From positions 62,001 to 126,000 of the forward strand of contig JAMXDE010000038.1 of the NCBI GenBank assembly GCA_026770025.1: 64,000 nucleotides of DNA. Reading direction: 5' to 3'. Each line of letters opens with the position of its first letter. Positions within the stretch are counted from its first letter, which is position 1. The notes under the pieces were generated by a model. That model made no database searches. It worked only from the letters and a program-made list of their open reading frames with translations, and was not told the DNA's origin. Position numbers and translations under genes: made by a program. The DNA is from Craspedostauros australis (taxonomy: Eukaryota > Bacillariophyta > Bacillariophyceae > Mastogloiales > Achnanthaceae). Positions 1-64,000 of this stretch are shown here, piece after piece.

Positions 1-169
1 ACTTTCACATCAAACAATCACGTCAAACATTCACATCAACATCAACATACTTGCGCTACACTCAAGGAACCTTGAACTACATCGAGAGAGAGCAAGCAAG
101 TGTGGTGCACACATTACCACAAAACACCCCTAACGCAACAACAGCATCCAACACATCAGACATCCAACA

Positions 170-2264
170 ATGACGGTGCCAGAAGAGGAGAACATTGAGA
201 AGGAGCTGCAGGAGAAGACTGAGGAGGAAGGCGTGCAGGAGAAGACTGAGGAGGAAGGCGTGCAGGAAACCACCAAGAAGGATGAAGAGAGCGGCGAGAA
301 TGACGAAGGCGACGACAAGCGAGTGCACATGAAGGTCTCCGCCGATGCACCATGGTCGGAGCGCATGTGGGAAGTCTTCTCCACCTTCTGGCCGTTGGGA
401 CTTGTCGCATTTGGTGGTCCCCAAGTACGTTGGAATGTCATTGCTCTCGCAGTACATTACATCGCGTTACATTACGATGCGTTGCGATGCAATGTCGTGG
501 TGATCTTTGTTGGGCAATCATTGCATTGAATGTTGTGGAAGGTCTCATTTGGTGGTCCATCGATAGTAGTGCAATGGAGCAGGTTCATTGATGATGCTAT
601 GGATGATGCCAAGCGAAAACAAAAGTGCTTCGCCACTTCGTGCGAACATACGTACACATGCAAAACCCTCATTCGTCAGAGTCCGATCATCAATAATCCA
701 AGTCGGCTCACTCACGCGTTTCCGAACCTTCATTTTTCTTCTCTATTCCACACTATTCTGTCAAACTCAACAACAGGCTCACGTTGCCATCCTGCGAGAT
801 CACTTGGTCGTCCAAAGAGATTGGCTGGATGAGGAGCAGTTCACGGAATTGTTCGCCATCGGACAGGGTCTGCCAGGACCGACCTCCACCCAGCTCGTCA
901 TCAGCACAGCTCTCAGCCGTGCGGGACCGTTGGGAGGATTGATGGCCTTCTTCTTGTGGAATCTTCCAGGATTGATCATTCTGACGACGGTACGTTGAAC
1001 TGTGCTATGAACAATCGAGAGTGTATTCATGAAACTTTTCTTGTTTAGTGATTTGCTCTGAATTCCGTGCATGTCCCTCGATGTACCAATCTTCATTCCA
1101 TCACTCACGCTTTGTATTCTTCAATCATGCGATGACTCATTCATACAATCAATGGTCCAATGATCCATTCATTTTCGTGAATGCTCTCACTCACTCATGC
1201 CCTCCCTCGGCTCAATTATACTCATGCAGTGCGGTGTACTGCTAGCAGAATTCGTGGACGCGGACGATCCGCCATTCTGGTTGGCTGGATTGCCACCGGC
1301 CGCCATTTCGCTCGTCTTCAAGGCCTTCTACGGATTCGGAATGAAGCTCGACACCCTCGGAATCTACCTCGCCCTGTGCTCTTGCCTCGTCGCCATCCTC
1401 ATCAACAACGACGCTCGTATCGATGCCACTTCCAGCCAGTTCGTCTTCCCAATCTGCCTCGTCTGCGGAGGCCTCGTCACCTACTTCGATCACAAGCGCG
1501 AGACGCCGTTTTCCAACTACAAGAGCCCGTCGAAGGGATGGGACAGAGAATCAGACGAGACCATGAAGCGCATTGGAATTTCGCTACCGGCCGGAGCGAT
1601 GTACTTCCTCACCTGGTTGCTCGTGCTCATTGCTTGCATCGTCCTCGTAGACGTCTTCGAGGTGGAGAACAAGTACCTCGAAATCTTCGAGACCATGTAC
1701 CGCATCGGTTCCATCATCTTTGGCGGTGGACAGGTCGTCCTTCCCATGCTGCAAGACGAGGTCGTACCCAAGTGGATGACGAAGGATCAGTTCCTGCAGG
1801 GTCTCGGACTGGCCCAATCCATGCCGGGACCGCTCTTCAACTTCTCGTCCTACCTCGGTGCCGTCTACGAGGGCGTACCCGGCGCTCTCGTCGCCTACGT
1901 CGGACTGTTCGGACCCGGTGTCATCCTCATCTTCGGCATGGTCCCGTTCTGGGCCCGTCTGCGACACGTCAAATCTTTCAAGGCCATTCTGAAGGGCGTC
2001 AACGCCACGGCCATCGGATTTGTCGGCGCAGCCTGCGTGACGTTGTGGGAATCCGCCATCATCGATGCGGCCGACGCCATGATCTTCTGCACGGCCCTGA
2101 CGATGGCCGTCATCTTCGGCGTGCAGGCTCCGTACGTCGTGCTGACGGGTGGCATCATGGGAGCCATCCTGCACGAGGATGCCTTGGATTTGGGTCAGCA
2201 ATCTTACTGCATTCGCAACGACATCGTTGAACAGCTGGTTGTGATTTCCAATTCGACCAACTAA
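170..2264 (+). CDS. CHR-family chromate/anion transporter (3 exons)
   Basis: Modelled exons are 170–424, 777–989 and 1230–2264; all junctions are GT–AG and phase 0, giving about 500 aa. The N-terminus (residues 1–60) is acidic and holds two copies of a 27-bp repeat. Two CHR halves follow. The first carries the FAIGQGLPGPTSTQ-type signature and the second GLGLAQSMPGPLFNF, each followed by hydrophobic membrane segments. The two halves together are the usual full-length 'long-chain' CHR architecture, which in the characterised family moves chromate, or sulfate-like anions, across a membrane. Substrate and membrane are inferred from the family only. The start ATG at 170 is the first in frame and leads straight into the acidic repeat. 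The next gene lies on the opposite strand, so the two are convergent. Confidence 0.9.
212..265 (+). repeat. 27-bp tandem duplication in the CHR coding exon
   Basis: Two perfect copies (212–238 and 239–265) of a 27-bp unit encode EKTEEEGVQ twice within the acidic cytosolic-type N-terminus of the transporter. It is in frame and probably variable between alleles. Confidence 0.9.
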
Positions 2265-2525
2265 GGCAAAATACATGAGCGTGAATTGGATGGAATGCGT
2301 ATCATACGTGTACTATATGTACCCGTACACATATGCCACAAGCAAAACCAAGCAACCGCGCACACGGGTGGCCCGGCGACGCGCAATGGAGTAGCCGGCT
2401 GCCCTAAATTTAGATGTTCCGACCGTTACAAGTGATGCAATCTTCACACTCTCTCTGGAGTATTCTTGTTTAACAATTGCATAGCCGATCATGCAGCAAC
2501 GCCATGGCTCTGAGAGTCGTTTGCC

Positions 2526-3257
2526 TCACGACCCTGGTAGAACGCCGCGATTGAGGATGACCAACCCATCTCCTTCGGCATGCACCAACCCCTTGGCAAA
2601 TCCATCATTATTATGGTCGCCATCGTCACCATCGCCATCTGGCTTCCCCGACAACCGCCCCGGATTCACAATGCGCGCCCGCACCGACACTTTACGCCGT
2701 TCGATCGACACGATGTTGGCCTGCACGAGCAGCACACTGCCGACCGCAATCGGTTGCCGCAACGCGCTGTTGATCTGCACCGTGAAGCCGGTCCAAGGAC
2801 GGCACGTTCCCGTGGCGCAGAATCCGGCCCAGCCGATGACATCATCGAGGACGCTGCACATGGACCCGCCGTGGCAGAAGCCTTGGTGCGATTCGGCGTA
2901 TTTGGTGAAATGCACGATGCCCGTCAGCATCTTGTCCTGCAGGTAGTAGCGCAGAATGCGGACGGGGGCGTGGCGGTCGTGGACCAAGTCGTGTCCCAAC
3001 CAGCCGTTGCATTTGCGGTAGGATTGGGACGTGTTGTCGTCCTCCTCCTCCTCCTTCTGCTTTTCGTATTCCTTCCATTCGTCCACGACCAGTCGATGTC
3101 CCCAGTCCTTCGCTGCCCAATCGGGCAGGGTTGGAGGCGTTGTCACTGATCGATGGGATGCTGCGTCATCAACCGTTGCTGCTGCGCTCTCCACATGTTG
3201 CCGCTTTTGTGGAGGATCTGTGGCATCGCCTTCCGTTCTTTCATGGTCCAATGCCAT
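2526..3257 (-). CDS. Hotdog-fold acyl-CoA thioesterase-like protein (4HBT/THEM4-like)
   Basis: The C-terminal part resembles PaaI/THEM4-type hotdog thioesterases: a GFCHGGSMCSVLDDVIGWAG segment, matching the family's HGG…D helix region, followed by beta-strand-rich sequence with TGFTVQINSALRQPI and VSVRARIVN. Such enzymes hydrolyse acyl-CoA to fatty acid and CoA. The last ~40 residues hold a Gly/Asp/His-rich stretch. The start is uncertain. The ATG at 3257 gives about 243 aa, but the frame stays open upstream past 3491 without another ATG, so an upstream exon may add residues. The gene is convergent with the CHR transporter; their ends are about 260 bp apart. The substrate is unknown. Confidence 0.7.
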   Translation of the reverse strand: MALDHERTEGDATDPPQKRQHVESAAATVDDAASHRSVTTPPTLPDWAAKDWGHRLVVDEWKEYEKQKEEEEDDNTSQSYRKCNGWLGHDLVHDRHAPVRILRYYLQDKMLTGIVHFTKYAESHQGFCHGGSMCSVLDDVIGWAGFCATGTCRPWTGFTVQINSALRQPIAVGSVLLVQANIVSIERRKVSVRARIVNPGRLSGKPDGDGDDGDHNNDGFAKGLVHAEGDGLVILNRGVLPGS

Positions 3258-4038
3258 TGTTGTTCCAAATATTGTAGAATACTCGTCGGTGCACTTGATT
3301 TGTTCTTCTGTTGCTCCTGCTGCTCCTAATCTGCCAAAGCCGAAAACGGAGTTGGAGATCTTGGTCAATCGTTCCTTCCTCAACGCTTGTTGGTGTTGTC
3401 GAATGACGAGTGGTGCTCTGGAGAACAATGATGATGGCTCACTTTTGCCCTCACTCTCACTCCTTTCTTCTGCGATGTTGGAGGCGCGCACATCAACATC
3501 AACATCAACACGTGCGTGACATGTCGTGATGTGGTGACGCGGTCATCTGCTTCGTGATTGCTTGTCCACTTCGCCATTCGGGTCTTGTCAAGACACAAGT
3601 CACGAGTCACCACGATTTGGCACGACTACTCATCTGTCTTGGGACGATCAAAAAGAGTCGAGGAGCACAAGAGACGGATCTTGTATAGTGCTCGTTCTGG
3701 ACAGCGCAACAGCTAAGGCAGGAGACGCACACAAGCATCCACGCGGTTGCATGGTCTTGTGTGGTTGTGTTCGTGGACTTTGCCAGAATTGAATTCGATG
3801 TTCTCACAAAATCTAACAAAGACAACTCGCTCCCTCACGAACGCACAATCCAAACATCCCCAACAACCTCGCCACCTCAGCGCCCGTTACATTCGAATCA
3901 CCAAAGCAAGTGTGCCCCCCTCTCAAGCGCCAAACTGCACAAGCCAAAGAACGCAAACAGCAAAAACAATCACATCCACAGCAATCGGCGGTACCAACAG
4001 AGACAATCGGCAATAGAATAGAATAGATCAGAGCAATC
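3258..4038. other. Intergenic region between divergent genes
   Basis: Spacer between the thioesterase (-) and the CRAL-TRIO gene (+). It contains the open 5' extension of the thioesterase frame and a short (CATCAA)n run near 3490–3510, presumably with both 5'UTRs and promoters. I see no further gene. Confidence 0.5.
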
Positions 4039-5487
4039 ATGAACTTCTTCGCATCCATCATGTCCCAACCAGCAGCAGAAGCGGGGAAACAAAGCAACAG
4101 CAACATTGTCAATGACAACAACAACAGCAGCAACAACAACACAGACGACCTCGCCTCCATGTCCACCAACCAACGACCACAATTGCAACGATCTGCTGGC
4201 ACAAGATCTGTTGCTGTCACAAACTGCACAGACATCAGGGAGGAAGAGACAGAGACAGCAGCAACTCCGACATCGCTACCACCACCACCACCAGCCGACA
4301 GCACACCCATCCGCCCAGTTGATCGCCGTCTCTTGTACAAGGGATCCTTGGGCGCCGTGGGAGAATCCGTCCGTCGCTTGTCCATTACCATGCAGACATC
4401 CCTCTCCAACCTCCATAAATCCACTCGCCATCTCCTCCATCTGGATGACGATGACAGCGATGATGACAATGACACCACCGCCACAAGCGAGGATGAGAAC
4501 GATATCATCAAGCAAAAGATCAACTGGATTCTGGATCAGCTCACGCAAGACGAGCTCCAGTTGGCGGCCGCCACCGATTATGAGTACTTGACGCAGTACA
4601 CCGCCAAAAACATGGCATCGCAGGACCAACAGCGCAAGTACGCGACGACCATCGCGCATCGCTACCTCGCATCCAAGAAGGGCAACAAGAAGCTGGCGCT
4701 CAAGAAGCTGCGTTCGACTTTGCAATTCCGCAAGGAGAAGAACGTCGCGGATCTGATGACGGCATTCGATGCAACTGCAGACAACAACGACAATGATGAC
4801 GGTGGCGACGATCTCACGGAGAGCACCACGGAAGGCTCATCATCATCATCATCGCCCTCTCAATCCAAGCGACAACACATTCAGCAAAAGCTGCATCATC
4901 ACCTATCTTCCGAAAAGATGTACGTGCAAGGATACGATAAGGACGGGCGCGCCACCTTCATCTTCCGACCACGTTGCGTCAAGGGACACGACAAGGAATG
5001 GACGTTGAAGGAGGCCGTCTACACGATGGAACGTGCCATCGCCTGCTCGGCGCGACGACACCGCGAGCGAGCTGCCGCAAGCACCAATGACGACAACGAC
5101 AACAATGACGACTTCCCAACCATCAACGCCGTCGTGGATTGCGCCGGTTTTTCAGCCTGGAAGCATTCCCCGCCCATGGAAATCGGCAAGGAATTCATGT
5201 TGGCGCTGCGCAATCATTACGCCGGTCAGGTCCACAAGATCTTCATCCTCGACGCGCCCTCCAGCTTCGCCATGCTGTGGAACCTGGTGCAGCCCTTCTT
5301 GGGGTCCAACACGAAGGCCAAGATCACCTTTGTCAATGGCAAGAAGCAGCGCAGCAAGCTCGTGGGGCAACATTACGCAACCGAACAGGCATCGCCGTGG
5401 ATGCTGCCGGGCGGGAAGCAACCCTCCACCGTGGACGTGTCGCAATACTTGCGGCGCACCGCCTTCGATCGGGTGTTCGGGGAGTAG
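4039..5487 (+). CDS. CRAL-TRIO (Sec14-like) lipid-binding domain protein
   Basis: Single-exon protein of 482 aa. The first ~150 residues are Asn/Ser/Asp-rich and low complexity, ending in an acidic run. A helical CRAL-TRIO N-like segment (IAHRYLASKKGNKKLALKKL, then LRSTLQFRKEKNV) comes next, and after an acidic/Ser-rich insert the lipid-binding domain with MYVQGYDKDGRATFIFRP, VDCAGFSAW and the characteristic HKIFILDAPSSFAMLWNLVQPFL followed by KITFVNG. The fold binds small hydrophobic ligands such as phosphoinositides, and members act in lipid exchange between membranes. The ligand here cannot be told from sequence. The start ATG at 4039 is followed by MNFFASIMSQ, with no clear targeting leader. 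Confidence 0.85.
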   Translation: MNFFASIMSQPAAEAGKQSNSNIVNDNNNSSNNNTDDLASMSTNQRPQLQRSAGTRSVAVTNCTDIREEETETAATPTSLPPPPPADSTPIRPVDRRLLYKGSLGAVGESVRRLSITMQTSLSNLHKSTRHLLHLDDDDSDDDNDTTATSEDENDIIKQKINWILDQLTQDELQLAAATDYEYLTQYTAKNMASQDQQRKYATTIAHRYLASKKGNKKLALKKLRSTLQFRKEKNVADLMTAFDATADNNDNDDGGDDLTESTTEGSSSSSSPSQSKRQHIQQKLHHHLSSEKMYVQGYDKDGRATFIFRPRCVKGHDKEWTLKEAVYTMERAIACSARRHRERAAASTNDDNDNNDDFPTINAVVDCAGFSAWKHSPPMEIGKEFMLALRNHYAGQVHKIFILDAPSSFAMLWNLVQPFLGSNTKAKITFVNGKKQRSKLVGQHYATEQASPWMLPGGKQPSTVDVSQYLRRTAFDRVFGE

Positions 5488-6035
5488 GTCGCGGACATCT
5501 GTATATAATAGAGCCAATCGATAGAGCAATACAATACATATCATAGTCTTCGCAACTCCGCGATGTTTGGACGCACGCAAACGGCAGCCTTGGGTCGTAG
5601 ATGCTCGTATAGTACGCGATCAGGGCGCTCTGTGTGGAACACTAGCACAATTCCGCCGATGATGGATGGGTTGTTTGTCGATGGAGTCGTGTTGGTGGAA
5701 GAATAAATATCAGATTATCGAATTTTACCGCATTCTTATGAATCCCACGGCACCGTTGGGCACATTCCTCGACGATGAGTAGCCGCAACATTCCAAACAC
5801 ATCGACAGCGCCCAACCCAAACGCCTTATTTGTCTTTCTCGAAAAGTGTGCGATCATCGCAGTCTTCTATTAAGACCCAGATGCACATGTAATACTGCTA
5901 TTCCACATCGCACGCGATGTGAATGCCTTCAAACTCCATGAGTGAAACAAAGGCGCCGTCCACGCCTGCGAGTGGACGATGATCACGACCCAACCGCCAT
6001 GCATGTCATAATTTGAGCATCCGCCAAACATAACT
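5488..6035. other. Intergenic region, no gene seen
   Basis: About 550 bp between two plus-strand genes, with no supported reading frame or repeat. It presumably holds the 3'UTR of the CRAL-TRIO gene and the promoter of the next. Confidence 0.5.
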
Positions 6036-8178
6036 ATGGCACAGCACGCAATTTCGAAGGCCGCGCCACCACCGGCTGAAACAGTGCCTTCGGCCAACGA
6101 AGTGCTGCAAGAGGCCATGGCGCAACCGCCACCCACCGACCAAGTGCGCACGGACGTGGCAACGGCAATGTGTCAGCTCCAGCTCTGCTTGGCTCGCATC
6201 CCCGACAAGCCGGCTTACGACCTTGCAATGCGGCAGAATCCACAGTACGTACTGAATTCGTGCCTCCTATTTCTGCGTTGCGAGAACTTTCAGCCTCTCC
6301 CCGCGGCGCATCGCGTGGTCTTGCATTTTGCGCTAAAACTCGAATGGTGGGGTTTGGAGAAGCTCACGGAGGAGAGGATCACGATGGATGATCTGGACGC
6401 GCAAGGCAGAGAGGTACTGCATTCCAGCGGAACCATCCAGGCGTTGCCGTTGCTGGACAACGCAGGTCGCATTGTCATCTTTGCGATGGAGACGGAGCAC
6501 GGAGGGTACTTTCGGACGAACGATCCCGCCAAGTTCAATGTAAGTTCAAAGTCGCGCGCTATTTTGCACTGGTCATTGCCATTGGTGTTGTTGGTGTTGT
6601 TGGTGATGACGATGATGATACAAGGGCGCATCTTAACATGTGCGGCTGCATGACCTTTCGGATCAACAATGCTCTTGGCCAAGTTCATGCTCATCTTGAT
6701 GTTCGTATTCGTTCACCATCGCAATATTAATATCGCATTATATTCTACTTCTGAAGGGACGGCTGCTCTGGTACTACTTGATGGCGCTGATGCAAGACAA
6801 TACCGAACAACAAGAGAAAGGCATCGTGTATGTCTGCTATGGACTCGGCTTCAAATCCCACCACCACGAGCGCGACCGCGCGGTCTGGTGGGCCGGCTGC
6901 AGACTGTTGCACGCACTCCCAATCAGAATTGCCGCCCTGCACTACTGCTACAACACTCCAGAGTTGCAGCCAGCCGTCGACCTCGTCGCGTGGAGTATGC
7001 CGGTATCTGCGCGGCGCCGATTCAAGCCCGTCTATGGTAAGCCAACGGGATTGTGAAGGATGTGCGTTTGTGTTTTCGTTTGCGTATGTGTGCATGCATG
7101 TATGATGCATATTCTATGGTATTGGAGAGCAGAATATAGTGGCGTGAGCACAGCGAGTGAAGCGGAGTGTGGTGACGAACTGCGAACCAGTGCCTGACCT
7201 CTCGCACCTGCTCGTACACTCACACACGAGTACTGTCCGCGTGCGAGCACCATGCGAGCACTGTTTGAGCCGAGAATCTTGGAACAATAAATCTCACCGG
7301 TGAGATGATCATGACTAGTCATAAATCAGAATTGATGGAGCTGGCACCGCAGTCTGAATCGTTGCTTCTCCATCGCGAGAGCAAAGCATTGCGCACCACA
7401 CGCTGGGGTGCTCTGCTCTGCTCTGCTTTGTTCTACATTATTCTATTGTCCCTTCATCCAAGTATCATGACTCACACATATTCGTATGGCATGTTATACA
7501 ATACACAATCTACACGTGAATACGTTCGCCGTCTTCGATTGCCACTTGCTCTCATGATACTCACTGTCACGCGTACGGGTGCGCATTTGATCTCAAACCA
7601 TTCGTTCTCCAGGCTCTCATGAAGTCGCTTCTCGAGTTCTCAGCCGCGATGGCGTTCCGGTCCACGTCCTCCCGATTGATGGTGAAGGCGGGAAATTCGA
7701 CAAGAAGCACTACACCAAATGGTTGAAACGCCGTCGATGGATGGAACTGCATCCCAGCTTCGTGCTCGCCAGCAGCCTGATCGAATTCATCCGAGTGGAT
7801 GACGTCATTTGCCATCGTGGACAGAACCACCAAAAGCACGTTGGCAACTTGCGCTTCGCCTCGTTTGCAAAAGAGCACGAGACAGATTACCACGAGCTCA
7901 AGTCCGATCAAACCAAGAGAGTCTTCGCTAGATGGCTGATCGATCAGATGAAAGCGAGGGGGATGCGATTCCTGCGACCGTGCGAGAAGCACCGAGGACT
8001 CCATGGCCTGTGGCAGGAGGCCGAGTATGAGTTGATCCAGAACAAGGTCCGCAACCTCCTCGCCAGAAGACCCAGCACGTCAGTGGCGGAAACTAGGACG
8101 AAGCGTTCCGCAAAGTCCAAGCGAAAAGACGGTCTATCTTGCAGTGCCACGGTCACCAAGAAGCAAAGGCAGATCTAG
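6036..8178 (+). CDS. Diatom-type protein with DUF6824-like C-terminal domain (3 exons)
   Basis: Exons 6036–6539, 6757–7036 and 7613–8178 join in frame to about 449 aa; the second intron splits a Gly codon (G|GC). The N-terminal half resembles the CRAL-TRIO-like module common in diatom proteins: LLFLRCENFQPLPAAHRVV, then LEWWGLEKLTEERITMDDLD and QALPLLDNAGRIVIF, followed by RLLWYYLMALMQ and EQQEKGIVYVCYGLG. The C-terminal half has the layout of DUF6824: FIRVDDVICHRGQNHQKHVG, NLRFASFAKEHETDYHELK and MRFLRPCEKHRGLHGLWQEA, then a basic Ser/Lys tail. The function of this architecture is unknown. The basic tail could direct it to the nucleus, but that is only a guess. Confidence 0.8.
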
Positions 8179-8193
8179 GCTACTCATGCATGT

Positions 8194-8195
<2 letters not shown>

Positions 8196-8224
<29 letters not shown>
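8196..8224. repeat. (CT)n microsatellite
   Basis: An uninterrupted CT dinucleotide run of about 29 bp, just downstream of the DUF6824-type gene. Confidence 0.95.
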
Positions 8225-8225
<1 letters not shown>

Positions 8226-8992
8226 GCATAGCAGAGGAGAGTACCGTTTGCAGGTGCGCTTGCATGCATGGAAGGAAGCCATGAAACAGTGTGCATCATA
8301 CGAGTTGTATTGTGCATTCCATTATATTTCAATATTAGCAGAGGAGAGCAAAGTACGAGTAGAGCAGAGTAGAGCAGAGCATAACATCTCTGAAATGGTG
8401 TAATGACATATAATACAATGGTTGCCTGCGATTGAATAGGCCATGCTATGGTTCGCGTACTGATACGAGTAGGTCGTACAACAAGCAACAACTGTTCTCT
8501 GCCATCGGTGATGTGCGTGGAGGTGCCTTCAGTCGCAATCGGTGTGCTAGAAAAAGTGTGATTTCGCCAACGTGTCCACGACAAAACGGAAGTCACAATC
8601 CACAGTGTTGAGACGCGGCGCGGCACAAATCGTGGATGGAACGGCTCTCTCATCCTTCGTCGCGACAATCTTGGCTGACGGAGACCATTAGCGGTTTTGT
8701 CTGGGACTTCCGCACCACTACCCTCCGTGGCCATCGTCAGCTGCACGTCAACAATGTCAATGTGCAATGAAGCAACAATGCGGAGAGGCATCGCAATTCC
8801 ACACAAGCAGCTCGTATAGTACTCAGCAATACCATCGAGACGGATCGAGGCTCTCTGCTGCGAGTTCTCTGGTGCAAAAAGAGATGCCCCAACACCATTT
8901 TACTCGGAGCCGTAGTTCGTGCGCTCGATGAGATGGCATCAACAGCATCAACAGCATCAACGCAAGAAAAGGTGAGACCCTTCCAGTCAACT

Positions 8993-9019
8993 CCTCTCTC
9001 TCTCTCTCTCTCTCTCTCT
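8993..9019. repeat. (CT)n microsatellite
   Basis: A second CT run of about 27 bp, 0.8 kb from the first, in the same intergenic region. Confidence 0.95.
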
Positions 9020-9819
9020 TGGAGTTGTCGATGTCTGGTATGGACAAACCCCACCCGGAAGGCATCCAAGCAGAATAGAATGTGACACGGAGGCTTCATC
9101 AGCACATCACAGTTGCTGCATGCCTTTTGTCTTCGTCGAGGCAGAAATGCACCCTTCTTGTGACCTTTGTGCGACTCTCAGACCATGACATCACACAAAC
9201 ACCACTACACGCACACGCAGAGAGACCCATGTGAACGTCCCGGCAAAGCCGTCGAATGCCTTGATGTGACAAATTGGAAAGTTCCAAAAGGACACAAACC
9301 CGGCTTTGGTTCGGTATCGAACTCGTCTGTGCGTGTAGGATTTGATCTTGCAGCCCCTGCATGACGGATTCGATGTCGGAGGAATGTCTCGGACGAACTC
9401 TTCATATAACGACAAACTGATTTCCAATTGCAGAAGCATCACGAATAGGATGTCCATACGACATCTGTCACTTAACTATTCATCACCATGCGTGCCTCTA
9501 TGCAATATCTGCGCACATTTGTAGAGCCGCCAAGCAGGATTTGCTCATTGCTATTTTCGAGGTGATGGAGTTACTCACAAAATCAGAAACGACTCATCAA
9601 AAGCGACACGACCACAAAAGGCCCATCATCCCCCACATGTGAGCGTGGTGGCGAAACCAGTACCAAATGACAGGATGAGACCGACTGACAGAGAGGAAGA
9701 GGAAGAGAGAGTCCAAATCCGCACCGACATGTGCAACACACCACGAACAGGAACTGCGATTTCTCAATTCCAATCTGTCATCCCTTCAACAAGCTCATAA
9801 TTTGAAACGCGCCATACAC

Positions 9820-9908
9820 AGCAAGCAACAAGCAACAAGCAACAAGCAACAAGCAACAAGCAACAAGCAGCAAGCAACAAGCAGCAAGCAGCAAGCAACA
9901 AGCAACAA
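9820..9908. repeat. 7-bp tandem repeat (AGCAACA)n
   Basis: About twelve units of AGCAACA with AGCAGCA variants, ending some 45 bp before the ATG of the FSTVEIREYP gene, so it probably lies in that gene's promoter or 5'UTR. Confidence 0.9.
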
Positions 9909-9950
9909 ACAGTAAACCTCCATCTCACGATACCATCCGAACAAAGCATA

Positions 9951-10619
9951 ATGTGCGCACCAACCACCACCAACAACACGACCTCCATCATCAGAACCAG
10001 CAAGAGGTCGATGCGACGCTCCAGCGACCGCAAGATCGCACGATCCCCCCACCCCATGTGGGACAGCGACGACGAACAATCACGCCGATGCGCAGCACCG
10101 CTGTCGCCACCATCCCCACAGCGCGCATCGCCACTGATGACAAGAAGCCGCGTACGATTCTCGACCGTCGAGATCCGCGAGTATCCCATGACGATGGGCG
10201 ATGGCGTCGTGTCGTCGGGTGCGCCCGTGTCATTGGACTGGGAGCCAATCCGCGTCATCCGCACGACGGTCGCCGCCATCGAAATCCAAAAGATCGAAAC
10301 GTACCTCACCGAGACCGACAATGTCCAGTCGAGCGACAAGTACTTGATGCACCACAGCAAAAGACCAGCCTACCTGTCGTCATGGGCACGATACCAGATC
10401 CTGCGTCAAGCCGGATTCTCTCATGCTCAGATCATGCAGGCCAAGCTGAATTCGGAATTCCATCACCAGCAGCGATTGGAGACACGCCTGCTGGATCGCA
10501 TCGAGGCCACTGAACGCCGCGTCATGGAGCTGAGACAGCAGATCGTGGTGCCGCACAGCGCATCATCACAGCAGAAAGTTGCCAGGCGTGTCTCGTGGGC
10601 GCCCACAGTGAGCGTGTGA
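9951..10619 (+). CDS. Conserved diatom protein with FSTVEIREYP motif, unknown function
   Basis: Intron-less gene of 222 aa. A basic, Ser/Arg-rich N-terminus leads into VRFSTVEIREYPMTMGDG and then APVSLDWEP. This is the hallmark of a large protein family of unknown function that is very common in diatoms. The C-terminal half has a helical region (IRVIRTTVAAIEIQKIETY, RYQILRQAGFSHAQIM), a probable short coiled coil (ETRLLDRIEATERRVMELR) and a second basic VSW segment near the end. No enzyme motif or membrane segment is visible. The Arg-rich head and coiled coil would suit a scaffold or nucleic-acid-associated role, but nothing in the sequence decides this. Confidence 0.8.
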   Translation: MCAPTTTNNTTSIIRTSKRSMRRSSDRKIARSPHPMWDSDDEQSRRCAAPLSPPSPQRASPLMTRSRVRFSTVEIREYPMTMGDGVVSSGAPVSLDWEPIRVIRTTVAAIEIQKIETYLTETDNVQSSDKYLMHHSKRPAYLSSWARYQILRQAGFSHAQIMQAKLNSEFHHQQRLETRLLDRIEATERRVMELRQQIVVPHSASSQQKVARRVSWAPTVSV

Positions 10620-11339
10620 ATGAGACGAATCGCATCACATCACATCGTATCGCACTGCATTCACGAATGGTGATACCGAATGTCAATCGAAAGCGAAAAC
10701 AAAAGAGTGTTGGAACAACGGCATTCGCTGAGTCGTTGTCATCGATACCACCACATCCACATCGATAATGACAAATTATACACAATACAAATTAGTATCA
10801 TATTATACATAGCACAACATAGTGTAATACAATGCACAATAATAACTCACTGTCAGTTTTGCACGGTACGCTTTGAAGCGATACAAGTAGAGCAGGACCA
10901 ACAGAATGGAATGCTGTCCATGTTGGCATGGGAAAGGCTCTCTCTGGAGTGCTCCAACGACACGATTGCGCACATGCTCTGTTCTTCATCGTACACACAC
11001 ACACGCGCACGCACATCCATACTGACAAACTGGTCGCAGACACTCGCACAAAGAGCAATGAGTGGGTGAACCGAAAGTGTGACTCTCGCCCATCACACGA
11101 CCATGTGGCCTCAACCACAAACACGGCAACCGTCTCATAATGATCGCCGTGACTCAGTCAAGGTTGATTCGTGGAAGCGGTTCCAACCGTGGATTCCACA
11201 CGCAAAACCGCGCCACGACACGATCACCAAAGATCGGAAGGCGTGATGGAGGCAATTGCCAAACCTGCTGCCCATCACCAACGCAGAGATCAGCCCCACT
11301 ACTACATACCCACGCCTGCTACTCTAGTATAATAGTAGT
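10620..11339. other. Intergenic region, no gene seen
   Basis: About 720 bp between two plus-strand genes, with AT-rich stretches around 10770–10850 and a short (AC)n near 10990. No supported gene. Confidence 0.5.
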
Positions 11340-12764
11340 ATGACACGAACAGCCCCCAACATGACTTGCCAACAGCCAACGGCATTGATGATGTGTCGGT
11401 TGCTGTGGACGCTGATGAGCTGCATGGCTGCGTTGCATGGAGCAGCCGCAAGACCGCAATCTCCATCCACGTTGGGATCCGCCAGCTTGGTTCCCAACCA
11501 TGCGCAGGCATCCAATCCCATGCTGCAGGCTCGCATCGTTCCCGTGTGGCCGCACACGTCGCAGCATGATGGTGGTGGTCACGGTGATGATGACGACGAT
11601 GACAGCGAAGATGACGATGATGACGATGACGATGAGAGAGGATTGGGAAGGAACGTGCCCTTCGTTTCTGTTTCAGATCGACAGATCAACGGGGTCTACT
11701 CCATGAGGCAGCAAACCAACATGGATGGGAGCTTCGCATCTGATCCACCATCAGCACGATCGCAATCACAAACGCAAACTCATCAGCTGCGACTTCATCT
11801 CCACGAGCCACCTGCAAGTATCCATCACAATACTCACAATGCCCACAATACCCAACATGATGACACCCCTATTGCCGGCACAAGCACCACATTCCGACCA
11901 AACACCCTCAAAACGGGCACGACCATCGCGGGCTGCATCTTCCGCGACGCCAACGCCACCGGCATCGTCCTGGCTGCCGACACGCGTGCCACGGAGGGCA
12001 CCATGGTGGCCGACAAACGATGCGAAAAGATCCACGTCCTGGCCTCCAACTGCGTGGCATGCGGCGCCGGCACATCGGCAGATCTCGACGCCCTCACGCG
12101 GCAGGTCCTCTACACCCTCAATCTGCACCAGCTGCAGCACGTGGCCACGATCGGGAATGAAAAATCGCAACACGCGAAGATGGACACGCAACTCATCGCC
12201 TTGCCCGTCGACATCGACACGATCTGCCGCGTCCTGCAGGACGCCCTCTACGACCAGCACGGCAATCTCGGCGCCAATCTCATCGTCGGCGGCATGACGG
12301 CCGATGGACGTCCCGAACTGCGATGCCTGCATCCGCACGGCAGCATGGATGTCGCGTTGCCGCACGCGGCGTTGGGCAGCGGCGGTCTGGCCGCCACGAG
12401 CGTGCTGGAATGCGGACCTTCGAATCCAACGCGGCAGCAGGCCATCGATCTCGTGGCGCGCGCCATCACGTCGGGCATTCGCAACGATCTGGGCAGCGGG
12501 TCGCAGGTCGATATGTGCATCCTGTCGCGCAAGCTCAACGAGACCGACAGCACGCGCGAGTATTATCGGCAGATGGTGCCGGAGGAGGAGGATCGGATTG
12601 CACGGACGTCATCAACAACGGGAGAAGTGCAAGGCAACACCGCGAGTGTCAATGGATTCCGCAATCTGCCGTTCCAAATACGATCGATACGTCGTCATCA
12701 AGCAGATGAGGCGATGCAGGAACATTCCAAGACGGACGTCTGGGATGAAGTCTTGGGATTGTAG
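11340..12764 (+). CDS. Divergent proteasome beta-2-type (PSMB7-like) subunit
   Basis: Ntn-hydrolase of the 20S proteasome beta family, closest to the trypsin-like beta-2 subunit. The autocleavage junction LKTG|TTIAG puts the nucleophile at residue 194. AADTRATEG and VADKRCEKIH carry the Asp and Lys of the active site, followed by CGAGTSADLD, HPHGSMD, GSGGLAA and NDLGSGSQVD. Active-site residues therefore look intact. Three features are unusual. The segment before Thr-1 is 193 aa, against about 40 in ordinary beta-2, and includes a signal-like start (LLWTLMSCMAALHGAAA) and a long Asp run. Four residues (ANAT) are inserted after the FRD motif. The C-terminal arm that embraces beta-3 is replaced by unrelated sequence. 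A missed intron in the 5' part is possible (acceptor-like TTTCTGTTTCAG near 11680). Confidence 0.85.
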   Translation: MTRTAPNMTCQQPTALMMCRLLWTLMSCMAALHGAAARPQSPSTLGSASLVPNHAQASNPMLQARIVPVWPHTSQHDGGGHGDDDDDDSEDDDDDDDDERGLGRNVPFVSVSDRQINGVYSMRQQTNMDGSFASDPPSARSQSQTQTHQLRLHLHEPPASIHHNTHNAHNTQHDDTPIAGTSTTFRPNTLKTGTTIAGCIFRDANATGIVLAADTRATEGTMVADKRCEKIHVLASNCVACGAGTSADLDALTRQVLYTLNLHQLQHVATIGNEKSQHAKMDTQLIALPVDIDTICRVLQDALYDQHGNLGANLIVGGMTADGRPELRCLHPHGSMDVALPHAALGSGGLAATSVLECGPSNPTRQQAIDLVARAITSGIRNDLGSGSQVDMCILSRKLNETDSTREYYRQMVPEEEDRIARTSSTTGEVQGNTASVNGFRNLPFQIRSIRRHQADEAMQEHSKTDVWDEVLGL

Positions 12765-12967
12765 CATCTCATCCTCCTCCACCTTCACCCACCCAATCAT
12801 TCGATTCGAACACTTGTGCAGCACACAGTGGCCAACCACGCAAACATCAATAACTCAAATAACATCATTTACAGTAAAGGACAACAACAAACGTGCAATT
12901 ACAGTTACTACCATATCCATACTGTTCCAAACAAAATCACATCCATCACACCCAGTGGTTGGCTCGC

Positions 12968-15720
12968 TCACGACGCCTGCGTTTTCTGCATGTACGCCTT
13001 CATGGCCTTCTGCTGCTTGATCAGTTCTTCGGCATCCTTCTCGCTGATTTCCTGACCCTGCGCCTTGGCCAACGTCGTCATGGCGGCCACCTCGGCCCGC
13101 AATTTGATCATGCTGATATCCTCGCGCGACCGCATCGGCTTGTCGGACGACTTCTTGCTGTCGTCGCCCTCCACGTTGGCTTTGCTGATGGCCTTCTCGT
13201 GATCGCCGCGGATCTCCTCCTGCATGGCGGCCGCGGCTGTGCCGATGGAGTAGAATTCGTGCCCAAGTATCCGAAGGCCCTCGGCGCGTCGGATCTTCGT
13301 CGCGTTGTCGATATCCGCGTCGTGGAAGATCTTGAACAGCACCTCCTTCAGGGTTTTGTTGATGTCGCGCACGTTGATGGCCCAGGCCAGGTCCAGGAAT
13401 GCCGGCAGCGTATCCTCCAGCTGCTCCATCGTCTCCTTCGCCTTCTGCGAGTCCATGCCCAAGGGGTCGGCTGGTTGGTTGGTCGTGTCGGGGGTGGCGC
13501 CATCCTTCTTTTCTTCACCGGGCACCTCCGTGCCGGCGGCCGCCGCAGCTGCCTTGGCCGCCTTCTGCTTCTGAATCTCCTCCTTGATGCTCTCCACCTT
13601 GCGCATGGCCTGGCTGCCTGCCTTGACCGCCGTGAAGCCAGCACCGATGACTTTCATGTTGTGCTGCATCGACACGGCACGTTTCTTGATGCTGGCGGCC
13701 GGTCCATCCACACTGAAGGCATTCTGCGTGTACCCCAGGAACTCCTCCGCCTCGCATTCCAACGCGCCGCCGATCGTCTCGAGGAAGATGTGACCGAAGG
13801 CGCTCTTGACGATCTGCGCGGCCTCGGCCTGCGCCAAGGAGACGAACTCCTCCTCATCCTGACTGCCATCCACGTACGGTTCCACACGCTTCCTCAAATT
13901 CACGGCACATGACACTTCGCGCTTTCTCTGCTTCCAGGCATCCTGCTGCAGCATCTGCAGACGTCGCTCCTCGCGCTGCTTATCCGTTAACGTGGCATCC
14001 TCCGCTGACTTCTCCGCGCCTTCCTCCTTCTTGAGTTGCTGCGTGAGCTCCTGCGCCAACGTGGAATCCTTGAGCAGAGTGTCGGCCTTGTTGGCAATCC
14101 ACAGCTCCCCGATGTAAGGATGCACAGCGTCGGAACCGAACATGACGGTGAAGAATATGTAAGGATCGATGTCCTGGAATTGCAGCTCGCTCTGCTTCTT
14201 GTCATCCGGCTTACCATCCCGATCGTACGCCGCTCTCGATTGTTCATTCGCCAGTATCTGGTATGCGTGCCCCAGCTCCTGGAATTTGTTGGCTGCGTCT
14301 GGATCATTTGGGTTCTTATCGGGGCTGCGATAGGAGTGGATGGAATGTGCACATGGGGTATGCGTGTTTGTGCGAATGTTAGTACGAGTATTGCGCATAT
14401 GGATGAGTACATGAATGGATGAATACATGGATCGCCACTCTTTCTTAATACAACACGCAATATACAATACACAACGGCGCAAGCAAACACACACACACAC
14501 ACGCCACATGATAGTCCTCCATCCAAATACTTACTGACACTTGCGCGCCTTCTTGTAGTACGCCTTCTTGATTTCGTTGGCATTGGCGTTGGTGGAGACG
14601 CCGAGCAGTTCGTAGTATTCCCGATCCTTGACGTGACGTTCAGGTCCGTTGCCGACCGGCGCTCCCACTCCGGGCTGACTCTGCTTCTCCTTCTCCAACT
14701 GCTTGATTTCTTCCACCTCCTCATCAAGGCGGTAGTAGAACCACTCGCGCTTGGCTTCGTCCCACACCATGCCCTGATGCGACTTTTGAATGGCCTCCGC
14801 CGAATTGACGACGCCGCGACCGAGCTGGTAGGCGCCTACGCAAACGCCCGTGACGGGCAACGCCACTGCCGATGCCACACCCGTTGCGAGGCCCGTCACG
14901 AAGCCCGACACGCCGTGTTGTTGCGCGCCCGCGATTGGCTGCACGACGAGGGATGCCACGCCGGCGGCCGTCCCTCTCGCGACGGATTTGAGGCCGGATG
15001 ACAAACCCGCCCATCCGTCCTTCGGTCGTCTCGTGCTGAACAACTGATTGAATACTTGCCGATCCTGTGATATCGAATTCATGTCGCATAGCAACAACAG
15101 TTGCAACACAAGTTGCAGCAGTAGGTGGCGGCAGCAATGAGAGCAGGAATACAAGCGCCGCCGCGAGCGAGAGAAAATGAAGAAACGCGTTTTGTGAGCT
15201 GCGAACAATAATCCAGGTCGATTGCAAGTCATGCAGGGTATTCTGAATCGCATTGGATAGTATTGCATGGCATAATGACGAATAGAATGCCATGTGAAAC
15301 GCAAGAGTGGTGGATGCTATTCTTCGAAGCATGGAAGTCGCGTTACCCAAGACCATGAAAACAACATGCAACAGCATGCGACGACATGCAACAACGTGCA
15401 TGCATCATTGTTCATGAAATTTGCTTGAATCCGCCACTCACTTTTTCGAGATGACCGACCGTGTTGTTGGCGGTCGCTTCCGTCTTGGCTTCTTCTGGTG
15501 TTGCAGCACCTGGAGGCTCACTAGTCGTCGTGGCTGGTTTCGGGCTGTCGGTTGCTGCCGCTTGCGGTGCCTGAGCCTCCTGCTGCGGCGCATATGACGC
15601 TGGAACGGAGGCATCCACTTCGACGAAATCCACCTCAGATGTTGCTTCGGATGCTTCGACCGACACTGTCCGTGATATCCTCTCGGTTGCTGTCGTCGAT
15701 GATTCACCCTCGGCGCCCAT
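12968..15720 (-). CDS. DnaJ/Hsp40 co-chaperone with DNAJ-X domain (3 exons)
   Basis: Exons 15720–15442, 15064–14535 and 14324–12968 join to about 721 aa. The second intron falls inside the J domain and splits the His codon of the HPD tripeptide (CA|C), restoring KARKC-HPDKNPNDPDAA. The order is: an acidic Pro/Ala/Thr-rich N-terminus, a Gly/Ala-rich hydrophobic segment (GLKSVARGTAAGVASLV … ALPVTGVCVGAYQLGRGV) of a kind seen in protist J proteins, the J domain (REYYELLGVSTNANANEIKK … YQILANEQSRAAYDRDG), then a DNAJ-X region (DPYIFFTVMFGSDAVHPYIGELW) and a charged helical tail. It should stimulate an Hsp70 ATPase; the Gly/Ala segment suggests membrane contact. Convergent with the proteasome gene; stops are about 200 bp apart. 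Confidence 0.9.
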
Positions 15721-18700
15721 GGCGTTGGATTCGGATCGCGATGGGTGCGATTGCGAGGATTAGTATGAGAATAATTGAAGGCGTGACGCAGAGACCGAGT
15801 CTCGCAACTGCGACCACTGAGGAATGGAACCGAAACAGAAGCGGAATCCGACGAAGTTGAGGCAGTTGGACAATGGATAGCGTCCTTCCTCTCTCTTTCG
15901 GTTGCTTGCCGTCTCTTGCTGTCTCTCCTGCTATAATGCGTCTTCCCTTTGGAGCTCTGGTGGTCTGCTTTGGTCTTCCTTTCGCTACGACCTCTTATGT
16001 TATATTATATAACGTGGAAGTGACTCTGTTGCTGCTTGAATCGTGCAATGCTTCGATGGAGTGGTTGGTGCTAAGTCAACTTGTTCTGTTCTCGTATCAT
16101 TTCTGTCTCTGCAACTATTACCATCACAAGCATCATGCGTTTGTCACACGCACAGACCCACGCACAAAAATCCAAAAACTCAAAATCGCCATGGTCAACG
16201 ATCGTCCACACTGCAACCAGGGCAGACTTGGCGAGAACGGAATAACGGTCAAACCGCCCACGGTCAATTCTTCGTTCTCATTGGCCAACCACGCGCGTCT
16301 TTCCTGTTCGTGATTGATGAAATGCTGTCGTGAGTCCACAGTTCTATCGACAGCTCCGACTAAAATGGTTCCATCGACTCTTCGGATTTCTCTTTGCTTC
16401 TTTGCTTGTCTGTTTGTTCGCTCGCCCACGTACTCGCTCATCTCGACCAGTGAAAACAAACAGACAGACATGCGCACAACCGCGCAAGAACGCCCGCAGA
16501 AAGAGAGAAACAGAAACAACGAGTAGGCAAGGCAGGGTAGCGCAAGAAAGGTACCGCACCGAGACCACCCAACCGAGCCCAACCAGAATGAATGGATATA
16601 ACCGCAACGCGTTTCTGCGATTGTCCGTGTTGGGTGTATTCGTGTCGCTACCAGCACCATAGCCTCTGATTGGTGCGCGGTCCTGTCCAAGATCCCCCTG
16701 TTCTTGCATGAATACCAAGGCTCGTCGCCAACAGGATAACGCAAAAAATAGACTGCAACTAGACCTCTATCCTCATGCGAGTCTACGGCAATGACACAGC
16801 TGATTGGTCGTGTAGTGGCTCCACCCAGCTGCAAAGGACGCGCACATGGGTCTGTAAAGAACTCCACAGCACGATACGAACGGCTCGTACCAAACCTGCA
16901 TTCTGCGCCTTGCACTTGCGCCGACAGTGATTTCAGTTGTCACAAAAATGCGCGATTAAACTTGTGTGTCACAATTTTTTGTTGCGAATGTCATCGTTGT
17001 TGCGCGACACCGAGCGAATTCGGCATGATGAGGTTTTTGTGAGAAGCAATCATTCTCGCGGGACACATGCGTTGTGTGCGTTGACACGGCGGTGTTGTTG
17101 TCATTGGTACAGAGAGCACCAACAGTAGCTGCAGCACAACAATCATCCACATCCACATCCTGTACATTCTCATAGTCTGAAGCACAGCGACTCCTCACAA
17201 CCCAACAATGGCTCTGCTCGAAGACGATGCAAGTTCATGAAGGAAGCGAGGTGGGATTTCCCACCAAAATCAACAACCATGGCACAACCAGTTCGTACAT
17301 TTGTGTATGACATTGTCATGCGTGCATCTGTGTGTATGTGTGTGTGCATCTGCTGTCACTGTCCCATCCTCAATGATGACAATGCTGACCTTGTTCCAAA
17401 GGACAAGTTGTCCAAGGAAATCTGTCTTGTCGGCCATCCACAGCGGCACATCGAACACAAACGTCCTCTGTCTTGAGCCCACGAATCCCGATGTGCAGCT
17501 GCGGATGCCGTCCGGACTGGTTCCCTGTGATAGCTTGTCCTCTGAGACCAGGCTGACATCATCACAACAGCAGCAATAACAACCTTCAATTGTTTGGTGC
17601 CGTTTTGCGAATGTGTACGACACCTTGCTCTGTTCGGTTCTTCTCGTGTGTATTTGGTATCAGAACAAAGTGTTGCATTTCTCTTCTTCCTCTTGTGCAC
17701 CACCCATCAACAACTCACTCTCCGTCTCATTCTCATCAACCATGGCGGCACGATTGCAAGATTTTCTTGCAACCAAGTGTTCATTCCGCTTCAAGGGAAT
17801 TCGTTGCTCCCACCTGTTGAAGCAAGCTCTCGATCCTGCAGACAACGGCCAAGAGCCACAGTGATGCAACAGCAGCACAATGAATGGCTGCAAATGCAGC
17901 AGCAGCACTAGCACCAAAATCCCTTGCGGCGCCCAAAAGGTCCCAACCAGACAGCCCCAACAACAACAGCAACAACAACAACAACCGCACGTTTGTGACA
18001 TGCTGTTCGCATCGTTGTTGCCATCATCATTGATGACATGGCATGTCCACACATATCACCATTGGCATCATCGTTATCATCATCTTCTTTGCCTCTCTTC
18101 CTTGCCCACCACGATATGGATTGGACTTGGACCAAGCGCAATGCAAGATGCCCAAAAAGTCAGAGCTTCGTTTCGGCAAGAGGATTTATGGATCGATGGT
18201 GTCTTCACAATGGCATGCACGGTGTCACGCGCCTCACAATTTCTGAGGTGGATGGCATCGGCTGAAGAGAGAGAGAGAGAGGAAGGCATGCATGGTGATG
18301 GTTGGAGGGAGGGAAGATGGGAGTTCTCAGCGATTCTCATCTCGTTGGTGGTTGCCAATGCGGAGACCGCTTGCGAAGGACTTCGCTGTCGGCATTCGCA
18401 GCAACCAAGTGCAACACATGCCAGACCAAGTATCATGGGATGGGTGGATAGAACAACAGCAACGCATTACATCACATCATGCACCAAGTCCACATGCAAA
18501 CAAGTGAAACAAAATGGCATCAAGACAAGCACAGGCCAATCATTGACGACTCGGAGCACAGCACCGCAAAATCCAAGCCTTCGTGGAATCATCTCAGTAT
18601 GATGGCAGATGGCACATCATCACAGCCAAACCAATCAGGATTCTTGCATTCCCATGTATGGCAGCTACGCTTGTTGCGGTCCCAACTGCACAACGGGATG

Positions 18701-19355
18701 CATCAGGGCGATTCATCATGCTCGTGTGATGCCCAAAATGCTGCAACGCGAAATGGCGCACTGGTGGGATCGAATCATGGTGGCGAAGCGTCATAGATGC
18801 CGAAGATTTGGATGACGAGGACATGAACGACTGTGTCCGCACGTCCTTTTCTGCTCGCGGTAGCGTTGCGCTCGTATCAGCGGCGCAACGAGCAACGACT
18901 AACATAGCACAGCGAAAGCACGTATGACTCCTTGATTTGTCTTGGATACGATAAACGGACGCCAATTCGGACAGTGTCGAGAATGGTCCCGAAATCCGGG
19001 TGATGATGGAATCGCTATTCGCATCTACACGGGACTCTACGCTCGCAGAGAACAGTTGCTCTGCTCTGCACTTCATTTCTTGCGTAGGATGTGCTGCAAG
19101 GACATTAGCTTAATCCAGAGTCCACCTGCAGCTCTCACAGAGCACTCCAGCACCGCTATACACCCACGGTGCGAGTACAAGTACAAGTCGGATGCTGTAG
19201 TTGTGAGTAATTGTACAATCACGTTGTATTGTATTGTGTTTTGTTATGTTGCCTGTGGCTATTGATATTGCGATCGCAGCTTTCCCTCTGTCGTGTCCAT
19301 ACCGTATGTAACACCATGCATGTATGCATATATATTATATGTGTGTGCGCACGCT
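15721..19355. other. Gene-poor 3.6-kb region
   Basis: No frame here has splice-supported continuation or recognisable protein motifs on either strand. The longest open frames (up to about 260 codons, e.g. 16133–16915 minus) have composition typical of chance frames. A (AAC/CAG)-type run lies near 17955–17990. The region could hold an unrecognised non-coding transcript or decayed element. Confidence 0.5.
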
Positions 19356-21683
19356 TTATCTCGAATAATTTCCGACGATCAAAAAGTACCCCCTCGATTG
19401 GCCATGCCACTTGGCATGATTGACGTCATCCTGATCAATCGCATCGATGATGATCGTGCCGGGCCCCTTGATATTGTGGCTGATGAGTTTTTCTGTGGGA
19501 TAGGCCATGGGATCGAGGCTGACGTAGCTGTCGTTGGATTCGGTGCCCTCGTTGGGGCTGTTGGTCTGCGAGTCCGGGTTGGTGCTGAGGAGACCGCGCA
19601 CGAGGACCTGCTTGAGGACGGTCTGTTCACCTCCCTTGGACAAGTTGACGACGAATTTGGCGCTGGAGACGGATCGCGTGTAGACGCGGATCTCGAGAGT
19701 CTCGTTTGGATTGAGCTGGAAGGTGTGATGGGCCTTGCCGCCCTTGCGTCTGATGTGCATGAGGTCGTACTCCTGTTTGAGCAGAGCGGTTCCCAGCGAG
19801 GATGATTTGGAGGCCTCGCGCAGGAGGACGGATTCGACGGAGGGGCCGCCACCGCCGTAGTTGGCGGGGATCTGCGAATCGTCGATGAGCTCCCGCATCC
19901 TGGCCATGCCCCTCTTGGCGTTGGAGAAGACCTGGATGCGTGCAGCCGTGCGTGGGTCGATGAACTTCTTGATGACGGTCCAGGACATGGCGAAGAAAGA
20001 GGGCGCGTTGAGGATGAGCATGCAGTGCAGGGTTTCCGGGTAGAAGTCTGAGATCTTGCCCGCGATCTTGATGACGTCCATGGTGTCGGAGGTGAGGGCC
20101 GAGGTGGAGAGGTGGGACAGATCGAGGATGTTGACGCCCTCGCAGCGCACGAAGTTTGGATTCGCTTGGCGTGCGTTCTGCAAGGCAATCTTGAACTTGT
20201 AGACGAACTGATGCCAGAAGTATCCCTCCATGTGCTTGAGGGTGGTGAGGCAGAGGATGCCTTCCGGACGGATCTTTCCGCACTGGAAGTAGTTGACGGG
20301 ACAGCCGTTCTTGGCACGGCCGATGTTGAGGAAGGGATACTGCGTGAGGAAGACGCTGAAGGGCGCTCCGAGGGCCTCGTTTGGATCTGGGTAGAAGTTC
20401 CTGTCCTTGGCACGCGTCCATGCCTCTGCGTTGTCCTCCAAGCGTTGGAGGATGGCATCGACGTCGAATTTGGTGGCGCGCATCCAACGGCAGATGGTGT
20501 AGGGTTCGTCCTCGATGTCGCGCATCGAGTACACCTGCTCGGCCACCTCGGGTACTCGCAGTCGGACCTCGCGAATGAATTTTTGCTGCGGTTGAATGAG
20601 CGATGGGATGACGTTGAATGATGGGTGGAGATGGTCATGGAATTGCATGTCGTCGAAAAGAGAAGAATGGAGAGATGTGAGAAGGAAGGAATAAGGTTTG
20701 GTTGGCACCCATAATTCATTCAGCGTCATTCAACATATGACAATACTCCACAATATTGAACAATGAATGCATCGCTGGACACTCACACAAAGCTCCAATT
20801 CGTGCGGCGTGAGGGATCCCGGAAATCCCTTGATGGGCACCGTGACGGGTGGCGTCTGCAATGCCGCCACATGCTCCAACGTGGGCCTGCGAACGATTCG
20901 CTGCAGCCGCTCCGAACGACTGCGATCCAAACTGGAACCGCTGTCCTCCTTCGTGGCGACCGTCGCATCGCGCTTGCTCTCCTTGACTAGGTCGTTGGAT
21001 GTCGCCACCAACGGCTGCAGCTGAAAGGTGATGTAGTGCTGCGCTGGTTCGTCCGTGAGGAAGGTGATGGGATACTCGTCATCGCCCAAGGCCTCCTGCT
21101 CGGCATCGAAGAATATCATGGAATCGGTGTCGTTGATGGGTGGCCAGACGGAGCTGCCGACCTGCGATTGGTTGGCGTCTTGGAAATCGGCCGTGCGGAT
21201 GCTGGCGCTGGCGATGGAGCCGTTGCTGGCCTGGGAGGCGCGGCGTTGCCGTATCCTCTGCGTGATCCAGGAGGCCGGTCCGGGGCGTCGGCGGTACTTG
21301 CGATCTCTTGGTCGTCGGCCGCAGCCGCAGAAGGAGACGGCGCCCGTGTCGTCCATGAAGTCATTGTTCGCGTTGCTGTTTGCGTTGTTGGGGTGTGGCG
21401 GACGCTGCGTGCTGCCGCTGGGAGGATTGGGGACGCCGTTGCCTGCATTGGAAGCCACGGGGGTGCTGGCACTACTGAGGACCAAGTTGCCGGGCGGAGC
21501 TGACGGTTTGTTGGCGTATCCGTTGGCGTATCCGTTGGCGCCATGAACGCCATTGATGCCATTCATCCCGTGCGCAGTGCCATTCTCGTTGCCGTTGGAC
21601 TGACGCACGGTGCTGGCGATGGAGGGTCGCTTCTCTGGGATTCCTCCGGCCAGGGGTTGCTCGTGGGTGTGCATTGTCGTCAT
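19356..21683 (-). CDS. Sec14-like protein with CRAL-TRIO and C-terminal GOLD-like domain (2 exons)
   Basis: Exons 21683–20787 and 20585–19356 join in phase 0 to about 708 aa. The first ~290 residues are low complexity (Asn/Gly/Ser/Pro) apart from a Cys-Gly and Arg-rich patch. Exon 2 holds the CRAL-TRIO N-helix region (ICRWMRATKFDVDAILQRL), the lipid-binding lobe (RPEGILCLTTLKHMEGYFWH, VNILDLSHLSTSAL, ISDFYPETLHCMLILNAPSFF and IPANYGGGGPS) and a beta-rich GOLD-like C-terminus (LEIRVYTRS … GTIIIDAIDQDD … GYFLIVGNYS). This is the layout of Sec14-GOLD phosphatidylinositol/phosphatidylcholine exchange proteins of the Golgi and endosomes. The ATG at 21683 is used; the frame runs open a little further upstream but without an ATG. 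Confidence 0.9.
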
Positions 21684-21699
21684 TGTGTCTGATATGATC

Positions 21700-21749
21700 A
21701 ATCAGTCAATGAATCAGTCAATGAATCAGTCAATGAACCAGTCAATGAA
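21700..21749. repeat. 12-bp tandem repeat in the 5' leader of the Sec14-GOLD gene
   Basis: Four near-perfect copies of AATCAGTCAATG start about 17 bp upstream of the Sec14-GOLD start codon, probably inside its 5'UTR. Confidence 0.9.
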
Positions 21750-22918
21750 GCAATCTCTCTTCACAACTGCGAAGACAAGTGGTCACTGAGCAATCACTGT
21801 GCAACGATCAATTCTCAGCTGCTCCTGACGCTGCTCCTGATGCTGACGCTGATGGTGATTGCTGGTGATGCGGTCTTCCGTTTTCGCAGTCGTGGTGCTT
21901 TCTTTCGTGATCTTTCGTCTGTTGATTGTTGCGACTATTGCTGTTGTCGTCACTGGTCTCTGAATGCCTTTCTGCCTGTGTATGTGTGTATGTGTATGTA
22001 TGCGTGTATGCGTGTGTGTCTATATCTGCGTCTATGTCTGCGTCTATGAGAGTGACTGTTGCGAATGACAAGCCAAGAAGTGATCGATCTGAATTGGCCC
22101 AAGAACGATCTGTCTCCCTGTTTCTGTGTTTGTGTCTCCAAGAGGACTCGGACTCCCACTGATTTGTCGCAGGAACAACAGAGATAAAGGATGAATGACT
22201 CTCTGGTGCGCGCCAACGAAAAACTGATGGGAAGGGAGGAACTGGTTTTTGCCGTCTTCTTTCTTCTTTTCTTGGTTGCCCTCTTGTTTGCTTGGCCGTT
22301 CGTGTTGCCTCTTTGCGCCCCTTTGCGCCACGTCGAATCTCTCTCTTCGACTCGTTGGTAGGAGATCGTTGTTGTTGCTGTTGTTGTTGTTGCTGTTATT
22401 GTTGCTGATGCTGCGGATAGATGAATAGATCAATGGATGAATGGAGATGAATGGCTTCTTCGTCTCTCTCGACACGTCGCGTTGTGATCTCGCCTCGTTG
22501 TTCCACCACACAGAGTTCCTCCCTCTCTGTCTCTCGCGCGCTTGTCGGAATGGGATGATGCCGACAATGCATGCAGTTTGGTGTGCGACTGGTCGTTCCT
22601 CTTGGTGGCGGTGATGATGTAACATTCTCGTGCGTTGTTGCCTGGTGAGAATAGAGGAGTCGTGTGTGGCTCCAGTTTTGGTACGTTGAGTTTGTGGAGG
22701 TTCACGGCACTCCCAATCACACGGACAGACGAACAGCCGAAACTGTTCCTATCGCCTCCAACAAAGATACCTTTTCTCGACTCGTGACGAAGCGTGATGA
22801 AGGCTCTATGCTGCGACCTACATACTGCTTGTTGGGACCGTTATGACCATACTCTGCTATCCCCATTACTCTACCAATGCTCTACCATCATTCATCCATC
22901 ACCTATTCACCTACCCAC
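21750..22918. other. Intergenic region, no gene seen
   Basis: About 1.2 kb with (GT)-rich sequence near 21975–22020 and a (GTT)n run near 22368–22405. No supported gene; it is the upstream region of the Sec14-GOLD gene and the downstream region of the glycosyltransferase. Confidence 0.5.
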
Positions 22919-25363
22919 TCAACCCGCCCGCAATCGCACAGTCACCCGATTCTTCGACAACCGCTCGACAACGGTGGCTCGCCGCTTCACGTACTCAATG
23001 CCCAAAGCATGCGCAATCATTTCAAACCGGACACGCGACCAGAATTGCGGCGGAAAGTACTCCACGAACGTCGCGTCGTCGGGCAGGAACATGCTAAACA
23101 CGTTGCCGGCGCCATGCACGCCGATGAAGACGTGCGTCTGGGTCATGACGCGGATCTGCTCGCGCACGGGCATCGTCTCGAAGCGGACGATGTTCATATT
23201 GAGCTGCGGATACAACGACCGCAGATACGCGGCGTCGGCAGTGACGTTGGCCAATTTGCGGTCCGTGATGCCGTCGCTGCGTGGGTGGCCGATGTAATCG
23301 CGGCGCGTCAACAACGTCAGTTGCTGGCTGGATTGGGAGCGCGTCAAATTCAGCTTGTCCAGCACGAAATCGCGAAAGGCGCGCACCGTGGATTGCGTGC
23401 CGTTGCAGCTAGTGTCCCATCGCAGGCGGCGGACGCCTTCATCGCCCAACGTCGAGGCCGTGTCGACGAGGATGGCGTTGTGCAGCACGTGCTGTTCGGA
23501 TTGCTTCAGATGCGTCGCGTTGGTGAACAGCACCGTCCACAGATCATCCAGCGACGTGTGCGCGTATCCGTCCAGGAAGTGCACGTGGTGTTGCGCGTGC
23601 AGAAGATCCATCTGCGACAGGACCAAGAACACGTTGTACATCTTCGTCATCGACATGCACGGGTTGGCGTAATCACCGCGGTCAATGAGGAGGTGGATGG
23701 TCTCGTCCTTCTTGTCAGAGTGCTGCAACTGCGAAGCGGCGGTGTTGATAACCTCTGCTGCAGACAGAAATTGGCTGGCAAGTCCCGTCAATGCCATGCG
23801 CGTGTACGGCGTTGGGATTGGACGTGACAATTGGATCGCACCCGGCTTGAACAACAGCCTCTCTTCATTTTCCGCACGTCCCAACACGGCATTCACGTCT
23901 TCCCCGCCCATACTGCCTGTGATCCTGTCCAGATACAAAATGATCGTTCCTAACTGACACGACGTCCATCCGAGGTACTCATGTTGGATGCATCGCTGCG
24001 AGTCGTCTTTGTCATGCGCCGCAATCAAATGGATCGAATCAACTCCAAAGGTCTGATCGCAGGACAGTTTGCGCTTCACGGTGCTGACAATGTCGGGTGC
24101 AACGCCGTGATGGATCATCTGGTGTGCCTTGCTCTTCCGTGCCACTGTCTTGTATTCCACTGTGTCGTGTTCCTCTGCCTTCTGTGCCACTGTCTTGTGT
24201 CCCATTGCCTTGTGTGCCTTTCTCTTCCGTCCCGCCGCCTTGTGTTCCACTGCCTTCTGCACCACCAACTGCGTGATATTCCATCCCCGCAACGAGGAGA
24301 AAGTTTCGTTCAGGATGCTGTAACGTGTCGTCGTGAGTCCGGAGGCAACGACTTGCATGCGCTTGTCGACAGCCTCGTGCCGCTGTGGAGAAGTTGGATT
24401 GCCGCCGAAGGTTTCGATGGTGTGATGCAATCGCATCTCCACGCGCTTGGCGAAATCAGCATACTGAGCATCCGCTGTGGCGCTGGTGACCGAGAGTAGG
24501 GTGGCGCTGTAACCATTGATCGTTGCGAAGTCCTTGGAAGTGATCGATATCAATGCACTGCGTGACGATGGATCAGAATCGAGTCGAAGAATGGTCGGCT
24601 TGGGTCTGTAGGCATAGAACGTGGTCGCTTCTGCCGCGCGTGGCAATGCGAGGCCGTCATGAAGTACGACGTAATCAAACGAGGGTGTGGTCGGTTGACA
24701 TCCTCGTGATGGCTTTGCTGCCTTCCGTCTGCGTTGAAGAAGATGCTGCTGATACAGCTTGCTCCCGTACACGTAATCGAACCCAACATTGTACAGGAAT
24801 CCTGGATTCATGGTCCCCTTCGACTGCTGCACGATGAAGACGTACGAATTCTGAATGATGTCGGTTGGCAGCATGTCGCGCATGCGATGCAACCAATCAT
24901 CCGAGGCATTGTGGTACGGCACGATGAATGCGAGCGTGTGCGCTGCATTCTCGTTGCAATGTTGCATGGACTGGAAATGAGAGATGAGGTTGCGATCGAA
25001 AGTGGTTTTGTCCAATGCCAGGAACGTAGGGTCGTGTGGTTTGTGCTGCACCCTCCTCTTCCTCTTCTTCTGTGGTTGCGTCGATTGGCCACCAATGATG
25101 GGCTGATCGAATGGAAGCGTGCGACGTTCCAATTCTCGAACCACCATGAATGAGAAGATGACGAAGGAGACACCCACTACGACCAGCAGATTGATGATGG
25201 TGGACTTCCTGATAAGAAATCTGCGCGCATGTCGCCCGATTGGCTTCGTGGAGTCGGAGTGGGGGTTGAGCTGCGATGAGGAAGGCCCCATGCTGGCCGC
25301 TCTCGTACTGCCGTTGTTCTGCATACCTCGTATTCTATCCTGGGCGCTGACTTGAAGCATCAT
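22919..25363 (-). CDS. GT61-like (DUF563) type II membrane glycosyltransferase
   Basis: Single exon, 814 aa. A short basic N-terminal tail is followed by one membrane anchor (about residues 55–75, INLLVVVGVSFVIFSFMVV), the topology of a Golgi type II glycosyltransferase. The C-terminal ~250 residues fit GT61: VRFETMPVREQIRVMTQTHV, FIGVHGAGNVFSMFLPDDA and FVEYFPPQFW, ending VKRRATVVERLS. GT61 enzymes transfer xylose, arabinose or GlcNAc to glycans or proteins; the donor cannot be deduced. The middle carries a Lys/His/Ala-rich, imperfectly repeated insertion (about residues 365–415) that looks like a recent low-complexity expansion. Both ATGs at 25363 and 25360 could serve as start. Confidence 0.85.
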   Translation of the reverse strand: MMLQVSAQDRIRGMQNNGSTRAASMGPSSSQLNPHSDSTKPIGRHARRFLIRKSTIINLLVVVGVSFVIFSFMVVRELERRTLPFDQPIIGGQSTQPQKKRKRRVQHKPHDPTFLALDKTTFDRNLISHFQSMQHCNENAAHTLAFIVPYHNASDDWLHRMRDMLPTDIIQNSYVFIVQQSKGTMNPGFLYNVGFDYVYGSKLYQQHLLQRRRKAAKPSRGCQPTTPSFDYVVLHDGLALPRAAEATTFYAYRPKPTILRLDSDPSSRSALISITSKDFATINGYSATLLSVTSATADAQYADFAKRVEMRLHHTIETFGGNPTSPQRHEAVDKRMQVVASGLTTTRYSILNETFSSLRGWNITQLVVQKAVEHKAAGRKRKAHKAMGHKTVAQKAEEHDTVEYKTVARKSKAHQMIHHGVAPDIVSTVKRKLSCDQTFGVDSIHLIAAHDKDDSQRCIQHEYLGWTSCQLGTIILYLDRITGSMGGEDVNAVLGRAENEERLLFKPGAIQLSRPIPTPYTRMALTGLASQFLSAAEVINTAASQLQHSDKKDETIHLLIDRGDYANPCMSMTKMYNVFLVLSQMDLLHAQHHVHFLDGYAHTSLDDLWTVLFTNATHLKQSEQHVLHNAILVDTASTLGDEGVRRLRWDTSCNGTQSTVRAFRDFVLDKLNLTRSQSSQQLTLLTRRDYIGHPRSDGITDRKLANVTADAAYLRSLYPQLNMNIVRFETMPVREQIRVMTQTHVFIGVHGAGNVFSMFLPDDATFVEYFPPQFWSRVRFEMIAHALGIEYVKRRATVVERLSKNRVTVRLRAG
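24090..24275. repeat. Degenerate in-frame repeat within the GT61 gene
   Basis: An imperfect repeat of roughly 18–21 bp (variants of CTGTCTTGTGTTCCACTGCCTT on the plus strand) encodes the Lys/His-rich insert (KAVEHKA, KAHKAMGHKT, KAEEHDT, KSKAH) in the stem part of the glycosyltransferase. Confidence 0.75.
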
Positions 25364-25817
25364 TCATTCATCCATCCTTTTATGCATCCGTTCCGATCAC
25401 GTCAACTCAAGCCACCCAAGACACAACTTGCATAGGTAATATCCAAGAAGCCGCTCTCATTCCTCTCCGACATCGACACCCGCTGTTGCATCAACAATAC
25501 TCGTAGTCGTAGGTATGTTGGTGGATCATGCAATGGTGGAGTACGTACGACTATTCGCAGGGTCGCGTCGTGTCCAACCGATTCCTTGTGTGTCGAACAA
25601 CGCGAACGCGATGACAAGAAACGACAACACACAACACAATTGCCTCGCCAAAGCGAACATTCCAGTCACGAACCCATTCACGAATGTATCGGGATGCAAT
25701 TTCTCGATGCCGTTAGCCCTGGCTCTCTCTATCATGCTCATTATCGGATTCTCTAACCATTGTAATAATATTTTCCACGCTCATGCAAACTGCTGCGCCA
25801 TCTCACGCCATCCGCAT
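25364..25817. other. Intergenic region, no gene seen
   Basis: About 450 bp between two minus-strand genes, with no supported gene or repeat; probably the promoter of the glycosyltransferase. Confidence 0.5.
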
Positions 25818-28800
25818 CTACGTCGACATGCGTGGTGGCGACACGGGAATGGCTTCGACACGGACCGGCGCTGCGTCCGCCGTCGGCATGACACGGCAGG
25901 GCGTGCCCGACAGCGTCACGATGATCGTCTTGGTCTTGCCTTGCGCCGATGATTCTTCGACACGCCCGTCGGTGGCGATGGTGGTGGTCACGCCCAGGAC
26001 GACGTTGCAGTCGACCTTCAGCGTCTTCTTCAGAAGGCGAGCCTGCGCCTTTTGGAGCAGGACGCCGATCAGATCGTCGACGGCCTCGTCCATCTCGTCT
26101 TCGGTCTCGCCTTCCTCGTGCGTCAGCGACTTCGAGACGGTCGACCAGATCATCGGCTTGCTATCCACGACTTCCGTCCCTGGAAGAGTTTGCAGCGTGG
26201 ACGCCACCACCTGATTTGCGGACAAAGGCACGAGTCCTTGCGTATCCTTCTCTTTCTCCTCTGCTTCTGTTGTTGATGGTGTGTCTGCGATGTCATCCTT
26301 CTTGGGTTCCGAAGCATCGACGTCATCTGCGGCGGTCGCCGTGGCGCAGGGAGGCACATCGGAGGGTGCTTCTTCCTGCGCGGTCTTGTCTTCATCTTGG
26401 CTATCCGCAACTGCGTTGACGCTCGCATTCGCGTTCGCCTCGACTTGACAATGGTTCGAAGTCGCTGGGAGTTCCTCGTCCTCTTTGACATTCGTTTCGG
26501 TCTCCCCAAGTCGGTCCTTGGAGTTCACGCTGTTGACGACGCTGGCTCGACGTTGCCGCGCCTTCGCGACTCGGTCCTTCCACTTCGATGCCTTCTTGGA
26601 TTTGCGCTTGGAAGCTTTCTCTTGCACTTCTTCGGCTGCTGGCGCTTGCTGCGGAGTTTCTGCTCGAGTTTCCGCTTGAGCTTCTGGCTTCTCCTTGCCA
26701 CTGTCACTGACATCTGCCTTCACTTCTTGCACAGCCACCTCCACTTGCTGCTTGTCCTCCTCTTTGCCGCCATCAGCTGCCTTCATTTCCTCGTTCGCTT
26801 TCTCCTCTATCCTTTGTGAATCGTCAGTGATTCCTGGCTGTGATCGGACCTTGAGCAACGACAGATCGAACTGCATGTGATCATGCTCCGGCAGACTCTT
26901 ATTGTCCACGGTTAATTCGTCGTCGTCGTTGTCATCGCTGTTGTTCTTGCCACCCAAACCACCAAAGTCCAAATCCGCCACGCGCAGGATCTGCTCGTCG
27001 CGACCCGCCACTGTCACGACCTCGTACACGCTGCAAGTGTCCGCAATGGTGTACTCCTCGTACACGGACACGGAAGCGCTGGAAGAATGGACCGTCTCCA
27101 TGAGCGAAGGAGGCAACATGGTGCGCTGTGGTGTTGGCATTGGAATCGTGTTGACGTGCGCGCTCGCGCTGATGAACGTGCGGACCGATGGTTGGTCCGT
27201 TTGCGCAGCAGTGAGCGGAGTCAACTCGCTGAATCCACTTTCGACGCTCGCCGAAGTGTCAAAGCTCGTCTCGCCCAGTAACCGGTGCTGCTGACCGTTG
27301 AGCCACGGGATGTTGTTGCGGGTACGTCCCTGTTTGGGCAACGTGTCCCGCAGCGGGATCGTGCGATGAATTCCGGGCGGTGGTTTGGCGTGCAACGCAG
27401 ACATCTGCTGCTGCTGTTGTTGCGATTTCGCTTGCGGCTGCGCGTGCGAGTAGGTCGTCAAGGGGCTGACGGGAGATGTCAACTCGGGCACGCCACTCCA
27501 ATCAAATGCGATGTTCTCAACGTTTTCTCCAACCTCAATGAACACCTCATTTGATTTGACGGGTGGCGTGGATGCCACCGTCTCCTCGAAGATTTCCTCT
27601 TCATCCACAACCGCATCCGCATCGGTGTTATTCTCATCACTGCCAGCATGGTCGTCAACACTGTCATCATGGTCGTCACTGTTGCCGTCATCACTCTTCA
27701 TGTCGGTATCGACATCGGTAGAATCGTTGCCCTCCGTGGGATCCACGACGGTTTCCTCTTGTATCGTGTACTCGGTGAAACTCCTGCTGTCGACCGTCAT
27801 CTCTTCGTAAAGGGAGGTTTCGTTGGTGGCATAACCATCGCCGCTGGCGGTGTTGAGAGTGGCCTCTTCCTCCACGGAAGTGCAGGTGAATTCATCATAC
27901 TCCGTGGAGGAACTGCGAATGTACTTGCCAAACGCTCTGCCAGACGACTCGCCTGACTGCAAGGAAGGCAGGGGGTAGGATGCCGCGTTGACCTCCGTGA
28001 GCGGGTTGGCGCCTGGCATCGCCAGAACACTTGATATGACGGTGCCGGTGCTGGCGACCGTGTTGGCGGTGTTGTTGAATCCCACCGTCGAGGCGGACGA
28101 TTCCAGGTCCTCTATCCTGGAGGTGGGCGTTGCGACGGTTGGCGCTGTGCTGGGAGACGTTTGTGAGTTGTCGCTGCCTTCCATCTCTGTTTGCTTGTCG
28201 CGATGCGCATCGCCGCTCTTGCGATTGGGCCTGCTGATGGTGCTACTGGCGCTGCTGTTCTGATGATGGATGCGAATGTTACGGCTGTTGCCGTTGCTGT
28301 CGCTATTGCTATCGCTGCTGTTGCTTCTCCTTCCGCGAACTTCGATGCCCTCGCTGGTGCTGTTCGCCACATCCTGAATATGAATGCTGTCGCAAAGACT
28401 TCGCTTGCTCTCGTTGCGGACCTCGATGCCTTCGCCGATAGTATCCCTGCCCTCGTCTTGTACTTCAATCCCCTCTTCGGTACTCGTGCTGTCCTTGTTG
28501 CGCTCATCCTGAACCTCAATACCTTTTTCCTCAGCGTTGTGTTTGGTTTGCTCCTCCTGAGGTTCGACACTATCTTGAACACTAGCCTTGCGTTGATCTT
28601 CGACTTCGATGCCTTCTTCCTCAACATTGTCTTTGTTTTGTTCATCCTTTGGTTCGACACTCTCTTCGACACTAGTCTTGCGCTCATGTTCGACCTCAAT
28701 ACCTTCTTCTTCGCCAGCAGCGGCAGCATCACCATCATCGTCGTTGTTGCCATCGTTCTTATTGCGTTCATCGTCAACTTCCACACCTTCATCATCCAAG

Positions 28801-29530
28801 GTATCCTGACTGAGAGTCCGCGCCACACTCTCCTCGCAGATACTGTTGTGATCCCCCATATCATAGATCGCCTCCAGTTGGTTGTGATCCCCAATATCGT
28901 AGATCTCCTCCCGCTCGTTGTGATCCTCGCTCTTGGACGACTCCGGCGTGGGCGCCAAGAAGACGACATTGCCCGTCGTCTTCATCCCGAGTGGGGCGCA
29001 GATCCCATCCGAGTAGTCATCCGATTCGGCATACGGCAAGACGGAACCGGCGCAGCTGCTCTCGCTGCTTTCCTGCAGCTGATCCGCGAGCGATCGCTTG
29101 CGCGCCGATCGTTTCTTCTTCCTGCGTGATCGCCGGTTGCTCGTCTTGGCGTACGCGTTGAGGTTGGCGAGGTGTTTTTGGAGTTCCGCTTCGTCCTGTG
29201 TGTGTTGTGTGGTATTCGATGATATGATACGATACGATATGATGAAACGAGGAGAATAGGATGTTTGAGATGAATGGGTGATTGAGTGGGTGAGTACAAG
29301 GGATGCCACCATACAGAGCAGAGCAGTGCAGAGCAGAACAGACGGTCTACTCGTACACTACCATACCATAGCATAGCATACCATACCATGCATATATTAT
29401 GTTCAAAGCAGACAATAGTGTGGCGTCGCGAAAGACTTACGATATCCTGATGTTCGCTGTGCACGCGGTTGATCTTCTCGGGATCGTTGATGAGGTCCTC
29501 CGTCACGACCTTCGAACCGCAGGCTCCCAT
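25818..29530 (-). CDS. Very large acidic protein with predicted N-myristoylation and EGIEV repeats (2 exons)
   Basis: Exon 1 (29530–29441) encodes 30 aa beginning MGACGSK, a good N-myristoylation context (Gly2, Ser6, Lys7). Exon 2 (29195–25818) joins in phase 0, total about 1,155 aa. A basic patch (NRRSRRKKKRSARKRS) follows closely and would strengthen membrane attachment. The bulk is acidic and low complexity, with at least six repeats of the form EGIEV(E/Q/R)(D/H/N)(E/Q). The last ~130 residues look folded (KPMIWSTVSKSL, DDLIGVLLQKAQARLLKK, VDCNVVLGVTTTIATDG, KTIIVTLSGTPCRV) and are faintly like YbjQ/C2CD5-type beta domains, a weak resemblance only. No enzyme motif is seen. I would expect a membrane-tethered scaffold, but this is inference. 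Confidence 0.8.
28320..28720. repeat. EGIEV protein repeat array within the acidic gene
   Basis: Diverged repeats encoding EEGIEVEHER, EEGIEVEDQR, EKGIEVQDER, EEGIEVQDEG, EGIEVRNES and EGIEVRGRR, joined by SVEP-type linkers. Unit length varies (roughly 20–31 residues), so it is a protein-level rather than a simple DNA repeat. Confidence 0.8.
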
Positions 29531-31548
29531 CTTGGTGGTCTGTTGCTGTTGATCTGTGGTTGTGGCCGAAGGGGTTGCAGCTTCAATTGCAAAATGAGAA
29601 GGTCTGTTGAGAAGGCAGCTGATTGGCAGATGGATGGCCTTGCTGCGTTGTTGGCGATGTTTGCTATCCTGACGATCCAAGCGCAAGCAACGTGTTGATG
29701 ATGCACAGTACTATACTCGCGGAGGGTCTTCACTGTACGAGTCTCACTGTAGGAACCTCACTTGTAGGAGCCTCACTGTACGAGGATCCACGTGACACGA
29801 TCGCAGCCTCGGAAATGGCGCGATTTGTGGTTGTGAGATTGCCAACGTGACAACCAATCCAAGCTTCGGCAGTTCTCTTGGGGTTCTTGTTTGCGTCGGT
29901 CCGCAGTGATCCTCTGATGTGATGCCAACAACAAGAGTCGCGATGAGGTCTTGTCTTGCCTTGTCCTGTCTTTGCTTGTCTTGAGCGTTTGCTTTCGCAC
30001 CAGTATGTATTATAGATATATAATACGATGGCAACGTAGCAAGGAACGAAGATATAGTGAAATACTATCGTTGATGAATACAATGCACACAAGAAAGCTT
30101 GAACTCTGGTTCTCTCTTTCTCTCTTTGCTTCGATCCTTACGTGGCGATCGAAGCAATAGATCAGAGCGTGGACTTCTGCGATGGGAATCTAGAGTATGT
30201 TGAGTATGTGTGGGATGCAGTTGGTTGCTTCCTTGCTTCGTTGCTTCTCTTGTTGGTCACTAATATGCACTGTCAGAGAGTCTCCCACAGATGATCTGGC
30301 TCGATGTTGTTTCTTTGAGAATGATGTTCGCCACCAACACCAACACCAACACCAACACAACAAGGGATGATCTCATGGCGCGCAAAAAAACACAACACAA
30401 GCACAACACAACACAACACCGCCAACAGATGAGCAACAAACAACAACGAACAACAACAACGACAACCATCCGAATCCCAACCACAGACAACAACGAGCCA
30501 AATTTCTCGTTCACGTCAATTCCTCCGTTTGCCGTGGCGGTCCACACGACTTCGTTACCGAAATTTCCACCAATTCTGTTGTCCGAAATAACCATTATTT
30601 AACGTCTTTGTCACAATTTGTTGATCACGTCGGCGCGTAAAATCAAGCGAGCGCGCATCGCAAAAAACAAATGATGGGCCAAACAAGTCGAAGCTAGACG
30701 AATTGCTTCCACACGATCCATTGTCCGTCCAACCGAAAGGCAGGCACATGTTGTCGCCATCACAACTTCAACGGCGTGGCAAGTGATGTTGTCCGTCTCC
30801 TTCAGCGATGTTGCGTTTGCGTTTGGCATGGGGATGTGTCGGATGGAGGAACATTCACGTCTTTGGCAAACATTCACGAAGCGTTGTGGCATTGGGGCTG
30901 AGGGCGTTGAGGAGGTTGATGGGGCACTCCACACGATTGCACCAATACTCCCATGTTTGCAAACTTGGCCATTACAACTGTAATCAAGGGGAGAAAACTC
31001 TGTCCATTCCCAATGGAAATGAGTGCTTTGCTTTGTGTGATGGCGAAGAAGAGGAGTGAGTGTTGCTGCCTGCTTGTATCTCTCTCTATCTCTTCTTTTG
31101 GCTCGTCGGTTTCTATCAAATCTGGAGAAAGAGAGAGAGAGATGCACTTCATCTGAGGCTACCAATGGTACTCCGCACCGTGTACAAAACGACGTACTTG
31201 CAGAGGAGATGACCAGACAGGGATGAATGGAACCATCACAGGAATTTGGTTGATTGGATTTGCACAGCATATCCTGTGAGCTCATAGTCCACGTGGAGGA
31301 GCGTGAAGCAGAACTTCTGTGCAACTCCAGCAGGCGTACGAGTGGTCGTATGGTACAGGAGTAAGGATGATAGCGTGAGAACCAGTCTCCGCCACAGCAT
31401 CCACCCACCGACGAATCCCACTGCCTCTCCTCTCCAACGCGCCTGCCTCGTTGTGTGAGATGGACCAACGATGTCGCGGATAGATCATGCACACAACGAT
31501 CAGACGAACGTTGCTCGTGGTTTTGCGCTTCCGTTGGCGGTTTATTAT
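29531..31548. other. Intergenic region left of the transposon
   Basis: About 2 kb with no supported gene. It contains a (CACCAA)n microsatellite (listed separately), short (CATAC)-type runs near 29360–29395 just inside the intron side, and several long but featureless antisense frames. Confidence 0.5.
30331..30360. repeat. (CACCAA)n microsatellite
   Basis: About five copies of a 6-bp unit (CACCAA), non-coding as far as can be judged. Confidence 0.9.
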
Positions 31549-31552
31549 CCTG

Positions 31553-31583
31553 GGAACCGCGGTAAAGACCATATATTGGTCGG
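31553..31583 (+). repeat. Left terminal inverted repeat (31 bp)
   Basis: Begins GGAACCGCGGTAAAGACC and is the exact reverse complement of 37871–37901. It holds two small palindromic elements: ACCGCGGT, and GACCA-TATAT-TGGTC with a 5-bp spacer. These are likely transposase contact sites. Confidence 0.95.
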
Positions 31584-31751
31584 TTTGCCGATGGGACTCC
31601 GATAGTAGTCCAAGTAATCCGTTGCAACAAATTAGACTATCTAGAAGGTACTACCGTAGACAACAAATCGTCCTAGTGTGATCATGGTGATTAGAGTTAT
31701 TCGTTAATAGTGTTATTCTTGTTCGTGTGTTGAGGGGTGGTCGGGATAGTC

Positions 31752-33690
31752 TCACTCGGTCTCTGTGCTGTCGTCATCGCCCTTTTTCAAGTTCGCAGGT
31801 GCTGGTGTGGCTTCGAAATCGCTGTCGCTATCGCTGTCCATGTGGAGGTCGATCAACACAGTCTCACGCTTTCTACGCTTCGTTTTAGCGATGCGCGGTG
31901 CGCGGGCACAGGAGGGGACAGGAGGCGGCACCACAACCGAGACGGGGACAGGAGGAACAGCCGCTGGGCTGGAACGGCATGCCATGGCACGGGGAGCACG
32001 TTTGCGAGAAGCAGAACGGCGCGCGCGACGAGCGACTGTCATCCTGTGCACGGACGCACGAGATGGCGAAGGAGCAGACTGGCCAATCGGAAACAAAAAG
32101 AAAGCAGGTGTGAGTGTGCAAGTTGATGTCATGCGCAAGAGGCGAGTGTGGCATCGATGGGGCTTACCTCGTAGCATTCTCCGAATCCGGTTCCTCGGCG
32201 GCCTTGTGGAATCGGTGGACGAGCAGCAGAGGACGGAACAAATGTGACTTCGTCCTCCCCAAGCGAGGAGTAATCATCCCCATCCATTGTAATGCCTGCG
32301 GAATGCTTAGTTGTTTTATTCACCGCCTTGCGCCCGTAGCGTGCCAAGTTGGTGGCACTGTGCACCACTGGATTCGCGGAGTACACCGGTACCAACCGAA
32401 CAATCAAGAGAGGCGCATCAGCCTCCACCTCGCTGTCGCGGTCATTGAGATTGACGGCCGGATTGAGGAAGTCGACGCCGTGCATCGCATGATCTGTGGT
32501 CATCTCAAAACGATCACTCACTTGGATGGGGAGAATCTCCCTGTGAATGCGGTAGGGTTGGGGGTGTCCGCGACACATCCTGCGAACAGCAAGCGCGTAC
32601 GACTCGCCCCGCTCGCGTTGTCCCTGAAAAGAACGCATGTTGAAGTGTATAGGCAGCTTCTCGTTCAGGCGGTCAAGCAGCTCCTTGTCCGTAGCTGCAG
32701 TGGATCCGAGTTCATGGTTCTGCTTCAACCCCACCTCCAAAACGCGTCCTTGCTCCTTGATCGACGCTTTGACGTCGCCGTAGCAAGTCCCACCTGGCAA
32801 CTCGAAAGTAACTTCAAGCACCTCGCCATGCCCTTGCGGAGAGTACACGTGACGCACAGCAGGTAAGAAGACCAGGGTGTTCTTGTTCATCCAATCAGAA
32901 ATGGATTGCGCACGACTCGGACCCTCTTGGAAGGGTGTCCCAGATACGGCATTGTTCACGAGCATGCTGGTAGCAGAGGCAGGACGAACAGCAGCAGGAG
33001 AAGCCACAGGAACAGACGAGGGCTCAGGAGGAGCAACAGTCATCATGCTCGCCGCGTTGTATGCAGGTCTGGGGGTTGGTGGCGGATTGGTGGGGACAGG
33101 TGGCAGATGGGTGGGGACAGGTGCCGCGACGTGCGCATGGATTGGTGGGGCGGACGGACGGGCAGTTGTCCCAACTTCGGTTTCGCCGGTTGGTGGGGAG
33201 GCGTACGCCAAACGAGAGAATGTGTCCATCGTTTGCTTCGCGTCTTCGGGTTTCTGGGTTGATACTTTTGCGATGGTGTTGTCGAATTGTTGTTTGTATT
33301 GTACGGCATTAGCGACAAGATCAGAAACGTTCGGAGAGTTTTTGGTGTCCATTCGCACTGGATAACGGGTTAGTAACGGTTTCAAATTTGTTCGTTCAGA
33401 AATGATGTGTCTGGTTCACAAACACGCAGTGACGTACCAGCTTTTGCTTCTTTCTTGGCGCGACTTCGTTTCACAGAATTGCGCAGATTACGCAGGTTCC
33501 GAGCAAAGTTGCGCTTCGACAAGAACGCCAAGTCGCCGTTTTCACTCCAGACGAGTCTCGCGGGCTTATCCATGGGGATGACACCGCTCTCGAGCTGTGC
33601 CCTGAGTTCGCGGATCTGCGGGTACAGTGACTCGTTCCATGCGACCCCATCGGGACTGTCCTGTTTCTCCGTAGTAGCTTTTCTTGGCAT
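31752..33690 (-). CDS. Transposon-borne second gene, unknown function (3 exons)
   Basis: Exons 33690–33438, 33357–32168 and 32078–31752 join in frame across GT–AG introns of 80 and 89 bp, giving about 589 aa. The N-terminus (MPRKATTEKQ) leads into a basic segment (KRNFARNLRNLRNSVKRSRA). A Pro-rich linker follows, then a folded-looking part with VLEVTFELPGGTCYGD and VKASIKEQGRVLEVGL, which faintly recalls the beta-sandwich of Hsp20/CS domains, and RRMCRGHPQPYRIHREILPI. The last exon is Arg/Ala/Pro-rich with a likely nuclear localisation signal and ends in a Ser/Asp run. PIF/Harbinger elements usually carry a Myb/SANT partner in this position; I see no Myb tryptophan pattern. A DNA-binding or nuclear-import partner of the transposase is the likely role, by position only. 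Confidence 0.7.
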
Positions 33691-34418
33691 GTTGCAGTGG
33701 CACTTACTGTTGAATGGCGGATCAGCAACAAGTACACGTCTGTCAATGTTGAATCCAAGGCGATTATGAGATGAGGCTGCATCTTGACTTCGTTGCATTC
33801 CGCAGAGTAGAGGTTGCCGCGCGTGATCAACATGCGGCTTGTGATGTGCAGCATCCGTGTTTGAGAGGATGAGGGAGCCATCAATCAACGTGTCGCAGCG
33901 TGGTAACAGTCAACGCGAAACATCGGCAGGAGAAACGCTGTACAAAACACGTGTGGTGTAGAGCTCTACTCTGCCCATTTAGTTTTCAACGCATGCTGTT
34001 TGCCTGGCCAATCCCACGTTCAGTATGGCTTGCTTTAGCTGTAATTAGAATGAATGTATACATCTATTATATATATATGTTACTATTAGCATCTTATACT
34101 ATATCCCTAGGCATATAAGTGTATACCTACCGTTGGTCTAGACGCAACGCTCAACGTACGAAAAAGGACGGCTCCGGTGAGTCGACGATTGTGGAGGCAC
34201 ATGGTTCTTCTGTCGTGTGCGACACTCGCCCGGCGTATTCGCCGGCCACTTGTCTTCCTCGTTGACTTTTCACCATGTGCTTCATGGCGCACGACGTGGG
34301 GAGCTGGTATCTGGGGAGCCGTTGGAGCACCGATGTTTGACTCGCGTGCGCTGCACCATGTGCCTCTAAACGTCAAGCATCGGAATAGACACCGACACGA
34401 CATGGAATAACCGCAGAC

Positions 34419-34550
34419 ACGAACCAGGATCTTCGTGGGCGTAACATAGAATCGTGATAGAAACGAGCCAGGACGTCCTCAGACACGGCACAGAATCGCA
34501 CCAGACACGAGCCAGGACGTCCGGAGACACGGCACAGGACAGTCACAGAG
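34419..34550. repeat. 44-bp tandem repeat inside the transposon
   Basis: Three units at a 44-bp period (starts at 34419, 34463 and 34507) share ACGAGCCAGGACGTCC and AGACACGGCACAG; the first copy is the most diverged. Confidence 0.8.
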
Positions 34551-34915
34551 AACACATCGACACGAAATGAGCACCAAATGAGCATCCAATTACCGCAGAT
34601 TTGTCGCTGTGACAAGCGCTCAATCTGTACCATGCTACGTTATCGAGTCAAGTTGTGTTGTAAACAGCGATATAGTGCATAAACTACAATAAGCTTCGAT
34701 GGATAACGGCATACTGTCGATACCATTCAGAATATTTGGTTGCTGTTGATTGGTTACAGCATTTACAATTACAATTAGCATGAGAGTTGTGCTCCGCAGG
34801 ATTTGAATACTAGGAACGTATGGCATTGTGACAAATTCGTATAAGTTATAGTGTCGTATGTGACATGTTGATCTCGCAGAGATGGACACCAAAAGGGAAT
34901 GCAAACGACGTGCAA

Positions 34916-35256
34916 TCGACATCATGCGAGCGCGACGTGAACACGATGCGAGCGCAACACGAACGTGACGCGAACACGGCGTGAACACGGCGCGAGCGCA
35001 ACACGAAAGCAACGTGAGCGCAACATGCACGCATCGTGAACGCGACATGGGCGCATCGTCAACGCAACATGGACGCAACGTGAACACGACCTGGGCGCAT
35101 CGCCAACGCAACATGCACGCAACGTCAACGTGAGTTGCACGCGACATGCACCCAACGTAAACGCGACATGAACACGACAAGAGCACGACGCGAGCTCCAC
35201 ATGGACGCATGTGGACGCAACGTAAACGCGACATGAGTGCGACGTGAACACGACCT
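34916..35256. repeat. 12-bp-period minisatellite inside the transposon
   Basis: About 28 degenerate units, mostly of the form ACGC(A/G)AC(A/G)TG(A/C)A, run for roughly 340 bp. Because the period is a multiple of three, stop-free frames with four-residue protein repeats appear on the minus strand. Confidence 0.85.
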
Positions 35257-35925
35257 AGTCCCGACATCGGGCAGGATTTCAAATGCGTTGCGAGGTTCGG
35301 TTTAGTGTAATCATGGCTGGTGATCAATTATCTTCTGACTGTGTGGAAGTCCACTCGGGAATGGAGTAGTAGTAGAATGCAGTACCGTGTTGGCAAGGAT
35401 GAGACTTCACAGAGGATGACTCCTGCTCGAAACATCGTTTCTCCGCCCTCCGCAGCGTGCCTTGCTTGCAAACGCGTACAAAGGGCACAGCGCACTCGTT
35501 CGTCCATGACAGCCCCCACGCTGTCATGAAGACGCAGGGATCATAACAATATTCAGCGACGAAGAATAGAATCTGACGTATTGGTCCGTTGGATTCTGTC
35601 GTTTCTGGCATCTTGGACATGATGAAGCGCCTTGACAGCGGCGTTGTGGGACAATAGTGCGCGTTTGTTGCGTTCTCTGCTGTCTTGCGTGCTGGGTAGC
35701 GCACCATGAGAGCAGCTCCCCAACGGCAAAAGGAGACAACAACTGGTCTACCAGGAGTCACGCAGAGTTCGCGGAGAAATGCTGTTTCCTCCTCTTACCA
35801 AGTTGCAGTTTGCTTGCGCACTATTTCTACTATTACAACGGTTACTTTTTGACATTGTTGGTTTTCGCCTCATTTTGATATTTGAAGAGGAACAAAGAGC
35901 TCACAAATTCGCAAGAACGCAAACC

Positions 35926-36938
35926 ATGTTACTCCCACGCGGAACTTTCGCTGCTTTGGGGTTCGGACTGATTGGGTCTCGCCCAAGGGGCATGCTTGCG
36001 AACGATCTTTCCGTGGAGTCGTTGCGACAGTTCGCGTCTGTGTTCGGAACGCATCCTGACATCGTGCACATCTTGTGGAACGAGCTCGTAGACGCTCGAG
36101 CTCTCCCGCGCGGGGCCAAACCCAAGCATCTCCTTTGGACGTGCGCGTTTCTTCGCCTGTACGTGTCGGAGACTGCGCTCGCTGCAGTGTGCAAGTGTTC
36201 GGCCAAAACACTTCGCAAATGGATGTGGCTGATGATGGCAGCCGTTGAAACCGTTAAGGATCGCATTGTAAGTACTAATAAATTCGCACACCCGAACTGC
36301 GACACAAAATTATTTTCACTCCATTCACTCACACATGGTCCTTTTTTTCGTGGTACCGCTCCAATTGACAGATTGTCTGGAACCGTCGTTTCGTTGGCGC
36401 AAGTCAAAATGCAAAAGCTCTTGTAACGGTTGATGGGACGGACATGCGAATCACCGAACCGAAACCGTTTGACAAGAAGTGGTACTCGTTCAAATTTCGC
36501 GCTGCTGGTTTGCGTTACGAGTTGGCTGTTGCGATTTCTACTGGCGAGATTGTTTGGGCGAATGGGCCTTTCCCGTGTGGCCTGTTGAACGATCTTTCGA
36601 TCTTCCGCCTGGGCCTGAAGCCGAAACTAGTGCAACACGAAGTCATCGTCGCAGATGCCGGATACCGTGGGGACCCTTGTGTGTTCCCCCCAACTTTTCG
36701 CGCGGATGGCATCATGCGGTGCCGCCACGAAACGGTCAACAGGCGAATCAAGCACTGGCAATGCATGCACCTGAAGTGGCGGCACCACGTGGACAAGCAT
36801 CGCCTTGCATTCAACGCGGTTGCCATCCTCACCCAAATTGAATTGAGCAACGGTTTCCCCTCGTTTGACGTGGTTGTCGCGATGCAAGAAGCACGCGAAC
36901 GTGCCATCGCCCAAGCAGATGAACAGCACACACACTAA
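35926..36938 (+). CDS. PIF/Harbinger-like DDE transposase (2 exons)
   Basis: Exons 35926–36267 and 36372–36938 join in phase 0 to about 302 aa. A further in-frame ATG at 35779 would add 49 hydrophobic, less convincing residues. The N-terminal part is a helix-turn-helix-like region (LYVSETALAAVCKCSAKTLR then KWMWLMMAAVE). The DDE_Tnp_4-type catalytic core shows the first Asp in LVTVDGTDMRI, the second in VIVADAGYRGD and the Glu in RCRHETVNRRIKHW, with GPFPCGLLNDLSIFR between. Spacing is 73 residues between the Asps and 24 from the second Asp to Glu, counted in exon 2. All three are present, so the enzyme may be active. It catalyses excision and insertion of its element. Confidence 0.9.
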
Positions 36939-37870
36939 TTAGCCCGTCCCACTTAGTAGTAACAAATAGCCCAACTTTAGCAAGCACAAAAGGTTCATCC
37001 CACATGCCCCCCTTGCCTGTTTGAGTGAGTGTTGTTAGGGTGTCCTGATTACGGGGTAGTAATTTTAGTGCTATGTTTTGCTGTTGGAGGTTTGAAGGAC
37101 TTCCTTGTTGTGGTTGCATGTGGGACGCACTGAATAGCCAGTCCAGGAGGACGAAGGAGACGAGGAGACACCAACGCTTGCCCAAGAGAGTCCTGGTTTA
37201 CATCATGGACAAACGAAGGGCAACATCAGCAAGGCATCTTGGGCATCCAACCACAACGACGTTGAGCGGAGGGACGCGTTTGTGGTCGCCACCACTGCCC
37301 ACAACGGTAGCGATGCCAGCGCCATGAGTCCTCAGCAAAGAATGCGGTGAACATCGCGAGGAACGTTGGGGAGTCACGCGACGCTCAGGCAGGCAGGAAC
37401 AAAGAGAGTGTGACCTTTTCTCGTGTAGAGTTCTGCAGTTGGCGAATCAAAGCCAATGACTCTCCGGAGCACGAGGCATGGCACATATTGTTGGGAGCCC
37501 TCACCTGGATCAAAGGTGGTGTGAACAGGAACCGCACGGAGGAGGAACCGGAAGAACACAAACGGCTGTTGCGAATCAAGGTTTGTGCGGAAAGCGAGGC
37601 TGTCGTACGGGCCATATTGACAAGAAGACAGCGATGTGATGTCGTGGGTCTGGAAATTGGCATGTCTTGGAGCAGACACGACAGGGGTGGAACGAGCGCA
37701 AAGCGGACATCATTGGCATTGGCACACCGTGCACGACATGTCGAGCACGTACGTAAATAAGCGCAACGTCAAGTCAACACGGGAAAGGCGTGCTCTAGTA
37801 ATACCATTAGTGGTTGACTCGACAGATCCCAAAACCGTACAACACGCCTCAAGCGTGAGCAAAGCAAAAT
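36939..37870. other. Right arm of the transposon, no gene seen
   Basis: About 930 bp between the transposase stop and the right end. An open frame at 37347–37760 (+) has no recognisable motif and is probably chance. Confidence 0.5.
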
Positions 37871-37901
37871 CCGACCAATATATGGTCTTTACCGCGGTTC
37901 C
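37871..37901 (-). repeat. Right terminal inverted repeat (31 bp)
   Basis: Exact reverse complement of the left end. Beyond these 31 bases the two ends stop matching after a few bases, so the repeat is short and sharply bounded. Confidence 0.95.
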
Positions 37902-37905
37902 CCTG

Positions 37906-39493
37906 GAGAATCGCTTTGTGGAGGAACACGAAGGTTCCAATAGAGCACTCGCAGCAGAATAGGACAGCATCGGCAGAGCGCAATACTCATACTACTTACT
38001 CTCTTTACACAGCAAGGGGAGAGTGTTGTCGCTCATGGTGGCGCATAAGCATCGGCGGTTTGATTCATGCTGACCATTCAAGAGAAGAGGCGGGCGCTTT
38101 TTCAACCAGCTATCATCTGCTTCGTTGTGGATTTGTGAATGTGCGTGCCGCGATGGAGATGGACATGGAGTGCTACCACGCGATCAGACAACAGCTCAAC
38201 AAGGAGAGGAGAGATGGGGAGATCCCGCACAAGATGCGCTACACTGTCTTCTGCTCCACGAACACGATCAGCTCGCAGCGCGGCGATTCCACAATCGAAA
38301 GCAGCTGTCTGCCACGTGAACCTGTTCGATGTGGTGCAAAGCCATGGTTTTGTGCGACTGATGGCAGCTCGCAGCGTGGCGCCTCGTCCTGCGAAAACCC
38401 ATTATGTTCGTGAGTGATCTTGGACAAGGAACGATAAAGATTGTCACTTTATTTGAAGAAACACGTGAGAAGAGAAAAAATCCAAACCATAATCAAATCG
38501 GCTTAGGGGAAAGATAAACAACTTCCCAGAGTGACATCGCATTGACAATGACGCGGAGTCATTGGGAGAAGAGAAAATCGTTGTGCCAGAAAGAGGAGGA
38601 AAAACAGAGACAACAGGCTCCAAACACAACCAAACAACGACCAGGGCGCCAGCTGTTGCAGTCTGCAGACACGCGATTGCGTGGAGGGCGGAATGTGGAT
38701 AACGCAACACGGTCCAAACAGTCGTAGATACCTTGGCTGCGGCGTTTCCGTGTCACAGTGCGTTTGGCGTTTCTTGTCGTGGCGTGGTGTGTGTTTGGTT
38801 CTGACTCGATTTAGGCGTTCGCGGTCTGCGCAGTTCTTGTTCCTGTTGCGGGTGATCGCCATCTCTCCGGCTATCTGCTGTCTGGCACATCCACTAATAC
38901 CTGTTAACACGAGCACGATCTACGTGCTCCTTGTGCCTGTTGGTACTCGTGTGAGCTACTCAACACACCATAAACAGACGGGGTCGTCTCCAGAGCGTCT
39001 TTGGTTTGTGTTTAGTGTTTCTTTGGATCTCGACTCGCAGGTGGTCTTTCGATTGCAGCATTCTATTACTACCAAAGTGAAGAATACTCATTGAGTGCTG
39101 CAGAAGAAGTGTTGCATTGTCTGCAAACACCTCCTCTCTGTGAGCACCAAGCGTAGCTCTCCGAATTCATCGTACCACAGGGCATTCCATACTCTGCTGC
39201 ATACTCTGTTCCACACTCTGCTCCATACTGGCACAAAGCAGCAGGACAGTTGCAACAACACACAGCAACACAAAGCAACACACAGCAACAGAGAGACAGT
39301 CGACAAGAAGGCGAAGAACCACACATTGAGTCAGCCAGAGCGGAGGGCAGCATCGGCCAGAGCACCATTTCCACACTGCGGGTGCTGCACACAAGGAACG
39401 GCCATAACTCACTCACTCACATACACGCACACGCAACAACAACCGCAACAACTAAGAAGCGGAACGCTGGCGGAGGGTGTTGGCTGGCACATC
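37906..39493. other. Intergenic region right of the transposon
   Basis: About 1.6 kb with no supported gene. The open frame in phase with the next gene extends upstream to about 39095 but has no ATG there; it contains (CACTCTG)- and (CAACACA)-type short repeats near 39180–39290. Confidence 0.5.
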
Positions 39494-41320
39494 ATGATTG
39501 ACAACGATAGAGCGTGGGTGATCGAACCCGTTCCCGAAAGCAGCAACAACAGCAGTGGTCACAGTCAACAGAGGCAGGCAATCGGTTCTTCCTCGTCTAC
39601 GTGGAGCATTGACTCGGAGGAGATCATGCCCAGCAGCGACGAAGATGCAGGCATCGAGGTGATCTCGACCGACGGCCATCATCATCATGGACACGGGCAT
39701 GAGTCTCTGGACTCTCAGCAACGACCGCAACAGCACCAACGACTGCGGCAACAACAACAACAGCAACAACAACAGCAAGAAGATCAGCGACAAAGGCATG
39801 ACGCACACCAACCGTCACCAAGAAAAAACCACCAACGCGAAGTCCACCATGAACTTCAAACACATTTGTCAATGAATTCCGAAGGGCCTGATTCTACGCA
39901 ACTCCCACACGATGGTGTTCGTCTGACCTCGACAAGCACCGGCGGGGTGAGGGCAACAGAGGATGATGGTGAAGAAGGACGGAGGTCAGCTGTCCAAGTC
40001 CAAGATCAACAGCAATCGCAGACGCAAACGCAGACGCAGACAAAGTCACGCAAGCAACCAGCAAAGGACATGTGTACTTCCACCAACACCACAGGTGGCA
40101 CAGCCGTCACCACTGACGCTACTGCGGAGACTCCCACGACAACCCCGATGGACAATGCTGCCGCAATCGCTGCTGTCGGTGCCGTCATGAATGCGGGTGA
40201 TGGCATCGTGAGCAACCGTTCGGTGCACAGCACCCACAGCACCACCGTGAACAGCACCCGTAGCAACCATAGCGCACGTAGCGGCCGCAGCAGCAATGCG
40301 CCCTCGCTAGCAGCTGGGACGAGCGACACTGCTGGCGCCTCGACTCGCAGCGCGCGCAGGCAACAAAGGCGGAGGCAGACGCAACCACGACAGCAACCTC
40401 CGGAAGGCCCGAGGCAATCATCACCGCAACGACAACCTCAACAACGGCAACAGACAAAGTCATTGCGAGAGACCTTCGCAATGGGACGCAAGCTGTCCTT
40501 CATCAAACGCTACGTGGGATTCGCCAACCGTCAGAATTGCAACTACAAGTGGCAACGCACGCGCGGCGTCGTGGGCGCCCTAGAGATCATCTCGGAGCCT
40601 TACCTCAACCTTGAGGAGGACTTCGTCACGCACTGCGTCAAGGGATCGGACGACACCTTCCTCGATGCGATGGAGATGTGGAACGGCTTCGATTGCAGAA
40701 CCTCCTTCCTCGAGGCCTGCGAGACGTTGCCACCGCAGATGTGCTGCTGCGGCATGCTGCGCGATGACGACGCCACAAAGAAGGCGTGGGTCACGATGCT
40801 CAACGACGGTTGGTGCCGCATGGTCAACAAGACGCTGTCGAAGCAGGGCTTCAAGATCGACGCCTTCCTGTGGAACTGGCAGAATGCCTCAGGCAAGGCC
40901 GAGACCAACATCATCCTCATCCGCTTCTTCGAAACCTCCTTGCACCGCCTGCGCCGCGTCTCGAGCCGCACCAGCAACCACGACAGCAACCACGACAGCA
41001 ACAGCGACAAGACGTCGTCCAGCGTCTTCATCTTCGATTTCGGCACGAGCAACCGGTCGCTGTCATTATACCATGAAGGCGGCGTCGGCCGATCGTCGTC
41101 CACCTTCGAAACGATCACGAACACCATCATCACGCCCACCATCAGCTCCATGACATCGTCCGATCGCAAGCCATCGCGCCGCACGAACCGCACGCGCAGC
41201 AACGTTCGGTTCTGCGAACCGCACAACGTCGAATCCTCGCAGTTGTACGACGAGGATGACGCATTGCAGCAGTCCATCGAGATCCAGTTTGACGATGATT
41301 CCGAAGAAGTCCATTGTTGA
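39494..41320 (+). CDS. Gln/Ser-rich protein with conserved-looking Cys-containing C-terminal domain, unknown function
   Basis: The first in-frame ATG is at 39494, giving 608 aa. Residues ~15–330 are low complexity: poly-Gln around 39720–39790, (QT)n near 40010–40050, then Ser/Asn/Thr-rich and RQQRRRQTQPRQQ stretches. From about residue 330 the composition becomes that of a globular domain: ETFAMGRKLSFIKRYVGFAN, YKWQRTRGVVGALEII, DTFLDAMEMWNGFDCRTSFL, PPQMCCCGMLRDDDATKKAW, GFKIDAFLWNWQNASG and ETNIILIRFFETSLHRL. I do not recognise the domain. GC at codon third positions rises sharply in this part, supporting that it is under selection. A Ser/Thr-rich tail follows. No transmembrane segment. Confidence 0.7.
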   Translation: MIDNDRAWVIEPVPESSNNSSGHSQQRQAIGSSSSTWSIDSEEIMPSSDEDAGIEVISTDGHHHHGHGHESLDSQQRPQQHQRLRQQQQQQQQQQEDQRQRHDAHQPSPRKNHQREVHHELQTHLSMNSEGPDSTQLPHDGVRLTSTSTGGVRATEDDGEEGRRSAVQVQDQQQSQTQTQTQTKSRKQPAKDMCTSTNTTGGTAVTTDATAETPTTTPMDNAAAIAAVGAVMNAGDGIVSNRSVHSTHSTTVNSTRSNHSARSGRSSNAPSLAAGTSDTAGASTRSARRQQRRRQTQPRQQPPEGPRQSSPQRQPQQRQQTKSLRETFAMGRKLSFIKRYVGFANRQNCNYKWQRTRGVVGALEIISEPYLNLEEDFVTHCVKGSDDTFLDAMEMWNGFDCRTSFLEACETLPPQMCCCGMLRDDDATKKAWVTMLNDGWCRMVNKTLSKQGFKIDAFLWNWQNASGKAETNIILIRFFETSLHRLRRVSSRTSNHDSNHDSNSDKTSSSVFIFDFGTSNRSLSLYHEGGVGRSSSTFETITNTIITPTISSMTSSDRKPSRRTNRTRSNVRFCEPHNVESSQLYDEDDALQQSIEIQFDDDSEEVHC

Positions 41321-42135
41321 ATCTGCGCGGATGGTGTGGCAGGATGGAACGAGCGCACAGTCTTCGCAATTTTTGAAAATAGCGATAGCGGCAGCCGACC
41401 TTCCATCCTCTCCAATACTATTCTCTGCGATGTCATCAAATGGAATACGAACGCCGTGGACTGTCGCAAACAAGGAAGCGCAGAGTGATCAATTCTATTC
41501 TGGACCACTCCAGTGGTTAACTTATCATATTCATAATGCTCTGTTCAACACCTTCGGAGAGACTACTCTGGTCAAGGCTGTTCTTTGTTCGTATGGCGCA
41601 AGTGTGATGGAGTGCGATTAAAATTGTAGTCGTCGATGAACGACATTCTCATTCTCTCTAGCCTCATTCTGTACTAAAACTCATTTCCGAGAACGGACAG
41701 ATGGACAGACCAGGCCATTGAATCCAGTCGAACAAATCAAGGTGATGATAGTGCTTCAACAACGTCACTTCGGGTGTGACGGTGTTTCGTGAATGGAAAC
41801 ACCTCATTGCGGCCACCACTCGTTGTCGTGTTGGCGACAGCGTTCTTGCGAACTCTTTCTTCTCTGTTTTCGCGGGCGACGAAAAACTCCACTGCCACCT
41901 GTCACGAGAAATACATCAGAACGACAACAACGCCAGAGCGCTTCAAGGATCGGCACCATCCCACTCCCTTCCACACAAACCTTTTGCGCCGGCATCCACA
42001 CCCTCCACTTCGACGGATACCACCGCATTCCATCGCAACAGAACAGAACACAAAGGTTGCATTCTTGATTACAGTAGAGCGCTCATAGAACGATACAGAT
42101 ACACCCAACGACTTGAACACAAAGACAGCAGAAAG
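41321..42135. other. Intergenic region, no gene seen
   Basis: About 800 bp between two plus-strand genes; probably 3'UTR of the Gln-rich gene and promoter of the NicO gene. No supported feature. Confidence 0.5.
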
Positions 42136-43554
42136 ATGAAGACAAGGAGAGCAGCAACGATGACGGCATCTGCCATGCTTCTGATGGCGATGGCCACCAC
42201 CGCATCGGCCTTCCAACAACCGCAGACGACGTCACGAACGCGCGCTTTCTCGCGACAAGGCGACGACAAGACCGTGCCCACGACAAGCCTCTTCCCGTCC
42301 AGACCATCGCGCACATCCCTTGCGCTGTCGCCTGTCGTCATCACGAGCGCCATCTCCGGAGGACTCTTCTCCGGTGGATTGCACGCCATCGCTGGTACGT
42401 TTTTCGATTCGAACGAGTCGAATGAAGGGTTTCCCTCCGCTTGGAACAAATTCTTGATTGATTGTTTGTTGCGCACATCACCATCGCCCGATAGGCCTCG
42501 CCGTTCTTGCCGTGATGACTGTTGTGCGAGTGACGGTGACAAGACGCGACAATGGCCAGCTGTTGCGTGCGTATCAGTGGTCGTGTTTTTCGCCGCACAA
42601 ACGAGATTGAGCAATAAATGCGAAAGCACGTCGAACTCACCATCTGTTCTGCCTCTCTCTTCTGACGATCCCATCGATCTTTCGTCTCTGCTCCCCAAAT
42701 TGCGTTCCATCCCCAAACGTCATGCGTTTGATTGCACTGCAACGCTGTGCGGAATGATTTACTCCACCCTCACCTTCATGTACAAACATCATCGATGGTG
42801 ATTCGCGGGTGTCAACGTTGATGCCATCATGAACACGAACATGAACAACGACGATCGTTGTCTTTTCTCAATCCCACCCTTTCACATCAACCTCTTTCCA
42901 CTCTGCACAAAAACAGGACCAGACCATCTCGCCGCACTGCTGCCACGATGCGTCGGCCAACGATGGTACAACGCAGGACGCATCGGCGCGCTGTGGGGCA
43001 TGGGACATGGATTCTCCGCCATCCTGCTCGGCGTCCTGGCATTCTCGCTGAAGGCACAGGTCCAGAAAGCGCCGATGCTGCGATCGGTCCTCTCCAGTGT
43101 TTCGCATGTCACAGAAATTGCCGTCGGCTTGTCGTTGATCATCATCGGTGTCATGGGAATCCGCGAGGCCCGAGAATTCGAAGCAGAGGCCGGTCCCGTC
43201 GTGTCTGCCAAATCCCTCTCGGCTGCCGCCAACTCGGACGCCAACATCAAACCATCCACGAACCGTTCCGTCATCTTCAACGGCCTGCTGCACGGCTTTT
43301 CGTGGGACGGTGCACCATCGCTGGCACCGGCCCTTGCGCTCGCGACCTGGGGCGGCAACCTCGCATTCCTCAGCTCGTACGCGGCCGGCACCATGGCGGC
43401 CATGGCTGTCACGACCACGCTCATCGGCGAAGGCACGCGGCGGGCCAGCGAGGTCTTTCAAAGACCCGATATTCCGCAGAAACTCAGCTTCTTCTCATCC
43501 CTGCTCGCCATCGCCATTGGTGTCATCTGGTGCGGTTTGGCATTCAAGGCGTAA
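42136..43554 (+). CDS. Plastid-targeted NicO/NiCoT-type metal transporter (2 exons)
   Basis: Exons 42136–42394 and 42917–43554 join across a split Gly codon (G|GA) to about 298 aa. The leader MKTRRAATMTASAMLLMAMA is a signal peptide followed by TTASAF-QQPQ, the diatom plastid motif with Phe at the cleavage site, and then a Ser/Arg-rich transit segment. The mature part resembles the plant and bacterial 'high-affinity nickel transport' proteins: GGLHAIAGPDHLAALLP, GMGHGFSAILLGVLAFSL, VGLSLIIIGVMGIREAREFE and GLLHGFSWDGAPSLAPALAL, then two further membrane segments. The His/Asp pairs in the first and third motifs match metal-path residues of the family. The likely role is movement of Ni, Co or a related metal across a plastid membrane; metal identity is inference. 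Confidence 0.85.
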
Positions 43555-44248
43555 GCCGGTCATTCAATCAATGAATTGGTTTGTCGGTTGCATTCGCGAG
43601 TTGTTTTGAATGTGAACCTTGCGCTTGTCGGTTGCCATGGAGAGACGATGATGTCCCACGTCGCAGTTATGGTATCTGCGCACACTGGAGATCATTGTGT
43701 GCAACGACGGGCAAGTGCGAGATGCGGCGCCCACGAGTATGCCGACGAGGAACACATCGTGAGCATCGACCGATCACAGCAAGGACGATACGCCCAACGC
43801 AACCACAGTAAGATGGACACATCGAGGAGTCGACGGGGCAAGGAGAGAACAGGCTACGCTATGGCCGACAGCAAAATACAATCGCAGATCCACAGCGTGG
43901 TCATACTCGTGTGCCGCTGTTGCGAAAATGATGGCGCATCGTATCCAACCACTAAAGTAAAGAATCACTGTACAGTACACAATTGTACACAACATTTGCT
44001 TCGTTCGCATGAACATTGGTGGCGATGCGCCTTCACGTAAGAAGTGCAAACTGAGATGAACAGTCAAGCAGACCAAAATGGCCGTCCAGTTCCTTCACTG
44101 CGACGAAGCATCTCGACTCCGAAGCACTCTGCTATACGTATGGCAATACACCATGCTACAATTACGCTTTGTGGGTAACGTCGATGGCATGAGCCAAATG
44201 AAAAAAGAAGAACTAGAGAGAGGTGGAATTGTTCCAATCACCACACGA
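43555..44248. other. Intergenic region, no gene seen
   Basis: About 700 bp between convergent genes (NicO and AP-4 sigma); no supported feature. Confidence 0.5.
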
Positions 44249-45070
44249 TCATCGGTAGATGCTATCCCCCTTCTGCGCTTCACGTTCCATGAGATCCAAC
44301 GGCCGCAGGATGTTGCCCTTGTTGGTCTCCACGATATGGCCGTTCTGAATCATCTCGTCCACCAAGAAGTGCACCTGCTCCAGTTGGTACATGATGTCCA
44401 ATTCGCAGATGGAGCCGGCCCACTTGTCCATCGTCTCGACGAGGTTGTGGATGAACTCCAGCATGCCCAGTTCGTTCTCCGGATTCTCCGTCTCATGGAT
44501 GCTGGGCTTCGTGCCCACGATGAAGAAGAGGCTGGCGTACCGGCGGTAGACCACCTTGTAGCCTCGGTACTCCAGGAAGGAGCACTGCAATTCGGATCGG
44601 CTCAGGCACTTGCGGATGATCTCGCTTTCCAATGCGGTGCGCTCGGCCATGCTGATCCATTCGTAGTACGAAGAGAGGCGCGTTTGGCCTTGTTTGTTGC
44701 TGCAATATGTCGTGTTGCATTGTGTGTTGCGGATTGCGTTACGTTGCGTTGGATGGTGTACCGCGTTGTGTTGCATTGCACGACGTTGCATGACAAAGCA
44801 TGGCATTGGGTCGTGTTAACATGGATTCAATCACATTCCATCGCGCATGCCATTTTGAGGCAACCACGACGGCCACAGATGGAAGAGAGGGAGCATCGTG
44901 AAAGAAGACAACGGGTGAGTGTGGGTTAGAGATGAATACTCGGTAACGCCATGAAGGGCTGCCAATGAATCGCAAGGGGACACTCGCAATGACCAAGCTC
45001 GGCTTCGCCCCTCCAGACAACATGCCACGCTCCGCCCGACTTACACCATCAAGAGGAAGGATATCGGCAT
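44249..45070 (-). CDS. AP4S1: AP-4 adaptor complex sigma subunit (2 exons)
   Basis: A 26-bp first coding exon (45070–45045, MPISFLLMV) is spliced to 44699–44249 (NKQGQTRLSSYYEW …) with the Val codon split GT|C; total about 158 aa, normal for a small adaptin. Diagnostic stretches include SRSELQCSFLEYRGYKVVYR, RYASLFFIVG, ELGMLEFIHNLVETMDKW, ICELDIMYQLEQVHFLVDEM and GHIVETNKGNILRPLDLMER. The IVETN…ILxPL tail and NKQGQTRLS start point to AP-4 rather than AP-1, -2 or -3. A short insert (TKPSIHETENPE) sits in the loop before ENEL. The protein is the sigma4 chain of the AP-4 coat, which sorts cargo at the trans-Golgi network. Confidence 0.93.
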
Positions 45071-45709
45071 CGTGGGATAAGCTGGTGTAACAGGAGAGTG
45101 TGCAGAGTAGGTGCCGCTATTGTTGTTGTTGTTGTCGCGTTGAGTAGAGTAGAATAGAGTGTTGTGGCAGAGATGGATGCAGGTCTGTGGTGTTCCTCTT
45201 GGTGCTCGATGTGGATTGCCGCCTTCGCTGCGCGGCCACGGAGATTGCTCTTCTTGATAACGTTCGCGTCTCCTTGACACAACACGACACAGCACAGCAC
45301 AACACTTTCACACGAACAAGAGAGAAGATTTCTTTCATCGCCGTTGTTGTTGTTGACAGAGGTGAGTCACGCCAATTCGACAATACACGAATCATTCGAG
45401 TTCGTTTGAAAATAGGGCCTATCCATGCACCTTTCCACAACAGAATGTTTTGGCGCCAAACGGATTCAGTTTAACCGTTCTTAACGACCATTCAATTCCT
45501 CCTCACAAACCTGCGAAAACCAAGCGCACAAACACAATCACAAGACAAACAGAGCACGCAGGAGATGCAGTTTGCGAACGAGTATCATGGCCTCCTATTA
45601 TATATTCTACAAAATGGATTAATGAAGTGTATGGCAGTGTTGTCTCACTGTGTGGTTGGGTTCCCCTACTCGCTGCGGTGGCCAAAGCAGACAAGAATGA
45701 ATGAGCGAA
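45071..45709. other. Intergenic region, no gene seen
   Basis: About 640 bp holding the AP-4 sigma promoter and the 3' flank of the first lipoxygenase gene; a short (GTT)n run lies near 45119–45135. Confidence 0.5.
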
Positions 45710-48700
45710 TTAGATGTCGATGGAGGCGGGGACGTTCTCTGGCTTGAGGTACTCGTATGTTGGCTCGCCAAGGCGGGCATCCTCCTTGCTGCGCAATTCG
45801 ATCTTGTTTGTGATTCTCGCAAGGTTCTTCTTGAATGTGCGGTACGCCTTCTTTCCGTGCACGGTCTTGCCACTTTGGGTTGGCTCGAAGCAGTAGTCGA
45901 GGTCCAGGATGGTGTGCTTCGATGCCAAAGTTAATGCGTGCGTGGTGATCACGGCCTCCTGGGCAGTGTCCAAGGTCGGCATGGCCTCTTCGTACATCCA
46001 GCGCTCGCTTCCATCGGCCTCCCTCCAGTCTTCGACCGATTTGCGGAACCCGATTGGCTTGTTGGGTGGGTATGCGTAGAACTGAGGGTTGTGTGGAGGG
46101 GTGGTTTGTGTGGAGGCGTAATTGGTTGATTGGTTGGATGGAAAGCACGAGTTGGAAAAGGGAGGGGGAGTGTGAGTTGCGAGTTTATCACTGTAAAGAT
46201 GCAACCGAGCAAATGTGCATGCAAAGAGGAATTCCTCTCGCTGTTGTGTTGGTACGGAATCGTGTCATCGTACGCCATCGTTTTCAAGCCTGCTGCGCTT
46301 ACATCGTATTGCGGGAAGTTGATGGCGGCGTGGAATCCACTGCAGATCCAGAACAAGGTCTGCAGGGTCTTGGTAAGCTGTGCCTTGGACGTGAACCTTT
46401 TGGGGAAGCCCTTGATTGCCGCACGGCTTTCATGGCTCGTCTCATAGGCCCACAGCTGCAGCACGTCGTCGTCCGCGATTTCCTGATCGCTCTCGTAGCA
46501 CTCATCAACGAACTGCGTCGCGAAGATGCCGTATGCCTCCCAAAGCTCCTTGCCGTCGTTGCGGTAGCGGTAGTTGTCAAGCTTCACATCGTCTGTGAAT
46601 CCACGTCCTTCCATCTCTTCGTCGAAGGCGGAGGACTTGAAGAAATCGTAGGTCTCCCAGTACTTCAAGATGAGCTGCATGTACTGGCCGGTTCCGACAG
46701 ATGTCATGTAATCACCAAAGCTGCTTGGTCCGAAAGAGCCCAGGGTGTATCGAGCGGCGAAGTTGAGGAGGAGGGTGTCGCGGCACATCGGTCTCACGAA
46801 CGGGTAGACCTTGTGGTTGTGCTTGCGGAGCGTGTTGTGGATGGCGACGATGTGTGGCTCCATGGTCAGGTGGGTCCTTCCCAAATGGCTCACCCACTGT
46901 TGAACACGCGAATTTGGACAATTGCAGCAACAGCAGGAGGAGTGTATCGAATGAAGCAAGATGGACATTGCAGAATCAGCAGTAGCAGAAAGGACACGCG
47001 GAAAAGATGAACGAGAATGAGTACAGGAGGCAGCGAATAATCACTCCAAGGATCAATTCATGCGGGCGTGAACTAAGCGCGTATAGATGCACGAATCCCA
47101 GTACACAGATACACAGCGTCGGCATCCACACACACAAACACACACGCTATACCGTGGTCGTGGTTGGTCGCGTGGATGCGCCGAACATCATGCTCGTGCG
47201 CAAAAACACATTGCTCCATGCTCACCTCGTGATACTGAGAATCCGCGCTTGCGACGGTGGCCTTGGCGAAGAGCCACTCCCTTTCATTGGTGTTGCCGAC
47301 TGTGTAGACCTTGGAACCAGCGCCACGATCGAGCTGAATGGCCATGACTTCGAGATTCTTGAGGTCCTGGGTTTGGCGGAAGAGGATCATCGGGGCCTTG
47401 AAGTAGCGCGGTTCCTTTCCAACGCGCTCCAAGATGCCCATATCGCCGGTGGTGCTGAGGTTGTTGTACGCTTCAGGGTATGCCTGGTGAGGGTTCTTCT
47501 CGAGGTCGTCCAGGCCGATGTAGTCGACGTAAAAGAGCCTGTTGGCCTCAGCAAGAGCAGTGATGTTGGTGATATCCTCCTTGTCGTAGAATTCGAGCAG
47601 CTCGGGTGTGAGCTTGCTGCTGTCCTTGACGACTTCGATCATGACTGGGTTGACGCCGTTCAAGAATTGGCGGGAGAACTCCTGATCTTCCTTCCAATTA
47701 TCGTAGCTTTGCTGTGGGAACGGGAGGAACGGATTCTTGAATTCCAGTCCGAACGGTCCCTCGGCCTTGAAGATCTTCTCGTAATTCTCCTGCGAGGGGA
47801 GATCGTTGATCGTGAGCGGATTGACGGCCAGCCCCGCAGAACCCTTCAAGGTAAACGTCAGCGCTCTGAAGATCTTCTTGAAAGAAAACCAGTATTCGAG
47901 GTGTGGCACACCTTTGACCATTTTCATCATGCCCTTGAGGCTCTTGTGGGGGTACTGTGGTGTACCACATACGGAACAGAGGAATGTAGAGCATTGTGGA
48001 TTGTTCATTGCAATGGGTGAGAGAGATGTCGGATTGGAGAGGGAATACAATGAATGTGAATGTGAATGCGAGCGCATGTGAGCTCGGAAATGAGCGAAAG
48101 AAAGCGCCATGCCGACGGCCGCTCCTCTCTTGGGTAATAAAACGAAATGATGGGCGTGAACGCGCAATCCCAGACGGAAGAACGTACCTCTGCGTGGACG
48201 GGATAGGTGTCATACTCGTAGGTGGCGTTGGGCACGAGGGCCTTTGGGAGACTCTCGGCAACGACGTTGATGACGGAGGAAGTGTTGAGCTGGGTGCCAA
48301 GACCTGCGCCCTTGAGATTGAGCACCGTTCCGTAGAGGCCGAAGTCGAAGATCAGCTTGAACCATTCCGCATCGACGGCACCGCGACGGAAGTCCTTCGC
48401 GGCAAGGCGGAGGACGACGCGGACGCCGGAAGGCACTGTGGCCTTCCATGATTGGATGATGTAATCGGCCATTGCTTGTGCCGAAACCTCGGCGACAGCG
48501 ATTGGGAGGAGGACGAGCGACAGTGGGCCGCCCTCGGCCACGGCCTTCTGCAGCCTGGATGGCTCGCGCGCCACCTTGACAGTAGTCGTTCCGCCGGTTT
48601 GGAAGAACTCGCTCATGAGAGCCGCGTCCCCAGCGTCCATGGAGCTGGCGTCGCTGGAGATCTCCAAGTCTTTGGGATCGTTGTTTTGGACGGTCGTGAT

Positions 48701-48994
48701 GGTCACCTCCGTGGTTCCCTCCTCCGTCTCATTGATGACGGCGGTATCGGTGGTCGGAGGAACGCCGCCATTTTCGATCGGAGCGGCATCCAAGGTGAGG
48801 TTGCCATTGAGGTTGGCATCCACAGTGTCTGGGATGGTGTCTTCGAAGAACGGCTTGGTTTCCATCAACGGAGCGACGTTGACGTTGCGTGGGGCTGCCG
48901 CACGTGAGATGGCTGGCTTGACCATCTGAAAGGCGGCGCTTGGGCATGCCCACAGCAGACTGGCCGCAGCTGCAGAAACGATTTGGAATCTCAT
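45710..48994 (-). CDS. Plastid-targeted lipoxygenase, copy 1 (4 exons)
   Basis: Exons 48994–48188, 47954–47226, 46896–46303 and 46081–45710, all phase 0, give about 833 aa. Lipoxygenases add O2 to polyunsaturated fatty acids, giving hydroperoxides that feed oxylipin pathways. Non-haem iron ligands are all in place: His516 and His521 (WVSHLGRTHLTMEP), His701 and Asn705 (CSGFHAAINFPQYD), and the C-terminal Ile833 (NVPASIDI). The family mark RQFLNGVNPVMIEVVKD lies in exon 2. The leader MRFQIVSAAAASLLWACPSAAF-Q is a signal peptide with Phe at the cleavage site, followed by a basic Ala-rich stretch, as in diatom plastid proteins. No PLAT domain is recognisable; residues ~150–269 form a helix-rich module shared with copy 2. 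Transcribed away from copies 2 and 3. Confidence 0.95.
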
Positions 48995-51430
48995 TCTGTC
49001 AGAGCTTGTTGTTGTTGTTGTTGTTGTTGTCTTGTGATGTGCTTGTGTGTTTGTGTGTTGGTCTATTGTGTGGCTTGTGTGGCTTGTGAAGCGAGCGGAG
49101 TGATGTTTGGTCTCGTTCGATTTTATGAGATGAGATGAGGGTGCTGCTGAGATGGTCAACTGTCGTGGTTTGGTTTCATGGCCACGACAAGTGAAGCCGC
49201 GGCAGGATCGCAAGGAGCTGTGGTGGGGATGGTGTTGTTGTTTCGGTCATTGAACCAGTGCAAGCGTTTCTGGCTCCTTCATGATCTCCTTCTCCGTCTT
49301 CTCCTTTTTGGTTGTGCAGTTGTCGATGTCATTGGTGAAGTGCTGTTGATGGTGGATCCTTCCGTGAATCGGCAAAGGTGGAAAATGCATGGAGGATTAC
49401 CCAAATGCCAGCCGATTTCTGGAATCAGTCCCATACTGAGTGTTCTGTGGCGGACAATAACGAAAGATTCGCCAACTTGTCGACTGAGTTGGCGGGATCA
49501 ATAAATCTGAACGATGGAATCCTTTTTGTCATTCGACGCACCCAGAAGGGTTCTCCATCAATGTCGAGGATCACAAGCGATCATGTCACATCAAGCTCAT
49601 CCACTCGCTGGTCTCTCTCTCACACACACACAGCAGGACTCTCCGGATCTTTGTTTCGACTTTATGAAACATGGTCTTGTGGAGCTTGGCGACAAGGACA
49701 GCATCATTCAGTGGGACTCTGCGATACTGCTCACAGGATGGATGGGACAAGCTCCGGGTAAACAAGTGAACGTTGATGCTTCTCACCTTTTCGCGAGGGT
49801 GCCCCTTCTTGTGACACCTCCAGACCAAGTGTCGATCGAGAAAGGGCAGCATGAACATGACGCCAAGCAAAACAGAGGAACATACTGGATGCGAGGATTT
49901 GCGGATGGTACTGCGTCTCGCTTCCGCCACCCCTTCAAGCATCGCTTTTGCTCTAGCCGATTCGAATCGATTTGTTCGTCGAAGTCGATGTGATGTTGTT
50001 CTGCAATGATATCGGTACCGACTCGCGTACTTCAAAGTCGGCGCTTCAGTGATCTGAACTGCCCCCGCCCCGCTTGATACAGAAGTCTTCTCGTGGGGAG
50101 GACCGAGAATCTTAAAGCTGCACCAGATAGTGCTCGTAGCAACAGCAACAGCAATAGCAATGACTGGTCTCTCTGAGCCTCGCCAGGCCAGATCATCCAC
50201 AGGCGGGGAGAGATCGCGAGAAGAGCAATCGGCGAGATCGCTGCAGGATCACCAACTCATTCGATGCTATCACTGGATCAAGCACATCCAATCATCTTCG
50301 ATCCCAGCGGACAGGTTGTTGCATTGCCACCATCTCATCCACATGACTCTTCTCAGTTTCACCCTCTGCAATAAATCTCTTTCGAAACCTCTGGGATACA
50401 ACACTATTAGCCAAACTTCATTTGATCTCGTTCCCACAGATCTCATCATCATCACATGCATCCCATCAGCCAGGCAGGAAGAACGTTGTGGAGCTTCCCA
50501 ACATCGTTGGGGTGAGGTGAAATCATTCAATGTCATCGACAGCGATCCCAACTGCCCCATCGTCTTCCGGAGGCACGAGTGTGCATGTTCGGGTGCAGGG
50601 ATCGTGCTCTTCCGACAACGAATGACATTGTTCTTCTTCGCCTCCGCAAGTGGGATCTTTGATTCCTGTTCCTGTGACCGAGCTTCACACGGTGGTGATC
50701 CAATAAATCCGAAGCAAAGTGTGAGAACAAGTATAGCGAAGGGGACGAGTGTTTTAATCCGTGCTCTTGGCGTCCAATTGTGGATACGACCTTCAGATTT
50801 ATTGATCCAACCAATCGTGGCGTGGCAAAGGGGAACAATCTGGCTTCGACTTGCACAGAAAGAAACCTGGTGGGAATGATGGGAGAACACGGTATCTTGA
50901 TGTGCAAATCCTCCATGCACTATTCCGTTCTCACCTCACTTCGCCCACCTCACCATACCCACAAAGATTCAACATCAACAACACATGACGAACAACACTG
51001 ATAACTTCACAAGGAAAAGGAGAAGAAGATCGAGGTGGCCCACGACATCACTGCACACCCAAAGGGACAGTCGCACAACGAAGAACGAGAAACAACAACG
51101 CCACAGCAACCATGACCGCCGTCATCAGTACCGGCAAGGGGAGGAAGAAACAGCTGCAACGATGGCGGCGACAGCAGCCAGAGGCAATACTGCAATGACC
51201 GCAGCAGCTGCGGCCACTTCATTTGTTTCTCACAGCGCTTTTCGAAAATCCAAACGGCAAAAGTCGACATGCCATCGTTACAATCGTCCAGCTCATAAAC
51301 TTTGAAACTCGATCGCCGTCACATCACATCACATCACGTCTCGGCCAGATCGAATCAAACCAATCCGTCAACCACACACAATCACAATCACAATTACGAT
51401 CAACAACATAATCAACAAGCCTCCGTCAGC
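48995..51430. other. Divergent intergenic region between lipoxygenase copies 1 and 2
   Basis: About 2.4 kb serving as upstream region for both copies. A (TTG)n run at about 49008–49031 is near the copy 1 start and a (CACAT)-type run lies near 51318–51335 before copy 2. Open frames at 49.5–50.9 kb on both strands have no recognisable motif, and I do not call a gene. Confidence 0.55.
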
Positions 51431-54400
51431 ATGAGAATCCACATCATTTCTGCCGCCGTGGCCGGATTGCTCTGGGCATGCCCGAGCTCCGCATTTCAGA
51501 TGGCAAGGCCTGTCATCCCGCGTGCCGCAGCTATGCGCAAGGTCAACATCGCTCCGTTGATGGATAGCAAGGGGCTGCTCGAAGAGCCCACCACGGAACC
51601 CAATGTTGTGCCTGCCGACGAGGATATGGATTTCGACAATTCCCTCATCGACCAAGCAAACATCCCTCTCGGCGACGGCTCAGCCAGCGCTGACGAAACA
51701 GATGAGTCCGTCGAGGGAGAATTCGCGAGTTTCGAAGACGTTGAGGTCCTCACGGAGACTTCCGAGATGGACGTCGAGCAGGCGGAGCTCCTCTACGAAC
51801 TGCTTGACGGATTCCAAGCCCCCGACGACAAAACGGAGCCAACATCCGCATTCGGCGCGGTCAAGTCCGGAGCGGCCACAACGAAGGCCGAGGACAAGGC
51901 CGAGATCATGCAGAAATTCGTTTCGATGAAACCCAAAGAACCCCCCAGACTCCAGAGGGTCGTGAACGAAGGTGGCCTTTTGGCCATCCTCGTCTTCCCA
52001 CTCGCCGCGATCGAAGCATCTTCGCAAGCATCCGTCGCGTACCTCGTGCAGTTCTGGAAAGCCAACACGCCTCCTCTTGTTCGGCTGCTCCTCCGGTTGG
52101 CCATCAAGGATTTGCGTCGCGGTCAGCTCGGCAGGGACTGGGCGCAGTTGATCTTCGACTTCGCATTCTACCCAGCCGTCCTCAGCGCTTACAGCGAAGG
52201 CAAGAGCGGCGGAAGCGGTTCCGGCATCATCACATTCCTCAAGGAGAAGCTGCCAGACGCCTTGTATCGCAATGCCACATACGACTACGGAACATACGGC
52301 GGGCACGACGAGGTACGTGCATTCATGGTGGAGGACACAGATTGCGTTTCTACTTGGGAGCAATCGCACCAACCTTGATGAACATGAAATATGACGACTC
52401 TGCGCTCCCGCACACTCACATATGTGACAAACTGTATACACCTTCATTTCTCCTCTGCTTCACGTCTCCTCTTCGACCCATCCATTCCTCGTATCTTCGA
52501 TATCATTCCCACCCGTCGGTTTCTATTCATTGCCCCACCACACCCTTCTCCATTATGGAACAACCGCAGTATCCGGATTTCAACACAACGAAGTTGATGA
52601 AGAAGGTCGAAGGCGTACCGCATGTCGAGTACTGGTTCTCCTTCAAGAAGTTTGCAAGAGTGATCGCCGGTGCCTTGAAGACCCAGGCCGGAATCGCCGT
52701 GAACCCGCTCACTATCAATGACATCGCCACGAAGGAGAACTACGAGAAAATCTTCAAGGCCAAGGGACCGCTCGGTATGGAAGTGGACAATCCATTCCTC
52801 AAGCTCCCAGAACACGCATTCAGCCATTGGAAGGAGGACCAGGAGTTTGCACGCCAATTCTTGAACGGCGTCAACCCAGTCATGATCGAAGTCGTCAAGG
52901 ACAGTAAGATGCTCACACCAGAACTTCGCAACTTCTTCGAAAAGGAAGGAATCGTCAACCTCGAGGCCCTTGCCAAGGCCAATAAGCTCTTTTACGTGGA
53001 CTACATCGGCTTGGACGATCTCGAGAAAAACCCTCACCAGGCATATCCGGAGGTGTACAACAACGTCAACACCACTCAGGACCAAGAAATCTTGGACCGC
53101 GTCGGAAAGGAGCCGCGCTACTTCAAGGCCCCGATGATCCTCTTCCGCCAGACCCAGAATCTCAAGAATATCGAGATCATGGCCATCCAGCTTGATCGCG
53201 AAGCTGATTCCAAGGTTTACACAGTCGGGAATTCCAACGAGACCGAATGGTTGTTCGCCAAGACTACCGTCGCGGCCGCAGATTCTCAATACCATGAGGT
53301 AAGCATGCGATACGTCGTTCCACGATGTACCGTGCGGTGGGGCGCAATGTTATGCAGTGCTGTACTGTACAGCGTACTGGTGATGCTATCCGTTCAAAAA
53401 TATTTGCAGCTGTGGCAACATCATTCTGCAGAGAGTTGTGTGTTCGGCTGTCGATGTCCAATCTATCAGAGACCGATGCCTGTTTCCATCGGCCACACTT
53501 TGTCGACATCACACTCACAACGCCAAACATATCCCATTCAACATCTCCCTGCCCTCCTTTCCTGGTCTCCCTCTACCCTTGCGTCCAACATTTCGCACTT
53601 CGACAGTGGGTGAGCCATCTTGGAAAGACCCACTTGACCATGGAGCCGCACATCATCGCCATCCACAACACCCTGCGCAGATACAACCACAAGATCTATC
53701 CATTCGTCAGACCAATGTGCCGCGACACCCTTCTTCTCAACTTCGCGGCGCGTGATACTTTGGTTGCTTTTGGGCCAAACAGCTTTGGTGATTACATGAC
53801 ATCTGTCGGAACTGGCCAGTTCATGTTGCTCATTTACAAGTACTGGAAGGATTACGACTTCTTCAAGTCTTCCGCCTTCGACGAAGAGCTGGAAGGGCGC
53901 GGATTCACCGACGATGTGAAGCTCGACAACTACCGCTACCGCAACGATGGCAAGGAACTTTGGGAGGCATACGGCATCTTTGCAACTCAGTATGTCGACG
54001 AGTGCTACCAAAACGACACGGAAGTCAGAGGCGACGCCGTCCTGCAATTGTGGGCTCACGAAACCACTGCTGAGGACCGTGCTTTCATCTCTGGATTCCC
54101 AAAGAGATTCGAGTCCAAACCTCAGTTGGCCCGCACCCTGCAAACGCTGTTCTGGATCTGCAGCGGATTCCACGCTGCCGTCAACTTCCCACAATACGAT
54201 GTAAGTGCAACTCGAATATGGACCGTGCTGTGACTTGGTTGTGTGCATTCACGCACATGCATATTTTTATGAATACGATGTCTTGGCTCCCTCTATGCCC
54301 ACGACGCCACACGAAACCACACCGCATCCCCTCACACCACGCCTCACATCATCACATCCGATCTCCCTTGCACTGTTGACTCCCCATTCCACATGTCCCA

Positions 54401-54783
54401 TTCGACATCTTCCATTCCACCGCCACGCACAGTACTATGCGTACCAAGGCAACAAGCCACTCGGAATGCGCAAGTCCTTCGAACAGTGGAAGAGCGCAAA
54501 GGGAAGCGAACGCTGGATGTTCGAAGAGGCCATGCCGAACCTGGAAAGCGCACAGAAGGCAGCCACGACCGTGCAACTTCTCACCCTGCCATCCAAGAAC
54601 ACCATCATGGACCTCGACAACAACTTCTCTGTGCGCGGAAAGAGTGCGTACGGCACGTTCAAGAAGAACATGAACAGAATCGCGAACCATATCGAATTGC
54701 GCACCAAGGAGGACGAACGTACCGGCGAGCCGAAGTACGAGTACCTCAAGCCAGAGAATATCCCTGCATCCATCGACATCTAA
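51431..54783 (+). CDS. Plastid-targeted lipoxygenase, copy 2 (4 exons)
   Basis: Exons 51431–52312, 52570–53298, 53607–54200 and 54433–54783, all phase 0, total about 851 aa. Exons 2 and 3 are the same length as in copy 1 (729 and 594 bp). Iron ligands: His541, His546, His726, Asn730 and the final Ile851. The leader MRIHIISAAVAGLLWACPSSAF-Q is nearly that of copy 1. The N-terminal module (residues ~170–290) has RLQRVVNEGGLLAILVFPLA and VRLLLRLAIKDLRRGQLG, matching copy 1 closely. An acidic linker of ~100 residues separates it from the leader. It should have the same kind of dioxygenase activity as copy 1; positional specificity cannot be read from sequence with confidence. Confidence 0.95.
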
Positions 54784-55689
54784 CTCATGAACATTCATTC
54801 AAGCTCGGATACACATGATTAATTCATTTGAGCCACACTGACAAGTCCTTGTGTGGGAGTGTTGTCCATCGTCGTTCTGTGCCGTTCCGCGTTGTTCAGC
54901 ATGAGGTATGAAATGCATCAAGTCAGCCCCTTGGTATCCCTCTGTCTAGGCTCGCGCACGAAGCACAAGTCTCCGCGCGCTGAGCGGTGAAACCAATGAT
55001 AGTTATTTTTGCCAGTTTGAACGAAGTGTTCTGTTCACATATCTCTTTTCACAATCTCATTTTGGGAAAATTAAGCCAACTTTTGGCATTTCTCGATGGT
55101 AAGAACTCAATTTAGAGAATCATGTGAACGCAGGACAGACATAAATGGTGATCACTGATAGAGTTCTCCAACAGATCCAATGGAAAATGGCGCCAAAAGA
55201 AACTGCAAAACCGAATGGTATCTTGATCCATATCCTTTTTCTCTCGACAGTGCCATACTCTCAGAGTACGGGGTAGGCACTGGATGCATCGAGGTTGCGA
55301 TTGTGAAGAAGTCCTGCGAACACAACCAGCAATGCTGCAGAATTCTCAATTGATGGCGTAGCGAGCCACAGATGCAACATTCTCGTCACCCCAGAACACT
55401 TCCGCTTCTGCCTCCACATCTCTCCCCACCAATCACAATTGGGGGCCAAACCAAGACGTTACACCAATCACGGTTCGCAAGAGCAGACTAGGTTGACTCC
55501 AAGTCGCACCAATTGCGATCAAAGCCCTTCAACGTCGTCCCATTCCTGCACAAGCCGAGCGAACTTTCTAATACTTCGTTGAGCAAGTTCTTCGCAAGAT
55601 TTTGGGTTTCTATCTCTTCCATAATATCGAAGAGGAGGTCGTGCATTGACTATGGCCATAGAGTGAGGTGACACACTCCAAATCAGCGC

Positions 55690-55790
55690 CCAACAGTTCC
55701 CAACTGAAACGCTCACCTGTTCGACTTGCAGTTGGGCATGAACTGCAGGCGAAATGGCGCGAGTTGAATCCTTCATGGCCTCCACCTCTT
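55690..55790. repeat. Diverged duplicate of the block at 60184–60262
   Basis: Shares TCGACTTGCAGTT and ATGGCGCGAGTTG in the same order and near-equal spacing with the sequence after copy 3, plus CCCAACAGT just upstream (with an insertion here). It is probably a remnant of the duplication that produced copies 2 and 3. Confidence 0.65.
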
Positions 55791-56173
55791 ATTGGTTTTG
55801 CTCTTGGAAGTCGCGGCCAGCGCAACCCGATCTGACCTCAGCCAGCAGGATTATCGATTCCTGCATGGCTGTGCTACGCTTCTCAACCTCATCGGATTTA
55901 GTGGGGCTTGGGCGTAATAAATTCGAGCTCAAACTGTGAGGAGATTTATATGAGAAGCGACGAAAGAATTTATTGGACCAGAATTGACGAAACGTGGCCA
56001 GTCGTGTCACTTCGCTCGGAGTTATGATTCCCACCAACCTTTCGATGGTACACAGAACAGCGCAATCTTACATTGCGACAGTCACACAAAGAGGCCGTGC
56101 GGAACGAAAACGAGAAACTTTGGTGTGCTCCGTCCTCTGTGCTTGTTTCTTTCTCGAATCGGAAAAGATACGG

Positions 56174-56258
56174 CATCGACATCGACATCGACATCGACAT
56201 CGACATCAACATCAACATCAACAACACCTCACCTCACCTCACTTCACCTCACCTCATC
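56174..56258. repeat. (GACATC)n / (ACATCA)n hexamer run followed by (CTCAC)n
   Basis: About eight units of GACATC changing to ACATCA, then several CTCAC pentamers, 440 bp upstream of the copy 3 start codon. Confidence 0.9.
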
Positions 56259-56695
56259 ACTACGACTCGCAGAGGCACCGCCGGCTGGCATCAATAGCCG
56301 CAGCCAAAGCATCGCAGGAGAGGACTTCAGATCGGTTTTATCACCCCAGCTGATTACACTCGCACAATCAAGGATGGTTTCAACAAAAGCAGCACATCAT
56401 GCTGGCAACAACGCTACACCACACGCAAATCAATGACAACAGCGACACCACCAGTAGGAGTAGCGACGACAACAAGCAAAAGCCGCGGCAAGAGGCCTGT
56501 TGTCTTAGTGCAATCCCCGCGGTGCTGCGTGCAAGTTCACGCCGAACCTCAAAAGAGTTCATTCCAGCACTCGAATCATCTCATAAAAATCGAAAGCGGA
56601 TCAAGAACAATCCGCTCAACGCACAAGCGCACAAAAGCAAGCAATAACGCCAACACAAAACGCCAACAACGAAAGCAACAGCAAACACCGGCAAC

Positions 56696-59600
56696 ATGAA
56701 GCTCCACCTCATTTCTGCTGCCGCATCTGGGCTGCTCTGGGCACGCCCAGGTTCCGCCTTTCAAGCGGCGAAGCCCTTCATCCACCGTGCTGCCGTCCCG
56801 CGCACCGTCAACATCAGCCCATTGATGGTCAGCACGGAGAGTGATGTCGCCGATGCCATTGAGGATGATGCCACCGAGACGTCCGACCTGACCGAAAAGC
56901 AGGCACTGGTTGTAGCAAAGATGCTTAGCAACCTCGAATCTATCGCTGACCTCTCTGGCGCAGAGACAACAGCCGATGTGTTGGAAGTGGCTCGATTGTT
57001 TGCGCGATTGGTGTCGAAAGACTTGAGTCGTGGTCAATCGAACACCGAGTTGGAAAAGGAATTCGAGAAACTGGGCAAGGAGATCTTTGAATATGGCCTC
57101 GCTCTCTATAGCCCGGCCATGTGGGCATCCTACACGTCGGAAGTAGGCCAAGCAATTGCAAGTGGTGCGGAAGGAAGCATGAGTCTTGACATCTCTCACG
57201 TCGCAGACTTGGCCATCGACGAAGCCTCCACCAGCGATGAAAGTTCCACCAGCGATGAAGGTTCCGCCGGCAGCTCAAGTTTGATAAAGACCATTCAAGA
57301 GCTCCTTCCAAACGCGCTTGAGCGCCGTGTCAACTTCGAGTACAACACCTATGGAATTCATGCAGAGGTGGGTCTGGGTATGCTTCGGAGTGCTTGGGAG
57401 TGCGTTTTTTTTCGGAGACCGTCAGGCTCATATTCATGAAAACAGAATCACAAAGGATGCCTGCTTGCATCAATTCACACTCACACTCACACTCGCACTC
57501 GCACTCACACACGTACTCCATCCATCTTCCCCTTCCAACATATCCGTGCCACAACATCCTACCCCTTCCTTGTCAATGCACCGCACTGTGCTGCATCGAA
57601 CGCAGTATCCTGATGTCGAGCTCGACGGGATGATGAAAATGATCGATGGTGTGCCCAGTGTTGAGTACTGGTTCTCCCTCAAGAAGTTCGTGAGGGTTTT
57701 CGCCCAAGTCTTGAAGGTCCAAGCTGGACTCAAGTTGACTGGGCTCGGCCCCGATGCTGTTAGCACCAAGGAAAACTATGAGAAGCTCTTTCAGCGACCG
57801 GGGCTTTTCTATGGCCACTACCCCAACCCCTATCTGCCAGCCCCCCAAAATGCTATCGACAATTGGGACAAGGATAAGGAGTTCGCTCGCCAGTTCTTGA
57901 ACGGCGTCAACCCAGTCATGATCGAAGTGGTCAAGGACAGCGCCAAGCTCACACCAGAGATGATGAAGTTCTTCGGAAACAAAGAGGGCGTCGACATCGA
58001 TGCTCTCGCGAAGGACAACAAGCTCTTTTACGTTGACTACGTTGGATTGGCAGACCTCAAGAAGACGCCTCATCAAGCATATCCAAAGGCGTACAACAAC
58101 GAAAAAACCCTTGATCCCAACAACCCTGCGGACAAAAAGATCTTGGACAAGGTTGGAAAAGAACCACGCTACTTCAAGGCACCTATGATCGTGTTCCGCA
58201 AGACTGAGGATCTCAAGAATATCGAGATCATGGCCATCCAGCTCGATCGTGAGGCTGATTCCAAGGTCTACACTGCTGATAACTCGGGCGATATGGAATG
58301 GCAATTTGCCAAGACGACAGTCGCAACCGCAGACTCCCAGTACCATCAGGTGAGCACACCGAGCGCGACTTGCTCACGCCAATTGCGACACAAACAACGG
58401 ATACGTACGAAGAATTGCTTGTTCGCCTATCTGCAATGCGACGTTTGGGGTTGGTGATTCTCGACAGCACCGTTCTTGGAATTCTATTCATCTCCTCGCT
58501 GTTATCTATCACCTCCTGTCGCTATGTGCCAATGATGCCATCACCAAACTCAATCCTCTCTCTTTCTCTTCTCTACTGCTTTACTTGTACATCCACGCAC
58601 ACATCCATGTGCGTATGGTTATGCCACTCTTCTTCCTCCTCATGTATTCAATAGTGGTTGAGCCACTTGGGGAAGACCCATTTGACCATGGAACCACACA
58701 TCGTCGCCATCCACAACACGCTCCGCCGCCACGACCACAAGCTCTATCCATTCGTCAGGCCAATGTGTCGTGACACCCTCCTTCTCAACTACGCAGCGCG
58801 TCAAACGTTGGCCAAGTTTGGACCGAACAGCTTTGGTGATTACATGACATCTGTCGGAACTGGCCAATTCATGCAACTCATCCTGAAGTATTGGGAATCT
58901 TACGACTTCTTCAAGTCTTCTGCCTTCGACGAAGAACTCAAAGGTCGCGGATTCACCGACGATGTGGATCTTGGAAACTATCGCTACCGCACCGATGGCC
59001 AGAAGATCTGGGACGCATACGGCCGCTTCGCAACGAGCTACGTCGACGAGTGCTACAAGAGCGACACAGAAGTTGTGAACGACAAGATCTTGCAGAAGTG
59101 GGCTCACGAAACTAGTGATCCGGGGTGTGCTGCAGTCAAGAAGTTTCCCGGGAAGTTCGAGTCCAAGGCCCAGTTGGCTAAGACTTTGCAGACTCTCTTC
59201 TGGATCTGCAGTGGATTTCACGCTGCCGTCAATTTCCCGCAGTACGATGTGAGTACATCTTGAAAGTGACATGAGTGATGGCTCATGGTTTGTCTCGCTG
59301 CGGAGACTGCTTGGCATGACGACTAGTTTTCCCGATTGCCCTCTTTGTGCGCACGCCATATCCTCATCCCACTTCCCCCTATTTGTTCCATTCCTTCTCT
59401 TTGCGTCGACCGCCTTTTTACCATACATTCTCCCTTTGCTCTGCATATGCAGTTCTACACATTTCAAGCCAACAAACCACTCGGGTTCCGCAAGTCCTTC
59501 GAACAGTGGGAGGAAGCTGCCGGAAGCGAAGACTGGATGTTCGAAGAGGCCATGCCGAAGATGGACAGGGCAAAGGAGACCATATCTACCGCGACCGTCT

Positions 59601-59803
59601 TGACTCTTCCATCCGAGCACACCATCCTGGATCTGGACTACTCTTTCGACAAGATTGGAACGGATTCATACAAGGCATTCAAGCAGGAGTTGAAGACCAT
59701 CTCATCTGAGATCGATGCGCAAAACGAGAAAGGAGCTCGCAGCGGCGAGCCAAAGTACGAATACCTCAAGCCAGAGAATGTCCCTGCCTCCATCGACATC
59801 TAG
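56696..59803 (+). CDS. Plastid-targeted lipoxygenase, copy 3 with shortened N-terminal module (4 exons)
   Basis: Exons 56696–57367, 57606–58349, 58655–59248 and 59453–59803, all phase 0, total about 786 aa. Iron ligands: His476, His481, His661, Asn665 and final Ile786. Exon 2 is 744 bp, 15 bp longer than in copies 1 and 2, partly from an insert around DPNNPADKKIL. Exon 3 is again 594 bp. The leader MKLHLISAAASGLLWARPGSAF-Q keeps the plastid motif. Exon 1 is the shortest of the three: it lacks the hydrophobic RLQ…EGG segment of the N-terminal module but keeps its SKDLSRGQ and LPNALE parts. WVSHL is WLSHL here. The catalytic core looks complete, so the shorter N-terminus may alter membrane or substrate contact. 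Confidence 0.95.
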
Positions 59804-60598
59804 AGCGTTCGTGTCCTTTGATGTCTGCCGTAGAAACAGTCGGAGCTTTGCTCTGCTGTGAGACCAGACGGCACGCTCAGACCCAACCCAACCAGACCAA
59901 CCTTACCGAATCCAATCCACTTGCCTATCCGGGGACTGTGGTGAACTACACCTTGCGGAAGCAAATGTAGACGTAGCCACGATCCTTTGGCAATCGTTAA
60001 AAAGTCTCTAGTGAAATACATACAAATGCAACTCGAACTACTTCCGGAAGTATCGGCATCGATGGCGTGGCCTCATATTAGTGATTCGATTGGCGACATC
60101 TACATCGACCATCGTCGCGGAAACGGTCAACCACCTTGAGACATGTACCAGTGAGCTGCGAGGTGAATTGGGACAAGCCAAAGTGGCCCCCAACAGTGCT
60201 CGACTTGCAGTTCCGAAGTGGCGAATGAGATGGCGCGAGTTGGATCTTTCGTCACATCTTCGCTCCTTTCGTGATCTCTTGTGGCTCCCTGCATTCGACA
60301 ATCAACCAACACAACCCAACCCAACCGTCCACGCCCCCTGCGAGGACTAGTGCGATTGTTCTTTTGCGAGAATGGTGCAAGGTTCACAACCACGATCAGG
60401 ATCTTTTCGGTGGGCAGACCACTCGTAGATTTCACGACAGCGTGTAGGGCCATTGGCTCCGCATGAAGCTCTCTCAGCTTTGCCTTGTCGTATTGAGGAG
60501 TGCGTGTGTGTTAGTCAATTCCAATAACTGCATTTCACTTTCATCGTCTCCCAAGGTCAGCTGTCCTTACGAGTACAACGACTTGCCGAAGATGCCAC
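59804..60598. other. Intergenic region between lipoxygenase copy 3 and the DUF229 gene
   Basis: About 800 bp between convergent genes. Apart from the duplicated block at 60184–60262, no feature is seen. Confidence 0.5.
60184..60262. repeat. Diverged duplicate of the block at 55690–55790
   Basis: Carries the same two 13-mers as the copy 2 downstream block, in the same order, about 400 bp after the copy 3 stop codon. Confidence 0.65.
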
Positions 60599-63500
60599 TC
60601 ATTCGCAAAACCGTCGCTGCGTTTTGTCGAAGCGGTTGCAAATGCCGAATCCAGCCTTCACAGATGTTTCACGGCAGGAATACTCGTCGATTCGGGCATC
60701 TTCGCAACTTCGATCTTCGGGGATGTCCTGGGTGAGCAGGTTGTACGACCAAGACGGTATTCCAGGTTCGTAGCTTGTCGACGGTGTTGGTTGCTCGATT
60801 GCGCCCGGGCCGAACCTCGACATCAACGCGCGCATTGTACGGTACAGATCATGGCCAGTGACCAATCGTCTCTGGTTGGCGTACAAGGCCTTCTTGGAAA
60901 GTCCAGCGATGTTCTCAGTCACCAGCATCTCTGTCCAAGGTCTGGAATGCTCCACCTGCGTGCTGTAATCCACGGCCAATGGCCCAAACTGGAGACCATG
61001 ATCTGCGCGAACGATGATCATCGTCGGTGAGTTGGAGCTTGTGGCATCCTCGATAATGCTACGCAGCAGCGAGACGACGTGATCATCGTACCGCTCCGCC
61101 CTCAATGAGACTCTGGCCCAATCTGGAGTGTAATCGTGTGCCGCGATGGCATTCAGAAATGCGAGCTTTGGGGAGGAGCTGTACACAGTCCACATCTGAC
61201 GCAGCGCTTCGATCGAAATGTGCGCCTTCTCGATTCCCTCATTGCCGTCCAAACAGATCTCGTTGCTGTCCTCAACTCCCCATCGCTGGAATTTGGTGAT
61301 GCCGGTGAGGTTGAGCAGCTCGATCTTGCGTTCTGCAAGACGACAGAAGGTCCTGTGGGGACGGTAATCGATCTGGAAGGAAGGGAAGAGGTTGTTTTGC
61401 GTGACGTACGGCGACCCTTCAAAGCAGAACTCTTCGCCGAAGTACGTGATGTAGGCATTATTCATACCCACGTCAAACAGCCATGGCAATCCGTTGTACT
61501 TGGTTTGCAATGGCTGAGGACACCAGACGGTCTCGTCGAGGTATGGTCGCTTGCGGTACATCACAAGATCACGGACGACGGAATGCTCATCGTTACACAC
61601 GTGGCCTTCACGGAAGGACTCCAGCAACTGCCCATTGCATTTGTCGGTCCCATTGCTTGGCATGGATATGCAGCCGCTCAGTGCGGCGACTTGGTTGGGA
61701 ATGGAATTGGGTCCATAAATCGACACGTGAGAGGATAGATCCACTCCACAGATTGAGCCTTTGCATTTGTACGAGTACGGATCGTCATCGTCATCGTCAT
61801 CGTCAGTATCATCATCGTTGTCTCTATCACTGCCGTTGTTGTGATGTTCGTCGCGAGTGTTGGGACCCGTCGAAGAAAGTGGAGCCTGTTGAAGACGCTG
61901 CATTCGGTATGATTCCAAAAATGATCGGGTTTTGGGGAAGAATCGATCCGCGTAGCTGGCTGATGCAGAGTCAATTTCTAGGAATAGGATGTTTACCATG
62001 TTGTCTTGATGAGCCGGCGGAAGCTGTTGCTTTCTTGCCCTCAATACGTCGAGTCCTATCACACGAGTTTCCAGATGCAACGGCTTGCCTGGACAGTCCA
62101 CCAGCATGAACGGGGTGATTCGGTCGACGATGACATTCACATCCTCGCCCCAAGGATGCTTGGAACAGCTGTACCAATCGCCAACCTTGCCGGCGCAGCG
62201 ACAGCCTTCCGTAACAATGGCTCGCTGGTTGGATGGAAGTCTTGCAGTGAAATTGAGTTGGGGGCGCTGATGCTGTGGGATATCGGCATAGAATGACATC
62301 ATTGATGGCGGTGTTGGCGACTCGAGCGCCATGCGCTTTCGGGTGGTTGCATTGGCCTCAATCAAGTCGCAGTACTTCTGTGGGATGGCCTGTGTTGTAT
62401 GGCATTCATCACGAGCTTGAGGAAGCGGGAGGAGCAACGATTGGCCGTGCATTGCTATTCTACCGTCCGTGTTACGATCAGGCGGTGGGACACCATCGTG
62501 TCTACTGTGACTGTTGTAATCGACTTGGTTCAGTTCCTCTTCAGTCTCAGTATCGTTCTCGTTCTTGTGTTGATTCAACAACACATCCAGCAACGTTTGG
62601 TGCACATCGAACGGGGTTGTGTGCTTGTGCCGGTTGTCGAGGATAGTTTGCCGCGCTTGCGTTTGTGCCTGTTCCTGGATGTGTTTGGGGAGTTTGATGT
62701 GGAGGATCGGTTGAATACGTTCCACCTGTCCTTCGTATGTTTGGAAGTACGGGCCGTAATGCAGTCCATGATCGGAAACAAGCACCACCGTCAGATCATC
62801 CCACGCGCCGCGTCGGTTGAGTTGCATGCGCGTGGATTGCAAAAAAGTGCGCAACGGCGCATCCAGTGTGCCGGATAGCATCCCAGTGTCTTCATGACTG
62901 TCGATGAACGACAGGAAGGCGGCCCAAGGTGGTTGCTGGATCAGTTCGGAGCTCTGGTAGGATTGGATGAATTTGGTGGCGTACTTCATCAAGTGCAATG
63001 GCGCTGGGATAGAACCGATGCAATTGGGACGCTGGTAGTCAAAGCAGAACATGTGGTGCAAGGCGTCCCCGTGCGTTACGTTTGGCTTGATGGATTGGAC
63101 CATGTTGGAGTTGAGCACGCACCCGTCCTCCGCCTTCAGCGTTGTGTATTTGTACCGACTCTGCCGAAGCTCATCCCAAATCCACTTCGTCGCATCTCTC
63201 TGGTTGTGCGAGGAGATAGAATTGCGATCGTCCAATGACTCACCCGTGTACAGAGCTGCCTGATTCGGACCCGAATTATCTCCCACAGCGGTGTAGTTGG
63301 TGAACTCCACGAATCCGCTGTCTGGGCTGCGCAGCCACGACAATGTGCCGGGTAGGAACCGCCGGAACATCCCGCGGCTGATGGGATCGATCATGATGAA
63401 GAGCAGGCTGTTGTTATTGCCTTTGCTGCTACTCTTCTTGGTTGTCATGGCTGACTTTGTTCGGTATTGAGAAATTGTCATCGGTTGGTTCTTTTTCGGC

Positions 63501-64000
63501 AGAACACCCAACCTGCGTTTATGGGAGTGTCGCTTCAGGTTGATAGCTACGTCATGCCGTTGGATGTGTGTCTCACAAACAGCGATCTGCTGGTCAGAGC
63601 TGTGCGTTTTCAAGACTCCTGTGGATGCCGACGCGGTCGGACAACGTATACAGACTGCCTCGGACTCATCAGCGGTGGGGCCATCAAACCAGATCATCGG
63701 CTTGCTGTCATCAATAGAGATTTCATCACGAGGGATGGCGAATGTGCCATTGCCATCTGTACCAAGTGCATCGGATGGTCTCCTTGGTCTTTTCTCTTTC
63801 TTTTGCCACTCGTCCCATACATCCTGGACACGTCGCTGATCCGGTCCGGCACATCCCGTGTACCATGTGCGCTTGCTGGGCGACCATCGCAACAAGCGGC
63901 TATCCTCCGCGTGAAGTCCAGCCATCTTCTGCGCACCCTTCATTTTCAATTCGTGCTTTTGGCAAGTGTTGTACGGGACGGGTCGCGTGAGATCGACCAT
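60599..64000 (-). CDS. Tandem DUF229/alkaline-phosphatase-like protein (probably 5'-truncated by the window)
   Basis: An uninterrupted frame of 1,133 codons reaches the window edge; the last three bases read ATG on this strand, so the start may be real or internal. There are two copies of the DUF229 layout. Copy 1 (about residues 195–480) has LLFIMIDPISRGMFRRFLPG, YTAVGDNSGPNQAALYTGE and VSDHGLHYGPYFQTYEGQVE. Copy 2 (about 650–1075) has NILFLEIDSASASYADRFFP, SIYGPNSIPNQVAALSGCIS and RADHGLQFGPLAVDYSTQVE. The fold is that of alkaline phosphatase/sulfatase hydrolases. The nucleophile position reads SR in copy 1 but SAS in copy 2, so copy 2 may differ in activity. An acidic Asp run lies in copy 2 near 61780–61830. 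The substrate is unknown. Confidence 0.85.
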   Translation of the reverse strand: MVDLTRPVPYNTCQKHELKMKGAQKMAGLHAEDSRLLRWSPSKRTWYTGCAGPDQRRVQDVWDEWQKKEKRPRRPSDALGTDGNGTFAIPRDEISIDDSKPMIWFDGPTADESEAVCIRCPTASASTGVLKTHSSDQQIAVCETHIQRHDVAINLKRHSHKRRLGVLPKKNQPMTISQYRTKSAMTTKKSSSKGNNNSLLFIMIDPISRGMFRRFLPGTLSWLRSPDSGFVEFTNYTAVGDNSGPNQAALYTGESLDDRNSISSHNQRDATKWIWDELRQSRYKYTTLKAEDGCVLNSNMVQSIKPNVTHGDALHHMFCFDYQRPNCIGSIPAPLHLMKYATKFIQSYQSSELIQQPPWAAFLSFIDSHEDTGMLSGTLDAPLRTFLQSTRMQLNRRGAWDDLTVVLVSDHGLHYGPYFQTYEGQVERIQPILHIKLPKHIQEQAQTQARQTILDNRHKHTTPFDVHQTLLDVLLNQHKNENDTETEEELNQVDYNSHSRHDGVPPPDRNTDGRIAMHGQSLLLPLPQARDECHTTQAIPQKYCDLIEANATTRKRMALESPTPPSMMSFYADIPQHQRPQLNFTARLPSNQRAIVTEGCRCAGKVGDWYSCSKHPWGEDVNVIVDRITPFMLVDCPGKPLHLETRVIGLDVLRARKQQLPPAHQDNMVNILFLEIDSASASYADRFFPKTRSFLESYRMQRLQQAPLSSTGPNTRDEHHNNGSDRDNDDDTDDDDDDDDPYSYKCKGSICGVDLSSHVSIYGPNSIPNQVAALSGCISMPSNGTDKCNGQLLESFREGHVCNDEHSVVRDLVMYRKRPYLDETVWCPQPLQTKYNGLPWLFDVGMNNAYITYFGEEFCFEGSPYVTQNNLFPSFQIDYRPHRTFCRLAERKIELLNLTGITKFQRWGVEDSNEICLDGNEGIEKAHISIEALRQMWTVYSSSPKLAFLNAIAAHDYTPDWARVSLRAERYDDHVVSLLRSIIEDATSSNSPTMIIVRADHGLQFGPLAVDYSTQVEHSRPWTEMLVTENIAGLSKKALYANQRRLVTGHDLYRTMRALMSRFGPGAIEQPTPSTSYEPGIPSWSYNLLTQDIPEDRSCEDARIDEYSCRETSVKAGFGICNRFDKTQRRFCE

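Follow-up and report, generated by a model that had tools for sequence, protein, structure and literature searches.

The oxylipin mixtures of diatoms are described as species-specific and as acting on grazers, bacteria and other algae (PMC11111692, PMC12653812, PMC7024367), and species specificity has likewise been noted for the products of diatom lipoxygenases (LOX) in the part of PMC7024367 that was available. For Thalassiosira rotula, the accessible text of PMC4483651 describes several positional LOX activities and proposes plastid galactolipids as their source. Whether such a mixture arises from one promiscuous LOX or from several LOX genes is, in our reading, an unsettled question. Diatom LOX have been placed in a tree by genus (PMC12653812, available in part) and, in the portion of PMC10968607 at hand, 45 of them are sorted into six groups, of which groups 3-5 differ in ligand pattern and group 6 is ambiguous at the third ligand. 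That portion gives residue numbers for two enzymes close to those described here. In the Pseudo-nitzschia arenysensis enzyme PaLOX (QWC64745.1, group 2, 704 aa), Trp389 and the gate residue Ala436 lie 47 residues apart, and the floor residue Leu638 lies 66 residues from the C-terminal Ile704. The Skeletonema marinoi LOX (group 1, its numbering implying about 600 aa) shows the same two spacings (Trp267 to Ala314, 47; Leu533 to Ile599, 66), and its pocket floor was modelled with Trp474, which together with Ser526 replaces Ala589/620. Both diatom enzymes carry Ala at the gate, where coral 8R-LOX has Gly427 (PMC10968607). Among other stramenopiles, the LOX of the brown algae Saccharina japonica and Ectocarpus form, according to the sections of PMC5712309 that were available, a family grown by tandem and segmental duplication, with a conserved exon plan and under purifying selection; S. 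japonica has 11 LOX genes with tandem clusters, 15 of 18 brown algal genes contain 15-20 introns, and the family is grouped together with LOX of prokaryotes.

Here we describe a stretch of 64,000 nucleotides (the window) which, taking family history and inferred function together, we consider likely to hold the left-hand section of a tandem array, made up of predicted plastid-targeted non-heme-iron LOX genes in a diatom. The nine LOX genes of the assembly follow groups 1-2 (PaLOX/SmLOX-type) in ligand pattern (PMC10968607), and, compared by the published residue numbers, the predicted enzymes are of a type similar to the LOX known from Pseudo-nitzschia and Skeletonema. The Trp-to-gate-Ala spacing is 47 in gene A (residues 513 and 560), and in gene B the floor Leu stands 66 residues from the C-terminal Ile, as counted by hand. 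PaLOX is alike in its iron-ligand pattern, Ala gate, C-terminal Ile and the spacings of 47 and 66, as well as in the E-W before the first ligand and the Leu at the coral-589 position (each found in 8 of the 9 genes here), but it has Val at the coral-620 position, in contrast to the Ala, Thr, Ser or Gly found here. The S. marinoi LOX shares spacings and ligands with the present genes; it has Gln-Trp as in gene C and, by spacing count, its Ser526 falls on the coral-620 position, where gene D also has Ser. It is unlike them in its length and in the Trp474 of its modelled floor. As for gene number, a single LOX transcript is reported for P. arenysensis in the available part of PMC11111692, versus nine genes here. 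The brown algal family is similar in its mode of growth, exon plan and selection, but unlike the present one in intron number, since all nine genes have three introns. The array is thus an expanded plastid LOX family of a sort known in principle, and its expansion is useful but not unprecedented. No earlier description of arrayed LOX genes in a diatom was found in the open-access literature, as far as its text was available, and a published annotation of this genome may already list the genes.

Three intact LOX genes in the window

Splicing from the raw sequence yielded three intact genes (A, B and C), whose coordinates are collected in Table 1. Every exon length is divisible by 3, all nine introns are GT-AG and measure 204-329 bp, and internal stops are absent from the three proteins. 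The original prediction, made from the letters and their open reading frames, had proposed three complete LOX genes, one divergent and two in tandem, and was correct in number within the window and in orientation; the lengths that it gave for exons 2-4 and its phase-0 introns proved exact in A, B and C. A profile search of the spliced proteins without a lipoxygenase hit would, in its terms, have refuted it. We ran such a search, and Pfam PF00305 matched 3 of 3 window proteins and was the only Pfam family to do so at E up to 0.1, the first-listed protein scoring 175.1 bits against a curated cut-off of 23.6. Among solved structures, those of coral 8R-lipoxygenases come closest (E 5e-47), which, together with the PF00305 matches, bears out the lipoxygenase identity.

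Table 1. Position of the LOX genes and of the segment duplicated with gene B. Features of A, B and C and the duplication unit are numbered from the first letter of the window; genes D-I are given in contig coordinates, C36 being the contig of the window.
Feature	Position	Strand	Description
LOX gene A	45710-48994	-	833 aa
LOX gene A exon 1	48188..48994	-	807 bp; signal peptide, AAF-Q plastid-type leader, N-terminal extension with hydrophobic stretch
LOX gene A exon 2	47226..47954	-	729 bp
LOX gene A exon 3	46303..46896	-	594 bp; iron ligands H516, H521, H701, N705
LOX gene A exon 4	45710..46081	-	372 bp including stop; pocket floor, C-terminal Ile833 ligand
LOX gene B	51431-54783	+	851 aa
LOX gene B exon 1	51431..52312	+	882 bp; SAF-Q leader, hydrophobic N-terminal extension
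LOX gene B exon 2	52570..53298	+	729 bp
LOX gene B exon 3	53607..54200	+	594 bp; two iron-ligand pairs
LOX gene B exon 4	54433..54783	+	351 bp including stop
LOX gene C	56696-59803	+	786 aa
LOX gene C exon 1	56696..57367	+	672 bp; SAF-Q leader, N-terminal extension shorter and less hydrophobic
LOX gene C exon 2	57606..58349	+	744 bp; ends YHQ, Q at coral Gln380 position
LOX gene C exon 3	58655..59248	+	594 bp; two iron-ligand pairs
LOX gene C exon 4	59453..59803	+	351 bp including stop
Duplication unit of gene B	50998..55231	+	F copy 94% nt identity over 50998-55231; G copy 93% over 50998-54994
LOX gene D	C36:130240-133247	+	homology and splice sites; beyond window
LOX gene E	C36:134865-137870	+	homology and splice sites; beyond window
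LOX gene F	C36:258339-261699	-	homology and splice sites
LOX gene G	C36:322817-326190	-	homology and splice sites
LOX gene H	C36:535094-538286	-	homology and splice sites
LOX gene I	C49:283650-286729	+	homology and splice sites

The five iron ligands expected from that prediction were seen in A, B and C, and all five are present in each of the nine genes of the assembly (H516, H521, H701, N705 and the C-terminal I833 in the numbering of A), with canonical H-x4-H and H-x3-N spacing and Asn as the fourth ligand. They correspond to coral 8R-lipoxygenase (PDB 3fg4/3fg1), whose His384, His389, His570, Asn574 and C-terminal Ile are kept here, as are its Leu385/431/627. An N-terminal PLAT/C2-like domain was not matched by sequence profile in any of the three window proteins at E up to 0.1; by this measure the three proteins would not count among the PLAT-type LOX of plants and animals. 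In one scan of genome contigs, which bears on a prokaryotic origin, 34 stretches matched a pattern, and they included seven planctomycete relatives with just 27-30% identity.

A family of nine genes with one exon plan

The assembly searched comprises 90 contigs and 74.8 Mb, with the window at C36:62001-126000. PF00305 gave 17 exon-level matches in it, corresponding to nine loci, and 0 in 14 control genomes; exon 3 of all nine genes lies above the PF00305 cut-off. A search with exon 3 of gene B recovered the same nine genes (9 candidates, 9 scored, 9 matches). Nine is to be taken as a lower bound, more distant LOX paralogues being possible. Eight of the genes lie on the contig of the window and one on C49. 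Models D-I were built from homology and splice sites, with start codons picked by hand from the leader. Genes A-E form an array of about 30 kb, in which at least one unrelated gene (DUF229) stands between C and D. The local multigene family of the original prediction was therefore real and larger than claimed, with five genes in the array and nine in the assembly, but its count of three genes did not stand, the edge of the window having hidden D and E. The existence of a plastid LOX multigene family is well supported.

All nine models are intact and consist of four exons separated by phase-0 GT-AG introns, with an exon 3 of 594 bp in every case and an exon 4 of 351 bp in eight genes and 372 bp in A. 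In 9 of 9 genes the three exon boundaries occupy the same columns of the alignment, and the most distant gene pairs share about 49-50% of residues. Since three intron positions recur in nine models down to that level of identity, the common exon plan is not attributable to chance; the single plan that had been proposed for A, B and C thus extends to all nine. Between genes the introns themselves are dissimilar; the exceptions are B, F and G, whose introns are alike, and three short matches (20-31 bp) involving D. A single four-exon ancestor would be expected to leave this picture, a common gene structure whose introns have diverged. Such an ancestor would have given rise to A-E by tandem duplication. 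The tree of the nine genes, midpoint-rooted for drawing only, shows (A,(B,(F,G))) with good support, places C, D and E in the same array clade, without settling their branching order, and sets H and I apart; the tree with coral LOX as outgroup was poorly resolved. Over exons 2-4, dN/dS is 0.15-0.39 in all 36 gene pairs. All nine genes are under purifying selection. The dS values near 1 between array genes are close to saturation.

Genes F and G, which lie about 142 kb and 206 kb from B on the same contig, are recent dispersed copies of B. In protein they are 96% (F) and 95% (G) identical to B and 98% identical to each other, and the dS values are stepped (F-G 0.042, B-F 0.054, B-G 0.080). The segment shared by B and F covers 4.3 kb at 94% identity, that is, the gene with about 0.43 kb upstream and 0.45 kb downstream; B and G share 4.0 kb at 93% (the gene, 0.43 kb upstream and 0.21 kb downstream), and F and G share 4.45 kb at 97%. 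On its 3' side the F copy ends at the very base where a 768-bp repeat segment is met. This segment has at least 42 genome matches (602 candidates, 40 scored), and the repeat may have been involved in the copying or may have arrived at the breakpoint later. An identity of 93-94% in nucleotides over about 4 kb could also be expected if F and G were misplaced alternative haplotypes of B introduced by the assembly, in which case the true family would count seven genes. We regard this as very unlikely, given that F and G occupy different places on one contig, each with its own flanks, that similarity to B ends 0.2-0.45 kb outside the gene, in F at a repeat found throughout the genome, that synonymous divergence is stepped and that B, F and G are all intact. 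A dispersed single-gene copying of B, later than the tandem duplications, would explain F and G as genuine members of the family.

Leaders and N-terminal extensions

Import into the complex plastid of diatoms depends on a signal peptide, a phenylalanine at position +1 of an A|F motif and a positively charged transit region. Reading the leaders by eye and with a simple script, we found in all nine genes an initial hydrophobic stretch, signal-like in character, that runs up to A|F; the next 25 residues carry a net charge of +1 to +3, so that the three features of a diatom plastid-targeting leader (signal peptide, A|F, positive charge) occur in 9 of 9. The plastid-type leader predicted for A, B and C is therefore present in them and in the rest of the nine, although the SAF-Q form attributed to all three is found in B and C only, A reading AAF-Q. 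By the F-at-+1 rule, these leaders suggest import into the complex plastid. Each product would enter this compartment and lose its leader at A|F, and the mature enzymes would then oxygenate polyunsaturated fatty acids freed from plastid lipids, for instance on wounding.

Exon 1, which encodes 153-294 aa, shows little conservation, 13 of its 353 alignment columns being invariant. Several genes nevertheless have a recognisable stretch around RLxxKDLxRGQ in common, and the exon ends similarly (consensus TYPxHxE). A hydrophobic 19-mer with a mean Kyte-Doolittle value of at least 1.69 is present in A, B, F, G, H and I; the maximum in C, D and E is 0.96. The hydrophobic N-terminal stretch may mean that the six former products are attached to a membrane.

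Active-site pocket and the meaning of the copies

The residue at the oxygen-channel gate, corresponding to coral Gly427, is Ala in all nine genes, unlike the coral enzyme, and would predict one stereochemical class for the whole family. Positions 385, 431, 577 and 627 of coral 8R-LOX are also invariant in 9 of 9 genes. Other positions of the pocket, chosen from the literature and not at random, do vary: the coral-620 position is Ala in A, B, E, F and G, Thr in C, Ser in D and Gly in H and I; the 626 position is Ala in A, Leu in B, E, F and G and Val in C, D, H and I; the 589 position is Ile in A and Leu in the other eight; and the 380 position is Gln in C and Glu in the other eight. These differences in the pocket floor could shift positional specificity. 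Positive selection on the pocket was considered and rejected: positions 589, 620, 623, 624 and 626 vary and 627 does not, but exon 4 as a whole is variable, with 83 of 116 columns variable and only 33 (28%) invariant among seven distinct genes (B, F and G collapsed). The pocket variation is for this reason no evidence of selection, and diversification is not told from drift. The original description of a chemically diversified oxylipin locus stays a hypothesis: the floor residues vary, but most of exon 4 varies likewise, and no P450 or class-3 lipase match was found on the contig.

In its strongest form, that description would make the array a one-locus source of oxylipin diversity, in which membrane-attached A, B, F and G and stromal C, D and E have different pocket floors and different regiospecificity; we regard this, predicted from sequence, as rather unlikely. 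Were it true, one diatom would make several positional oxylipin families from separate linked genes and not from one promiscuous enzyme. At the other extreme, all paralogues might carry out the same reaction with the same specificity, and copy number would then mean more enzyme or a different timing of expression. The near identity and low dS (0.04-0.08) of B, F and G, the invariance of ligands, gate and core Leu positions in all nine genes, and the fact that the pocket floor varies within an exon most of whose columns vary would fit such a dosage array. Yet the proteins of A, C, D and E diverge from that of B by 35-44%, several floor positions differ among the array genes (A, B, C, D and E read A/A/T/S/A at coral 620 and A/L/V/V/L at 626) and the N-terminal extensions are strongly different, so that dosage as an account of the entire family seems to us possible but on the improbable side. 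Within the expanded plastid family that we favour, there are probably modest differences between paralogues, the pocket floor affecting positional or substrate preference and the N-terminal stretch membrane attachment, and the recent copies B, F and G would mostly add dosage. With nine intact plastid-type LOX genes, mostly linked, the question of the source of the oxylipin mixture becomes testable gene by gene, and the recent B/F/G set versus the diverged A, C, D and E provides a built-in contrast between dosage and diversification.

Gene neighbourhood

The divergent arrangement of A and B and the adjacency of several LOX genes might indicate a co-regulated oxylipin pathway cluster that includes downstream enzymes such as a hydroperoxide lyase or a lipase. 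A partial survey of the neighbours was made by scanning 26 single-frame ORFs against Pfam (25 of the 62 listed and one other). Known oxylipin-pathway enzymes were 0 among the 14 ORFs near LOX genes that matched, the other 12 being ORFs without a Pfam match, where a lyase of an unknown family or an intron-split gene could escape. The matches adjoining the array are a clathrin adaptor small chain, DUF229, a ubiquitin-conjugating enzyme (UBC), AAA_16 and a Copia-type reverse transcriptase, and of the matches found in the genome, 62 for P450 and 26 for Lipase_3 (class-3 lipase), none lies on the contig of the window. Different pathway enzymes lying side by side, as in a biosynthetic gene cluster, were thus not encountered within this survey, and a pathway cluster is in our judgement highly improbable; the locus looks like a paralogue array instead. 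Away from the array, EMP70 and polyubiquitin are among the genes that flank H and I, and genes for CRAL/TRIO, proteasome, DnaJ-X, chromate transporter, GT61 and DUF6824 proteins are found elsewhere in the window. As a separate observation, the silicon-transporter family is abundant in the assembly, which supports, without proving, a diatom host.

Silicon transporter and cytochrome P450 matches across the assembly

A search of the whole C. australis assembly for the silicon transporter family (PF03842) gave 88 matches (stretches L028-L041 among them). In 32 of these the match extended over at least 480 of the 513 family positions, and these near-full-length matches were spread over many contigs, with 28 of the 32 being free of stops. 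When 14 of the 28 stop-free, near-full-length matches were compared with each other (91 pairs), protein identity ranged from 82 to 100%, with a median of 95%. Published figures put the typical number of silicon transporter copies at 3-5, with a SIT1-2 copy number of 1-6 amongst 37 Thalassiosirales species (PMC10700740). The PF03842 expansion is extreme and appears to be recent, and may merit closer attention than the lipoxygenase (LOX) family.

The same assembly yielded 62 cytochrome P450 matches, many of them tightly grouped, including on contigs C4 (about 970-1111 kb), C9, C13 and C40; the C4 interval alone contained 12 gene-like matches. Model diatoms carry roughly ten P450 genes, far fewer than the 62 matches obtained here.

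Sequences at the borders and 3' ends of LOX genes

A repeat segment with at least 42 matches genome-wide abuts, to the same base, one border of F, a duplicated LOX copy, and an inverted relative of this segment lies about 3 kb from copy G. The segment is possibly a transposon end.

Within the LOX array, genes C and D shared 79% nucleotide identity across exon 4 and about 300 bp beyond the stop codon; at the protein level, the exon 4 of C was nearer to that of E (72%) than to that of D (62%). The C/D likeness over exon 4 and past the stop could reflect either gene conversion or conservation of the 3' region.

Besides the LOX genes, lipid-transfer genes were located in the window, and a polyubiquitin-like ORF adjoins LOX gene I on contig C49.

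Location of repeat, similarity and gene features
Feature	Coordinates	Strand	Remarks
Repeat segment	L014:4126-4893 = C36:257125-257892		768 bp
C/D nucleotide similarity stretch	window 59465-60111 vs L012:2909-3556		
CRAL/TRIO lipid-transfer gene	window 4027-5484	+	Pfam match
Second CRAL/TRIO lipid-transfer gene	window 19359-20729	-	Pfam match
Polyubiquitin-like long ORF	L017:6937-9999		ten matched ubiquitin stretches
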